Below the pieces are notes generated by a model. That model made no database searches. It saw only the letters and a list, made by a program, of their open reading frames with translations, and was not told the DNA's origin. This document shows positions 1-64,000 of a DNA stretch of 64,000 bases, piece by piece. Both the position numbers and the translations under genes were made by a program. How positions within the stretch are numbered: the stretch's first letter is position 1; the number at the start of each line of letters is the position of its first letter. Source of the DNA: Chaetoceros tenuissimus (Eukaryota > Bacillariophyta > Thalassiosirophyceae > Chaetocerotales > Chaetocerotaceae); NCBI GenBank assembly GCA_021927905.1, contig BLLK01000047.1, positions 3,162,001 through 3,226,000 of the forward strand. The letters run 5' to 3'.

Positions 1-269
1 TATTTTGTTTGAGATGGCGGTTGGTTCCAGAATTGACACAAATTGAAAATGTGGCTAAAATAAAGATACGATTTTAACATCGGACAAGAACAGGAACTCA
101 GAATCTGATTTTAAAGGCAGCTACGTAACGATTTAAATTACTAGAATAAAAGTAATGAATTATATTTTTAATCCTCAAACCATCGTTTCTTGGAAATATC
201 TTTCCTTCCTTCAGCGTGCATCTTCGTGAGCGGAGATGCAAAGGAATTCACAATTCAGCTTCGGCATCA
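1..269. other. AT-rich spacer downstream of the S9 peptidase gene
   Basis: Noncoding, AT-rich sequence at the left window edge. It follows the stop codon of the minus-strand peptidase gene, so it holds that gene's 3' UTR. I see no RNA gene or repeat in it. Confidence 0.6.
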
Positions 270-2628
270 TTATTTCGAATTTATCCATTTATAATATCGA
301 CCTAAAATGAATGCGTTTTCTAGAGCAGTGACATGGAGATGGTGTTGATGAAGTAAATGACCTCCATTGTCCTCAATATGTAGGTGGACCGATGACTCTG
401 GACTATAGTTCTTAATTTTTTGAAAATAAGCCATTGCATTTGTAGGTGGTACGTGCTGATCATCTAATGCAGAGACCAGAAGCATGGAAGGGTAAAGATG
501 ATCCGAAATATTATGCACTGGGCAATATGATTCGATAACGGAGCAGTTTGTGTTTATTCGTGGGTCTAAAAACTCATCATATTCATGCTGGGTCAAGAAA
601 AGTGCATCATTCAGCATAGTGTTTCTGACATCAAGAAATGCATTTCTCAATACAACGGCATCAAACAATGTCGGGTGTTTATTAATAGCTGCTCCCAAAA
701 TGATACCTCCCGCTGAGAATGCTCGTGAGGCAATGAAGGGTTTGGATGATATCTCTGAAAATTCATGTATCAGACTGTTCTTCGAAACATAATCCGCAGC
801 TAAGATGAAATCTTCAATGCTATTATCTTTTTTGTGTAGACGCCCTTCTTCATGCCAAAGTGTCCCAAGTTCTCGTCCTCCTCTACAATGACAGTAAACC
901 TATTTAGGGCGTATGTATGAGATTTTGTATTATAAAAATTTAAAAATAAAGTGTGTAATGCAGACTTCAGCTTACCACAACAAACCCTCTATCTAGCAAA
1001 GGAGCAATAGTTGGGTCAAAGTTAAGATTCAAGTTTTTCCCATAACAACCATATCCAATCAAGAGAATTGGTCTTGCAGCAGTATTGAATTCACTACGTC
1101 GATGAACAATGGTTAGAGGTATATTGACTTCATCTCGGCCTGAAATCAATATCCGACGAGAGATATAGTCTTCTCCCTTGGATTGTTTGCCTATCTTCAT
1201 CTGCTTTGATTCAAAATTATACTCAGCAGTCACCGGTTCTTGTGCGGGATTCTCTATTTGGACTTTGATAGACGATGAATGGAAATTCATATTTCCAGCA
1301 GCTGTTATGATTGACAAGTGATCATCTTCATTCGCAGTAATAGCAGTCATTGGTAATATCGTCTCACTTAAATCAGATCTATTCCTAATCCGCATTCTCT
1401 GCTTGGCATCAAAAAGCGACCTCTCATACAAACACAGATATTCAGAAAAAATGTCAATGTCCTCGATGAAAAAGCCTCCCGATGTTTTGTCACTGCTTTT
1501 TATTTTGTTCGGAAAGGAATCAAGTAAAGGGAGGTCTTTGAACTTGGCTTCGAAAACCGATAAATCTCTGTCAAGGCCAAGTTTTTGATCATCTCCTTCG
1601 AATTCGGAAGTTGTATGTGCCATTATAAAAATATCATCATCCTTTCCACAGTCAACGAAGTATTGCACTCCTTTCTGTCGAAGTCGAACAAGTTGCATCT
1701 TCAAATCTACTCCTATGAGATGAATTTCATTGCTAGACTTTGACGATGAATGGATTGCAACATATTGACAACCCTTTGTCCTTTGTATATCTACAAAATG
1801 CGACCCATCATCATCACGCAGGAGCAATTCTGGTTTCGAATGCGAAAACCCAGAATCCTCCTTATCAAACAAAATAGCTGCGAAAACATTAGCTGGTCTC
1901 CCTAAATGGTCACATGTAGTAAAGTATATTGAATGATATTCTTCTTCTCCATCTTTTATTGTAGGTCCGAATTCAATATTATGAACATTCACTAAACTTT
2001 TAGAGTCATCTTCAATTATAAAACAAGAACTCAAATCAAGAATAAGGTCAATATCCGTAAATGTGTTTCGGATAACAACTTTTTGAGAAATTCCTCTATC
2101 AGTATTGTTGATGACTCTTGCAACGTATTTCTCATCTACGGATAAGCTCATAGGACCTATTTCTTCCAAATTGAAATTTGTACTGAAGAGGGTCTTTTCT
2201 TCACCAGACTTTATATGCATTCTTTTATAGCTTCGTGTCCCAGTTACCAAAGAGTCATGAAAATAATATTCATATATCCCAGTCGGTCCACTTTCTGTGA
2301 CGGTGGTATCCACCTTCATTGCAGCTTTTTGTATTTCATCCTCGATCATTTCTCGCGTCAAACCTGCTAATTTCAAATCGTCTTCAATCTTTTGACTTGT
2401 GTTACATTTTTCTTTGCGTATGAGTTCTAAATCGATACCTGTGAAGCTATGAAAACACCTTCTAGAATACCATATTCCGTCAGATTTTAATGTATCTTGT
2501 GTCTTTCTTGGTAGTTTTGACGTAGGAACATTACAAAACTGAACTGATTTTCTTGTGTTCACTGATGGGGTAGGTTTTTGGCAGACCCGTCGTAAATAAA
2601 GATTCAATTTGCTCCTTCCAATCCTCAT
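270..2628 (-). CDS. Oligopeptidase B-like serine peptidase (family S9A)
   Basis: Exons 2628-976 and 899-270; the 76-nt intron (900-975) is phase 0 and joins GFVV to VYCHCRGGRELG, the classic S9A block. The protein is about 760 aa, the usual size for oligopeptidase B. The N-terminal two thirds match the beta-propeller that gates the active site; the C-terminal third is the alpha/beta hydrolase domain. The nucleophile lies in AFSAGG (Ser about 613; the family norm is GxSAGG), followed by an Asp in ALDDQHVP (about 698) and a His in DNGGH (about 732), so the triad is complete. Such enzymes cut short peptides after basic residues. The first 20 residues are rich in Arg, Lys and Ser, which could be a mitochondrial presequence (inference). 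The start is the first ATG of the open frame. Confidence 0.88.
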
Positions 2629-3079
2629 ACTCGTACTAGAGAACTGTTCCTCAATGTTCGTATTTTCCCACAGATTGGAAGAGATACGATCTTGTTACAG
2701 TATGAATTGAGGTATCACATAAATCACCGATTAAAAATGAGGATCACCTGAGATGGGATGGGACTAAATAATTCTTCTTCTTTTCTCTCCTTTCCTTTTT
2801 ATTTTATATATCTTTTACTACAATGACGGACCCGCTTTATGTTAGGACATACGTATGTGGAATGGAAATTACAAAGTTATTATAAGAAAAATATAAAAAT
2901 GTGCGCTGCATCCAGTAAGCGGCAAGGATATAGTTGGATGTAGAGTTTATTTTGCGAATTCGCACTGTAGATTGATGACTCCATACTTTTACTTTTATTA
3001 AGAAGAGTCAGACGAAAGTTTTCATCTTTTCATTGTAAAACGAAATCTATCAACATAATCCCAATTGTATTATTTACTT
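2629..3079. other. Intergenic spacer, promoter side of the S9 peptidase gene
   Basis: About 450 bp between the peptidase start and the 3' end of the U2 A' gene, both on the minus strand. It must hold the peptidase promoter and the U2 A' 3' UTR. No open frame, RNA gene or repeat stands out. Confidence 0.5.
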
Positions 3080-3922
3080 TTATGCTTCCATAGGTTTAGG
3101 AAATTCTCCTCTCTTCACACATTCTTCTATTCTTTCTATTTCAGCAGGCGAAGATGCATTTGCAATCATGTTTTTAATCTCTGCCTTTTGTTCTGGTGTA
3201 AAGTTAGTAACAAAAGATTCCTTTGCAGATTGGCCTTCACCAGGATTAAATGTATTAGCTTTTGATGTTTTTGCTGCATCTCTTGCTTCTATTTGAATAT
3301 CCCCCTCTAATGCAGCACCTGCAGAACTTGCTGCTAGTCTTTTCGCTTTCTCCCTCTCCGCAAGCTTCACCTTTTGGAAATCCAATACCTTTAAAGTAGG
3401 TATTTTATTGATTGTATATAATCTATAATGCTGTCTTCCTGTAAAGATGCAAGTTTTAGTAACAGTTGGAACAATAAATAAATATTTCCCTCCATAGGTG
3501 TGGTGTAACCAATAACAACAAAAGTTTTATGCAAACTTACTTGTCACTGGGTTTCCGATAAGGGTCAGATCCTCGAGCTTATCGCAAGCTTCGGCAATAT
3601 TATTTATTTCATGTAGCCCACTAATACGGTTATGAGCAAGTGACAAATACTTTAAATTTGGAATATTTGTTTTCATATTTTTCGTATCAAAACTTTCAAT
3701 GGAATTCCCCGATAGCAATAAACTACTTAGCCTCATCAGTCTAGGAAAATTTTCAAGGCGAGTTATTCGATTATCAGCAAAATCAATTGAGTCAAAAAGG
3801 TCTCTGGTTGCTCCTAGATGTTCAATGGCTGGAATAGCTAAACCGCGCAAAACAATCTCTCTTTCCCCAAGTGGGTTCGTTCGTTGCTCTGATTGTGAAA
3901 TAATTTCTGCCGAGAGACGCAT
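3080..3922 (-). CDS. SNRPA1: U2 small nuclear ribonucleoprotein A' (leucine-rich repeat)
   Basis: Exons 3922-3541 and 3438-3080 with a 102-nt intron (3439-3540). Splicing gives 246 aa and reads GNPVTRRQHYRLYTINKIP then LKVLDFQKVKL, which is the U2A' signature running from the last LRR into the C-cap. The N-terminus (MRLSAEII) and the block AIEHLGATRDLFDSIDFADN also match the family. The protein pairs with U2B'' on stem-loop IV of U2 snRNA and acts in branch-site recognition in the nucleus. An in-frame ATG eight codons upstream (3946) exists, but the chosen start aligns with the family N-terminus. The C-terminal ~70 residues are charged and less conserved. Confidence 0.93.
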
Positions 3923-4324
3923 TTTGAATCTTCCAGATACAAACAAGAATATCTAATCAGCCGTAGCGAGCGAATTCCAATCTTTCCTTCTATTAGAAGT
4001 GGGTAGCACAGATGAACCGAGAATACAACACAGCATAAATAGAGAGTAGAAAAGCAACAAAAGCAGCGAAAGATGTGTCCAAGCGATGGTGCATCGGAGG
4101 TGAGGAGGAGATGAAATCCTCTGTTGGGATGGTATTTAGTTAAAATTGGGAAGATTAGAATGTCCTTACCTACCCCATTCAGGGTTCGCAAAACATCAAT
4201 TTGTGATGGCAAAAGATGACAGGAAAGATACGCTTGTTGAAAAGCAAAGAAAAACGTAAGTGAAAGTAGTTCTGCTCAAACACAAGATCATTTGAAATCA
4301 TATAATCAACAATACGTAATCAAC
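3923..4324. other. Divergent promoter region between U2 A' and the EF-G-like gene
   Basis: About 400 bp between two divergently transcribed genes, so it should contain both promoters. On the minus strand a short frame starting near 4212 ends at a GTAAGG donor-like site, but it resembles nothing and may be a 5' leader feature. Confidence 0.5.
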
Positions 4325-6898
4325 ATGAAATTTGTATTTCTAACAGTCGTTGGTAATCTTTTCGTGGCGAATGCGTTTACTTCCATTGCGAGTAGACAAG
4401 CGCTAGAAAGAAAAACTCTACTTCATGCTAGTGAGCAGGCACCATGCGTTGACGACCCAAAGTAAGAAAGATATTGGATTTTTGTATATGTCACGCATCA
4501 CTATATCCTTAAAAATGCAAGCATACATCTTTGAACAAGTAGATCATTACATTTTTCTTCATGTCAACACTTCCACTTATCTAATTTCTCTTCTTTTCTT
4601 CTTATTCAAAAAGACTCATTAGAAACTTCGCGCTTATTGGTCATTCTCATGCAGGAAAAAGTTCCCTAGCAGAATGGATGCTTTATGATGAGTCAATCCA
4701 AAAGCAGGTGCCAACACCAGGTGCTTCTTCCTTAGACTCTGATCCTGTTGAAGCATCTCGACACTCCAGCCTATTTTCCCATTTCATGAGGATCCCACAC
4801 AAAAAGCATCTTCTTGAAGGTAAGACTTGAGATACCACAACTTTGAATTCACTTAGTTTTCTTTTTCATCTAACATTTCTTTTTGCTGTAATTAAGTTGC
4901 CGATACTCCCTTTGGCGACTTTCCAACTGATGCTTCAGCTTCATTAGATGGTTCTGACTCTGCTGTCATTGTCATATCTGCTTCAGATGGGGTTCAAAGT
5001 AATGCCATCAATGCATTCCAATATTGTACCAAGGCAGGCATCAAATCTATAATTGCCTTGAACAAGATGGACAGACCTTTTTTGGATATTAGTGGAGTTC
5101 TTAATGATATCAAAGAGTCATTCCAAATTAAACCAGTCCCTCTTCAAGTGTATGAAGGGGAGGGCGATGACTTTGAGAACGTGGACTCTCTGATTTTGAT
5201 TGACGACGATGGGAATATTTCGAGAAATTTAGATGCAAAACTTGATCATGCATGGGAAATCCTAGCTGAAACGGTTGCTATGACTGATGATGAATTGCTT
5301 GTCGAGTTTCTCGATAATGGCTTTGTCGAGGATGATAAAATTTTGCAAGGTGAGTGGTTTCAAAGTACGGTACTACCCTGTTTGTATTCCATAGATTGAT
5401 CCCTTTTTACAATCATTCCTTAGGTCTTCGCAAAGCAGTCCTTGAGCAAAAGTTGTTGCCAGTTGTTTATACTTCTGCATTGAACAATGTAGGAATATCA
5501 GAGTTAATGGATACTATTGTTGCAATCTTCCCGAATCCTATGGAAACTAGAGAACACGTTTTGACCAACGTCGTAGAAGCTACAGGGGAAGAAATTCTCT
5601 CTGTACCAGGTGAAGAAGGTGGTTTTACTGCTCGCGTAGTTCACACTTCTGTTGACTCTTTTGGAAGCCTTTCTGTCATCAGAGTAATCTCAAATAAATT
5701 TGATCCATCTACCGGGCGCTATGCCGCATTACCAAATGAGATTGTCAATTTGAGATCGGGTATGAAAGTGAAGTTGAGCTCCACATGTTTTGGACTATGT
5801 GGTAAAGAGCGCCTTGCCCTATCTGATGACAGTCAAGTTCTTCCTGGTGATATTATTGCACTACAAAAGGTAGATAATGCTATCGCTACGAATGATGTTA
5901 TCTGCTCCAAAGAAGCACTTGGAAATGAACAACACGAGCTCGAGCTCGAAAATTTATGTGATGCATTGTCACCACTTTCAAGACAAGCCCCAGAGATCTC
6001 TCTGATGGCTTCAGCTACAGTTTCTCTCGCTGAGACAGGGAAAGGGAAAAAGTCAACCAAAAAGGTCAGTACTGGAGATGATAAGTTGATCAATGCTCTT
6101 ACAGCTTTGGGTAGAGAAGATCTTGCTTTGAAGGTTGAGCAACGTTCTGGGCAATGGATTGTCCGTTGTATGTCAAGAGATCATCTAAACCTATTGGTGG
6201 AAAGACTCAAGGATAGGTACAATATCGACGTAGACATCGGAGAAACTCCAATTGCATACCGTGAAACCATCTCAATAACTGTCACTAATGTTGAAGGTAA
6301 GCATAAGAAACAAAGTGGAGGTTCAGGTCAATTTGGAGTTTGCTACATCAACGTAGAGCCACTTGCAGAAGGATCTGGAATAGAGTTCGAATCAATTGTT
6401 AAGGGTGGTGCAATCTCCAAAACGTTCATCAATTCGGTGGAGAAGGGAGTGTTGGATCAATTAAATGCTGGAGGTCCTCTTGGATTCCCAGTAACGGATG
6501 TTAAGGTGACCGTAACTGATGGAAAAATGCATAGCGTTGATAGTAAAGATATTGCGTTTCAAAGTGCTGGCAGACAAGCTGTAAAGAGCGCATTGGAAAT
6601 TGCGGGAACAAAACTCCTGGAGCCAATGGAAAAGGTGACTTTCACAATCGACGAAAGCCTTCAAGGTGACGTGAACAGTATTGTTAGTCGTTCTGATGGA
6701 TACATTATTGATACAATTTTGAAGGATAATCATGAAGCTGAAATAGATGCAATTATTCCAGCTGCATGCATTGAAGAAGTTTCAGAAACGCTCAGAGCAG
6801 AGTCAAAAGGAGAAGGATCTTATGTCACTGAGTTTTCACATTATCAAGATGTTTCAGATCAAAAAGTAAAAACTATTTGCGAAAAGCTTGGTCCATAA
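4325..6898 (+). CDS. EF-G-like translational GTPase (EF-G2/FusA2 type), plastid-targeted
   Basis: Exons 4325-4461, 4614-4819, 4897-5349 and 5424-6898 (introns 152, 77 and 74 nt) join in frame to 756 aa. Residues 1-17 form a signal peptide ending VANA|FTS, the diatom plastid motif, so import into the plastid is likely. G1 reads GHSHAGKSS, G4 NKMD and G5 TSAL. G3 is DTPFGDF rather than DTPGHVDF, so the GTPase-activating His is missing, and no typical switch I RGITI is present. Domains II to V follow and end in the EF-G-type beta-alpha-beta fold (SHYQDV near the end). This resembles bacterial EF-G2 proteins, which lack ribosome-triggered GTPase residues and have an uncertain role. The last 50 bp including the stop are duplicated in tandem just downstream. 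Confidence 0.87.
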
Positions 6899-6962
6899 GG
6901 GAAAGATGTTTCAGATCAAAAAGTAAAAACTATTTGCGAAAAGCTTGGTCCATAAGGGAAAG
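6846..6962. repeat. Perfect 57-bp tandem duplication over the stop codon of the EF-G-like gene
   Basis: Bases 6846-6902 are repeated exactly at 6903-6959, with a few further matching bases. The unit contains the last 16 sense codons and the TAA stop of the EF-G-like gene. The second copy lies after the first stop, so the protein is unchanged. Perfect identity implies a very recent event or one allele of a polymorphism. Confidence 0.95.
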
Positions 6963-7221
6963 TTGTTGAAAAGAGATTCTTCATTTGGCAATTCGACCTC
7001 ACAATTTCATGTAAATATAAAACCGTTTTTAACGTTCGCGCTGATTTCTATTGACATGATTCAAATGGCCTCCTCCCGCCCTTTTGCACACACTCATTCA
7101 TCATCATCAAACCCTCTTCTATTTACCTTTGAATGTGTTGATGTTATTACACTTCTCTTGATGAAGTAAAGGCACCTTTTCCGCACATATAAGAAGTAAA
7201 TTATATACCAGAGCAAGGGAT
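6963..7221. other. Spacer and BRCA2 promoter region
   Basis: AT-rich noncoding sequence between the duplicated 3' end of the EF-G-like gene and the BRCA2 start codon. Both genes run in the plus direction. No distinct element was recognised. Confidence 0.5.
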
Positions 7222-10200
7222 ATGGATAGAAGGAACCCGAGTCGTCGATCTAAAGACAAAGCCTATGAAGGACTTTCACAACAGTCATCTACATCGGGCA
7301 GTTCTTCCCGATCAGCTGCTAAAAATGAAGATGGCAATCAATCACCTTCTTCATCATTTTTGATACAGAATAGCCGCAAGTCTAAAAGGTGGCCTTGTGA
7401 AGTATGTACACTATTGAATTCTAGTAGGAGAAAGAAGTGTGAAGTTTGTGGTGCTGCTCGACCCATCAATGCAAATTTGGATTCTTCATCTGAGAAAGCA
7501 CAAAACAGAAAATCTACTGGTAAAAAGAGACAAAGGCCAGAAAATTATGAAACTAATGAAGAAAAGGCCAATAGTAATAGTTCATCTCAGAGTAAATGTC
7601 CAAAGATATCTACATGGGTGAAGGGAAGAAGGTCAAAACGTAAGCGACCACCGTCCATATCTGATAATCAGTTGGAAAGTGAAGAAGTAATAAATCAAAG
7701 TCATGATCACGAAAGTCGAAAGAATGATAGTAGAAATATACGCGTATCTCGTGTTAGATTAAGACTGGAAAATGAAGTTCAAAGTGGTCAAATGGAAGCT
7801 TTACTACTTCTTCATTCACTTCAACATTGTATCATTAGCAATGATGAGTATTTTTCAAATGAAGACAAAAAAGCAACAGCAATAACTGAATGTATTGAAA
7901 AATGTGATTCTCCCAAAGGTGATCAGATGATGGAAACTTTGACCGATTTGAAAACTCATGGAGAAAGTGATGATCATCATAGTACGGAGGAATATTCAAC
8001 TGGAATTCAAAGTGACAATTCAACCAAAGAGCGAAATCAAGTGCTTAGTATGACTGCTGGTGATTTTGTTACCAATGAAGAGAATGGGAGAAAAGAAGAC
8101 ATTGCTCTGAATGATCATTCTTCTGTAGGGGATATATCTCTTTCCCATGAATTACAGGATGAACCATTCAAAACTGCTATTTCTTCGGAGCACGATGTTG
8201 TTTTCAATACTAATGAAAAGACGTCAACTAAGCAAAGAGAATGTACAAAAAGTCTCACTGACTTGAACGAAAATGCATCATCCATTGAAAATATAGAGTT
8301 AGAGAAAAATCTACCAAACACTGCATTTCACGCAAAAGGCTCTCAAGAATATGGAGACGTGAAGCAATGTATAGAAGGAATGGATTCATCTATAGAAGAT
8401 GGGAGTGTCACACAGTTGATGAACTCCCAAATGACGCTTGATTCCCCTGATTCATCTGATGAAAGACACGTACAAACGCCACAATTTAGCAGCAGGAATC
8501 CTGATTCTCCAGTTTCTCCCAACACAATTTCCAAAACTCAAAAGCTTGACCATACTTGTTCTTCATTTAGCGACTTATATACCCAACCCCCATCTGCGCG
8601 TAAAAAAGACTACATAGATGATGGACAATCGAGAAGATTCCTTTCCATGACACAAAATTTTTCACAGAACTTTGAATATGGAGAATGTAAGAAACAACTT
8701 GATGCATTGACGGGCACAACTAGTAACATTTCTCAGGCACATGTCGAATCCGTTGATACTAATGAAACAACACCGACAAATTCGTTGGAGTTTACAAATG
8801 GTGCTAAAGCTTCAACCTTATCATTTAACGAGAAAGAGAAAACACCCGAAGCATCACTTTCTTCTACCATCAACCAACACCAATCATCAGAAGACATATT
8901 ACAAAATGAGATGCAAGAGGATTTATTAAAAGCAGCAGATTTACTCTACGATGAAGACAAAATTCAAAATGAATCAACTACAAACTTCGGCAAAAATGAA
9001 ACAATAAACCCTGCATCGAAAACAATGATTGATTACAATCAAACTCAGACAACGATGTCTGCATGCTTCACCTCAGCTGGTGGAAGCGCAATCAAGATAT
9101 CAGAGGAGGCAAGAGCGAAAGCAGCTGATTTGTTCAAGGATAGTGACAATATCAACAAAACTAGAAGTTTGAGCAAGTCGAGCATTTTGTCTGCAGGTTT
9201 TACCTCAGCTGGCGGAAGCACAAGCAAGATATCAGAGGAGGCAAGAGCGAAAGCAGCTGATTTGTTCAAGGATAGTGACAATAAGAACAAGGCTAGAAGT
9301 TTGAGCAAGTCGAGCTCTTTGTCAGTAGGTTTTACCTCAGCTGGCGGAAGCACAATCAAGATATCAGAGGAGGCAAGAGCGAAAGCAGCTGATTTGTTCA
9401 AGGATAGTGACAATATCAACAATACTAGAAGTTTGAGCAAGCCGAGCTCTTTGTCAGTAGGTTTTACCTCAGCTGGCGGAAGCACAATCAAGATATCAGA
9501 GGAGGGAAGAGCGAAAGCAGCTGATTTGTTCAAGGATAGCGACAATCAAAATGACAATATGAACAATGCTAGAAGTTTGAGCAAGCCGAGCTCTTTGTCA
9601 GCATGCTTCACCTCAGCTGGTGGAAGCGCAATCAAGATATCAGAGGAGGCAAGAGCGAAAGCAGCTGATTTGTTCAAGGATAGTGACAATATCAACAATA
9701 CTAGAAGTTTGAGCAAGCCGAGCTCTTTGTCAGTAGGTTTTACCTCAGCTGGCGGAAGCACAATCAAGATATCAGAGGAGGGAAGAGCGAAAGCAGCTGA
9801 TTTGTTCAAGGATAGCGACAATCAAAATGACAATATCAACAAAACTAGAAGTTTGAGCAAGCCGAGCACTTTGTCAGTAGGTTTTACCTCAGCTGGCGGA
9901 AGCACAATCAAGATATCAGAGGAGGCAAGAGCGAAAGCAGCTGATTTGTTCAAGGATAGTGACAATAAGAACAAGGCTAGAAGTTTGAGCAAGCCGAGCT
10001 CTTTGTCAGTAGGTTTTACCTCAGCTGGCGGAAGCACAATCAAGATATCAGAGGAGGCAAGAGCGAAAGCAGCTGATTTGTTCAAGGATAGTGACAATAT
10101 CAACAATACTAGAAGTTTGAGCAAGCTGAGCACTTTATCTGCAGGTTTTACCTCAGCTGGCGGAAGCACAATCAAGGTATCAGAGGAGGGAAGAGCGAAA

Positions 10201-13200
10201 GCAGCTGATTTGTTCAAGGATAGTGACAATATCAACAATACTAGAAGTTTGAGCAAGTCGAGCACTTTGTCTGCAGGCTTCATTTCAGCTGGTGGAAGCA
10301 CAATCAAGGTATCAGAGGAGGCAAGAGCGAAAGCAGCTGATTTGTTCAAGGATAGCGACAATCAAAATGACAATATGAACAATGCTAGAAGTTTGAGCAA
10401 GCCGAGCTCTTTGTCTGCAGGTTTTACCTCAGCTGGCGGAAGCGCAATCAAGATATCAGAGGAGGCAAGAGCGAAAGCAGCTGATTTGTTTAAGGATAGC
10501 GACAATCAAAATGACAATATCAACAAAACTAGAAGTTTGAGCAAGCCGAGCACTTTGTCAGCAGGTTTTACATCAGCTGGCGGAAGCGCAATCAAGGTAT
10601 CAGAGGAGGGAAGAGCGAAAGCAGCTGATTTGTTCAAGGATAGCGACAAAAGCAGGAATACTAGAGACTCTATGTCTGCAGGCTTCATTTCAGCTGGCGG
10701 AAGCACAATCAAGATATCAGAGAAGGCAAGAGCGAAAGCAGCTGATTTGTTCAAGGATAGTGACAATAAGAACAAGGCTAGAAGTTTGAGCACTTTGTCA
10801 GTAGGTTTTACCTCAGCTGGCGGAAGCACAATCAAGGTATCAGAGGAGGCAAGAGCGAAAGCAGCTGATTTGTTCAAGGATAGTGACAATATCAACAATA
10901 CTAGAAGTTTGAGCAAGCTGAGCACTTTATCTGCAGGCTTCATTTCAGCTGGCGGAAGCACAATCAAGATATCAGAGGAGGGAAGAGCGAAAGCAGCTGA
11001 TTTGTTCAAGGATAGCGACAATCAAAATGACAATATGAACAATGCTAGAAGTTTGAGCAAGCCGAGCTCTTTGTCAGTAGGTTTTACCTCAGCTGGCGGA
11101 AGCGCAATCAAGATATCAGAGGAGGCAAGAGCGAAAGCAGCTGATTTGTTCAAGGATAGCGACAATCAGAGTGACAATATCAACAAAACTAGAAGTTTGA
11201 GCAAGCCGAGCACTTTGTCAGTAGGTTTTACCTCAGCTGGCGGAAGCGCGATCAAGATATCAGAGGAGGGAAGAGCGAAAGCAGCTGATTTGTTCAAGGA
11301 TAGCGACAATCAGAGTGACAATATCAACAATGCTAGAAGTTTGAGCAAGCCGAGCACTTTGTCAGCAGGTTTTACCTCAGCTGGCGGAAGCGCGATCAAG
11401 GTATCAGAGGAGGCAAGAGCGAAAGCAGCTGATTTGTTCAAGGATAGCGACAATCATAACGACCAAAGTTTCGCCACTGTACCAGCGGGTTTTACCTCAG
11501 CTGGCGGAAGCGCTAATTTGACGTCAGAACAAGAATCACCTCTACAGAATGACTGCACAAGTTGTGATGAGGTTGTCTGTACAGAAGAAACTTGTGCTGA
11601 TTCTGACTGGCCTTCTCGAAGATCAAGCGATGTTACCGAAGAAGTTGAATATGATGTGTCAAAGGTATTGAATTTCACAATCAATTCTTCTCAAATTTCT
11701 TCCTCAGATTTACTTGCAGGTTCTACCTCAAGTTCTGCCAAAAATAATTTGGTCGAAAATTCAAAGAAAGGATATACCTCTCATGATCAATATCAGTGTC
11801 TTCCTACCTATGATTCGTCCCCTGAACACAATACTGCTCCTCTCTCTACATTCAGTAATGAAGTCACGAAGAACAATCAATATCTTCTGGAGTCAGCGCG
11901 CAAGAAGAGTGTTCAACGAAAAACAGAGAATTCTACGTCAAAAGTGATCACGTTAACTCCTCATCAAACGCCAATGCTGAAGCATAATATAGTTACACGT
12001 TCAGTGGAGAATGAAAACATCCGTCCATTTCATTCAAAGCAGAAAACAGATCCTGTTACTCCAATTCCTTTCAATGGGTTTACTGAGACGTATCAAGAGA
12101 TCCACGAACCTAGCCTCCAGCTACGATTTGACTTTGCTCAGCACGATTTGTCTAAAAATGATTCGAAAACTATTACTCTTGATGATCTATCCAAGAGATA
12201 TGGACAACTTGACACCACGAAAAAAGAGTGTGTACAGAAAGGAGTTAGTGAAATGATATGTAGAGTTGATCCAGAAAATAGCTCCAGGTTACGATTTGAT
12301 TGCTTCGGAAATCCAATTGGTTTTGTCGGTGAACGGGATCTATCTGGTATTAGAGTGATTGGAAGTGTGGATGATCTTCGAATAAAGCTCATAACATGCG
12401 GTTGCAAGGCTTCATTGCTCGATAATAATTGGATTGCAAACCATTATCGATGGATTGTTTGGAAATTGGCGTCTTTAGAGAGAAGATTTGCTTCTTTATT
12501 GGCAAGGAAATATCTTACGTACGATCACGTAATTCTTCAACTGCGAAAAAGATTTAAAAGAGAAATAGATACCGCGGAAAGGCCTCTATTGCGCAAGATT
12601 CTTAATCGCGACATCGCAGCTTCGTCCCCAATGGTTGTCTGCATTTCAAAAATAATTGAGGATGTAAAAACCAAGTCAGTTAAACTTCACGTTACAGATG
12701 GTTGGTACGAAGTCCCAGCTCTTATTGACGAATCTCTCCAAGACTTCGTGAAATCTAAAAAGTTGTTTGTTGGTTCCAAGATCATTGCTTGTGGTGCAAG
12801 CATAGAGGGTGCTGAAGAGGGCATTGATCCCCTTGATAAATATTATCCTACTGCAGTGCGACTTTTCTCTGTGAGATTAAAACTTTTTGCAAATGGTACA
12901 CGAATCTGTAAATGGTCAACAAAGTTGGGATATGTGAAATTTACCAAATCGATGTTTGACCAAGGTGGTGCCTTTCTGACAAAGTCCCTTGATGACGTTA
13001 TCGAGGGAGGAGGTAGTATTCCTTGCATCGACCTCGTAGTTTGTCGAAGGTATCCTCTCTTATATATGGAAGAGCAACATGTTCATGGTGAAAATAGAAA
13101 AAGAGTCTTGACAGAATCGGAAAACAGTGCATATCAACGTAGCTACGAAGAAGAAAGAAGTAAGAAGGCCGCAACATTGGCAGAAACACTGAAAAAGGAA

Positions 13201-14579
13201 TTCCTTTCAGTAAGTTAACAGAGATCCCTTTATGATAAATGAAAAACATGTAATCACTCACCATTGCTATCCGTAAATAGGAAATCGATGAAGACGCACC
13301 ACAAATATGGAAAGATATGCAGCTCTCATCTTGCACCACAACCTTTTTCTCTACTCTTGACAGCAATGATCAGGATAAATTACGAGATTGGGAGATGAAG
13401 CGTGGAAATTTGCTCCATCAAAGAACACAGAAAGAGGTAATGAAAGAACTCAATGAAAGTCCCTCCAGGAGTAGTAGACCGTTTCTTCGAGTTCTTGTAG
13501 CCTCGTGTCCACACAAGAACATGAGGAAAAACGATAATTTTGGCATCATGACCATTTGGAGTCCATCAGAGGACCAACTTAATCTCATGGAAGAGGGAAC
13601 AATGATTCGATGCATAAATCTTGGTGTTCAGTCGATTTCCGATGGCAAGATACAATTATCAGTAAACAGAAATACTACTGTTCGCAGTCTACCTGATGAC
13701 ACCAACGAAGAACTTCTACAAGAATCGGGTTACAATCCTCGAAGGTATGATCACCTCATGATGGCAGAAGTAGCATCAAAATGTATTTTCAAGAATCCAA
13801 GAATGGTCCTGAACATAGACATCTGTGGCTGTTTGTTAAAAGTGGTTGAGATTGGATCTTTTATTTACATGTATCTCATTGATGAATCCAAAAGTGTTCT
13901 GAGGGTAGAAAGAGAAATCAGGGACGATTGTATATCTTCCCTTCGTCATTGGAAAGATGAAATACTGTCACTGCCTAGAGGAAGCTCGCTATTCCTTCAG
14001 GATGTTCAAATGGTAGCCTTTGACTTATGGGAAGAATGTTCTGTGGCAATATGGTCTGAATATACTGTCCAGAGAGAAGATGAAGTACGAATGGTAGAAC
14101 TTGAGGATTGGTTCACACAAGGCGGCGAAGCTTACGCTTCCTTAGTATGCGCCAAAGTGTCTTGCGGAATATTGACGCATTTTCCAGAAGACAGAAAAGC
14201 AGCTATTGGTACATTACATTCATTTGAATTGGTTGAATTGTGCAACTCCGTCACAGAAAACGAAACACTGAGATTGAGAGATTTTGTTTGGGGCATCGCG
14301 ATGAAAACAGTGAAAGGAATGGTGCAAGTTGCAGTTCTCCCAACTCATCATATACCTTTTTTAGAAGTGTACAACAGCCAGCTTATCCAAATACTAGATG
14401 AGAAGTTTACTGTTGACGAAATGAAGTCCATAATTGATTATATCAATGCCCAATTTGAGAGAGATGCTAATATATACCATACTTTATTAGAGCTTGAAAC
14501 AGATGAGATGATCAGTGTGACCAGGATTTCCCAAGCTGAACTTGCGAAACTCTACATGAATTCATCAACTTTCAAGTAG
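7222..14579 (+). CDS. BRCA2: BRCA2 homologue with N-terminal RanBP2-type zinc finger and 19 BRC repeats
   Basis: Exons 7222-13209 and 13281-14579 (71-nt phase-0 intron) encode about 2428 aa. Near residue 57 is an RanBP2-type zinc finger, W-P-C-x2-C-x3-N-x6-C-x2-C. Residues about 613-1437 are a near-identical BRC array: 18 full units plus a degenerate last one, each with FTSA (FxxA, the RAD51-binding motif) and LFKD (the second tetramer). From about 1730 the DNA-binding domain begins: the helical domain NHYRWIVWKLASLERRF, then OB1 (VTDGWYEVPALID, WSTKLGY), a tower-like charged helix across the splice junction, and further OB folds (MTIWSPSEDQLNLMEEG). BRCA2 loads RAD51 on single-stranded DNA in homologous recombination and meiosis. 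The region before the array is Ser/Asn-rich and probably disordered. The start is the only early ATG that keeps the zinc finger. Confidence 0.95.
9055..11525 (+). repeat. BRC tandem repeat array, 18 full units plus one degenerate unit
   Basis: Units of about 120-144 bp share a 29-codon core with FTSAGGS, KISEEARAKAADLFKDSD and small substitutions (A/G after EE, T/A after GGS). They are joined by linkers of three main types, beginning NINNTRS, NKNKARS or NQNDN. Copies are nearly identical at the DNA level, including synonymous positions, showing recent expansion or gene conversion. The last unit keeps FTSAGGS but loses the LFKD half. Confidence 0.95.
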
Positions 14580-15659
14580 TCACAAGTCAGGTTGAAATCG
14601 GTTTGTTTGTTTTTTCTTATCGAAACTAAAAGTAAATGATAGTACATAGTAGGTTCACCCTATTTTGTAAGAAGCACCATGACCCTTCTTTTCCCTTTCT
14701 TTTCTCTATGTTTTTGAAAAAATCAATCTAGGAGTAGTGTTTTCTCATTCTCACACTTTGATAATTGAGTATAATACTTTCAATAAGCTTAGTTACACCA
14801 TAGACACATCCTTTAATTAATAAAGCATTATAAGAAAATAATGCAAAGAAATCTTACGAATTCATATGTATGAAATATATGTCACGAAAGAGGTAGACTT
14901 GAATGTTGCTGGTAATGAAATAATATTTATATTGCCCAAAAGGCTTACATAATTAAGAAAGTCTGTAATTGAAGAGTTAAAGTGGATATGTTTAAAGCTA
15001 ATTATTTTGCAAAACAAATGACGTACTCGTACGTACAAGCTTAGCATGACGATTTTTTGTATGGAACGGCTCATAATCCTTTGTATGAAACGACCCACAT
15101 TGGGTACAGCACTTACTCGTCACTGTGTTAGAATGTCTGTACAATAGAAGAATGGTCCTAGGTAGAGTGTCTACTTTACTTGCAGACAGTCTGGCCTTCT
15201 ATCCGTCAATCATGTCAAGTAGGTAGTTACTAATTCTAGTAATTGTGAGAATGAACGAATCATCTTCACCCATTTAGAGTCAACAGTTAGTAGTGCGACG
15301 CGAACAATAGAACGGAGCGAATCATTTCACCCCGTTGGGGTCATCTGTTAGTAGTGTGACACGAACGAACGCACGAACGGAAAAATAAACGGGGTAAGGA
15401 ATGAATCGGTTCCCTGACAAACCGATAATAAATTTTATCTGTAACACTAGTCTACAAATTTTTATCGAAATCTAGCTATACCCCTTCCCGAGAGGGATAA
15501 CATGCAAAACCACGACTCATTACAGGCCAACGAAAATGCAGGTGACTGCTTCTTCATCATTCTTCCTTTTGTTCTGCGTTGTACTTGTTATTCATACGAG
15601 TACAACTCTTGATCAAATCACATCACTGTTACGAGTACAATATAATCTTTTAGAAAGTC
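14580..15659. other. Gene-poor spacer of about 1.1 kb
   Basis: Holds the BRCA2 3' end and the REI1 promoter. It is very AT-rich to about 15050, then less so. It contains one diverged direct repeat (15253-15368). A short open frame at 15536 begins with a hydrophobic stretch but overlaps REI1 in another frame and is probably not a gene. Confidence 0.5.
15253..15368. repeat. Imperfect direct repeat, two copies with a 62-bp period
   Basis: The segment at 15253-15306 recurs with several substitutions at 15315-15368. Shared parts include cgaatcat, GTTAGTAGTG and cgacgcgaac / tgacacgaac. It lies 300-400 bp upstream of REI1, noncoding, of unknown role. Confidence 0.75.
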
Positions 15660-17081
15660 ATGTCCAACCCAGCTGGCTTAACATCAACAACAGCTCCAGG
15701 CAAGCTCTTTGCCTCCCGATCGGAGCTTGCAGAACACTATAAATCCGATTGGCACAAATACAATCTCAAGAGACGCGAAGCTAATATGCCTATGCTCACA
15801 CATCAAGAATTCACAGCTCGTCTCGAAGCAGCTATGGCACTCCGTAAAGAACGCGAGGGTAGAGAAGCAAGAAGTGGGACTGATCATTTGAAAAATAAAA
15901 ACTCCAAGAAGGATAAGAAGAAGAAAAGTAATGCAGGTGCGAAAAGAGTATCAAAGCGTCAACAGAGACAGCAAGAACGAATTGGAGGATTCCATGTTGC
16001 AGATGAACCAGTTGAAGAAGAGGAAGTAGAAGATATGGAAGAGGAAGAGCTTGTAGAAGAGGAGCCACCAGAGATTGATCCATGTCAGTCTCTTTTTGAT
16101 AAACGCATTTTGCCTGATGTGAAGAGCAACATCGACTATATGTATAATAAATATGGATTTTTCATTCCAGACAGAGAGTTCTTGGTGGACGAAGAGGGTC
16201 TCATAGGATATTGTGCAGAGAAGATTAAGCTTGGTCATACATGTCTATATTGCCAGAAAATGTTTCGCTCGTGGCGAGGCTGTCAGGAGCATATGATCAA
16301 TAGTAAACATTGCAAATTGAAGTATGAAGCTGGTATCGATCTTGAAGAATTTGATGTATTTTATGACTTTACAGCTGACGATGAAGCTTTCTTACAAGCT
16401 GGAATTGGTAACTATAAAAGAAGAAACAAGAAGAGAGTTGAGAAGGAAACTGATGAAGACGAGGAGATGGAAGTTATCGATGAAGATGAAATGGACGAAG
16501 ACGATGGGGAATGGGAAGATGTCGATAGTGATGAAGAAATGGAAGATGGTCTCTACGCAGCATATCAAGATGAAATTACTCGACATGGATTTGATGTTAC
16601 ACCTCTTGGAGAATTAGTATTCCCAGACGGTCGCATTATTGGACATCGTGGACTTTCAAGATATTATAAGCAAAGATTTACTGCTGAAGACGATAGAACG
16701 TCAGTAATGGCTGCTAGAAGAGCCAATGGCGAGAGATTATTGAATGGACAAGTCTATGATACTTATGCAATGCGACATGGAAACGGAAATAACCAAGATA
16801 ACTCTACCGCTTTACAATTGGCAAAGGCTGGATTAGCAGTTGGTGCTGCAAGAGGTAGAGCTGGAAAGGGAATTTTGGTTGCAAGTGGAAATGGACCTTC
16901 AGGTGCACAATCCTACACCGCTCTCTCATTATATAGATATAAGGCAGCAGTAAAGAAGGCAAGAAAAGAAGAATTCAAGGGACGCAAGTTGCAAGAGAGA
17001 ACTTCCCTCCCAATGAACAAGATGGACAAGAAGGCGAACAGATTGATGAACGGTGTCTCTGTCGCCCATGCTGCAAGATAA
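15660..17081 (+). CDS. REI1: REI1/ZNF622-like pre-60S ribosome biogenesis factor
   Basis: A single exon of 473 aa. The first finger region keeps HYKSDWHKYNLKRREANMP, the hallmark of REI1 and ZNF622, and the C-terminus has GHRGLSRYYKQ and the conserved AMR block. REI1 binds late pre-60S particles in the cytoplasm, probes the peptide exit tunnel and helps recycle the Arx1-Alb1 export factors. The third C2H2 finger is intact (CLYCQKMFRSWRGCQEHM). The CxxC of finger 1 is replaced by TTAP, and finger 2 (DPCQSLFDKR...FFIPD) has lost at least one Cys and the first His. Two acidic low-complexity stretches separate the domains. The gene converges with the HAD-like gene, only 15 bp away. The start is the first ATG that keeps the finger 1 region. 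Confidence 0.9.
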   Translation: MSNPAGLTSTTAPGKLFASRSELAEHYKSDWHKYNLKRREANMPMLTHQEFTARLEAAMALRKEREGREARSGTDHLKNKNSKKDKKKKSNAGAKRVSKRQQRQQERIGGFHVADEPVEEEEVEDMEEEELVEEEPPEIDPCQSLFDKRILPDVKSNIDYMYNKYGFFIPDREFLVDEEGLIGYCAEKIKLGHTCLYCQKMFRSWRGCQEHMINSKHCKLKYEAGIDLEEFDVFYDFTADDEAFLQAGIGNYKRRNKKRVEKETDEDEEMEVIDEDEMDEDDGEWEDVDSDEEMEDGLYAAYQDEITRHGFDVTPLGELVFPDGRIIGHRGLSRYYKQRFTAEDDRTSVMAARRANGERLLNGQVYDTYAMRHGNGNNQDNSTALQLAKAGLAVGAARGRAGKGILVASGNGPSGAQSYTALSLYRYKAAVKKARKEEFKGRKLQERTSLPMNKMDKKANRLMNGVSVAHAAR

Positions 17082-17096
17082 ATATAATAATCATTT

Positions 17097-18486
17097 TTAT
17101 AGAAATTTATGTTCTGCCAAAGCAATTTGATTCAAAAACCAATTTTTATCAAGTATGGCAGCGACTGTTGGTACTCTGACTACATATTTCCCTTGCTGGT
17201 TTATAGTCTCTTGACCACTCAAAGATCTCCAATGAGATCCGTGATCTTTTCTCGTTCTAACTGCTACAATACTGTCGGTCTCATCATTGTGTATATTATC
17301 ATCAAAGAACAAATGGTGATACAATTGCTTTCCTTGATCTATTGGGTGTATCCAGACTGGCTTTCCTGCAGATGGACTATTGTCATTGTTATCCCAGTAG
17401 TGATAATCATCTTGGATTCCACAAATGGATAAATTTTCAATAACATGCAACAGTTCATCATCACCAGATGCCACAACTTTGGATGAATCATCCCACTGAA
17501 ACAAGTCAAATATCGAATTATACCCTCCATCTTGATCATGATTACTACTTTCCTCCAGTCGATATCTCCCTTTGTACATGTGACATTTCTCAAGTACAAG
17601 TTTCGGTTCACGAAATGTAGGATATAATGGATGTTTCCCCTTGGCAAAGTCAGAAATTGCATTTGCAATATCATCCAAATCAGTTCCAAATGTTCTCAAT
17701 ACCAAGGTATAATCTTTTCCAAGTTTTTGCAGCATCACCAAAGTATGAAAGAATGAAGGAAGCATTCTGTAGAATGGATGAGAAGGTGGTAAATTGTCAT
17801 TTTTGGTCGGAGTCAAAAATGCTTCTTTTAGTGCCATGTATAACGGTTGATACAATTTGCCATGATGTGTTGTAAAATTCTTTGAAAGCTTTTTGTATGC
17901 TGTCCTGTAGTATGGACAGCTATTAGATGGCCAATCCCATCCAATGTAAATAGGAGGAGGATCAGTTGAACTGTCATCATTGAGGTTTTGTCCATTCCAC
18001 CATTGACTTGGTATGAATTCTTTTGTTCTAGATATTGTTTTATCGCTAGGTGAGTTCCCATTTGGATAGCTTACAAATGCAGTTTTTGCAATAATCTTTT
18101 TGAAAAAGAAAAGAGTTCATGTTTATATAACAAGACGAATAGAATAAGCTATGATAGAAATAATACATTGCTGCTTTACGTACCTTATTGAGACAATCTT
18201 CAACAGTATCTCCTCCAGCTTCATCTCCAATCAAAATAGTCTCATTAATATCGAAATGAAGGACTAGCTTCCTTTGCGAAGACTTGAGAATTGATTCAAC
18301 ATCTATTGTAGTTTCTTCCTGAGTATCTTTTTGATGAGGTGGAAATGAATAGAATTCTGGGAAATTATTACAGCACTCATCTCTCGTCATCTTGTTAGTG
18401 CAATGTTCCAGTCTCAATCGTAGTAGTTTTATAGAAGGAAGAAATTGATTCTTTAGTGAAGGTAGGTAAAAGCAGCTACTTACCAT
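17097..18486 (-). CDS. HAD-like superfamily protein of unknown function
   Basis: Exons 18486-18184 and 18095-17097 with an 88-nt intron give 433 aa. After an N-terminal region of about 75 residues comes LVLHFDINETILIGD, which fits HAD motif I (DxDxT/V) with Asn in place of the second Asp. Further conserved-looking blocks are WWNGQN, PPIYIGWDWP and TLVLRTFGTDL (motif II-like). The family appears to be an uncharacterised protist group. The substituted second Asp, the usual acid/base of HAD phosphatases, argues against ordinary phosphatase chemistry. No signal peptide or membrane span is evident. It shares a promoter region of about 240 bp (18487-18725) with the divergent gene at 18726. Confidence 0.75.
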
Positions 18487-18725
18487 GTTGTGTGACGAGT
18501 GAAGAGAAACGAGAGAAAGTTTTGTACTTTATTTCATGACTTAGGAGGTCATTGGAATTCCATTTCTTCAATGACTTCTATCTATTGCTATATTAGCTTA
18601 TGACACCATGTAAAAAAATCGAACGAAAAACGAAAGCTTTGTCTCTTTTTTTCTAGTTACCCTCATTCATTATACTAATTACTCTCTCTCCTTCCAGCTG
18701 CGACTGCTACTACAACTTCTCAACG

Positions 18726-20054
18726 ATGGGCATATTCGTTAGTAGCAATGGCAATTTCACCCTGCCATTTGTGCTTCTTCTTTTAGGAATACCGTTGATT
18801 GCAATTGGAAAGCAAAGGTGTATAGATTCTCAAGATCTGAGCTGCTCATTATTCCTAGTCAATCTCCAGAGTCCATTCCAATGGACACTCGGTGTGCTTT
18901 GCTTACTCTTGTCTTTTATTTGCATCATTCTTGACTCTGTTTCCAATTCATCCGACGGAAAGAGAATATCTGATGAAGAGGTTGAAACTGAACTCTTGTC
19001 TTCTCATTATCATCAAGATGAGATTCTAGATTTGATTCAGAAAAATATAACCGAGGCTGTACAATTACTATTGAGAAACGAACAAGGAAAAACAGACAAT
19101 ACATCTGTATATCAAAAGCAAGTTGAAAGTATAGAACGAAAGGCAGTCGTCTACCTCAATTCATTGGCTTTCAAAGTTTCCAAGCAACAACAAATTCAAA
19201 AAATGAATAAGGAACCTGTCGATTCTGAATTGAATTTACTTTGTCAAGAGGCGGCATATAAGACTCTTGTTGCGTTTGATACACATGATAAAATTGTTTC
19301 ATCGTCAATTTCACTATTGGCGCTTGTTGCAAAGGATGAAAAGGTACAAGAACGAACTTTGTATCAGGCTGATAGGTATGGTTTGGATGTTCCCATCAAA
19401 GCCATGCGAGATGCATTGGCAAGATCAAAATTGGTAAAGGAGCCAAAAGAGGAAAATGAGTTTGTAGAAGCGGAGTTACAGAGAAAGGCATGTCTGCTTT
19501 TAGGTGCATTGGCTGATGGTGCTGCCGAATCTCAGGATTTGAGTATAGTTACGAAAATTACAGAGGAGGATGGATTAGAAGCCATTATTGATGCGATTGA
19601 CTGGTATCGCCTTCACGCAGAAGTTTGCAACTGGGGATTATGGGCATTATTCACACTTTGTTTTGGGCATAGAGGTAATAAAAAGTTATTTGTGAGGATG
19701 CAGGGGATCCAAAAGAGCTGTGAGGCAATTACGAATATAATCAATGATTACAGACAAGCAAAGCAAGAAAAAGACATAAAGCTGAAAGAGTCAACTTTGT
19801 CAGCTATTGATGTTGCACGTCATGGTGTTGCTCTTTTGTTTGATGTACTGCGATATGATGAATCAGATCCTGACTTGGACATTGAATATATTCGAAGTAT
19901 GTCGTTGAATGGAGGTTTACACAAGATGTTGATCTCCATGATGAACGCTTTCTCTGAAAACAAGGAAATCATGATGATGGCGCAACAAATGCTGATTGCA
20001 ACTGGATATTGTGGAAATATTCCAGAATTTGCTGGGAGCATTGTGCTTAGATAG
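18726..20054 (+). CDS. Membrane-anchored ARM-like helical repeat protein, function unknown
   Basis: A single exon of 442 aa, unrecognised. The first 80 residues contain two hydrophobic segments (LPFVLLLLGIPLIAIG and TLGVLCLLLSFICIIL), suggesting a hairpin anchor with the rest on one side of the membrane. From about residue 160 it is a chain of amphipathic helices resembling armadillo or HEAT repeats: ACLLLGALADGAAE, VCNWGLWALFTLCFG, HGVALLFDVLRYDES. This suggests a protein-binding scaffold at an internal membrane. No catalytic motif is seen. The start follows the divergent promoter directly. Confidence 0.7.
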   Translation: MGIFVSSNGNFTLPFVLLLLGIPLIAIGKQRCIDSQDLSCSLFLVNLQSPFQWTLGVLCLLLSFICIILDSVSNSSDGKRISDEEVETELLSSHYHQDEILDLIQKNITEAVQLLLRNEQGKTDNTSVYQKQVESIERKAVVYLNSLAFKVSKQQQIQKMNKEPVDSELNLLCQEAAYKTLVAFDTHDKIVSSSISLLALVAKDEKVQERTLYQADRYGLDVPIKAMRDALARSKLVKEPKEENEFVEAELQRKACLLLGALADGAAESQDLSIVTKITEEDGLEAIIDAIDWYRLHAEVCNWGLWALFTLCFGHRGNKKLFVRMQGIQKSCEAITNIINDYRQAKQEKDIKLKESTLSAIDVARHGVALLFDVLRYDESDPDLDIEYIRSMSLNGGLHKMLISMMNAFSENKEIMMMAQQMLIATGYCGNIPEFAGSIVLR

Positions 20055-20406
20055 ATGAATACTATTTGATTACTACTATGGTATATGAACAATTGTAAAT
20101 AAAATTAGTGTTGGAAGTATTTTACACAACAAAAGTTTCTTTTGAAATGAGCCACCATTACAAAATACAAATTGTTTTGTAGCGTTCCAATGCGCTTTCT
20201 ATCACATGTTAACTTGGGAATTTCAGGAAAACTCCAACTTCAATGCTTCTCATTTTTTACGAGCACAAAAAGGGAGAAGCATCGAATTTGAGTATCGTAA
20301 GATTGTAAGGGTTAAGGGTGATTGAGGGCTTCTTTTTACAATTACAATTGTGATGTAATCCCAGCCTTTCGTTTAACGAAATAATTTTCAAGCGTATCTC
20401 TGTTAC
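20055..20406. other. Intergenic spacer between two plus-strand genes
   Basis: About 350 bp of AT-rich DNA with the 3' UTR of the ARM-like gene and the promoter of the membrane protein gene. No other element was recognised. Confidence 0.5.
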
Positions 20407-22030
20407 TTGCATATGAGTTCCTCGAGCAACGTCGTCCATAACAATCAAGATGCAGGAGAAGTACCTGTAGTAGAAGAAGAATTTCAAGATAACGAACAAG
20501 CAATCATCTCTGAGAAAGATGATGACTCTAAAGTAGCTCACGAGGGAGACCTGGCTATAGATATCCATGCACTTACCATTGACTGCTTAGTTCGAAACAA
20601 GGGATGGCATTGGAGCAAAGGGTTCTACATGCTAAACTCTCTCATCATTATTGCTGCACAATTTTTTGTTGTGATGCTTCTCTCGATTGACACTTTTCAA
20701 ACAACGTGTACTGTTCACACAGATTGCCCTAGTGGTACGTAGTCTTTTTCAAAACAAGTGCTGTTTTCTCTATTTTCTTTTGTTTTCTAAAGAATGAAAC
20801 CTGAAAGGAATGTATTGTGGTGAACTAAAAGATAAAAACACAAACGGGAGGTGTTCAGAATGCGACCAGGAATGGTTTTCTTATTACAGCGGTTCTTTCA
20901 CTGATATACATTACTGTAAAGATTATTGGAACCAAACATCTGGCAACCTTTGGTCTACGAACGTGTTGCAACCGTTTGATGAACATGATCATTCAAGTTT
21001 ACCAGATGGCTATCATCTGAATGAAAACCTACAGGACTATAAATTCATACTCTGCTCAGCAGCTCATCACTGCCTATCAACAGACGCAATCCACAACAAA
21101 TGTGATTTTGTTCGATTCAATCGAGATTTCCTTGACTTTACATCAGTAATGTTTCTTCTCTTTGTAACAGCTCTCATCAGTGCAACTATCAAACAAGACA
21201 TTGTTTTTGCGAAAAGGCAGATAATGTATTTGACGCAGGTAGCTCCTAATGGTATTCTCAAACATTTTCTTGCAAGTATTCTTGTAGCTCGAAGATTTGG
21301 ACTGCCATTTATGATTGCACAAGCTACCATTGTACTCATGTTAAGTCAACCTCTTAAGCCAACTACAATCTTACTCAATGCTCTTTCCATTGCATTCATT
21401 TTAGAATCAGATGATTTTATTGGAAAATTTTGGATTGATAAAGAAAGGGAGGAAGATGTTATTAAATTATATCAAGAGTCATTTACAGCGAGTCACATTA
21501 GTAGGAAAGAAGATATGCGAGGCAGAATTTTCGACTTTGGTATTCCAATACTGTGTGGTTTGATGATTTTATCAGGTATCTTTTATGTTGAAAACATGAT
21601 CGCGCTACTAGGAGAGTTTGGGAAAAATACTTTCGCCTCTGACCACACATTGGATTACGGCGATTATGCTTGTTATGATATATCAGTTGGTATATTTGGT
21701 TTTGCGATCATTGGAGCACTCTTTGTGCTTCTTTTGAATCTAATCTTTATCCTCACAGGGCAAAAAAATACAAGAGAATTACATTGTCTCAGACTTATCT
21801 CGGGGGTAATTTTTGCCCTTTTCCTCTGTTTTCTACAATTCGGAGTGCAGTCATTGTTTGAATCTAGTCAATGGGAAGATTTTGGAAACAATCTTTTGTG
21901 GATATGCTTGGGATTGATCATTTTGTATGGTTTTCTAGTCTTTTTGTTGATTAGATCGAATAATTCCATCAATACAGAAGAAGTGGCATCAAATGAGAGA
22001 TATGATAACAGTGAACAAGTTAGTGCTTGA
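20407..22030 (+). CDS. Multi-pass membrane protein with Cys-rich loop, function unknown
   Basis: Exons 20407-20734 and 20808-22030, joined in frame across a 73-nt intron (CPS-G-MYCGELKD), give 516 aa. An acidic N-terminal region of about 75 residues precedes about eight hydrophobic spans. The first span (LIIIAAQFFVVMLLSI) is followed by a loop with many Cys (TTCTVHTDCPSG, MYCG, CSECDQ, YYCKDY-like), likely disulphide-bonded on the lumenal or outer side. The other spans include FTSVMFLLFVTALISATI and LLWICLGLIILYGFLVF. The loop between spans 2 and 4 contains a weakly acidic stretch, LESDDFIGKFW. I do not recognise the family; a channel-like or transporter-like role is possible but unsupported. 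An in-frame ATG two codons in (20413) would also serve as a start. Confidence 0.75.
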
Positions 22031-22349
22031 ATAGCCTTAGATTTGTATAAGATAGAAGTAAGATAAGTAGACGATACTTAGACAACGATGAATGTGATAT
22101 GAAATCTAAAATAAAAAAATGAGAAGCTCAAATCTAAAATAGCCATCACAGACATGAAATTTTCAAAATTTCAAACTACATGTCAAAGGGGTCAACTGAG
22201 ACAGTCGTGCTTGATGACCGAAAGATACCATCAACGCACTTTTTTTTTTACGAGGTATGTCAACCAATACACTTTTACGAAGAAACCACTGTGCTATTAA
22301 AACTAAAACCTCAAATTACAAAATACATACACAACTCATCAATTGCAAG
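22031..22349. other. Promoter region of the LCIB fusion gene
   Basis: About 320 bp. It contains an in-frame upstream ATG at 22257 that would extend the LCIB fusion by 31 residues; the ATG at 22350 gives a cleaner signal peptide. No perfect TGACGTCA element is present. Confidence 0.45.
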
Positions 22350-25300
22350 ATGAGGTTCTCACAAATACATGTGACGATATTCATAGTTTTCTGCTCGTCG
22401 CTCTCGCTTTCATTTGTACCTGGAGGTATTTCATCAATCAGACCATATGGTCGAAATAATCATGGCATTCAACCAAGTACTGAGCACATTACAGAGAAGG
22501 CAATCAAAATCTTTGAGAGTCCAAACTATCCCTTTCAACAACCAAGTAATGACTTTGACAAGCTGGTTAAAGATTATTTCCCAGATGCATTGACAAATAA
22601 AGATCTGGTCGTTCAAGTTGTGCATATATTGGCTGAAAAGGGTTTCACTGCACAAAACACATTGCTAGCAACTTCATTATGTAGTGATGAATTAGCACGG
22701 CAACTGGAGGATGACTTTGGCAAAGTCTTTGGAAAGAACTTTGCCCTTGGTGGGTTGGCTGGTTTCCCCTTTGCTGGTAATACTGGCTTCAAAGCAATGT
22801 CTTCTCACATTCCTGATGAAGGATTTGCTCTATTGACCTATGGTCCTCATGTTGGTATCACGAAACATGGTGAAATAGGCAAGGTTGAAAGACCTGGAGT
22901 GAAACTTGCAGATACATGTTGTGGAAGTGCTGTTGCCGCATGTAATCATGTCGAAGACATTGCAAGAGGCAAAGCAGATCTTACTTCTACTGTTAGTGAT
23001 TTCACGGATTTTCAACAAGGTGCAGTGAAGAATCTTTTGCTTCCTCATTCCAATGCTATAATGAACGCCAAGGATAAGATGTTAGAGCTACCACATTGCC
23101 TGTATGAGTCGCAAAGTTTACTCATTGACCAAATTGTTGAGAAGGGACGTGGTGGTATTAAACGCGGCATGGTATTGCTTGGAGGTATACAAATCAATAC
23201 CGTGAGTGAAGAATTGTTATATGTATTTCAAATGAAATCTCTTCTTTCATGCATCATATTGTTTCTAATTTGTTAAATTCATATTCAAGGGGCCATCACA
23301 AGATGATTACTTTCTGCCACTTCGTTTTGATTATGTTAACCCAAAAGGTGAAGTGGTGGAAGATATGTTACCCGGCCTGAACCAGAAGTTTTTCTTCTTT
23401 GCTGATATGGTACCTCTCACGAAAAGATTCAAACCGGAGGTTGAAAATCCTTACTTTAGAGATGATAATGACGTTGAAGACGACGATGATACTCAAATAA
23501 TGGAAAAGGTAATCAAGTATAAAGATGGCAAACCAGTAGTCATAGGTATCAAGAACGATTTGGTGCAAGATGTCGATGATACCATTCCAATAGATGATAA
23601 AGAGTCAAACGATATCCCAGAAAAGTCTCCTGTTGAAAAAGATGGAACAGAAGAATCAGATGAAAAAGACGACATGATTGATTCTGAACTTCCGCTAGAA
23701 TTAAATGGAGAGAAAGAGGAAACACAGAAAATGTCAGAGAAAGCTAATATTAAGAAAGAAAAGAATGAAGTAGGAGCACGAGATGAACAAGTGGACATTG
23801 AAAGTTCTGACGAAAAGGAGGAAGTCCCATCTGAGGTCAAAGTTGATACTAGTATTTGTCAAGAAGATGATTTAGAAGCAGAGCAAACTACATCAATGGG
23901 TGAGGGAAAATCAGTATCGAAATTAGATGAAGAAATTGATACTGAAATTTCTGATGAAAAGGAGGAAGTCCCATCCATCGAGGACAGTAAGGTCGAAGCT
24001 GAAGAAGAACAAGTAGAAGAGGACTTGGAATCAGAGCAGACTACATCAACGGGTGATGAAGAAATCGATACTGAAATTTCTGATGAAAAGGAGGAAGTCC
24101 CATCCATCGAAGACAGTAAGGTCGAAGCTGAAGAAGAACAAGTAGAAGAGGACTTGGAATCAGAGCAGACTACATCAACGGGTGATGAAGAAATCGATAC
24201 TGAAATTTCTGATGAAAAGGAGGAAGTCCCATCCATCGAAGACAGTAAGGTCGAAGCTGAAGAAGAACAAGTAGAAGAGGACTTGGAATCAGAGCAGACT
24301 ACATCAACGGGTGATGAAGAAATCGATACTGAAATTTCTGATGAAAAGGAGGAAGTCCCATCCATCGAAGACAGCAAGGTCGAAGCTGAAGAAGAACAAG
24401 TAGAAGAGGACTTGGAATCAGAGCAGACTACATCAATGGGTGAGGAAGAAATCGATACTGAAATTTCTGATGAAAAGGAGGAAGTCCCGTCCATCGAAGA
24501 CAGCAAGGTCGAAGCTGAAGAAGAACAAGTAGAAGAGGACTTGGAATCAGAGCAGACTACATCAATGGGTGAGGAAGAAATTGATACTGAAATTTCTGAT
24601 GAAAAGGATAGGGATACTGAGCTCAGTGAAGCAGACGACTTGGAATCAGAGCAAAATACAGAACTTAGTCCCCAATCAAATAAAGATGCAGTATCAAACG
24701 AAGAAACAGATGATCTAGAAGAAGAACCTGATTTAGAAGCGCTCCAGAAAGAATTTGAAGCGCTTGAAAGAACTTTGATAGATAAAAATATAGAGTTGGA
24801 TATCATAGAGAAAGATACTGATGAGATCAGTAAAGCTGGTTATGCAAGAAAGGTGGCAGAATATGAAGATAAGAGGAAGCAAAAAATGATGGCATCTGAT
24901 AATTCTATTACAACAGAAAAGGCGCATGTCATGGAGAAACTATTACCAATATTGGATGAGCTACAGTCATTCTCGAAATTATACGAAGGAGTCAAGTTCA
25001 GTGAAAACTATTCTGCTTTATCTAGCGATTTTTCCAATGCATTAGAATCCTTAGGAGTAAAGGAATCGGTAGTAAAAGAAGAAATGGTTGCCAGAGAGAC
25101 TTCTGCTAAAATTGTGGGTGAAGAATTCTGTGATGATATCGAGAAGGGCAAAATCATGAAAGTTTTGAGGAGAGGATTCGAACTAGAAGAAAATGTCATT
25201 AGACCTGCAGAAGTCGTAGTTTCTCTCGGGAAAGATGAGCAGGCCGCATCTAGAGATGTAGAAGCCGAGTTGCAGCAGAGATCTTTATTGGCATCTAGAC

Positions 25301-27663
25301 TAAAGTTGGACGAGAAGCTTAGATTGGCTGAAATGAATAAATTAGATGGAGACAATGAGGAAAATAAAGACACTAATTTTCCGAAAATAGATGAGGTTGA
25401 ATTAAAACAAAGATCCATCTTGGAAGCAGCGTTAAGATTTGAAAAGGTTTCTAAAGAGGAGAAGGCCCGTATCGCAGCTCAAAAAGAAGAAGAGGCAGCA
25501 AAGCTCAAGGAAGAGGAAGAGGCTCGTATCGCAGCTCAAAAAGAAGAAGAGGCGGCAAATCTCAAGGAAGAGGAAGAGGCTCGTATCGCAGCTCAAAAAG
25601 AAGAAGAGGCGGCAAATCTCAAGGAAGAGGAAGAGGCTCGTATCGCAGCTCAAAAAGAAGAAGAGGCAGCAAAGCTCAAGGAAGAGGAAAATGCACGTCT
25701 CGCTGCCGAGGAAGAGGCAGCTAGAGTGAAAGAGCAGGAAACTCTTCTTAGAAAAGCAGCAAGAGAAGAATCAGCTCGCATTGCAGCTGAAGAAAATGAA
25801 AAGTCTTTGCTCAAGACAGAGGATTCCAAAAGCTCATCTGTTGAAGAGACTGATAGCATAGCTTCATTAGAAAGTAAAGAAGAGAATGACCTAAAGGATA
25901 CACAAATGTCAGAAGAAGATGAGCGTGCAGAAGCAATTGAGGATGAGCTGAATCGCCGCCGTGAGGAGAAGGAAAAGGAAAATGCTCGGATTGCTGCAGA
26001 AGAAGCAGAAAAGGCACGCAAAATTGCAGAAAAAGAAGAGGCCATCAAATTGAAGACCGAGGAAGAGGAGAAAAGACGAATTGAAACTGAAAAGGAAGAG
26101 AAGGAAAAAATGAGAATTGAGAAAGAGGAAAGGGAACGTTTAGCTGCTGAAGATGAAGCGGAAAGAATTAGGGCAGGAGAAGAAGAGAAAGCTCGTCGTC
26201 TTAAGTTGCAAGAAACAATTCAAGCAAAAGCACCTTCCGAAACTGCAGGAACAGGGCAAAACAGGAGGCAAAGAAGAGTCATTGATCAAACATCATTTTC
26301 ACAAGACAATGCATTGCAATTTACAAACCCTGGATTATTTGAAATTCCTGCCATGAGAAGGGTAGCGGTGTCACCAACTAAATCTGAATTGGAGGAAGAT
26401 TTGACAGATGATGAAAGCTTTGACGAAGAAACAACAAACTCAAAAAGGTTCAAAGCCCGAGCACCAGATCGTTTTGAAGCAACTGAGTCCAACTCCAATG
26501 TTATCAAGCCTCGCCGTCCAGCTGCTGTATCTAAAGAAACTTTTGAAGAGTCTACATTCCAAAGTACTGATGAACTTACAAATGAAGTTGAAGATATCGA
26601 TACAGATGATAGCGCTAATATGGATCCTGACACCGAAGAAATAGCCATTGGTGTAACGAACCCCCCTTCAAGTGAGGAGGAGGAGGAAGAAACAGAAGCT
26701 GATGCCTTTTCTGCTTCTGATTCTGGTGAACCCAGTACTTTTATGTCACGGCGTAAATTTTATCGCTTGTCCCTTCCTGAAGATGCCTCAGAATCAGAAT
26801 TCATCATTGAAGTCCGGGAATACTTTGAGAAAAGTTACATAAATGTCGAAGCTACTGGTTTCCACGATATTATTTTCCGCGGTGATGATGGCTCTGCAAT
26901 ATTCAGAATTGAGAATCTAAGAGTACCATCCATGAGAAATGAGGGTTCGACAGAGCTAGAGAATAGTATCATGGTAGCTTTGTACTTCATGGCTAGACCA
27001 GATCTTGTATCCGGAGAGATGATGCAGTTGAGCAGTTTTGGTGGAGTTGCTCCAATTCTAGCTTCTGTTGGTTCTGCACTTGCAAAAAAACAAAGGGGAA
27101 ACCATATCCCTGAGACTCTGACAAGAATATTGTTCACTGATGTAAGACGTGATATAGCTCAGACTTGTATTGAAAATCTTCAATCGGCAGGATTCCCGGG
27201 TAACAAGGTAGACCTAGGAAATATGGACTGGGAAAGTAGGATTCCTGGTTCCTTAGAAAATAGATTCAACTTGATTGTTGGATTCAACAACTATGGGGAA
27301 GCACAAGAAACTGATGCAGTTTCACATGCTATAGCGAAAAGTCTAAGATCAAGTCCTTACGATGCAGCTGTAGGAAGACAACATATTCGTGGAAGATTGG
27401 TGTATTTCACGAGACAAGTTGATGACCTTTACACTTTACTTCGAAGAAATCTAGTCGAAGGCTATAAGATGAAAACTACTGTGGAAGAGTTCAAACTTGA
27501 GAAGATGGAAGGTAGCACTCTCATTGGAGATTCTCTACAAGATATTCGCGCGCAAGTTGATGAAGCCAAATTTGAAGATCCAGAAGAGCTTCAGTTCACT
27601 ACTCTCTTTGGATTCCATGACAGAAGTTTCAATGGACAGGCTGTTGGTGGCGCCTTCTGGTAA
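22350..27663 (+). CDS. LCIB-type carbonic anhydrase domain fused to acidic repeats, coiled coil and methyltransferase-like domain
   Basis: Exons 22350-23201 and 23290-27663 (88-nt phase-0 intron) encode about 1741 aa. Residues 1-20 are a signal peptide ending SLS|FVP, fitting plastid import. Residues about 40-330 are an LCIB domain: SLCSDELAR, LGGLAGFPFAGNTGF, SHIPDEG, YGPHVGI and CCGSAVAACNH, which supply the Cys-His-Cys zinc ligands (about 111, 167, 191). Splicing joins GGIQINT to GPSQDDYFLPLRFDY, normal LCIB continuation. The frame then stays open: acidic tandem repeats (about 498-724), Lys/Glu coiled coil with EEARIAAQK repeats (about 1005-1275), and a C-terminal domain (about 1435-1741) resembling METTL21-like methyltransferases but without the Gly-rich SAM motif. 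LCIB proteins act in the CO2-concentrating mechanism. The fusion is uninterrupted for 4.3 kb; its role as a scaffold is inference. Confidence 0.85.
23929..24609 (+). repeat. Acidic 129-bp tandem repeats in the LCIB fusion gene, five full units plus a partial
   Basis: Unit starts fall at 23929, 24058, 24187, 24316, 24445 and 24574, an exact 129-bp (43-codon) period. Each unit encodes EEIDTEISDEKEEVPSIED followed by SKVEAEEEQVEEDLESEQTT. Copies differ at only a handful of bases. The period is a multiple of three, so unit number can change without breaking the frame. Confidence 0.97.
25459..25692 (+). repeat. 57-bp tandem repeats encoding EARIAAQKEEEAA, four units
   Basis: Four near-identical 19-codon units (EEEARIAAQKEEEAAxLKE) inside the coiled-coil part of the LCIB fusion. 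The central two are virtually identical; the outer two vary slightly (K for N). They extend a charged single alpha-helix or coiled coil. Confidence 0.93.
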
Positions 27664-27728
27664 GATGAGGCATGGAACGGGGAGATAATAAGCTAAGAAT
27701 AAAGTAAAGAAGTGCAATAGATTATACT

Positions 27729-28621
27729 TCAGTGTCTATTAGAATATCTCCTCACTACAGCATATATTTTGTCACCATGACAAAGTCCATAACTTTGTAT
27801 GAAAAGATGATAACTCATCACTATATTCTCATCTTTTCTTTCATTAGAAAGAGAAATAAGTTCCCATCCTGTCCTTATTTGATCTCGATCTTTCTTTCTC
27901 CCAAGAAGTCCCCAATCCTCTTCATAAATTGATTGGATTGCTCTTTTCAAATCGCTCACAGAATCCTCTGGATGAGCAATGATTTCTATGATAGGTTCAT
28001 TACTCAATTGTACCTCTGCAAATTCTTCCACAGAAGTAATCGCTGCTTTCGATGATTCCTTTGATTCATTTTCTTCTAAATAATTCTCAAATAAGAGTCG
28101 AATAGTATATACATCATGAATTCTATCTTCTTGAAGTTCTTCTAATGAAAACATTTCACATGCGAGGGCTACCCGTCCATCACCAGCTTTGTTTAAACCC
28201 ATCATATCCTTATCCATTAATTGATTATATGCAGTGATAATTTCATTCATTTTATTCTGTGACATTTCTGTAGATAACTCTGGGTTTAAATCTGGGTGGT
28301 ACTTTTTAGCCATCTGGATGTTTCAAATTTGTTAGCATGTATACATATCATTACAATTGTATTGGGAAAAGAAGAATCATATAAACTCACATTTCTAAAA
28401 GCTGTTTTGATATCATCTTCTGTAGCGCTTGTTTTCAGATTTAGAATTGCATACGGTGACCTAGGTCTACTTGAAGATGAAAAGTGGTGTATATGCTTGA
28501 CTTTTTCAACTATGTGAGGTGGTATAATGACATCGATATGGTAACATTTTCTTAGACGGCTTGCTTCTATACTTTGTAAGTTGTTGAAACGACGAGAGAA
28601 GTTAAGCATGGCACTTCTCAT
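27729..28621 (-). CDS. J-domain (DnaJ-like) protein, probably mitochondrial
   Basis: Exons 28621-28391 and 28313-27729 with a 77-nt phase-0 intron give 271 aa. The join rebuilds a J domain, SPYAILNLKTSATEDDIKTAF then MAKKYHPDLNPE, with the HPD motif that stimulates Hsp70 ATPase. The domain sits at about residues 50-110, after a Ser/Arg/His-rich leader (MRSAMLNFSRRFNNL), likely a mitochondrial presequence. The ~160-residue C-terminal part has no zinc-finger or client-binding motif I recognise. It is tail-to-tail with the LCIB fusion gene, 65 bp apart. A second ATG four codons in is an alternative start. Confidence 0.85.
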
Positions 28622-29474
28622 TTTTCATTATGAAATTGAGTTTTATCTTTGGACACAATCTGGCCTATTATGAAGCTACCCCTACCCCCTATCGTAGTCG
28701 AAGAAATACAGGACAAAATCAGTATATTGTATTATGAGCTTGGGGTAATTCAATTCAGATTATTTGAATCAGCTTATATGCTTTGATCAAAAATGAAACT
28801 TTGTTTTTTCCGTGAAAGTGTGTGGGGACGTCATAGGAGATAAGACGGTTATAAAGATTATTTAACCGTTTTGACGTCATAATCACATCTGTCATTGGCT
28901 TGACTTTTTCGGATTCTTCTTGACTTTCTTAAATGATCTCATGCTTCTCTCATAAGGATTAATGCTACAAACTTTCAACAAATCCTCGCATTATGCAATT
29001 CTTATCTATAGATAGGTAACCTTGTACTTGGCTATTCTAGAAAAACTCCTGATTACTAGTATCACTACTTATTGCCTTATCTTCATTGTCAGTTTTTTTG
29101 TTGCACCTGTTTATATGTTACGTATATGATATGTACATACCAATATGATTCCAATAGAGAGAGAGCAAACCTGGGGTGTCTCTCTGTGGAAAGAAACTGA
29201 GGAAAGAGCATCGAACAAAACCCTAAAAGATACACAGTGGACATTTCTAAATTATTCTTGGAAAATTTGAATGTTATTAGTATTCTAAAGATATTTCATT
29301 GTTTTCACTGTATCGAAATTCTTGCCAAAACTTGAATATAGCTTTCTCAAATAATTATCCATTTGCGAAACAATATACAAATCATTGCCATTGAAGTGTC
29401 ATTGTATATTTACACCATGCACCAATACAAGTCCTCATTTCATGACAACCAAACTATGCGCAAACTCTTCTTCT
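28622..29474. other. Spacer of about 850 bp upstream of the J-domain gene
   Basis: Holds the J-domain promoter and the SAR1 3' UTR; both genes are on the minus strand. It contains a cluster of CRE-like and MYB-like sites (28827-28880), listed separately. The rest is AT-rich without recognisable RNA genes. Confidence 0.5.
28827..28880. promoter_or_regulatory. CRE-like palindromes flanking an ACGGTTA/TAACCGT inverted repeat
   Basis: GACGTCAT at 28827-28834 and the full palindrome TGACGTCA at 28872-28879 lie 206-260 bp upstream of the J-domain start codon. Between them ACGGTTA and TAACCGT form a perfect inverted repeat around an 11-bp spacer, resembling paired MYB (AACCGT) sites. TGACGT-type elements are known in diatoms as bZIP-bound CO2/cAMP-responsive elements. 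The functional assignment is inference. Confidence 0.45.
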
Positions 29475-30575
29475 CTAAGAAAGGAAATTTGACAACCACT
29501 TGAATCCATCAGCATATCCCATTCTTCTAATAACGGAACACATGTAAAGCTCAATAGGTCTTACACCAGAATCCTTATCTGGCTTGGTATCTTTTCCATA
29601 GGTGTCCATAAGTCCAAGAGCATATTTGAGCTCCTCCTCACTTGCAGCAGTAGGCATATCAATTTTATTTCCAAGAACAAGGAAAGGAACATCCTGCAAT
29701 TCATCAGATGTAAGAAGTGCATCCAACTCCTTCTTTGCTTCAGGGAAACGACCACGATCGATCGCATCAACAAGGTATACGACTCCATCTACAGTGGTGA
29801 AGTAATCTTGCCAAAGACGTCTAGCTGTTTCGTGTCCACCAAGATCAAATGTCTTGAATTTGATTTTTCCAATGATGAGTTCATCTGTGTTTGGATGAAG
29901 GGTTGGTACGTGTACTTGGACACGGTTTTCTTTGAGCATGTGAAGGAGTGTAGTCTTTCCTGCATTATCTAGTCCCAAAAATAGGATCTTTGCATTCTTG
30001 TGATAAAGTCCTATAGTTGATTATTTTCATCAATTATTTTGCGAGAATGTGAAGAGAATTTCATGGTTCATGATTGAATTCAAGAGAAGCAGTTGGAAAA
30101 TCATTTTGAAATAAAAATGAAAAAATGGTGAGAATAAAATTGAAAAATGATTGTTATAAGATGACATGGACACGCTATAGAGTTCGATAGTTCCATTCCA
30201 GTGAGATCTTTGAAATCAATGTAATAGTGATGCATTTCATGGCTTTGTATGAGTTCTAGTAGTCCGCTCATTTAGAATAAAACTGACGAAGAACGGAGTC
30301 ATTTTTGAAAAAGGGATAAAGACCCCAAATGAAAAAGTGTGGAACGTAATCTTGTCCTTAGATGGCCTAGCCACTGCACAAATGCTTCACTATTCTTTTC
30401 ATATGACGCTGATCTTCTAAAGCCATTCTCAATAGTTGTGGAGATAGCGGCAAGAGTCCCAACTAGGTATCTGGAATGAAAATATGACCAGGGGGAAGTA
30501 CTTTGAATCTTTCTTGTCGTCTAAAAACTCACCTAGACTTGCAAGCGCGCTGTACCACCAGTCAACTAAAAACAT
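29475..30575 (-). CDS. SAR1: SAR1 small GTPase of the COPII coat
   Basis: Exon 30575-30533 ([15 protein letters not shown]) and exon 30010-29475 are joined across a 522-nt intron, giving 192 aa, the normal SAR1 length. The junction reads [21 protein letters not shown]. Motifs are GLDNAGKTT (G1), T in HVPTLHPN (switch I), DLGGHE (G3), NKID (G4) and CSV (G5). The short hydrophobic amphipathic N-terminus inserts into ER membranes on GTP binding. SAR1 recruits Sec23/24 for export from the ER. The intron is five to seven times longer than typical ones here. Confidence 0.95.
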
Positions 30576-31170
30576 ATTTCTCTATATATATTAGCAATGA
30601 AAGAGCCAGTTATAAAATGAATAACTAGAGCAATGATTCTTTTCAGCTTGGGATGATTACGTTGGTATTCAAGAGAGAAGCGTATTCATCAACACCAACA
30701 CGCTGAGGAGATAACCTTTCGGCAACGGTAAAATTTCAAAGAGAGAAAAAGACAAAGATGGGGATAGAGGTAAAAGAGTGGAATCATACGTCAACTGGAA
30801 AAGTCACAATGTAGGTTATCAGCCTCACACCATCCTTTCCCGAGCCTCGCTTGTCGCTTTTACCCCGTAGCACAAAACAGAAAGAGAATAAGAACAGCTT
30901 TGTATTCATTTGTCACGAACAACTTTGTAAAGAAAGCTCAACGTGCTCATCAATTCATCAAGTACAAACCTTGATTCAAGACCAAAGCCTGTAACTATAT
31001 ATAATAGAAAGTAAAGCCGGTCCTTATCTGGAAAAAGAATAGAGCAAGAGCAGCCAAAACAAGCTTTCCCGTCATCTTGTCTTGTTTCGTTGTTCCATAA
31101 GAATTCTATTATATCAATACATACATTCCACAGACAAACTGTACATTTTCATTCAACAAAGCAAAGAAAT
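30576..31170. other. Divergent promoter region between SAR1 and VPS37
   Basis: About 600 bp with the SAR1 5' UTR on one side and the VPS37 promoter on the other. An ATG at 31090 is in frame with VPS37 and would add 27 His/Ser-rich residues; I treat it as upstream leader. Nothing else recognised. Confidence 0.5.
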
Positions 31171-32391
31171 ATGTTTTCATGGTCTCATGGAAGTGATAAG
31201 AGAAGGTCATCGACCAGTTCAAAGTATACCCGGCAGCAACACATCACATCTTATCTTACAGATGCAGTGCTAAAGTCTTCTACACAAAAAGTAAATGATA
31301 CAACATATGATACTGTTTTTCTCACAGTCAATAATCAAGCGCTTCTTCTAAGAGTACATATACCGGCTTCAGCAACTATATTAGCTCCGAAAATGACTCT
31401 GGTAGGGATTAGAGGTAATCATCCATGGCTAGATTCTAGAATGCGAGTGATTGGTTATAGTAAAATTGAATCAGACTCCACCTTTATCCAAAGCGGTATT
31501 TTGCTGAATAAAGCAGTGAATGAAGTAGTTAGACATTTTCAATTGAATCCACCTTCAAATTTGGTGATTGTAGATGCTGGTCTTGCGAATTTACAGAAAT
31601 CACTTGGACTGAGTAATGACAATGCAAGTCTAGGAAATAAAGCCGGCAATGGTCATTCCAACAACACCAATGGACATTCGCAACAACAAGGAAAAGGAGA
31701 TGTATATGTACCATCGGCATTTACCAAGGGAAATGATTATGATCATCATAGTTTTCGAACACCTACCACTATTAATGAAGAACCTCAACCGGAACCATAC
31801 AAGTTACCAACACACTTTTCGAAAGTTGTCACTCTATCCTACAATGAGCAAAAGCATCAGGAAGATACTATTCGAAACCTTGATTTGCCAAATATACCGA
31901 CAGCATTTGAACAACTTGACTCATTAGATACCAAGACCATGACTGAAATGTTGGATAATCCTGAAAAACTTGTACAGAATGAGACATTGCAATTGTCACT
32001 TATTTCATATGTCGTCGAAATTGAATCGCTCAAGAATGCACTTTTGGAGGCCAATCAGACTGCTGCACAAGAGAATCAAATGTCAAAACCTACCCTTGAT
32101 ACTTTGGCAAATGAAGTGAAGCAACTGCAACAATCTCTCAAAACCAAGGTTGAGAAAGTGAATGAATTGCAGAGGAAACAAATGGATTTGTGTAAGCCAA
32201 TGAAAAAAGACAAGATTTTGCATAAACTGAAAAAGGCAAAGAAGCAGAGTTTTGAAGAAAGTGAAGGACTTGCATATGATTGGTTGAGTAATGGTGCGAA
32301 TGATGTCGAAGAATTTTTGGAAAAGTTCTTGAAAGTGAGAACGGTTCATCATGTGAGAGCAGCGAAAATAGAACGTCTAGAACACTCATAA
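31171..32391 (+). CDS. VPS37: VPS37-like ESCRT-I subunit (Mod_r domain)
   Basis: A single exon of about 406 aa from 31171. The C-terminal 150 residues form the helical Mod_r domain: EMLDNPEKLVQNE, SYVVEIESLKNALLEANQ, then EVEEFLEKFLKVRTVHHVRAAKIERL, which fits the family's closing R-xx-H-xxR-xxK-xE-xL pattern. VPS37 joins TSG101/VPS23 and VPS28 in ESCRT-I, which sorts ubiquitinated cargo into multivesicular endosomes. The N-terminal half contains a possible UEV-like or other small domain (KMTLVGIRGNHPWLD) and a His/Asn/Gln-rich linker. A spliceable short frame lies downstream and could be a 3' UTR or separate transcript. Confidence 0.8.
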   Translation: MFSWSHGSDKRRSSTSSKYTRQQHITSYLTDAVLKSSTQKVNDTTYDTVFLTVNNQALLLRVHIPASATILAPKMTLVGIRGNHPWLDSRMRVIGYSKIESDSTFIQSGILLNKAVNEVVRHFQLNPPSNLVIVDAGLANLQKSLGLSNDNASLGNKAGNGHSNNTNGHSQQQGKGDVYVPSAFTKGNDYDHHSFRTPTTINEEPQPEPYKLPTHFSKVVTLSYNEQKHQEDTIRNLDLPNIPTAFEQLDSLDTKTMTEMLDNPEKLVQNETLQLSLISYVVEIESLKNALLEANQTAAQENQMSKPTLDTLANEVKQLQQSLKTKVEKVNELQRKQMDLCKPMKKDKILHKLKKAKKQSFEESEGLAYDWLSNGANDVEEFLEKFLKVRTVHHVRAAKIERLEHS

Positions 32392-32504
32392 ATAGGAGTG
32401 TTTCAAGTTGTTGGTGAATTGTAAAAGTAAGATAATTTTCTTTTTTATCGTAACTTTCTAGTCTACTAAAGTTAGAACGACAACAAGGACCTGAATATAA
32501 ACCG

Positions 32505-32762
32505 ATGCCTTTTATGGAGGAGAAACCGAGTGAAGGAGCGACCGAAACTTTGACTGGCATACGTTTGGAAAGAAAAGCGGTTTTTGCAGCATTGAGAAGT
32601 AATGATAACAATGTGGAGCATGCAGGTAATAGCTGTTGACTTCTACAAAATTGGTTTGTCTCAAATGTAATATAATTTTCGAAGAAGTAATGATAATAAA
32701 GTAATGATAATAACTTGATTTTAGAATATTCTTCTTCTGTGCATGACATAAAAGAGAACTAG
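32505..32762 (+). CDS. Possible 52-aa protein in two exons downstream of VPS37
   Basis: Exon 32505-32625 and exon 32725-32762 join in frame across a 99-nt GT-AG intron (GTAATA...TTTTAG) to give MPFMEEKPSEGATETLTGIR and a charged tail ending HDIKEN. The frame is open upstream to a pyrimidine-rich CTAG acceptor at 32461. It has coding-like composition but no known relative. It could be a small gene, an alternative 3' exon of VPS37, or chance; no donor in VPS37 gives the correct phase. Confidence 0.3.
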
Positions 32763-32787
32763 ACATCGCTTGTCAAGGTATAATCTC

Positions 32788-35362
32788 TTATTGTCCACTT
32801 GTGGAAGCTTTATCAAAACTGTATGAGACAAGTGCTTGAACCAATTCTTCCTTTTCAATAAAGCCTGTTGTATCGATATTTTCCTGTGTACATATTAATC
32901 TTAACTCTCGAATCTTTTTACTTCTCAGTTTGCACGCATATGACGTCTCTTCGTCAACTGATGATGGATCAGACTGCTCTTGGCTTTCTACCTGCCTTTC
33001 TAAATCTTGTGCTTCACTCATTGAGGTATCGGGTTCGCAACCTGCATTTGGAGCTTTAGAAGATTCAATGTTTCTTTCCAAATGGGCTTTTGCCTCATTC
33101 AACGAGGTAACGCATATGTTTTGTTCGCATCCTTTATCTGAGACATGAAAAGAATCATCTTTCATTGGTTTCTTGTGCAATTTTGCCATAGCATTATCTA
33201 AAGTGAAAGCTACTACCTGATTGTAGAGGCCTTCTGAGTGAAAGCTACTACCTGATTGTAGAGGCCTTTTGCAACAAAAAACCTTCCATTATTTCTTGCG
33301 TTTTGGAATACTTTGTTCCTTTTGAAAGGGGTATTCATACGTAGTGGAAAAGTTGAGGTTAGCTTCTCAATCACTGCTTTCTTATCAAGGCTGGGATAAA
33401 AATCATTAGTGCGCTGCTGCGTCTGTAGAATGTTATGAACAAAATCTTCTTCTTTGCTTGTATCGAAATCTTCGTCCAAGAGCGGTTGTCTTGTCCAATA
33501 CTCGAATTTTTGTAAGCATATAACCTTTCCTCTCGATTTTCCTCCAGCTGGTTTCCAAGTAACTTCCATGATCTCCTCATACTTTGTAGCCGCTTCGATG
33601 TATAAAGATGCTATGGTTCGAGATCCTCTCATTTCGTCATGTTTGTCTACGAGCATTTTGCGACACATAGAACGAGGGATGAACATCTCATCATACCACG
33701 CCCATGTTTGGAGGAGTTCTTTAACTCGAGATGCGGCACGTTTCTGACTGTTTTTGTCCCAATCAGTACTTGATGCATAACATAATCTGCAACAGTATTC
33801 TTTGTCGGGGGAAATGCAGTACTCGGTCATGGGGGTAGATTCATGACATATGACACATATGAATGTTTCCGGTTGACCTAAGATGCTCTCAGTGACGAGG
33901 TCTTCAATATTCTCTTGTATGTTTTGTCCTTGATTCCATTTTACAAGAGTCCCACATGAAAGCCATTCTTCTGATCCTAATGCTGATCGTATACTGTCGA
34001 TACTATGAAACATTAGGAGAAGCCATCCTTCGTAAGATTGGACCATCACTTTTTTTGGCATAATATGGCCTTTGGGCACCATGTGCTTCCTAATAAACAG
34101 AATATATGGTAGCATTTTTGTTTTATCCAATATTTTTTGCGGTACTTCCAACATGTTGATAGGTGCTGTTACAGAGGTTGAACATGTCATATGAACAAAG
34201 TACTCTATTATCGAATTTTTCTTTCTTGTATAAAACTGATGAACCAAGCTCCTTTACCTCGACAACGATACCTCTACTGATAACATCTTTCAAATAGCTT
34301 TGAATAGAAGACCTATCAGGGAATATGTACGAATACTCTGTTCGGAGTATGGATGCCACATGACATTTTAGGGTACCACCTCCAGTATGCCCAACATCGA
34401 CATACTTTTCAATTAATGAACAAAGTAAATCGAAATTTCCCTTGTTTGACGAAGGTTCATCAAAAGTCTCTTCTTGTTTTTGATCTGACTCAAGTCCTAT
34501 ACACACTTTTGATGCACATGATCCATTTTCGATATCGGAAGAATTGCGATTATTCACAGAACCACCTGTCGGCTCTACAACAACAGTATCAGATTTACTG
34601 ACACAATTTACAAAACCAGGTGGAATAACTGGCAATGTCTTTCGCATTCCAATTACATGGGTATCGCTCCTAGATTGCCTTGAAATCACAATTGTTTTAC
34701 AGTGTGGCTTATTCAACTTCGATAAGAGATATGCGTAATCTACGTCAGATGTGATGAAGCATAGCGATGCTCCATCTAGATTGTTGTATGCGAATTCCAT
34801 TGAATCAACAATAATCATCTTATCAGCAACTTCTTTTCGCCCGTTATGTGGGCAGTCGACCTATCATTTGAGAATTTTGTCAGAATTTTAGAGCTCAACA
34901 AAGTAATGAATTTATGTCTTTACGGTATATTGTACCTACCAGATGGCATCCAGATAGCTGTAGTTCAGATCGCTTTTCTTCTGGAATTTGATTCAGACCA
35001 ATACTAGCATAAGCGCGGAAACAGACAATTTGTCCATGTGCCAGTAAAATAGATTTAATCTTTGAAATAATTTCTTTCCCACTCCAATCTGTAGGAATGG
35101 GTACGTTTTCAATGTCCCAAAAGATTGCAAGTGGTCGAGACATGCCTTGCAGTGCCTCTGATACAGCTGTGAAGATGTCATGTGCTACCAATTTAGGTAT
35201 TCCACCTTCTTTACACAGATCTAAGATAACTTCATTTGAATCTCTCCGGAACGTGTCCCATGTAGCTCCAATCGCAATCAGTTGATCTCCATAACGCGTC
35301 AAGCCTAAATTGGATGACGATTTCACCCATTGCTCAAACGAGTTCATCGTTTGATTACTCAA
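32788..35362 (-). CDS. NYN-domain (MARF1-like) RNA-processing protein with zinc finger; exon broken or spliced at a 35-bp duplication
   Basis: Exon 1 is 35362-34940 and exon 2 34860 to about 34184 (79-nt intron). These give a NYN nuclease-type domain: RPLAIFWDIENVPIP, VDCPHNGRKEVADKM, LCFITSDVDYAYLL with its Asp residues. Next is a winged-helix/LOTUS-like part (GGGTLKCHVASILR). The next boundary is uncertain: a 94-nt intron (34090-34183, GTTCAA...TTATTAG) restores the frame, as does a 28-nt alternative. Then come a Cys finger (CVICHES...CCRLC) and a frame ending at 33213. A 35-bp tandem duplication there shifts the frame; leaving out 35 nt continues it to 32788 through a SAP-like end (RELRLICTQENIDTTGF). 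Full length would be about 788 aa. NYN-LOTUS proteins cleave or bind RNA in germline control in animals. Confidence 0.7.
33203..33271. repeat. 35-bp tandem duplication inside the NYN gene, creating a GT...AG segment
   Basis: The unit at 33203-33237 is repeated at 33238-33271. On the minus strand each copy contains CAG|GTAGTAGC, so the duplicated material can be read as a 35-nt intron GTAGTAGC...CAATCAG between two AGGT sites. Removing it restores one open frame from 34089 to 32788. Confidence 0.92.
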
Positions 35363-35995
35363 CCAATTTGCTAAGTATGTGTAGACTTACTATGAAAGGC
35401 TATGGAGAGTTTTTTGTTCAACTTTTATGTACTTCTATCACTTCTATTCCTATTTTGATGGGATTGTCAGGAAGAAAAGAAAAAGATGGGACTCAAAGAT
35501 GGGACTCAATGTCCTTCCGTAATTTTGTTCTTGCGATTATGTTCGTTCCTTGTGGTGTAGATAAAGCGTAGCAAGCACAACAAACACAAAAAGCAAAAAA
35601 GGGACTTCATTATATAAAATGAACAATCCAAAAAGAATTGGAAACATCACTTTTCAAGTTTTCCGTTGGAATCACATTACGAAGAGATCTAAGAATTATG
35701 ATTAACTCCGATCAAATGATGAGTCATTGTGTGGTCATTGGTCAAAGGGAGAACATGAGAACACTTCACGAGCAAATGATAGAAGGGCAAACAAAGTAAA
35801 TAGTAGGAAATGTACTATCAGATGTTGAATACTCAATCAAAGCGGCAGGAAATGCACGAGCAAATTCACAACAGGCACATCGCCACGACCAAATAAGATT
35901 AAAAAGAAGCGAGCGGAGGCTGATCATCTTCATCTTCCTTCTTTTCGTCCTCATAAAATACAGAAAATCATTTTCTCGATCTCAACGCAAACAGC
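35363..35995. other. Divergent spacer between the NYN gene and the secreted-protein gene
   Basis: About 630 bp. It carries a copy of a small dispersed motif (AAGATGGGACTCAATG and following bases, 35484-35553), which recurs near 37430 and 37635. The AT-rich remainder holds both promoters. Confidence 0.5.
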
Positions 35996-36598
35996 ATGAT
36001 GTTCAACAAGTCCACAGCTCTCCTTTCTGCTCTTCTTGTCACCACCTCTGTGACAGCAGCAGATCTTCGCACAAAGTCTACTAATGAAGATATCCGCAAT
36101 GTAATTCATTCCAAGGATGACATTGGGGCCATGTTAAAGAATATTCCTATGAATGCTATTCGTAAACTCAACTCTGAAACTTGCGAGAGTGAAACTGCCA
36201 ACCTCTACATGAACCAGGGTGTTCAGGATGCCTTGGCTGTGGATATCTCTGACTACACCACCAGTTCCTACTGCTCCGGGTCATCTACAAAGGTGTCTTG
36301 TGATTACAAGGATGCATATTCTGGTCTAGAGGCCGCTTGCGAAAGTGCAGGAGGTCAGCTATTCCAGTATTCAGTCACCATGAAGGGTCAGGGCATCTCT
36401 GTTTCCTACAAGAATATGGCCGATTGTATTGGCGCAAGCTGTGATAAAGATGCTGCATTGGACATACAGGAAGAATTTTTCAGCATGTTTACTGCTTTTG
36501 GTTTTGAAGTGACTGTGAAAGAGTCAGGAGCAAGCAATGCCTCTGCAGCTGCAGTCGCAATGATTGCACTTACCGGAGTAGTGGCAACTTTGATCTAA
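35996..36598 (+). CDS. Secreted, probably GPI-anchored small Cys protein, function unknown
   Basis: A single exon of 200 aa. Residues 1-21 are a signal peptide (ALLSALLVTTSVTA|AD). The mature part has six Cys (ETCES, SYCSG, VSCDY, AACES, ADCIGASC), consistent with three disulphides. The C-terminus is a small-residue site (SGASNASA) followed by a hydrophobic tail ending VVATLI, the pattern of a GPI-attachment signal. Codon use looks more GC-rich and regular than in neighbouring genes, which may mean high expression. It resembles lineage-specific diatom cell-surface proteins; no function can be assigned. The start could be 35996 or the next codon. Confidence 0.8.
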   Translation: MMFNKSTALLSALLVTTSVTAADLRTKSTNEDIRNVIHSKDDIGAMLKNIPMNAIRKLNSETCESETANLYMNQGVQDALAVDISDYTTSSYCSGSSTKVSCDYKDAYSGLEAACESAGGQLFQYSVTMKGQGISVSYKNMADCIGASCDKDAALDIQEEFFSMFTAFGFEVTVKESGASNASAAAVAMIALTGVVATLI

Positions 36599-38071
36599 AG
36601 TCTTCAGTGAAAGTTAATACCTCTTTCCCTTTTGTTGCAGGTCAAAAGGCTCTTTGGATAAATAACATTTTTAATATAAAATTTTACTTGATATAGTTTC
36701 TTATTACATGAAATAAAATTGAAAATATTGGAATGATGAATCGTCCCCAATTAACAAGTATTTGTTGAACTAGTCCTTTCTTGTGCACCATGTCCAATGA
36801 TTCCAACTTTTAACTGATTAACGCTTTGTGCCGTCGAACTGAGGCCGCCTTCACATTATTTACGTATGTTAATTCTTGTCTAGTACAGATACCTAGTAGA
36901 TCTGGTCAAATCCACATTACACTTGTGTCGTCGAACCAAAGCTTCGAATCATTTTTAATGTAGAAATATGCCTCAGATGTTTCAAGGTCTACTGAAATGC
37001 ACCCACGCACCTACCTTTTCAACTCTATTAGTTTCTATTTTCTCTCATATTTTGAAAAAGGTGCACTTTGAAATGATTTTATTTCGTGAAAGGAACAATA
37101 TATTGCTTTGTCCTACTTAACTTATGATCGTAGATACTCCCATTCTCTCTTCATCATATTGCAGTCCAACAATGTAGTGAGCAAGCAATCTTTGGTCAAA
37201 GACAAAAGTAAACATTACCCTTGATATTGAAACGAAGCCTTGTGTAGAAACATACCTGCTTGTCTCGTAGGAATACCTACATCTAGTTAAAAATTAATTT
37301 CAAAAGAGTCTTTTTGAGAGTACAAGAGTTTTTGGATTGGATATGTATGTAGACTAGCAGCATTTACGAGATGAGGCGTTACCTAGTTACTGGCGTTCCA
37401 AAGATGAGACAAAGATGTGAAGGTTATAAACATGGGACTCAATGACAGATGTTTTTGCAACCACAGTATGATGACATTACAATGGTAAAAAGACAATACT
37501 GCAGACAATACATTTTGTTATGAAGCCATGCTATCTGTTTTAAATTATTCCGGAAATGTAGAGTTGTGGCGCTCATGTAGTGATGACATCAATGATGCTT
37601 CCAAAGATGACACAAAGATGTGAGGGTATAAAGATGGGACTCAATGCCCTTCTGTGAGTTTGTTCTTTTAATTCCATGCCAATGCTGTGTGGGGAAAAGA
37701 CAATACTCCAACAATGACAATAGATAACAAATGTAGTACTTCGTCTTGTGCGAATAGGCTTGAAAAATGAGAGAAGATGAATTACTCTACGTAAAATCAC
37801 CATATCTCAAGAAGGAGATGCTCGATTGTGTTCGTTTTTGTGATGTGGATGCCTGACAAAAGCAAAAGGAAAACATTAGTAAAAGTATTACAAACTTTTT
37901 TAATTTTTCGACGATACGTTTATGACGTTGAAAATTGTGCTGAAATGTTTGATGATTTTTAGAATACTGTGAAAGTACTTACAGTACATTCACAAAGTGT
38001 GAATTTCGTTTGTTTTCATTATTTCAAGCACCATATGAATAAACAATAAAAAAATTTAAGTAAAAGGGATC
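36599..38071. other. Largest gene-free spacer, about 1.5 kb, with diverged repeats
   Basis: AT-rich and without convincing coding frames. Two diverged copies of a ~48-bp segment lie at 37396-37444 and 37599-37646, and a weaker repeated pair (GTCGTCGAAC-type) near 36832 and 36930. It ends at the tRNA gene. No transposon ends were recognised. Confidence 0.5.
37396..37646. repeat. Two diverged copies of a ~48-bp segment, 203 bp apart
   Basis: Copies at 37396-37444 and 37599-37646 share TTCCAAAGATGA, ACAAAGATGTGA, TATAAA and TGGGACTCAATG with a few differences. The 3' part, and in the second copy the following TTTGTTCTT, also matches 35484-35553 upstream of the secreted-protein gene. The function is unknown. 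Confidence 0.75.
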
Positions 38072-38144
38072 TTCCGATACAGGGACTCGAACCCTGGTTT
38101 GGAACGTGAGAGGCTCCTGTGATAACCACCTACACTATATCGGA
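38072..38144 (-). tRNA. trnE-CTC: tRNA-Glu, anticodon CTC
   Basis: A 73-nt cloverleaf on the minus strand. The acceptor stem is TCCGATA/TATCGGA with discriminator A; the D arm is GTG...CAC with GG in the loop; the anticodon stem is GGAGC/GTTCC with loop CTCTCAC, anticodon CTC (codon GAG, Glu); the T arm is AGGGTTCGAGTCCCT, with canonical TTCGA. No intron is present and CCA is not encoded. The internal A and B boxes are intact. T-rich runs just downstream on the minus strand (about 38049-38066) fit a Pol III terminator. Confidence 0.95.
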
Positions 38145-38296
38145 TGTTGTTGCGTTGATGGCGGTCATTGCAATACATAATGTATTGAAATTTTGGTGTA
38201 GCACAACGGACGACCATTCATTCATTCATTCTTTCTCCATTCTATTTCACCATCTATTTTCCACCCTACCACCACACAACTATACAAGAACAACAA

Positions 38297-39394
38297 ATGT
38301 CTGGTCCCATTGAGAATAGCAACACTGGAGGAGACTCCATGCCTCCAGCAGATGTACCAGAGATTAATCCTGAAGACGTTGAGGCGATCCGTATTGATGT
38401 AGAGGATGAAGATGATGAGGAACACGAAGATGATGACGACGACGATGACGACGATGATGATGATGACTTTGTCTCGGCTCTCCCAGCTCCAATTAGAAAA
38501 TGTGTAGATGAACTCAAACTTCTCAATGATCAGAGGGAGAAATTGCTAGAGGAATATATGAAGGAGAGGGCCGCACTTGAACAAAAGTATCAAGCTATGA
38601 TGAATCCTTTGTTTGATCAAAGAAGACAGATTATCAGTGGAGCAAATGATGCAGCTACTAATAATGCTGATGAAAAGGAAGTCAATGAAGTACCACAAGA
38701 CTTTCCATCTGGTGTACCTGAATTTTGGACCCTAGCTATGTCAAACATTGAGACTTTGGAAGAACTCATTACTGAAAGAGATACTGAGGCACTCAACTTT
38801 TTGAAAGATATTACTTGTCAAGACTTTGAAAATGGACTTGGATTCAAACTTAGCTTTCATTTTGACCCCAATCCTTTCTTTACAAACAATGTTCTGACCA
38901 AGACATATGACGTGCCAAATCTTTACTTGTTGGAAGATGAACCAATCTTGAAGAATGTCAGTGGATGTGAGATTGACTGGAAAGATGCAGAAATGTGCTT
39001 GACTCATAGGGTTGTTTGTAAGAAGCAAAGAAACAAAAAGGGAGAAATACGCCATGTCAAAAAGAGAGAAAAGATTGAATCTTTGTTTCACTTTTTCTCT
39101 CCACCCAAGTTGCCTGATCTTTCAGAAATGGATGAAGAAGAAGCAGATGCGATCGAGGAAGCATTTGATCATGATTATGATGTGGCGCAACAGTTTAGAT
39201 GCCATATTATACCAAAGGCAGTGTTGTGGTTTTCGGGTGAAGCTATGAGTAATGCTTTGGAAGGAGTCTTTGATGGTGATGACAATTTACTTGCTGGACA
39301 AATATCGCAGGCAATGGCTCAAAACACTACTGATAGTTCTCCTTTCCCTCCTCCTGTAGAAGGAACTGAAGAACCAGAGTGTAAGCAAAGTTAG
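38297..39394 (+). CDS. NAP1: Nucleosome assembly protein (NAP1 family)
   Basis: A single exon of 365 aa. Residues about 70-100 form the dimerisation helix (ERAALEQKYQAMMNPLFDQRR), followed by the NAP fold: GVPEFWTLAMSN, FKLSFHFDPNPFFTN, the acidic-aromatic block FHFFSPPKLPD and a closing acidic helix. It chaperones H2A-H2B in cytoplasm and nucleus. The acidic stretch is N-terminal (about residues 37-57, an Asp run encoded by a GAY microsatellite) rather than C-terminal as in yeast and animal NAP1; the C-terminus ends in a short Gln/Pro-rich tail. The start lies 150 bp beyond the divergent tRNA. Confidence 0.93.
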   Translation: MSGPIENSNTGGDSMPPADVPEINPEDVEAIRIDVEDEDDEEHEDDDDDDDDDDDDDFVSALPAPIRKCVDELKLLNDQREKLLEEYMKERAALEQKYQAMMNPLFDQRRQIISGANDAATNNADEKEVNEVPQDFPSGVPEFWTLAMSNIETLEELITERDTEALNFLKDITCQDFENGLGFKLSFHFDPNPFFTNNVLTKTYDVPNLYLLEDEPILKNVSGCEIDWKDAEMCLTHRVVCKKQRNKKGEIRHVKKREKIESLFHFFSPPKLPDLSEMDEEEADAIEEAFDHDYDVAQQFRCHIIPKAVLWFSGEAMSNALEGVFDGDDNLLAGQISQAMAQNTTDSSPFPPPVEGTEEPECKQS

Positions 39395-39457
39395 TTGAGG
39401 TAGTTATTAATTAGTAGTATATTCATATGAAAAGTATTTTCCAATTCATTATTACTC

Positions 39458-42400
39458 TCAGGATCTATATCTTCCATTTCTTTCCTTTTTGGAGCTTCGC
39501 AAGTTGTTGGACGTTGCACCGTCGTTGCTTTTTGAGTTTGAAAATGAATTAGCACTATCGAGTGTTAATAAGTCAAACCGATCATCTGGTTGCGAATAAA
39601 CCAAGATACAAATTATTCCTTGTTTTGATTCTTCTTCTTGACGGCGTAAGACAAAGTCTAAACAAAGTGCAAATGTTTTCAGAGATTTCCTAAATTTTGG
39701 ATAAGTTACGGCAAACTCCTTTGTTTCATTGACAATACTGTGGCCCTTTTTTGCAAACATGGCTGCTGAATTGAATTCACGAATGACAGAAAATGGTAGT
39801 CCTATGGCTAAAATAATGTGTAGTTTTTGAGAGACATAGGGCTCGGCTTTAATTTGAGTGGTCTTCATCATTTTCAGAAATGGCTTCATTTTTGGATCTT
39901 TGCCAGTCGATTTGTGCAAATCAAAATAGAATTGATCAGAGTCAACATAAATGTATTCTATATCTGGATGAGCAGTTGACAGGCTTCTGGATCTAGCATT
40001 TTGAGTTTCACGTTGTGATGGATGCTGTTTATCGTATCCCGGTGGCTGTATCGTTGGTGAGAATGTCGTACTTGGCCGACGATGATGATGGAAATTGTTT
40101 TGTGATATGCGATCCTTAATTTCAGTTGCTAAAGATGATAGGGGCACAAAGACTTCGTGAACGCCATTGTGACCAGAAGCTGCACTTGTCGAAGTATCAA
40201 CTTGTCGCAATCGCACAGACTTTTTCTCGCGCAGTAAATGTTGTTGAACCACCACAACAAAAGGAATTTGAAGAATCTGTAATAAACGTAGAATAGTGAA
40301 TTGATGAGTAAAATAAAAACAGTGATCCGGATTGAGTTGAAAAATACGTACTCCGCATAGGTCACACAAATTTTCGAGAGACCACTCATTTGTTTCTGAT
40401 ACAGATGATTCAGACCCAACTTTTCTTAGCAAACTTAAAATGACTCCACTCTGGGGTAAGTATTCAGTTGCAATTCCATGAGACCATAGAATAGATGCCA
40501 CCATTGCTCTCTCGGGAATTGTGTTGGAATCCATTCCATTCATATCAACAACCAAGCACTGGATAGCTTGCTTTGAAAGTGATGGAATAGCCAAGGCTCT
40601 TCGTAAGCATTTGATATCGGTAGCATGAGAAGAAGTTTCTTCTAATTCTTGTCGTGACTGCATCGTAGCTTCGACATACAAATATTCTAGAAATGCTCCG
40701 ACGATAAAGCGTACTCCATAGCATATTGGTATTGGTGACGAGTAATGATCTATATCACCATTGACAATATTTCCAGGAGGTCTGAAGCTACGTACTAAAT
40801 CGTCGTACCGGCCTCCTTCTGCTACCTTGATACCTTTTGCAGATTCCACAATACTATCATTGCTCATAATTGAATCTGGATCTTCAGTGAGTATTATCGC
40901 TTGAAAATATATGTTGCCATGGTAATGTTGGGAAGAATGTCTCAAACCAAGGTCCAAAGAAATGTAAGATGGGTAATGAACGGCAATATTGCTCTCAGGA
41001 GACTCAATCTCTGGAGAAAATACTATTCCAAATGTTTCCATTGCATGAACACTCTTCCGTATGCTTCGTAATCCTCTTACAACGTCTTCGTATCTTTTCA
41101 GTCTCTTTTGAGAAATTTTCTTGCTTTCCATAGATCTCAACTTCTTTATTCCATTTTCTAGAGCATCCAATGCTCGATTGATATCAATAGGTAACGGAAG
41201 ACAACCAGTGTTTAGGAATGCTCGTAGTCTACCAGCTGCAATTTTTGGAAGAGAATATTCAGCAGTTGCTGTTTCGATCAGATTAGACAGCATTTTCTTA
41301 GGGTTTACTCTTTTTGCATAGCTTTTACCCCTCGGTGTTTTGCTAGAATTTTCATACATCAAACAGGGTGGTGGGGCACTGCAGACTGTAAGTATATGGT
41401 AACAAAAATGCCGCAAAGGTTCTTTATTTGGGACTCCACACACATCAAGAATAGCATCTGAAAGTCTCGAATGTGATAGTCGCATGATCCAAGTTGGTCC
41501 TCTCGGAAGAGATTCTTGACCATTGTGTTTCGTATTTCGTGTCGGTAGCAATAATTGCATTGCTTGACAAATAACCATGACTGTTTCAGCAAAATAGTAT
41601 TCGTGCTTGTTCCCTTGATCTTCAGCAATAACGTCAAAAGAAGCTTCCAATATCTCTCTTGGATGACCTCCTGCCATAGATCTTTGGAAAGATTTCGCAA
41701 TGTTATATCTCTTAACATTTGTCAATGCTCCACCACTTCTACCGATTGCCCTAGCGAAGCCAACCTGTAAATTCTCTGGAAGAAGAAGGTTATGCCCCCG
41801 TTCATTGAGTACCTCACTATAACCGCATTGGCTGCTACTTTTACTACGCTCATAATCGAATGCTGCCTTAGGTCTCAACAATGGACATGAAAGTAAAATC
41901 GCCCCATGGCTTATAAAGATATCAGTCAGTCTATCGCAAACAGATTTGATCACTCGAGGATCTGCACCAATAATACCGTCTACTTGTCCAGTAGCGGCTG
42001 CACTTGCAGCTGAATTCATCGCAAGCACACTAGCAGCGTGGTAAGTAGCATTTCTTAGATCCTTCCCCTTTGCTACTTTTCCACTTCCCTTTGCTCTTCT
42101 CAAGGCACTTGTTGCAGCGGATATTGAAAAGAGATTCAATGATGAGGCTTTTATATTTTGTACATCACTGGAAGTGAATGCTTCTATTTGTGCTAAACTT
42201 TTCCCGAGCAACGTAATAGGATGAAGATTCTTTTTCTTGGTACTTTTTGCTATCATCATCCGTAGCTTTCTTTGCATCTTCACAACATCATCAGTATCAA
42301 ATGTGCTCTCGATATGTTGTAAAGCGAACCTATCAAACAAAGCTTTTATGATTTGTTCGTTCGCTTCAGACTCGGGATTAGCGATTGTTTGTAATGCCTC

Positions 42401-44922
42401 TCGAAGATAGCGATGGTCTAAATCCATTTGGCGAGGTATGAGGTCTGAAGCTAGTAATTGTTCCGCTGATGGTCTAACTTCTGGCGCTCTTTGAACACAC
42501 CAAAGGATCACTTTCTGTATATCAGGAGCTACTTGCTCACAAAAATTAGCAGGGAAACGCAGCTTTGCCTCTTCTTTCCATTTATCAGATCTTAATATCT
42601 CTTCCTCAAACTTTTCTTTGTCTTCTCTTTCTGGTGATTGAGCCACGTGTTGCCTGTCACCACGTAGAACTTGAAGTATTTGTGCACGCTCCATCTTTGT
42701 TGAAAACTGAAAGAACATTTCTAGAGAAGAAGGAAGAAAAAGATTTAATAAAGACTTGAGTCAATAGCACACAAAAATTTCTTGGTGGACCTTACCGAAA
42801 ATAACAATTCCTAGTGAAAATATGTCTGCTTTCGTATCATACTCTGTTTTTTCGTTGCCAGCGTGAATCCCTTGACCTGCCTGCTCTGGAGCTATGTAAA
42901 ACGTTGTCCCAACACCACCAGTGATTGTATCATTTGTTTCATCTTCTGGGAATTGAATTGTTTCTGATGTTTTGTTTTGACCACTGCTTGCTTCCGCATC
43001 TCTTTTTCTATTTCTCGTGGCAAGTCCAAAATCGCCCAGTCGTATGTTGTGCTCTGAGTCGAGAAAAATGTTGCCTTCGATCAAAGGTTATAAAGTTTGA
43101 TGTTAGATGAGTGTCGTCAAAGTAAAAGAAATACTTTTGATGTTTGAACGTACCAGGTTTTAAATCACGATGAATAATTTTTTTCTTGTGGATGTAAACC
43201 AAAGCTTCTAATGTTTGTCTAATCATGCGCCAACAATCATTCTTCTCTAATTTTTCAATCTTTCTTTCATCAATAAGCTGTCGTAGAGTTGTTGAACAGT
43301 ATTCCATTTGTATATACAATATACGCTTTGATCCTTTTCTTACGTCGGATGAGAGATGTTCCATTATAGATGAATAGTCTTCTTCAGAAGATCCTGAAAC
43401 AGTGGAATTCTTTCTTGGTTTTTCATTCATTAACAAGTCTGAATAAAAGTGATTTTCAAAACCAAGATTGGGTGTGTTTGGAAGTAGGGACTCATCGTCG
43501 GAATCAAAGTATCCAATGTTGCCTTTCGCGGGAGTAGAGGATTCTTTGCCAGTTTCATTTTCCTCGTCACTTTCACTTGAATCACTGTCTTCTTCACTTG
43601 ACCATCTAAAGTCGTCATATGCCTGCAAATTGCTATTAGAAGTGGGCTTCTTAGAAAAGAATCCGTTCTCATCATCGCTAGAAGATGATGAATCATCACT
43701 TTCACTGTCAACAGATTTCTCGTTTATTGTTGAGATACCTTGAACATCGGCTTCTTCGTCACTCTGCTCCTCTTCCCTACCTTCAACCCATGCTTGATAG
43801 TATCGCACAATATGTCGATGGGTCATTCTTGAAATGGTTGTAACTTCACGTCGAAGTTTCATATTCTCCTTCTTACCAAATTCCTTCATCTTTCCACGTT
43901 CAGATTGAAGAAATATCTTTTTCACAGCATACTTCCTTCGATCTAGTCGGTTCTTTACTTCAAAGACCATGCCACCTCCCCCTCTACCTAGTTCACGGAC
44001 TTCTATAAAGTCATTATCGTATCTAGAATTAGACTGAGCTTTTGGCTCATCAAATTCCAAAGCATCAAGGTCCTCATCTTCATCATCTTCATCAAATGAG
44101 TAGTCAAAATCGTCATTTTGTATTGACTCTTCATCAATATTATCATCATCATACGCGCGTGTCAATGCTGCATGCTGTCTTTCTAACTCCCTCTGTATCC
44201 TATCGTTCTCAATATACGCACGTTCATCAATTCGTCCTAAAGAATTTTCAGAATGTAATCTACTCTTTGACATGGAGTTTTCATCAGACACATTCATGAC
44301 AAAAGACTGAAACTTTTGATCTTCTTCTCGTTGCAATTTCTCCTGTTGTTTTTCTCTCGCCAACATTTGGTCATAGGCTGATATCTTTGGATCTGCATTG
44401 TGAGAATAAAGAAAGTCTTCAGTCACTTGGACAAGTTCGCATACAACTGGTGATCCTATTTCACAAAATTCTTTACATCGCGCCAGTAATTGACCCTTTA
44501 ACTTTGTAAGATCATTATTATTCAAAGCCTTTACATCCGTGAAATCAATCACTGGTGGCACATATGGGTACTTTTTCGTAACTCTAACATTTAAACTGTA
44601 AATTGTTTATACACTTGTCAGAATTCTCATGTGTCACAAAAGGAAGGAATCCAGAATTCATGAGATAGAGATGTGATACTTACGTCAATTGACTAAAGAT
44701 CTGAGACTGCTCAACATCTGGGGGTTTCACTTTGACGCATAGAATTGAAGTGCCCCACGGTCCATCTTTCCTACAGTAGTCATCACCATACACAGCATCG
44801 AGAACAGTTTCCTCATCTATTCGAGTAGTCGACAAGTCTTCGTAATTTGGAATTAAACCTTCTTCTACTACCTCATTTCCATCGCTGTCATCGTCTCCTA
44901 GTATATCATACTGTGTAGGCAT
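39458..44922 (-). CDS. GCN2: GCN2-like eIF2-alpha kinase (RWD, kinase, HisRS-like)
   Basis: Exons 44922-44684, 44595-43154, 43074-42796, 42720-40352 and 40276-39458 (introns 88, 79, 75 and 75 nt) give about 1715 aa. The N-terminus is an RWD domain (VLDAVYGDD, VKVKPPD, YPYVPPVIDF) for GCN1 binding. The kinase has GRGGGGMVFEV, YAVKKI, an insert of about 150 acidic Ser-rich residues, HRDLKPGNIFL, GDFGLA and APEQ. Then comes a HisRS-like region with ALTNVKRYNIAK, SLDLGLRHSS and EGGRYDDLVRSF, and an anticodon-binding-like end. GCN2 senses uncharged tRNA and represses translation in amino-acid starvation. The last intron (40277-40351) has 25 sense codons and no stop, but removing it fits the family better. 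Confidence 0.93.
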
Positions 44923-45657
44923 GCTAGAATGGTAGTGAATCTGTATAAAGCATTGAAATTCTGTGAGCTTTGGTAATTAAAGAGGTGAAAAGATGAAAAG
45001 ATTTTTAAGATGATTTTTTGTTGACCGTACCATTAGGCAAGTACGTACACATAGAAAGGGAAAGGAGAGGACATTCTAATTCAAATAAAATGTAAGTACG
45101 AGTAGAGCAAGAGTAGAGTGTCTGTGAAAATATCTCTCGAGAAGCCGAATTTGTCGCAGCAAGAATACGACATTTTGCCGAATTGAAGAAATAAAATATC
45201 ATACAAGCTTGTAAATTCTGTCTCTGAACAACTACAACTTCAAACTACTTGAATAAACATATTTTTCCAACTTATAATTTCAGTAACTCTACTAGCTAGC
45301 TATGAGAAACCCCGACTATAATTAGTGGAATGTGAGAGCCGAATACATATCATTTTTCCATTCTTCAATTATTGATTTATGCTTCTAGCTAGAGAGTACT
45401 GACATTTTCCTGTTTGTCTTCGCATGCTGCTACCTACGGTCGTACCAAAATTCTCTTTAGAGGGTGTTCTGTTATTCCGTATTCCGGTTGGACAACCAAC
45501 CAACCACAAAGGCAAAAAAATCGAGAAGGGTGGAAGGAACGAAGAGGAATGTGGAAGAATCTGGTGTGGTATTAGACGATAACTCTTTTTCGAAGAGGCT
45601 TCTATCTGAAAATCAAAATCAAATTAACATCGCAAATATACGTAAATATAAGCAACA
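44923..45657. other. Divergent promoter region between GCN2 and the 7TM receptor
   Basis: About 735 bp between divergently transcribed genes. AT-rich, with a moderately GC-rich core near 45420-45560. An open frame at 45464 runs into the receptor region in another frame and lacks protein-like features. No RNA gene recognised. Confidence 0.5.
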
Positions 45658-47403
45658 ATGATTGAGACCCACATCCTCGTTGAAAGAATATGCGGGCTGG
45701 TTGTCTCTTTGCTGTCTCTCATAGGTGCCACCATGATTATCTCTAGCGTATATCGCTCGTTCAACAACAGGCGAAGCATGCAACAGATAATACTTGCTCT
45801 AATGAGCATTGCCGACTTCACTCTTGCCTTTTGTCGCTTAACTGGATTTCTATGGGTACCACCTCATGAAGCTGCAACTGCGGGTTATTTCGGTAATCAA
45901 ACATCTTGTATCATACAAGGCTTCATACTTGAAGTAGCCTTCTCAGCATCTGTTGGATACAATCTTGCGTTGGCCTTGTATTATCTGCTTGTCGTCAAAC
46001 ATAGTTGGAAGCCAAAGAGACTCGATACTATAAAATATTGGCTCTACGTGCTACCTGTTTGCAATGGTTTCGTATGGGCTATTCTTGGAGTTTCTCTGAA
46101 TTTAATACACGGGCCACAAGGCAAGTACGTGGAGGATATCTGCTATGTCCATCAAGATCGATACGCTGATGAAAAGGACAAGAAAACTTTTAACAATGCT
46201 ACCATTGTCTGGGTATGCTTTGCTACTATGTACTTTGTTGCCATCGTATGCAACATTGTCTGTATCATAATTGTTTATCGTCATGTCAAGAGAACTGAAA
46301 GAAGCTCAAGAAGATATTCGATAAATGTGAACAACGCTACGTCGAGAACAAAGCTAGTTGCTACACAGTTCAAGCTCTTTGCCGCAGTGTTCCTCGCGCC
46401 AGGTATCTTATTCGTAGGATCATCCATGCTCTATCATCTTGGTGTGCCTGTGCCTCGATGGTATGAAACAATAGGATTTACTTTTGCTTTCTCTGCAGGG
46501 TTCCTTAACGCGCTCGTGTATTTTCGTGTGAGGTTCAAAAAGCTCCGTTCAAGTAATCCGAATTCGTCCAAGCTTAGTATTGTAATGGATATTATTTGCG
46601 ATACTCTATTTCCATGTTGTATTCGTAAAGAGCAGAACAAGGACAATATCGGAGACTGCGAACTACAAGTCTCCGATGCCACCGATGAAACTGATAAAGA
46701 GGACGGCACAGGTCACAAGCGCTTTTCTTTCGTGCAGAGATTGAGTTCAATAGTGAGAAGACGTTCTTCCTCCTTTTTTGATGATCGGCATGTTGCTTCG
46801 TTCAAAGGTGAGTTGAAAGATTCCAACTTCGATACCCCATCGAGAAGGCAATCCACGACTTCTCTTCGAGGAAAAAGTAGCTACGTTTCACATACGTCAA
46901 CACAAAGTAACGACTGGAGAGCACTCAAAGCTGCTGGCGTGAAGACTATTCAAAGCGAGGAAGACAAACACCATGAAACAAACCACATGAGTAGTGTATG
47001 TAGACATACAGAGCAAGTCTGCTCACCATCCGAAAGCTTAAGATCTGAAAGCGAAGGAAAACAAGATTGGCGAGCCCTGAAAGCTTCAGGTGTGAAGACC
47101 ATCTCCTCTGAGAATCATATTTCGACTGATGAAAAGATAAATGATTCTTTAATTGAAAAAGAAGGCAAATCTTCCTCTATCGGACATCATGAAAGTAATG
47201 CTCTGAAGTCCCGTCGTGTTTCGTTTAAAGAGGATTTCAAATATTCTAACTTCGATACCCCGTCAAGGCAGTCCAAGACTTCTCTTCGAAGTAAAAGTAG
47301 CTGCGTTTCACATTCGTCAACACAAAGTAGCGACTGGAGAGCACTCAAAGCTGCTGGTGTGAATACTATCAAAAACGATTTTGAAGAGAACACAGCTAAA
47401 TAG
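45658..47403 (+). CDS. Seven-transmembrane receptor (GPCR, cAMP-receptor/secretin-like) with repeated tail
   Basis: A single exon of 581 aa. Seven hydrophobic spans cover residues 1-285: ICGLVVSLLSLIGATMII, ILALMSIADFTLAF, IIQGFILEVAFSASVGYNLALALYY and so on, ending GFLNALVYFRVR, which resembles the NPxxY region of TM7. Cys in QTSCIIQ and EDICYV fit the TM3-ECL2 disulphide. The tail of about 290 residues is Ser/Arg-rich and repeated: SNFDTPSR..S.TSLR.KSS and DWRALKA(A/S)GVKTI occur two to three times, probably phosphorylation and docking sites. The frame ends at TAG (47401), yet 64 further in-frame codons after it encode another DWRALKASGVKTI copy. Ligand unknown. Confidence 0.85.
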   Translation: MIETHILVERICGLVVSLLSLIGATMIISSVYRSFNNRRSMQQIILALMSIADFTLAFCRLTGFLWVPPHEAATAGYFGNQTSCIIQGFILEVAFSASVGYNLALALYYLLVVKHSWKPKRLDTIKYWLYVLPVCNGFVWAILGVSLNLIHGPQGKYVEDICYVHQDRYADEKDKKTFNNATIVWVCFATMYFVAIVCNIVCIIIVYRHVKRTERSSRRYSINVNNATSRTKLVATQFKLFAAVFLAPGILFVGSSMLYHLGVPVPRWYETIGFTFAFSAGFLNALVYFRVRFKKLRSSNPNSSKLSIVMDIICDTLFPCCIRKEQNKDNIGDCELQVSDATDETDKEDGTGHKRFSFVQRLSSIVRRRSSSFFDDRHVASFKGELKDSNFDTPSRRQSTTSLRGKSSYVSHTSTQSNDWRALKAAGVKTIQSEEDKHHETNHMSSVCRHTEQVCSPSESLRSESEGKQDWRALKASGVKTISSENHISTDEKINDSLIEKEGKSSSIGHHESNALKSRRVSFKEDFKYSNFDTPSRQSKTSLRSKSSCVSHSSTQSSDWRALKAAGVNTIKNDFEENTAK

Positions 47404-47520
47404 AAGAGAGACATCAGCAATGCATGTAGACATACAGAGCAATGCTCACCATCCGAAAGCGAAGGAAGAGATTGGCGAGCCCTGAAAGCCTCAGGTGTGA
47501 AGACCATCGCCCCTACAAAG
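46810..47520 (+). repeat. Internal tail repeats of the 7TM receptor, continuing beyond the stop codon
   Basis: Two long repeat modules alternate. Module A (SNFDTPSR...DWRALKAAGV) occurs at about 46821-46951 and 47250-47370; module B (CRHTEQ...SPSES...DWRALKASGVKTI) at about 47001-47103 and again, after the stop, at 47425-47511. DNA identity is high, indicating recent duplication. Confidence 0.85.
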
Positions 47521-47875
47521 TCAACCAATGAGAAATTCTCAAAAGGAGTATTAGTACCCACTACTTGCATAGAAAATGAAAATAAATGTATTTACTAGAC
47601 TAGGTAATTCAAATTAGTTTAGATAACCATAAACCATAAGTGGAATGGGAAAGCCCCAAAACCCAGTATATAAAGGGGAATAACTGAGTCCAAATATTAC
47701 TTTGATATTTTGATGATGTCACTGACAACAGTAGGAACAGCCTGCCGAACAGCATAGGAGAGAGCGAGGAAGGTACCGGGGTACTTACACAGTTTCTATT
47801 CCTAGTAGATAGAGAGAGAAATGAAACTTATTTTTGCACATAGTTGACTAGGTACGCTATTCCAAGATACAAAAT
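47404..47875. other. Post-stop receptor-like frame and plastid PDZ gene promoter
   Basis: The first 195 bp (to 47598) continue the receptor frame with a further tail repeat and end in a second TAG. The remaining ~280 bp is noncoding and precedes the PDZ protein gene. Confidence 0.6.
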
Positions 47876-48577
47876 ATGAAGCTATATCTTTCAATTTTGG
47901 CAGCAGCCCATTCTGCTCATGCATTTATTTCTTCAAACTCAATGTATGAGAGTAGAAAGATGATATTGAGTCTATCAAAGAACGCTGAAGACGAGGCGCA
48001 GGCTCTTCTAGAGAAAGCTGAAAAGCTTAGGAAAGAAGTAGAGTCTATTCAGGAAGTAAAACGTGAAGAGAATCAAAAGCTGGAAGAGGAGAGACAGGCG
48101 GTTGTAAAAGAAAAAGAGGAGCTCCGAATGAGATATAGTGCAGAAGTGCCAATTCTTAAAGGTGATGGATCTGTACAAATGGAGAGATGTGACTTTAGCC
48201 CCAGATTAAAGAGCGACGACGGGAAACTTTCCAGTATTATAACTGTACAGACTAATTTACCGATGGGAATGATTTTAGGGCAAGATAAAGACATGGTCGG
48301 TCTAACAACTGTTGATGAGATTGCTCCAGGAAGCAACGCAGAACTAGCTGGTGTGAAAGTGGGCGATCTATTACGTGCATGTACTGCTTGCCAAGTAACA
48401 ATGGAGCAACCAACGTGGCAGTTGATGGCAGGGGGCATAGGAAGACCTAAAACAACACGAATGATGTATTCCACCGATGGGAAACAATTTGAAGAAGTGA
48501 TGGAGGCATTGGTGTCGAACTCTATGGATCCAGAAGGAAGGCCTGCATGGTTGGTCCTTGAACGCATAGATGATTAG
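47876..48577 (+). CDS. Plastid-targeted PDZ-like domain protein
   Basis: A single exon of 233 aa. Residues 1-17 are a signal peptide ending AHSAHA|FIS, the diatom plastid cleavage motif. A Lys/Glu-rich coiled coil follows (about 35-85). Residues about 95-230 look like a PDZ-like fold: MGMILGQDKDMVGLTTVDEI, APGSNAELAGVKVGDLLRA and a closing VLERIDD. PDZ domains bind C-terminal peptides; such plastid proteins often act in photosystem or NDH assembly, but the partner here is unknown. Another plastid PDZ protein lies 3 kb away on the other strand. Confidence 0.75.
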   Translation: MKLYLSILAAAHSAHAFISSNSMYESRKMILSLSKNAEDEAQALLEKAEKLRKEVESIQEVKREENQKLEEERQAVVKEKEELRMRYSAEVPILKGDGSVQMERCDFSPRLKSDDGKLSSIITVQTNLPMGMILGQDKDMVGLTTVDEIAPGSNAELAGVKVGDLLRACTACQVTMEQPTWQLMAGGIGRPKTTRMMYSTDGKQFEEVMEALVSNSMDPEGRPAWLVLERIDD

Positions 48578-48673
48578 ATTAGATATAACTTCGTGATGTT
48601 TGAAGAGTTTACATAGAGCAACAAACTAAAAGTTGACATAGATTTTTACAATAGAATTATAACGACATATACA

Positions 48674-49120
48674 TTACTTGAATACAAACTCTCCTCTCAT
48701 GATTGATGCAACTTTTTCAACATTTTCACTCACAAACCTATATTTTCTCTCTTTGCTTCCATCTTTCTCAATGAATTCAATGTATGGTCCATTCTTTGCA
48801 TTGTAAGCGGCATATGTACCATTGAAAATACCCATTCTAATTCCCCAGCCACCAAAGAGTTTGAAATTCTCCATACCAGTAGCAGACCCAACTATGATGC
48901 TTCCAGGTTTAATTTTTGAGATATGTGTTGTTTTCGATGTGAGCTTGTTAGGACCACTCCATCCATAGCCAAATGTAAGTTTTAGATCACCATCATTCTT
49001 TCCCTCCTCGTCCTTTTCAATAATTACGCCATACTTTCTACATAACACAAAGACGTAGGCAAAATATGAAAAAAAAGGCGACCAATTTTCCGAGTAAATC
49101 ACTTTTTCATTCGATTTCAT
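48674..49120 (-). CDS. Small PH-like domain protein, function unknown
   Basis: A single exon of 148 aa. Residues 1-28 contain a hydrophobic stretch (FFSYFAYVFVLC), possibly a membrane anchor. The rest resembles the bacterial-type PH-like fold: KLTFGYGW, THISKIKPGSI, FGGWGIRMGIFNGTYAAYN, YIEFIEKDG, then a closing helix SENVEKVASIM. The function is unknown. The first coding part is less convincing than the rest, so an unseen upstream exon could change the N-terminus. Confidence 0.6.
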   Translation of the reverse strand: MKSNEKVIYSENWSPFFSYFAYVFVLCRKYGVIIEKDEEGKNDGDLKLTFGYGWSGPNKLTSKTTHISKIKPGSIIVGSATGMENFKLFGGWGIRMGIFNGTYAAYNAKNGPYIEFIEKDGSKERKYRFVSENVEKVASIMRGEFVFK

Positions 49121-49414
49121 ATTTTATTCGTGCTTGCAATTCAATTCAGTGTTTGGTCAAGCGATAGCGGTTTGGTGAAATAATGAGAAGGACGAGAAGA
49201 TGCTGCTTCATTGCGATGATGCTTCCACTGCTTCCAAACTGGTCTATTTTTTTAGAGTTCTCATTTTGATCCAACTGACAGAAAAAAGGCCTCTCATCAA
49301 CTCCTCCAACACAACGAACGAAAATTCACGAACCAAGCAGGAACAATGAAAAAGTACCACAAAAGCAAGAGAAGCCGTTCCCACACTTTTCTCATTACTG
49401 AATTACTATTCAAC
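49121..49414. other. Divergent promoter between the PH-like gene and SEC1
   Basis: About 290 bp. An ATG at 49346 is in frame with SEC1 and would add 23 basic residues; the ATG at 49415 fits family length better. No other element seen. Confidence 0.45.
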
Positions 49415-51397
49415 ATGAGTAGGTTCCGTCGCAACAGCAACTATGAAGAAGAAGAACCAGCTCCTGACGGGCTACTTCCTATTGTAGAAAAGACGCTGCA
49501 GACAGATGTCTTCGCCAAGACCAGAAGTAAGTCATTATGAAAGAGTACTCATCATATCTTCGGATCCAATACATTTTAAATACATAAATTACTAACTACA
49601 ATCTATCCAGACATCTGGAATGGAGATATGGTTCTCATTGTTGATGAAGAGTCAGTTCGAGTGATTTCAAACGTTATCGGGATGTACAAACTCATGGAGA
49701 ATCGCATATACTTGGTAGAACAAATCACCAAAGCGAGAGCACCGAATAAAAGATCTGCTCCAATCTACTTCCTTTCTCCAACCAAAAGCAGTATTGAGAA
49801 ACTTATTGAAGATTGGACTCCTTCTCGCAAACGAAAAGAGTCTCTCTATGCTGACGAGGTCTTTTTATATTTTACAAATTCACTTTCGGATGAATTGTTC
49901 AACATGATTAAAAGATGTAAGCCACTCGTAAAGAGATTGAAAGCATTGTCTGAAGTCAATTTAGATTTCTTGGTGAAACAGAATAGAGCTTTCCACTTTG
50001 ATATGGATCCTACCGAAGTTTTTGCTAGTATCTTTCGTAGAACTACTGCAGTTTCTGAAATGGAGAATGTTATTGCGGACAAACTTGTGACTCTTTGTGC
50101 CACTTTGAATGAATATCCACATATTAGATTCAAGGAAAACTCGAAAGTTGGCAAGAAGTTGGCTGTTTTATTTAATGAGAAGTTCACTAAATTCATTGCA
50201 TCCAATAAGACTTGGTGGTATCATGGAGATCCAGATCATACTGAACGTGGAAGATCTACCCTATTGATTCTCAGTCGTTCCGATGACTGCCTTACTCCGT
50301 TGATTCATGAGTTCACCTATCAAGCAATGGTCAATGACTTGTTGGAAGTTAGAGATGATAAGATTACTGTTCAAACTCAAGGTGAGGATGGACCTGTAAC
50401 GAAAGATGTTTTGCTAAATGAGAATGATGAATTGTGGGTAGAGCTTCGTGGAAAGCATATTGCTGATGTGATCCAAACTTTGAGTACTCGTATTAGAGAA
50501 ATTGTCAATTCTAGTACTGGTATGGTTCACAGCAGAGGTAAAGAAGGTAAAACTCTCTCCCTTAATCAAATGGCAAATGCTCTAAAGGCTTTACCAGAGT
50601 ACAAAGAAGTCATGTCGAAGCTTTCGCAACATATGTACATTGCACACAAATGCATGGATATTTTTAAGAAGCGAGGACTTTTGGATCTATCTGAACTTGA
50701 GCAAACATTGGCTACTGGAAAGAATGACGAAGGTAGAGCACCGAAGGTCTCTGAAATGGTTGATTTGGTTGAAGAGCAATTGAAAATGACAAGAGATCCA
50801 GTGACTCGTTTCCGCCTCTTGGCAATCATGATCATCAGTCAGAATGGATTAAAGCCTGCAGATCAGGGACGTCTATTTGCAGCTGCACAACTCCGCCCTG
50901 AGGAGTCAGATGCTTTGCAAAATTTGGAGCAACTTGGAATTCCTTTGATTCAGGCAATTACTGCAGCACGTACTGGATTCCGTGGTGATAGAATTGTTGC
51001 AAGAAAAACTGAGTCGGATAATAGTGGTAGTGAATATTCTTCAAGCAGATATGCTTGTGATTTGAAGGAAGTATTACAGTCAATGGCAGAGGGGCAATTG
51101 AGTATTGATGAATACCCAAGTATCTTCCCTTTGCCAGAGGATGCATATGCAACATCAATGACTGGAGGTGGAATTGCGAGTGTTCGAGCGAAATCAAGCA
51201 AGTACAGTAAAGGAAACACTGTTGTATCAAGAGGTGGTTCTAGACAACTTGTATTCATAGCGGGTGGAATGTGCTATTCCGAACTTCGTGCATGTGAAGA
51301 ACTCATGGCTGCTGGTGGTCCTGAAGTTATTGCTGGAGGCACTAACTTTTGTAGCCCTGGATCTTTCATTGAAAGTTTGGCGTCTTTCAAAAACTAG
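49415..51397 (+). CDS. SEC1: SEC1/Munc18 family SNARE regulator
   Basis: Exons 49415-49526 and 49611-51397 (84-nt intron) give about 632 aa, the usual SM-protein length. Domain 1 starts NIWNGDMVLIVDEESVRVIS and contains APIYFLSPTKSSIEKLIEDW. Domain 2 has YADEVFLYFTNSLSDELF; domain 3 has LLILSRSDDCLTPLIHEFTYQAMVNDLL, the classical Sec1 block (family consensus D-R-x-D-x-x-x-P-L-x-H-E). The C-terminus reads LVFIAGGMCYSELRACEEL, also typical (V-F-I-x-G-G-x-x-x-x-E). The protein clasps syntaxin and templates SNARE assembly in exocytosis at the plasma membrane. Confidence 0.93.
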
Positions 51398-51548
51398 TCT
51401 AAGAAAACTTTGTTCCAATTTTAAAAATATTTGGGACTCAAGTACAGTAAGAAACACATGGTAATCGTAATTAAATAATAAGTAAGATATTTTATAACTC
51501 TAGTCCTGGTAACCTAAATATTGCAAGAAATGTAACATATATCTAATC

Positions 51549-52659
51549 CTAATCCCACTGATTTGGGTTCACTTGTACAGTCATTTCACCTTCTTTCATT
51601 CCGTAACCCACAAATGCTTTGCAGCCCAAGCGCCATCTAGGATTGTCTGCAAGCATTTGTTTCTCTGCCGTCTTTTGTGGTGCCAATAAATCTTCTCCTT
51701 TTTGTATATTTACTACACAAGTTCGACAAAGTCCTCCAGCTCCACAATTACCCTCACTTTTTGTATCAAATCTCTTTGCAAGCTATACATATAGAATTAG
51801 ATGAGAGACATGTTACAAGTTTATAATTCATCATGAAACATTCATGTAATCTTACCGGGTCATTCAGTTTTACACCTCGAACCAACATTCCTAATCGCAA
51901 GTTTTCGCCTGCAAATAATTCAATAGTTTCATCTGGAGTATCTTGCGAAGGGGGATATTTCAAATTGACAGTTATCTTTGGCTTACGACGGATTCGTCGA
52001 ATATTCAAAACTAAAGTCTCATCGTCAGTTTTTGCATCAGGAAGACTTAATATAGCATCAACAGTCCCATCATAACCAAGGCACTCTGTAGAAATTGATA
52101 CAGTTTCTCTTGAGTCTGTTAACCCTACACTTCCCCCATTGACATCTTTACTATTTGATCTCTGAATCGAAATTCCGGCAATTGAATCTCCACGCATGAT
52201 ATCAACATCTAATGAGTTTACATATCCATCTTCAATCAAATCAGAAACTACAGTTATTCCAAGACCATCTTCCCTTCCTCCTGCAATCTCTTGAAGACCA
52301 ATACCTAAGCCAACACCACTTGCTGGTCGAGGTATTTCAACTTCGATATGATCTACAAAGTACTCTCTCAGATTTTTACAACTTAGAAAGATTCCACCTT
52401 CGTTATCTATAGTTTTCGCCACGACATTTGCACTCCATTCTTGTTCTATGATCTCAAGAGGCAAATTGTATTGATTCATATCGACTTGTCTCGGTCCACT
52501 TCCGGCAAAGGGTGCTGCGGACTCATAAAGTGGTTGTGTATTTGCATTTCTTATTTTGTCTCTTGACGAAAGTGCAACTCTAGTGTGACGAGGACTGATG
52601 AAAGCTCCAGCTAGAGACAATAGTGCTGCTGTGGTCACAGCATAGAATTTGCAGCGCAT
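51549..52659 (-). CDS. Plastid-targeted PDZ-like plus 2Fe-2S ferredoxin fusion protein
   Basis: Exons 52659-51856 and 51782-51549 (73-nt phase-0 intron) give 345 aa. The N-terminus MRCKFYAVTTAALLSLAGA|FIS is a signal peptide with a diatom plastid motif. Residues about 100-170 look PDZ-like (GVGLGIGLQEI, GLGITVVSDLIEDG, MRGDSIAGISI). Near residue 235 begins a ferredoxin-type domain: NLKYPPSQDTPDETIELFAG, then across the junction FDTKSEGNCGAGGLCRTCVV and a later Cys in RWRLGCKAFVG. These supply the four cluster ligands. It probably carries electrons or senses redox state beside the photosynthetic chain; the PDZ part may tether it to a membrane complex. Confidence 0.85.
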
Positions 52660-53111
52660 AGTCCTTTCTATTTATAAGTTCGGAAATATGAAAGTGTAGT
52701 GATACTAATAGAGAGATGGAAACTAAACTCTTAAGTTCAAAGTGTGTATTGTATCGATATTTTCGCACTGTTGAAGTGAAGTTTCCCAGTTTTCAGTTTC
52801 TCTAAATCTTTCCAATGACGTTCAAAATCTGTCATGACGTTTTCAAGTGAAGTCAAGAAAACTGGCGACGATGTTTTGTCAACCATCCAATCAATCACAG
52901 ATGTATGTGTGTCACCGCTCTTCTTCTGATCAAAAATCATCCAGCCATCATCATCTTATCTATTGATTGAAGCTGCTATCTTCCACCTTTTTGTTATATG
53001 TCTTAGACAGAGTTTCTTGTAACATATCAGTTTCAATTCGTGTACTCATTTTTGAACCAATTTTAAAGTTAAAAAATTGAACGGTATCCAAAACTTAAAA
53101 CATCTACAGTC
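52660..53111. other. Divergent spacer between PDZ-ferredoxin and the Mei2-like gene
   Basis: About 450 bp. A 67-codon minus-strand frame (52737-52940) has protein-like composition but no recognisable family and overlaps the expected promoter, so I leave it unannotated. Confidence 0.45.
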
Positions 53112-55866
53112 ATGGAAAATCACGCGAACTCCACTGATGAAAGTAAAAAATCTGGATTAGCAGGTGGTGACTTGCTAGGAATGAGGTCATCACTCAACAC
53201 TCCTCCCCCAGGTTTTGGTCTAGGAGATGTTGCAAGCTTTCATGGCCAAAATTTAAGTGCTAGGAGAGCCTCTGCTGCTTCTGCTCCACCGACATCTTTA
53301 TTTGCAAACAATCTTTTTGACTCCAATTATACTTCTCTCCCAGATGATTTTGATAGATTCAGTAATAGAGATATACAAGATTCTTATAGAATGAACTTGC
53401 TTCGGGCGAAGAATCAAGATGATAAACCGAGAACTATGAGCTATAATAATTTGGCTGCTGCCCTTGGTGAGGGTTTAGCTGAATCCATGGGACATTCTCT
53501 GGTAGATTCCAATAATGGAAATGGATCAGCGCCAGATATTGCACAAGACGATCTACGGTAAGTGTGCATCATATTACATCACATCATATATACTTTTGTT
53601 TAGGTTCTAACTGCTTCGAATTTACAGAGTAAATGGAAATGAAGTTGACAACTTTGCTAGACAAAATAGGCACTCCTCTCGTAATCGTCGTGGTAGCTCT
53701 CATTCTTCACATACGCAGTCCGTCCATTCGAATACCTTATTGAATGGAAGTAATGATGACAATATGAAAAAGTTTGAAGAAGTTTCCACCCAATTTTCCA
53801 ACATATCTATCGGGGGCACTCCGTCGGCAATATCTAATCGTTTGAATACAAATCATCGTGTAACTGTTGTGGAACCAAGTCCTTGTTCAACACCTGCTTT
53901 GGCGCTAATGGGAGGTGATTTCAATATTTCAACTGCTAAAACTTCGAAAGATCCATTTAAATTTGAACCGGGTACAAAGGCTTTAGATTTGAGCTCGTCT
54001 AGCTTGTTCAAAGTTGGAAGGGCATCTGCTCCACCACAATTGTTTGAACACTCTAGTCCAAGAAAAGATCCAATTTTGACTCATGTACAACCTCATGTTT
54101 CTATTAGTCGAAGTAGGACACCTATGTCACCAGCGATTCAAAGCAATTCAGCCAATCTGATGCCAAAGAATGACATCTCTTCACATTCTCAACAGCAACA
54201 ATCTTTTCGGGAAGATCCATCTTTTAAAGATCTTTCAAATTTTATCTGGGAGAAAGATAACAATGATACAGATTACCCCAGCCGCGCTCTTGCTATATTT
54301 GGTTTATTTGGGCTACAATTATCAGAAGTCAAATCTACTTGTGAAGCTTTCGGTTCGATTCTTTATTTCCGTACCGAATTTTTTGCTTCGAGAGGGATAA
54401 TTCTCATCGCATACCATGATTTGAGAAGTGCAAATCACGCAGTAAAGGAATTACAGAGTTATTTGCAGAAGATGGTATCTATGAATGGGTCGCAGACAGC
54501 TGTGAAAGTAATGTTTTGTATATCTTTAACTTCATCTTCAGATCGTGATGAAAGTACTCTCGTCATTTCAAATCTTCCCATGTCCGTGAGGGAAAATAGT
54601 GTCAAGGATTTGTTATCATCTACTTTTGGAGCTTTGAGATCCATTAGGACTGAAGCACCTGGTTGCTACGTCGTAGAGTTTTTTGATATACAAGATGCTT
54701 CCCAAGCTCTTTTGGAGATGCAAAGCACTATGCCATGGGGTCCATCTGCAATTTTGACAACAAAGCTTAGACAAGATTACGAAAGACAGCGGGGAAAAGA
54801 TATCTTTGCAGTCATGGGAAAATGGCGCCAAGAAAATGCACAACATACGAGTAATGGAATGAATGATGGTGGAGCGCAATTTGATAGACATGTTGTAGAT
54901 TCTCGTCAGTATGCTGCGACCAAATCACCTTCTCCTTCACAAGATGGGCAGACTCATACCACAGAGTCGTCTTCTACATCGAATATCGCATACCAGCCGC
55001 AACAAGCTGCTCAGCTTGTTGTTGGTCCAGACGGACAATATACTTACATTATCATGCAACAACCACCACCACCACAATATGGAATGCAACAAATGCAGCA
55101 TGGTCATATTCAGGCCGGGGCTCCACATGCATATGTCCCAAATGCTTTTGATGGACAGCAAAATTTTGATGGCCATGGCTACTGGGTGCAACAAGCTCAT
55201 CCTGCAGTACAGCAAGTTCAGCATCCCCATGGAGTAGCATATGTACCTCGCGGTCATGTGCACGGTGTTATACCGCATCAACAGGTTGTTGACCCTACCA
55301 GACATCATAATATTCCTCAACATGTTCCAGGGTATATCCCCGCTATGGCGTCACATGTTGCCATGGGAGCACCTCAGATGAACGGTGGTAAGAGTCCGAC
55401 CAGAAGAGGGAGTCAGGAACAAAACCAAGATAGTAACGATTTGTATCTAAGCATTGAGGCTGTCAAGTCGGGAAAAGATCACCGTACTTCGCTAATGGTT
55501 CGTAACATCCCCAACAAGTATACACAGAGTATGCTTCTTTCCGAATTCAAAGAAAGTGGCCATGGTCCTGGGAAAATAGACTTCTTTTATCTTCCGATTG
55601 ACTTTCGAAACAAATGCAATAGGGGTTACGCTTTCATAAACTTTGTCGACAGTCGTGACATTGTATCTTTTTACGAGTACTATAATGGTAAAAGCTGGAA
55701 GGTTTTCAAAAGCGAAAAGATCTGCTGCATCACTTACGCTAGGATCCAAGGTAAGGAGGGAATGATGAAGAGGTTCCAAAACTCTGCTCTGATGGAAAAA
55801 GATCAAGCCTACAGGCCTTTGGTCTTTGCTCCCTCTGGTGATGTAGTCCATGAAGAAGTAAGCTAG
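53112..55866 (+). CDS. Mei2-like RNA-binding protein
   Basis: Exons 53112-53557 and 53628-55866 (70-nt intron) give 894 aa. Two central RRM-like regions lie at about residues 330-500 (SRALAIFGLFGLQLSEVKS, STLVISNLPMSVRENSVKDL). A Gln/His-rich, prion-like stretch follows. The C-terminal RRM is the Mei2 type: RTSLMVRNIPNKYTQSMLL, KIDFFYLPIDFRNKCNRGYA, FVDSRDIVSFYEYYNGKSW. In yeasts and plants Mei2-like proteins bind RNA and control meiotic entry or growth; the same may hold here (inference). Ser/Asn-rich N-terminal sequence is probably disordered. Confidence 0.93.
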
Positions 55867-56031
55867 GAATATAATATATAAAGATAAAGATCTATAGTCT
55901 AAAGTGTGTGATTCTTTTTATTCATAATTTTCTAGTTATATTTTTTAGTTTTTAATAGAGAGAGCAGAGCATCCACCTCAAATGGCAGATTGCGGTAGTG
56001 ATGTTTTTGCATGAGAAGTTACGTAAATAAT

Positions 56032-56651
56032 TTACTCATCATCTTCTTCTTCCTCCTCGTCATCTTCGTCATCATCCTCGTCGTCGTCATCTTCGTCTTC
56101 ATCTACAACAAATTTGGACCAGTCAACAGACTCATATGTTCTTCCCTTGTTTGCTGATGACCAAAGAGAGTCGATTCCGAATCCAGTGATTCCCTCTGCA
56201 ACAAGAACTCCACCAACAATCCAAGTTATGTAAGCAGCATTAGATTTTCCAAAGCTATGAAAGAAATAAAAGTCAGAAAAATGGATGAGATAAAATGGCA
56301 GATAGACTTGATTGGAGGCAAAGAAGAAAAACCGCGAAAATCTCAATGGAAAACACATGATGGACTTTTGCGGCTTTCATCCTAGATACATATATGATAT
56401 AGTATTGATACACTTGAAAGAAACAATAAATACTGTATCATATATGAAGAAACAAAGGATATGTAGTCTTTTTCAAAGAGAACCATCTCTAGTTCCCTGG
56501 CAAAATAACCGTCCAATACTTACATGTTGTACCAATTGCTCAAGAGTCCAGGAGGAACTCCTGGTCCCGATGAAACACTACGAGTAGCAGGTGTAATTGC
56601 TGCCCTTCTAATTCCTGTACGTGCACTACTGCGGAGAGCTGTGAAGATCAT
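56032..56651 (-). CDS. QCR9: Ubiquinol-cytochrome c reductase subunit 9 (complex III)
   Basis: Exons 56651-56524 and 56254-56032 (269-nt intron) give 116 aa. The join reads [21 protein letters not shown] basic presequence ([18 protein letters not shown]) targets mitochondria. The core, with one membrane span ([21 protein letters not shown]) and GRTYESVDW, matches the small UCR_9 subunit at the core of complex III near the Rieske protein. After it, an almost uninterrupted acidic tail of about 25 Asp/Glu residues follows, unusual for the family. The intron is long for this window. Confidence 0.88.
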
Positions 56652-56991
56652 GATGGAAAATTGACTAGGATTGTATTAGTAAAAAGGTTGCAAGTTCATT
56701 AGCTTCAGCTGTTGTTGGTGCTTGTGTTTTTAGAATGCATCGGCGGTCGAAATGTAGCGATCCAAAACCCAACCCAACAGGAATAAAACGGTTTTACATC
56801 GACTTGCTAAGAATAAGAAGACAGGTTCTGATCCTTCCATGTTTCTAAACATGGATGACATCAACAGGTAAGTACGTACGAACTTGAATTTGAAAAACTA
56901 TCTTCTTCTTCTGCTGCTCTTACTTCTGCTTCTTTACCAACTTATAGTCCATATTCTATCAAAGCTGCTCTCCAAGATAAGATTAAACGAT
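56652..56991. other. Divergent promoter between QCR9 and the OTU gene
   Basis: About 340 bp. An upstream in-frame ATG at 56884 would add a Leu-rich stretch to the OTU protein (MNLKNYLLLLLLLL...); I treat it as leader because the ATG at 56992 matches the lysine-rich family N-terminus. Confidence 0.45.
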
Positions 56992-57891
56992 ATGGGAAAG
57001 CAAAAGGGAGGTAAAAAGAAGGTCAAGGTCAAGGGAAAATATGACAAGATTCAAGATGAAGAAACTCATTCTGGAAAGAAAAAGAATAAAGGCAAGAAAG
57101 GCAAGCAAGGATCATCTTCTTCCTGTGATGACTATGCTCTTCGCCAACTCATTGAAGGCGCAGATGGTAAACGACAGATTATAGAAATGGCTGCAGATGG
57201 AAATTGTCTCTTTCGATCAATATCACACCAGTTGTACAATGATTTTGGGAAACAGCATGACACGGTTCGACATGAGGTTTGCAACTTTTTGGAGAAAAAT
57301 AAGGAAGAATTCAGCATATTTTTACTCATGGATGATGATGAAGAAGATGTTCGAGAATTTGATAGCTATGTCGAGGAAATGAGAGATGATGGAACTTGGG
57401 GAGGAGATGTAGAAATTGTCTGTGCTGCCCGTCTTTACAAACGACAAGTGACTATTTTTTCTTCGGATGGAGTTTTCAACATTGGTATCGATGAAGAGCC
57501 ATCTGGACCCGATATATTATTGTCTTACCATGAAAATAGCCATTATAACAGTGTACATGATGAAACGGCCATATCGTTACATGAAAAGAAGAATGCCGTT
57601 CGTGAAGAGAAAAAGACATCTCCTTCTTGTGAGGTTGGAGGCAAATCTTCTAAAAATGGTATTGGAAAAAGCAAAAGCGCTCCCAAAAAGAATGACCCAT
57701 GTCCCTGCGGTAGTAATTTACGCTACAAAAAGTGCTGTCTAGCCATTGATAAAAGTAGGATACGAAGTGAGAAATACAAAGAAAAGACTAAGGGAACCGA
57801 ATCTACAAACAATGTAAATGACAATGACGAAGATTCAATTGATGATAGTAGAAAAGATCTAGAAAGTTCATTGAGAATACTAACAATATAG
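56992..57891 (+). CDS. OTU-family deubiquitinase with SEC-C zinc motif (OTUD3-like)
   Basis: A single exon of 299 aa from 56992. A basic Lys-rich N-terminus precedes the OTU domain: MAADGNCLFRSISHQLYND holds the catalytic Cys (about 72) in DGNC, and HENSHYNSVH supplies the His. The spacing and WGGDVEIVCAARLYKRQV fit OTUD3-like cysteine proteases that cleave ubiquitin chains. A SEC-C motif (NDPCPCGSNLRYKKCC) follows the domain and binds zinc; in other proteins it mediates ribosome or protein contact. The C-terminus is charged. The upstream ATG at 56884 would give a hydrophobic N-terminal helix, so an ER-anchored form cannot be ruled out. Confidence 0.88.
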   Translation: MGKQKGGKKKVKVKGKYDKIQDEETHSGKKKNKGKKGKQGSSSSCDDYALRQLIEGADGKRQIIEMAADGNCLFRSISHQLYNDFGKQHDTVRHEVCNFLEKNKEEFSIFLLMDDDEEDVREFDSYVEEMRDDGTWGGDVEIVCAARLYKRQVTIFSSDGVFNIGIDEEPSGPDILLSYHENSHYNSVHDETAISLHEKKNAVREEKKTSPSCEVGGKSSKNGIGKSKSAPKKNDPCPCGSNLRYKKCCLAIDKSRIRSEKYKEKTKGTESTNNVNDNDEDSIDDSRKDLESSLRILTI

Positions 57892-58373
57892 TATTCCAAA
57901 GTGAATAATATAAGCAAAGCTTTACCCTAGTAATTTTGTTGGAGGGAGGAAACTGGCAGCTGTACAATTGTTGATTGAATTCACTCAAACTAAGTTTCAT
58001 ATCTCCTCAACAGTAGTTGCTCACAGATCAAAAAACAAAGACGTAGTAAGCAGCCATTAACAATATCTTATAAAGATGTCGATACGGAGCCATGACTCCT
58101 TGATTGATTATACGCATGAATATTGTTTTTCTTTTTAAAAAAGCTTTCATGACAGTACATCTAATTTAAATTCAAAATTAAATTTTAGTTTTCCCTCCCA
58201 GACGATTTGATTAAATATGTAAGTACATTGCGTACTAGTTTCATTTCTGAGTACGCGATCAATGATGACACCAAAATCAATTTCATTATTCTCTTACTTG
58301 ACAGCAAAACTCTTTTTGAAATCCAGTTTCACTTCATTTCGTTTCGATTGTAAACGAAAAAATACTAAGTACA
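57892..58373. other. Intergenic spacer upstream of the SAS-4 gene
   Basis: About 480 bp, AT-rich, containing the OTU 3' UTR and the SAS-4 promoter. No open frame or RNA gene was recognised. Confidence 0.5.
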
Positions 58374-60764
58374 ATGATTAAGGATGTGTTGTCTCCCATT
58401 CCACCTCCACCTCCATTCGTCGAATCGAAACCATTTAATCAACATCCAAAATCAATTCGTGACATACTAGATGATTACTACGAGGAGGCAAGTTTTAGCT
58501 CTGATGAAAATTCCAGTGCAGGTCATTTCGATAGCATGAATATTGCAGATTCTGTCTTGGCAGAGATTGAAAGGATTAGTCCAGCAATAGAAAATATCTG
58601 TAGTAGTAAGAACAATATGCCAGGTGAGAGTTTTCCCCCAAAACCTAGAGAGCACAATTCAACCGATGAAATTGTCTCAAGTAGGTGCGAAGAAACTGTC
58701 GAAGAAAAGAAACAACAGTCAATAACAGTTCTTTCAGAAGATGCAAAACCAGTCAATAAAATCGAAATCGAGCCTCCAAATGCAGGAAATGCAAAGACGA
58801 CTCTTCCTCTCCATGAAGTAGAGACAAATACAAAAGTGGTGACCCTCGAAAACATGAAACCACAAGATGTTGGTATAGAAACTGTGTCATCTTCAAAAAC
58901 CTCTAACCCAACCAGTTGCAAAAAGAAATTTCTACGTAAAGGTTCTAGAAAAGAGCCATCTGCATTACACCGTCTAAGTCTTGAAGAAACGGTAAAGAGG
59001 CCAATGAGTAGGCAAAAATCTTTGAATGAAACAATCAAGGAAGAAAAAATCAAGAATTTGGAAAAGATGCAAGAGAAACAACTGGAAGATCTCAAAAAGA
59101 GAATTGACCGTAGACAAAAGGCTAGAGAGGATATTCAAAAGAAAAAGAATGGTTGCAAAGTTCAAGTTTCCGATATTGTGGATGCAAGCGAGAAAGAAAT
59201 GACTCAAGGCAAACGAGGATCCTCCACTAATCCAAATGATTCACAGCACTCTGTTGATGGTAGCAGTTGTGAATCGTCATCCAATTCATCATACTCTTTG
59301 GAAAGTGAAGAAGATTCTAATGATGACAAATCTTCTTCAGATATTGAAAGAGTAAAAGAAACGAAATCAAGAGTGATAAAAGAGTCGACTCGACAAAGCA
59401 AACATCAAAGCAAAGAACGTATGAATCCAAAAAGAACACTTTCGACCCGTTTAGACAAAGACATGAAAAGGCGTAGTACCTCAAACAGTAAAATGGAATT
59501 CAAGTCTCCTGAGATAGAAGAACAGTGGCAGCTCATCAAGTCAATGAGAAGGCGACAAGAGACTGCTCTACGAAATGCTGAGAAGGAAAGAGAAGAGACC
59601 AAAGCCTGGGCTGCGGCAGAAAAGGAAAAACTAAACAGATGGAAGGATCAGCAAAGGACACTCATTGAAAAGGAGAAGAAACGAGTAAACAACTCCATTA
59701 TGATTAGTCAGAGAAAAAAGCGACAGGAAAAATTGGAGGAACAGGCTGCCGAAGCTGTGCAATTTAGTAGCAAAAAGGCTCGAGAAGAAATCAACGGACT
59801 CACGGAATCATTAAACAAAAGCAGAGTAGAAATGGATGTAATTAAATCTAGGCATCGTCTCAATGAAAAGAGGTGGAAAGATATGATTGGTGAACGGGAC
59901 AAGAGGATACTAGAACTGAGGCAAGAATTAGATTCAACAATTGAGATACAACAAAAGTCAAAGGCAGAGAATACCACTCTTCTCGAAAAGATTGATCGTC
60001 TAATGGAAGAAAACCGAAAGATGAAAAGTAAACTCAAGAAAAAGTCGAAAGAAGCTAAGAAGATCCAGGATGATACGAAGGCAAAAGAAACACGAGACGA
60101 GAATAGTGAGGACTCTAGTCATGATGTAAAAGAAGAAGAACGCTGTAACGAGAAACGAGCTCTACAAGATGATCACATTGTTATGGACAATGACCTCCTA
60201 CGAAGCATAAATACACACCCTGATCTTCTCCCTGAACCAAAAGAAGATTGGTTACGAGCAAATGCAAAGGCTAATGATGATACATGTGAGCCTACAGCGG
60301 ATGATGTTCAAACAAACTCTACAAGTATTGACAGACCGAAAAAAGAACCAAGTACTTTCTTTCCACCGAGCGAATCGAACTCTCATCACAGAGATGATAA
60401 TGTTGGAAGTCGCTTGACAACGTATCAAAATGGAACAGTGAAAGAGACGTTTCCAGATGGAACAACAATTGTCCGATTTGTAAACGGAGATGTAAAAACA
60501 TCCTACAAAAACATTGGTATTACAGTTTATTTCTATCATGAGTCCAAGACTTCACACACGACACATCCAGACGGTACACAGCTTTTTGAATTTGCTTCAG
60601 GACAGAAAGAGAAACATCTTCCAAATGGAGAGAAAGAAGTCTGTTATCCAGACGGGACAGTTCAATTGTTTCTCCCAGATAGAGGAGGAACCGAGACCCT
60701 GTTTCCTGATGGTGTACGCCTTTTTGAAGAGACTGGTGGAAGAAAGGATGTTTTGAATTTCTGA
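58374..60764 (+). CDS. SAS4: SAS-4/CPAP centriole protein with C-terminal G-box (TCP10) domain
   Basis: A single exon of 796 aa. The N-terminal part is Ser/Lys-rich and probably disordered. A long coiled coil covers about 370-590 (RRRQETALRNAEKEREETKA, KRILELRQELDSTIE). The last 120 residues are the G-box, a beta-sheet ladder of TFPDGTTIVRF, THPDGTQLFEF, HLPNGEKEV, CYPDGTVQLF and LFPDGVRLFE repeats. This domain is diagnostic of SAS-4/CPAP, which sets procentriole length and recruits STIL/Ana2 and microtubules. Its presence implies that the organism builds centrioles or basal bodies at some stage, in diatoms expected in flagellated sperm of centric species. Confidence 0.9.
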   Translation: MIKDVLSPIPPPPPFVESKPFNQHPKSIRDILDDYYEEASFSSDENSSAGHFDSMNIADSVLAEIERISPAIENICSSKNNMPGESFPPKPREHNSTDEIVSSRCEETVEEKKQQSITVLSEDAKPVNKIEIEPPNAGNAKTTLPLHEVETNTKVVTLENMKPQDVGIETVSSSKTSNPTSCKKKFLRKGSRKEPSALHRLSLEETVKRPMSRQKSLNETIKEEKIKNLEKMQEKQLEDLKKRIDRRQKAREDIQKKKNGCKVQVSDIVDASEKEMTQGKRGSSTNPNDSQHSVDGSSCESSSNSSYSLESEEDSNDDKSSSDIERVKETKSRVIKESTRQSKHQSKERMNPKRTLSTRLDKDMKRRSTSNSKMEFKSPEIEEQWQLIKSMRRRQETALRNAEKEREETKAWAAAEKEKLNRWKDQQRTLIEKEKKRVNNSIMISQRKKRQEKLEEQAAEAVQFSSKKAREEINGLTESLNKSRVEMDVIKSRHRLNEKRWKDMIGERDKRILELRQELDSTIEIQQKSKAENTTLLEKIDRLMEENRKMKSKLKKKSKEAKKIQDDTKAKETRDENSEDSSHDVKEEERCNEKRALQDDHIVMDNDLLRSINTHPDLLPEPKEDWLRANAKANDDTCEPTADDVQTNSTSIDRPKKEPSTFFPPSESNSHHRDDNVGSRLTTYQNGTVKETFPDGTTIVRFVNGDVKTSYKNIGITVYFYHESKTSHTTHPDGTQLFEFASGQKEKHLPNGEKEVCYPDGTVQLFLPDRGGTETLFPDGVRLFEETGGRKDVLNF

Positions 60765-61260
60765 ATCCGTGGAACAAAGTACTACAAAGCTCATGATTTT
60801 GAAGTAAAGATTCCTCAGCTGAAAACTTGGAGGCATTTGAAGAGACCGGTGCAACAACGAATAACTAGCAAAAAGAATGGAATCTACAAACAGTTGAACA
60901 TGGAATGTAATGCAATAATGAAGCTGCAAGTAGGGTCTTTCATAAATATCGTCCTTGCTCAATCAATCGTCGTTGGAGTATAAACTTGCAGCCATATTGA
61001 AAATTGAAGAGAGGATGATGACTGGCTCAGATGATAGCAATTGAGAAAGGCATGCTTGAAGGAATTTTCTTCTCATCTTTATAATGAATTCTTAGAAATG
61101 ATAACTTCTAATGCATACTACATAGACCAAATCTATAATGATAAAATTTTGTAACATCGACTTTTAAATACATTATGACTTATGGTTTTCTTTCTTGGGA
61201 TGCTTGAATTTCTATACTATACTATATGCATAAATAAATAAATATGATTCTGGTTTCAAT
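60765..61260. other. Convergent spacer between SAS-4 and the glycosyltransferase gene
   Basis: About 500 bp with the 3' ends of two converging genes. AT-rich. I see no RNA gene, repeat or open frame of interest. Confidence 0.5.
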
Positions 61261-64000
61261 CTAATGCTTCATGCATTGAAAATGACAATTTGCTCTACAT
61301 TCTGGGTCCTTTACTTTTTTGAGGCAGCTCATGAATTCATCTGCTGTTTGTGCAGTGTTCATACAGGAGGCATTATTGCACCCAGCAATGCATTCTTTAC
61401 AAGTATCACAAACTCCGAGGGCCAGATCTACTGCTGTGCAAAGAAAGCATTTATCTTCTGTTGTTCCCCAGTCAGGATTGTAAGTACATGGACTATGCGA
61501 GTTAGGCTTACAACCACAGCCATTTGGAACCGCAGTTCTACTAATCTCAACTCCACCACATACATTACCGCTACCTTCAAAGGCAGGAAACATATTATTC
61601 TGCATGATACATTCCTGCTGATCCCCTGGACCAGACCTACAATTATTTACATCATTGAATTCACAACATTCAATTGAGCTTCCATCGCAAAACCCACAAT
61701 TGCAGTCAATGCAAAGAAGAGTTGGCGAAGTTTGACAGTAGGTTCCAGATGGACAGGCGTCACATGGATCCTCTGGAGCAGTGCAAGTACAGTCAGGTTT
61801 CATCATGGAACCTTCTGGACAAGGTTCAGGTGGACAGATTGTCTGCCATTCAGGCTTTTCGATCACATTTCCAGACAGTGCTAAATGCCCTGCTTCACCG
61901 GGGCTGTGTTGAATCAGAAAACAAATGTTAGAAACTAATTTTCTTTTTGGTCTGAGAGCCTTCCAATTTAGTAATACTCATTGTGAGGAAAACTTACTTT
62001 CTACAATAACCAAGAAATACATCTTCCTTGAAAAGGCCAATTCTTTCTTGTTTGTTTTGTTTAGAATAAAATTTGTCTTCGAACTTGTAACGATACTCGT
62101 AGTCTGAGGAGACGAGATTTATGAGCTTACAGAGCATACAAAAGCAACGTATCAATGAATATTTGACATCCTACTTACATTTTCGGTGAAGTTTATGGCA
62201 AATATTCTTCTTTTGCTCCGTCCATGATGGTACATCGTACGGGCACTTCATTGGATCTTGGGGACAAATATTGATAGATTGGTGTTAGCATTGTCCAGTT
62301 TGTACAAAACAAGGAATGTGGAAATTCAAAGAACTTACCTCCGCAAACTCTTTTGTAATCTTTTGATGACTTAACGACAGAGAAATCAGGAACTCTTTCG
62401 ATACATTCATTGTCAAGATTGTTGGCAAAGATGCATCTATCTAGTTCAACATATTCCTCAGGGTGTTTCGAGAAGTAATACGACAAGAATCCATTGATTC
62501 CCATACCCCCTTCAAAATTATTGTGACCCTCACCGTTCCAACCAGTTTCAGGATAGTATGGAGTGTTGATGTAGGAATTGACAATCTTGGAAAACTCTTC
62601 AGCAGAAGGTTTCACCGCAAGGAAATTTGTATCTACTCCAGCTTGTCCTGAACTTTTATCTTTTGGACTTCGAATATAGTATCCTTTGAGCTGAGGACTA
62701 GCAAGAAGTGCATCTAATTCCTCTTCGATAGATTGCTGAAAGATTGTATCAAACCCCAATAGAACAGCTATTGGATGATCGACTAGATTGAAGATATGAA
62801 GTTTCATTGAGTCACGGATCCCGACATCCAAGGCAATGTTTTCGGCAATGTATGGGTTTGTCTCGTATAGTTCTGTGTCGATGATTGGCTGACCTGTTTT
62901 GATGTAAGCAAAATGTTTAGTACATGCATAAGGTTTTATAAAGAACATTCGGACATGAAAGCAAATCATGAAACTTACCCAATAGTTCTAATGAATTTCA
63001 ATTGAATTTGTAAAAGTAGGAGAACAATGAGATACAAATGGACATAGTAACGTATTTACATATGGTATAATTGACTCACCTACACGATAGTTTTGTGATT
63101 GGAGCAGTTTTGTTCTATCGTAGTATTCCGTAGTGCTTTCAATAGGGCAGTTTGTTGCCATTGGATGAACAAGAGCATGCCTAAAATCGATCAAGAAAGG
63201 TTTAGTAAACAAGCATATAAGTTCTAATTTTGAAGTTGTATTTACTTACATCGTGTAATCCAAAGCTCCAGCAGTATCCTGTAGCTTTCGGACTCCCTTG
63301 AGAATCTTTTCACTCTCAGACATACCATTCATTGCTTCCTTTCGAAGAAGATGTCTTGCATTGGCAATTTCAGTGTTCTCGCACACTTGTGCTTTGATCA
63401 CTGCTGTAGTTTCGTATAATTCAGTACCTGTGGACGGAGTTGTCTCTGTATTTGGATCTTGGTAAAACTCTTCACAGCCAGTGATAGCAACGGTGTATGC
63501 AATAGTACCAGCATCAGATTCATCTTTCATAATGTATGCGTCATCTGGGGTGTATACCTCAGGCACAAATGTATCAAGGACTTCTGTTTGACTCTCTTCA
63601 ACCAAAGGTTGAGCAACCGTATTAGGAGGCTCGATTATGTATTCACCGGTGAACTGATTAGCTTCTGGAGGTACAGGCACTTCCTCTTCCGAAATATCAA
63701 AGGTTGGTTCCATGTTGGCAACAGAAGATGTGGAATCATATGCTACCTCATCAGGAGCTATTCAACAAATCAAAACAAATGTGCATTATTAGAATTAGAA
63801 TTAGTATGAATGCCGAGACAACAAGAAGAATCGCTAGCACGAAACTTACCAAAGAGGGGGTAATCAGTAATACATGGGTCTTCCATAGTGACTAAATACC
63901 TCCCAAGCAAATCTCTGACAACCTGCTTCTTTTCCTCACTCAAATTGCTATCTCTCATCATGTCTGATATCTTGTTACACTTTAGTTTTCTAGCTGCTAA
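61261..64000 (-). CDS. GT8/glycogenin-like glycosyltransferase with Cys-rich C-terminal region, 5' end outside the window
   Basis: Eight exons in consistent phase: 64000-63850 (may extend further), 63757-63250, 63180-63080, 62987-62979 (a 9-nt microexon), 62893-62339, 62256-62179, 62103-61998 and 61903-61261; introns are 69-94 nt. The visible part is about 716 aa. A pre-catalytic region leads to a GT-A fold: HALVHPMATNCPIE, NYRVELLGQPI, IRDSMKLHIFNLVDHPIAVL, then GFDTIFQQ, where related diatom proteins have DxDT, so the first metal-binding Asp is lost. DTNFLAVKP and HNNFEGGMG follow; the remainder is Cys-rich (over 30 Cys). The protein is probably secretory, but its signal peptide lies outside the window or is absent. 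Confidence 0.75.
62979..62987 (-). other. Candidate 9-nt microexon of the glycosyltransferase gene
   Basis: On the minus strand, ATTCATTAG|AACTATTGG|GTAAGTTT. Phase is kept with or without it, but including it gives YRVELLGQPI rather than YRVGQPI. I recall related GT-A sequences as having ten residues between the Tyr and the Pro-Ile, which fits inclusion. Confidence 0.6.

Follow-up and report, generated by a model that had tools for sequence, protein, structure and literature searches.

Does the LCIB-type carbonic anhydrase encoded at this locus end where its domain ends, or is it the head of a much longer protein, and what might such a protein do? A sequence-only reading of the window (the whole stretch of DNA analysed, 64,000 nt of the diatom Chaetoceros tenuissimus) had described a single frame, with one 88-nt intron inside the LCIB domain, in which an LCIB head passes into a long extension. 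Start, intron and frame all match that description: the ATG at 22350, exon 1 and exon 2, joined across an 88-nt GT-AG intron, specify a protein of 1741 aa whose full-length precursor has a computed mass of ~196 kDa before signal removal (Table 1). The extension is likewise well supported at the DNA level, exon 2 being free of stops over 1457 codons (log10 chance -44 from base composition alone, a figure that ignores its Glu/Lys-rich make-up), and the frame stays open across every module boundary between 22350 and 27663. LCIB homology, compared by eye, runs through the exon junction, where IQINT continues into GPSQDDYFLPLRFDYVNPKGEVVED, to be set against the paralog tail IQINTPEGFSDYFLPKSFKLYNNKGKVVED. 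Synonymous codon usage did not separate the coding frame from the others; it is too weak a signal here, the alternative frames frequently reaching an equal score.

Table 1. Features of the LCIB–GrpE–methyltransferase-like gene, in positions of the window.
Feature	Position	Strand	Remarks
Exon 1, ATG 22350	22350..23201	+	signal-like N-terminus and most of LCIB_C_CA domain
Intron, 88 nt, GTGAGT...TTCAAG	23202..23289	+	in-frame LCIB homology picks up at 23290 (by eye)
Exon 2	23290..27663	+	1457 codons, zero stops
LCIB domain end	23290..23442	+	DYFLPLRFDYVNPKGEVVED, like paralog tails (by eye)
Acidic linker	23458..24717	+	residues 341-760, net charge -139, pI 4.05
43-residue acidic repeat, tandem array	23926..24608	+	129 bp x 5.3 copies, 98% match
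GrpE-like domain	24709..25227	+	residues about 758-930; PF01025
Two EL(K/Q)QRS(I/L)L motifs	25243..25437	+	residues 943 and 987; common to the C14 paralog
Charged, helix-prone, proline-free stretch	25384..26232	+	residues 983-1265, 57-bp repeats
Acidic low-complexity linker	26233..26730	+	residues 1266-1431; pI 4.12 over 1271-1430
Degenerate METTL21-type methyltransferase-like domain and stop codon	26731..27663	+	residues 1432-1741

The N-terminus is, by eye, of the diatom plastid type, with a Phe directly after the hydrophobic stretch (SLS-FVP), and the most hydrophobic 17-residue stretch of the whole protein begins at residue 8 (score 2.04); the plastid-type N-terminus proposed earlier is well supported at the DNA level. 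The runner-up (1.49, beginning at residue 1533) belongs to the methyltransferase-like domain, so the rest of the protein shows no sign of a further targeting signal. The protein is probably nuclear-coded and located in the plastid stroma.

Residues 80-284 of exon 1 match LCIB_C_CA (PF18599, E 7.2e-65, 218.8 bits against a cut-off of 25), the nearest solved chains being 6kfs and 5b5y (PtLCIB4). In an alignment that took in 7 of the genome's 14 LCIB places, C111, D113, H167 and C191 are invariant in all seven sequences, and R117 likewise falls at the PtLCIB4 position. In this family the Cys, His and Cys are ligand positions, accompanied by an Asp-Arg pair; the LCIB zinc ligands claimed earlier appear to be kept, with all five positions (C111, D113, R117, H167, C191) conserved. 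The head has its domain and its conserved active-site positions in common with the LCIB/LCIC family, PtLCIB4 and other diatom theta/beta-type carbonic anhydrases, and it probably still interconverts CO2 and bicarbonate. Membership of the family is no guarantee of activity, because Chlamydomonas LCIB/LCIC, both recombinant and native, are reported in the cited passage of PMC8825250 (citing Jin 2016) to be without carbonic anhydrase activity. At least 10 other LCIB genes are present in the genome by our own, lower-bound count, and over the exons that matched, none of them shares its place with a match to GrpE or to the methyltransferase family; the open frames containing these LCIB matches do not exceed 638 aa, the length of one that is a double LCIB. 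Searches for relatives of exon 1 gave 6 pattern matches in viral_contigs, none confirmed, and 158 in genome_contigs, which reduced to 3 distant prokaryote loci; a tree combining these loci with 8 domains of the genome itself, drawn from 7 of its roughly 11 LCIB genes, carried long-branch warnings and did not place the window copy firmly.

The order of modules given earlier (LCIB, acidic repeats, methyltransferase-like domain) holds, except that it overlooked a GrpE domain, and the middle of the protein therefore presents a different picture. PF01025 matches at E 5.1e-14 with the whole of exon 2 and at 5.4e-16 with the segment alone, and the solved GrpE 3a6m matches the domain at E 5.6e-7. Its closest plastid-type paralog (G000:C16:311931), the second plastid-type GrpE of the genome, is 45% identical over 163 aa and has similar acidic flanks by eye; unlike the fused copy in the window, it is a stand-alone 267-aa frame. 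Two stretches important in GrpE, the NLxRA-like and the HEA/HQA-like, stand complete or almost complete in the remaining GrpEs of the alignment. Both are absent from the domain in the window, with DELQSFS and ETSAKIVG in their place, and also from the paralog, which reads DELKTLT and RRVQAV. These findings bear on the idea that the GrpE-like domain has kept its binding to plastid DnaK, so that the protein would couple LCIB-type activity with the Hsp70 machine, for instance while carbon-fixing complexes are assembled or repaired. Such coupling is consistent with a score well above the Pfam cut-off (52.7 against 25.8 bits) and with an alignment that reaches the C-terminal part of GrpE, including the IRPA stretch, but the loss of both canonical stretches here and in the closest paralog argues against it, and we consider it, like the setting given as an example, unlikely.

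The C-terminus is one of a family of five genes in the genome, and the methyltransferase likeness noted earlier stands at the level of that family. Compared by hhalign with a Methyltransf_16 set (an alignment of 15 of 20 loci, those 20 being the best of 40 places), the family profile gave 98.4% (E 8.1e-15), against 0.8% (E 0.074) for an LCIB control in the same comparison and 0.7% (E 0.079) for the window C-terminus as a single sequence; the family itself was aligned first with four and then with all five members. Three of the five match the Methyltransf_16 model singly (best E 1.4e-10), and in a genome search the C54 and C16 members, at 27.3 and 26.6 bits, pass its cut-off of 21. CaMKMT (4pwy) matches at E 0.0012, six other chains compared being at chance level. 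The copy in the window, taken alone, matched no Pfam family at E 10, and it reads MQLSSFGGVA at SAM motif I and VGFNN at the GxD position, against LELGSGVGVG and IGCDC in MT_C54. The domain has family-level profile homology to METTL21/CaMKMT-type lysine methyltransferases (Methyltransf_16) and, judged by these motifs, is degenerate, having lost key SAM-motif residues. The structure prediction proposed earlier for the C-terminus, run on the single sequence, returned no usable fold (mean pLDDT 33.9). The family tree did not resolve the nearest paralog of the window copy, and searches for relatives gave 101 pattern matches in viral_contigs and 44 in genome_contigs, none confirmed in either. DUF1995 was rejected as an identity for the C-terminus because its 11 places in the genome overlap none of the five family places.

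Between the GrpE-like and methyltransferase-like domains, the helix-prone stretch (repeats of 57 bp x 4.4 copies, 94% match) had been called a coiled coil. By a crude Fourier measure the usual 3.5-residue periodicity appears to be missing (hydrophobic power 0.19 at 3.5 and 2.26 at 3.75), and the stretch may rather be a single helix rich in charges. The MT_C14 paralog (G000:C14) has in common with this part of the protein the EL(K/Q)QRS motif, a long charged helix and a C-terminal methyltransferase-like domain that has lost motif I; it differs in having its own signal-like N-terminus, with neither an LCIB nor a GrpE match at that place.

The combination of LCIB, GrpE, charged helix and degenerate methyltransferase-like domain in one protein appears unusual; in the portions of papers retrieved by a literature search we found no description of a fusion of LCIB or carbonic anhydrase with GrpE, and in one paper GrpE itself was named only in a reference. 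Our preferred but tentative reading is a single plastid scaffold, in which a GrpE-derived stalk and a charged rod carry an LCIB-type carbonic anhydrase. Such a protein may have arisen by the joining of three plastid-type modules: LCIB, a divergent plastid GrpE and a C14-type rod-plus-methyltransferase-like part. The GrpE-derived part would probably dimerise the molecule, the acidic linker and the charged helix (up to about 280 residues, putatively rod-shaped) would serve as a long spacer, and the degenerate methyltransferase-like domain would probably be a binding head, providing an anchor, rather than an enzyme, so that the whole protein would put carbonic anhydrase activity at a defined site in the plastid. 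More doubtful is the elaboration that a rod, perhaps extending to about 40 nm, joins the carbonic anhydrase to the chaperone-cofactor module and a retired methyltransferase in a carbon-concentrating scaffold of a kind that our searches did not find described, the plastid Hsp70 system positioning its CO2 chemistry or being coupled to it. If one polypeptide does hold all three modules, diatom plastids would contain an enzyme of a carbon-concentrating family linked to a module of chaperone type, and the positioning of stromal carbonic anhydrases would become directly accessible to study.

The scaffold presupposes a single transcript. At least two proteins could instead come from the locus, one of them an ordinary LCIB whose transcript ends early or is alternatively spliced, the other a GrpE-rod-methyltransferase-like protein, much as the other LCIB matches sit in short open frames and the GrpE and methyltransferase-like relatives are separate genes; the stop-free run of exon 2 and the lack of a second signal-peptide-like stretch in the downstream part make this improbable.

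A scaffold role was also proposed in the earlier reading, and as such is a reasonable inference; the analogy with pyrenoid linkers that accompanied it fares worse. The protein could be imagined as a pyrenoid matrix linker or condensate former like EPYC1 or PYCO1, with which it shares a repetitive, low-complexity region, here a long tandem array in a plastid-type protein whose head belongs to a family of carbon-concentrating enzymes. The acidic repeats reported earlier are indeed present (Table 1), but aromatic residues number 0 in the 230-residue array and 1 in 415 linker residues, and the linker contains neither a KWSP nor a G(A/T)G(F/Y)NP motif. PYCO1 and EPYC1 are basic, and PYCO1, with a pI of 10.03, works through aromatic stickers, as described in the cited part of PMC10288592. 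Because the linker in the window is acidic, as the earlier reading had itself noted, and its array lacks such stickers, the analogy is unsupported and a role of this kind is very unlikely. Although a tandem array sits between the LCIB and GrpE parts, an assembly chimera of unrelated genes is hardly credible, given that a genome-wide DNA search, of a kind that can pass over simple or very common words, located the array DNA at this locus only, that the frame is open through every boundary and that the genome assembly combined Illumina with Nanopore reads, according to the cited part of PMC8613185.

For each of the three modules, at least one relative that stands alone has, by eye, a plastid-type N-terminus. 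Our searches also brought out, with no claim to novelty, a small family in which METTL21-like domains are carried on long rods or repeat tails behind N-termini of this type.

The single frame with one intron that the sequence-only reading had proposed for the window gene held up: the coding sequence runs from its start codon across one GT-AG intron to the stop codon, for a predicted product of 1741 aa (196 kDa, net charge -230, pI 4.36), on a stretch (G000:C34:3162001-3226000 in the assembly) with a G+C content of 38.8%, against 38.9% in the published genome of Chaetoceros tenuissimus NIES-3715 (PMC8613185). We favor the prediction that the gene specifies one protein because exon 2 comprises 1457 codons without a stop, homology carries on over the splice junction, the product has a single signal-like stretch, and its repeat DNA turned up nowhere else. 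Our genome searches covered one assembly (41,027,912 bases, 68 contigs), whose PsbO matches five PDB sequences, those of Chaetoceros gracilis and Thalassiosira, at E 1e-137 or better. They placed the acidic repeat array at this locus only, by a DNA search that can pass over simple or very frequent words; the sole further match, a 68% partial one, lies directly upstream and overlaps the array. This array is a 43-residue tandem repeat (129 bp x 5.3 copies) in the acidic linker; its five full copies vary at six codons, of which four show synonymous changes only.

Features of the window gene, its product and related loci (window positions unless residues or a contig are given)
Feature	Location	Strand	Property
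Start of window gene	22350	+	
Intron	23202-23289	+	88 nt
Stop codon	27661-27663	+	
Acidic linker	residues 341-760		net charge -139
GrpE-like domain	residues ~758-930		
Charged segment	residues 983-1265		30% Glu, 22% Lys plus Arg
J-domain protein gene	27729-28621	-	
Double LCIB gene (L036)	G000:C19:789204-790613		638-aa open frame
C38 paralog (L013, L032)	G000:C38, about 695000-700650	-	

The N-terminus of the protein (MRFSQIHVTIFIVFCSSLSLSFVPGG) has, judged by eye, a hydrophobic stretch followed by Phe, as is typical of diatom plastid proteins. Exon 1 matches LCIB_C_CA in a Pfam search (E 7.2e-65) as well as solved LCIB chains, among them PtLCIB4 (E 1.1e-54). Residues C111, D113, H153, H167 and C191 are invariant in all seven aligned sequences (14 places found), and R117 is shared with PtLCIB4; of the six other aligned rows, four have Arg here too and two have His. 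We take the Cys-His-Cys set to be the zinc ligands, with which the Asp-Arg presumably pairs. PtLCIB4 is an active carbonic anhydrase, and closeness to it makes activity of the window head likely. We put this prediction no more firmly because Chlamydomonas LCIB, described in excerpts of one paper (PMC8825250) as pyrenoid-peripheral and moving with CO2, is reported there to be without carbonic anhydrase activity, both recombinant and native.

LCIB occurs at at least 14 places in the genome, counted as eleven genes. The open frames of the other genes do not exceed 638 aa, and the longest encodes two tandem LCIB domains behind a plastid-type N-terminus (by eye). Three apparently divergent LCIB genes (L039, L040 and L041, from matches L006, L007 and L008) have open frames without a signal-like N-terminus, and the two that were included in the alignment are 32-33% identical to the window copy. 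At L043 (G000:C44, minus strand), a frame overlapping or adjoining an LCIB match carries QPEESVEDRIAALK eight times, and QSMQA follows it in seven of these cases.

LCIB, acidic repeats and a methyltransferase likeness had been recognized before, but a GrpE-like domain in exon 2 had been missed. GrpE is the sole Pfam match of this exon at E <= 1 (E 5.1e-14, or 5.4e-16 when the segment is searched by itself), and the domain also matches the solved GrpE 3a6m, which we take to be that of Thermus (E 5.6e-7), and the PDB entry 1dkg (E 0.0022); lower-ranking PDB rows (Hsp101 at 0.04, for example) resemble chance matches. Charged helices in general do not produce such a match, since in the genome-wide search only four of the seven candidates scored passed. 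Closest to the domain is a stand-alone 267-aa frame on C16, whose N-terminus is plastid-type by eye (163 aa aligned at 45% identity, E 3e-43), followed by a mitochondrial-type copy (by eye; 29%, 86 aa, E 1.6e-8), while the match to the other plastid-type copy (by eye) is non-significant (E 0.034). Exchange-factor activity of the window domain is doubtful, because NLxRA-like and HEA/HQA-like stretches, visible in other aligned GrpEs, are absent from it and from the C16 copy. Convergent to the window gene lies a J-domain protein gene (DnaJ, E 2.4e-14 with the splice read by eye, 2.6e-4 unspliced), an adjacency that may be chance.

The segment beyond GrpE, previously called a coiled coil, contains no proline and, by a crude Fourier measure, showed no clear 3.5-residue periodicity. 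We lean towards a single charged helix over a classical coiled coil; such a helix, if continuous, would span ~40 nm at 0.15 nm per residue. The suggested likeness of the acidic linker to the pyrenoid linker PYCO1 fails, as the two differ in charge and stickers, going by excerpts on PYCO1 (PMC10288592).

Searched alone, the C-terminal domain found no match in Pfam or NCBIfam (both at E 1) or among PDB sequences (E 5). The genome yielded four further members, on C54, C16, C38 and C14; the domain lies near the N-terminus in the first three, and in the C14 member it is C-terminal, preceded by a long charged helix. As single sequences, three of the five members match the METTL21-type family Methyltransf_16 at E 10 (C54 member, E 2.7e-10), the window copy not being among them; genome-wide, the members on C54 and C16 passed the curated cut-off. 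Compared with 15 Methyltransf_16 sequences from the same genome, the five-member profile reached 98.4% (E 8.1e-15; LCIB control 0.8%, E 0.074), but the window sequence alone only 0.7% (E 0.079), so the methyltransferase assignment stands for the family and not for the window copy by itself. Motif I reads LELGSGVGVG (C54), IEIGSNVGLG (C38), LQIGSEKGVG (C16), MQFKSRTSIS (C14) and MQLSSFGGVA (window); at the GCD position the window copy has GFN, and the four other members have GCD or GSD. We read the window domain as a putative retired methyltransferase fold. In C54, C16 and C38 a GT-AG intron (by eye) cuts into the codons of motif I at one shared position, where the frame of the window copy and that of C14 continue without a break. 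Two EL(K/Q)QRS(I/L)L motifs (first spotted by eye) common to the window protein and the C14 member suggest that its rod and C-terminus may derive from a C14-like gene, an origin that a tree of the family did not decide.

The likeliest of the readings considered is that the window protein is a plastid scaffold, in which a GrpE-derived stalk and charged rod would carry the LCIB-type carbonic anhydrase and the far end would form a putative binding head. Because a review (PMC7215798, in excerpt) describes LCIB as a theta-CA ortholog, lumenal in Phaeodactylum, the protein may reside in the thylakoid lumen. Among the open-licence papers searched, none was found on a GrpE fusion of LCIB or of a carbonic anhydrase.

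The C38 paralog, which keeps most of motif I, carries a tail 1443 or more residues long (pI 8.5), its frame open to the end of the stretch read. This tail contains 13 GAGFNP-type motifs, which resemble the GTGYNP motif of PYCO1; the paralog is a candidate condensate protein.
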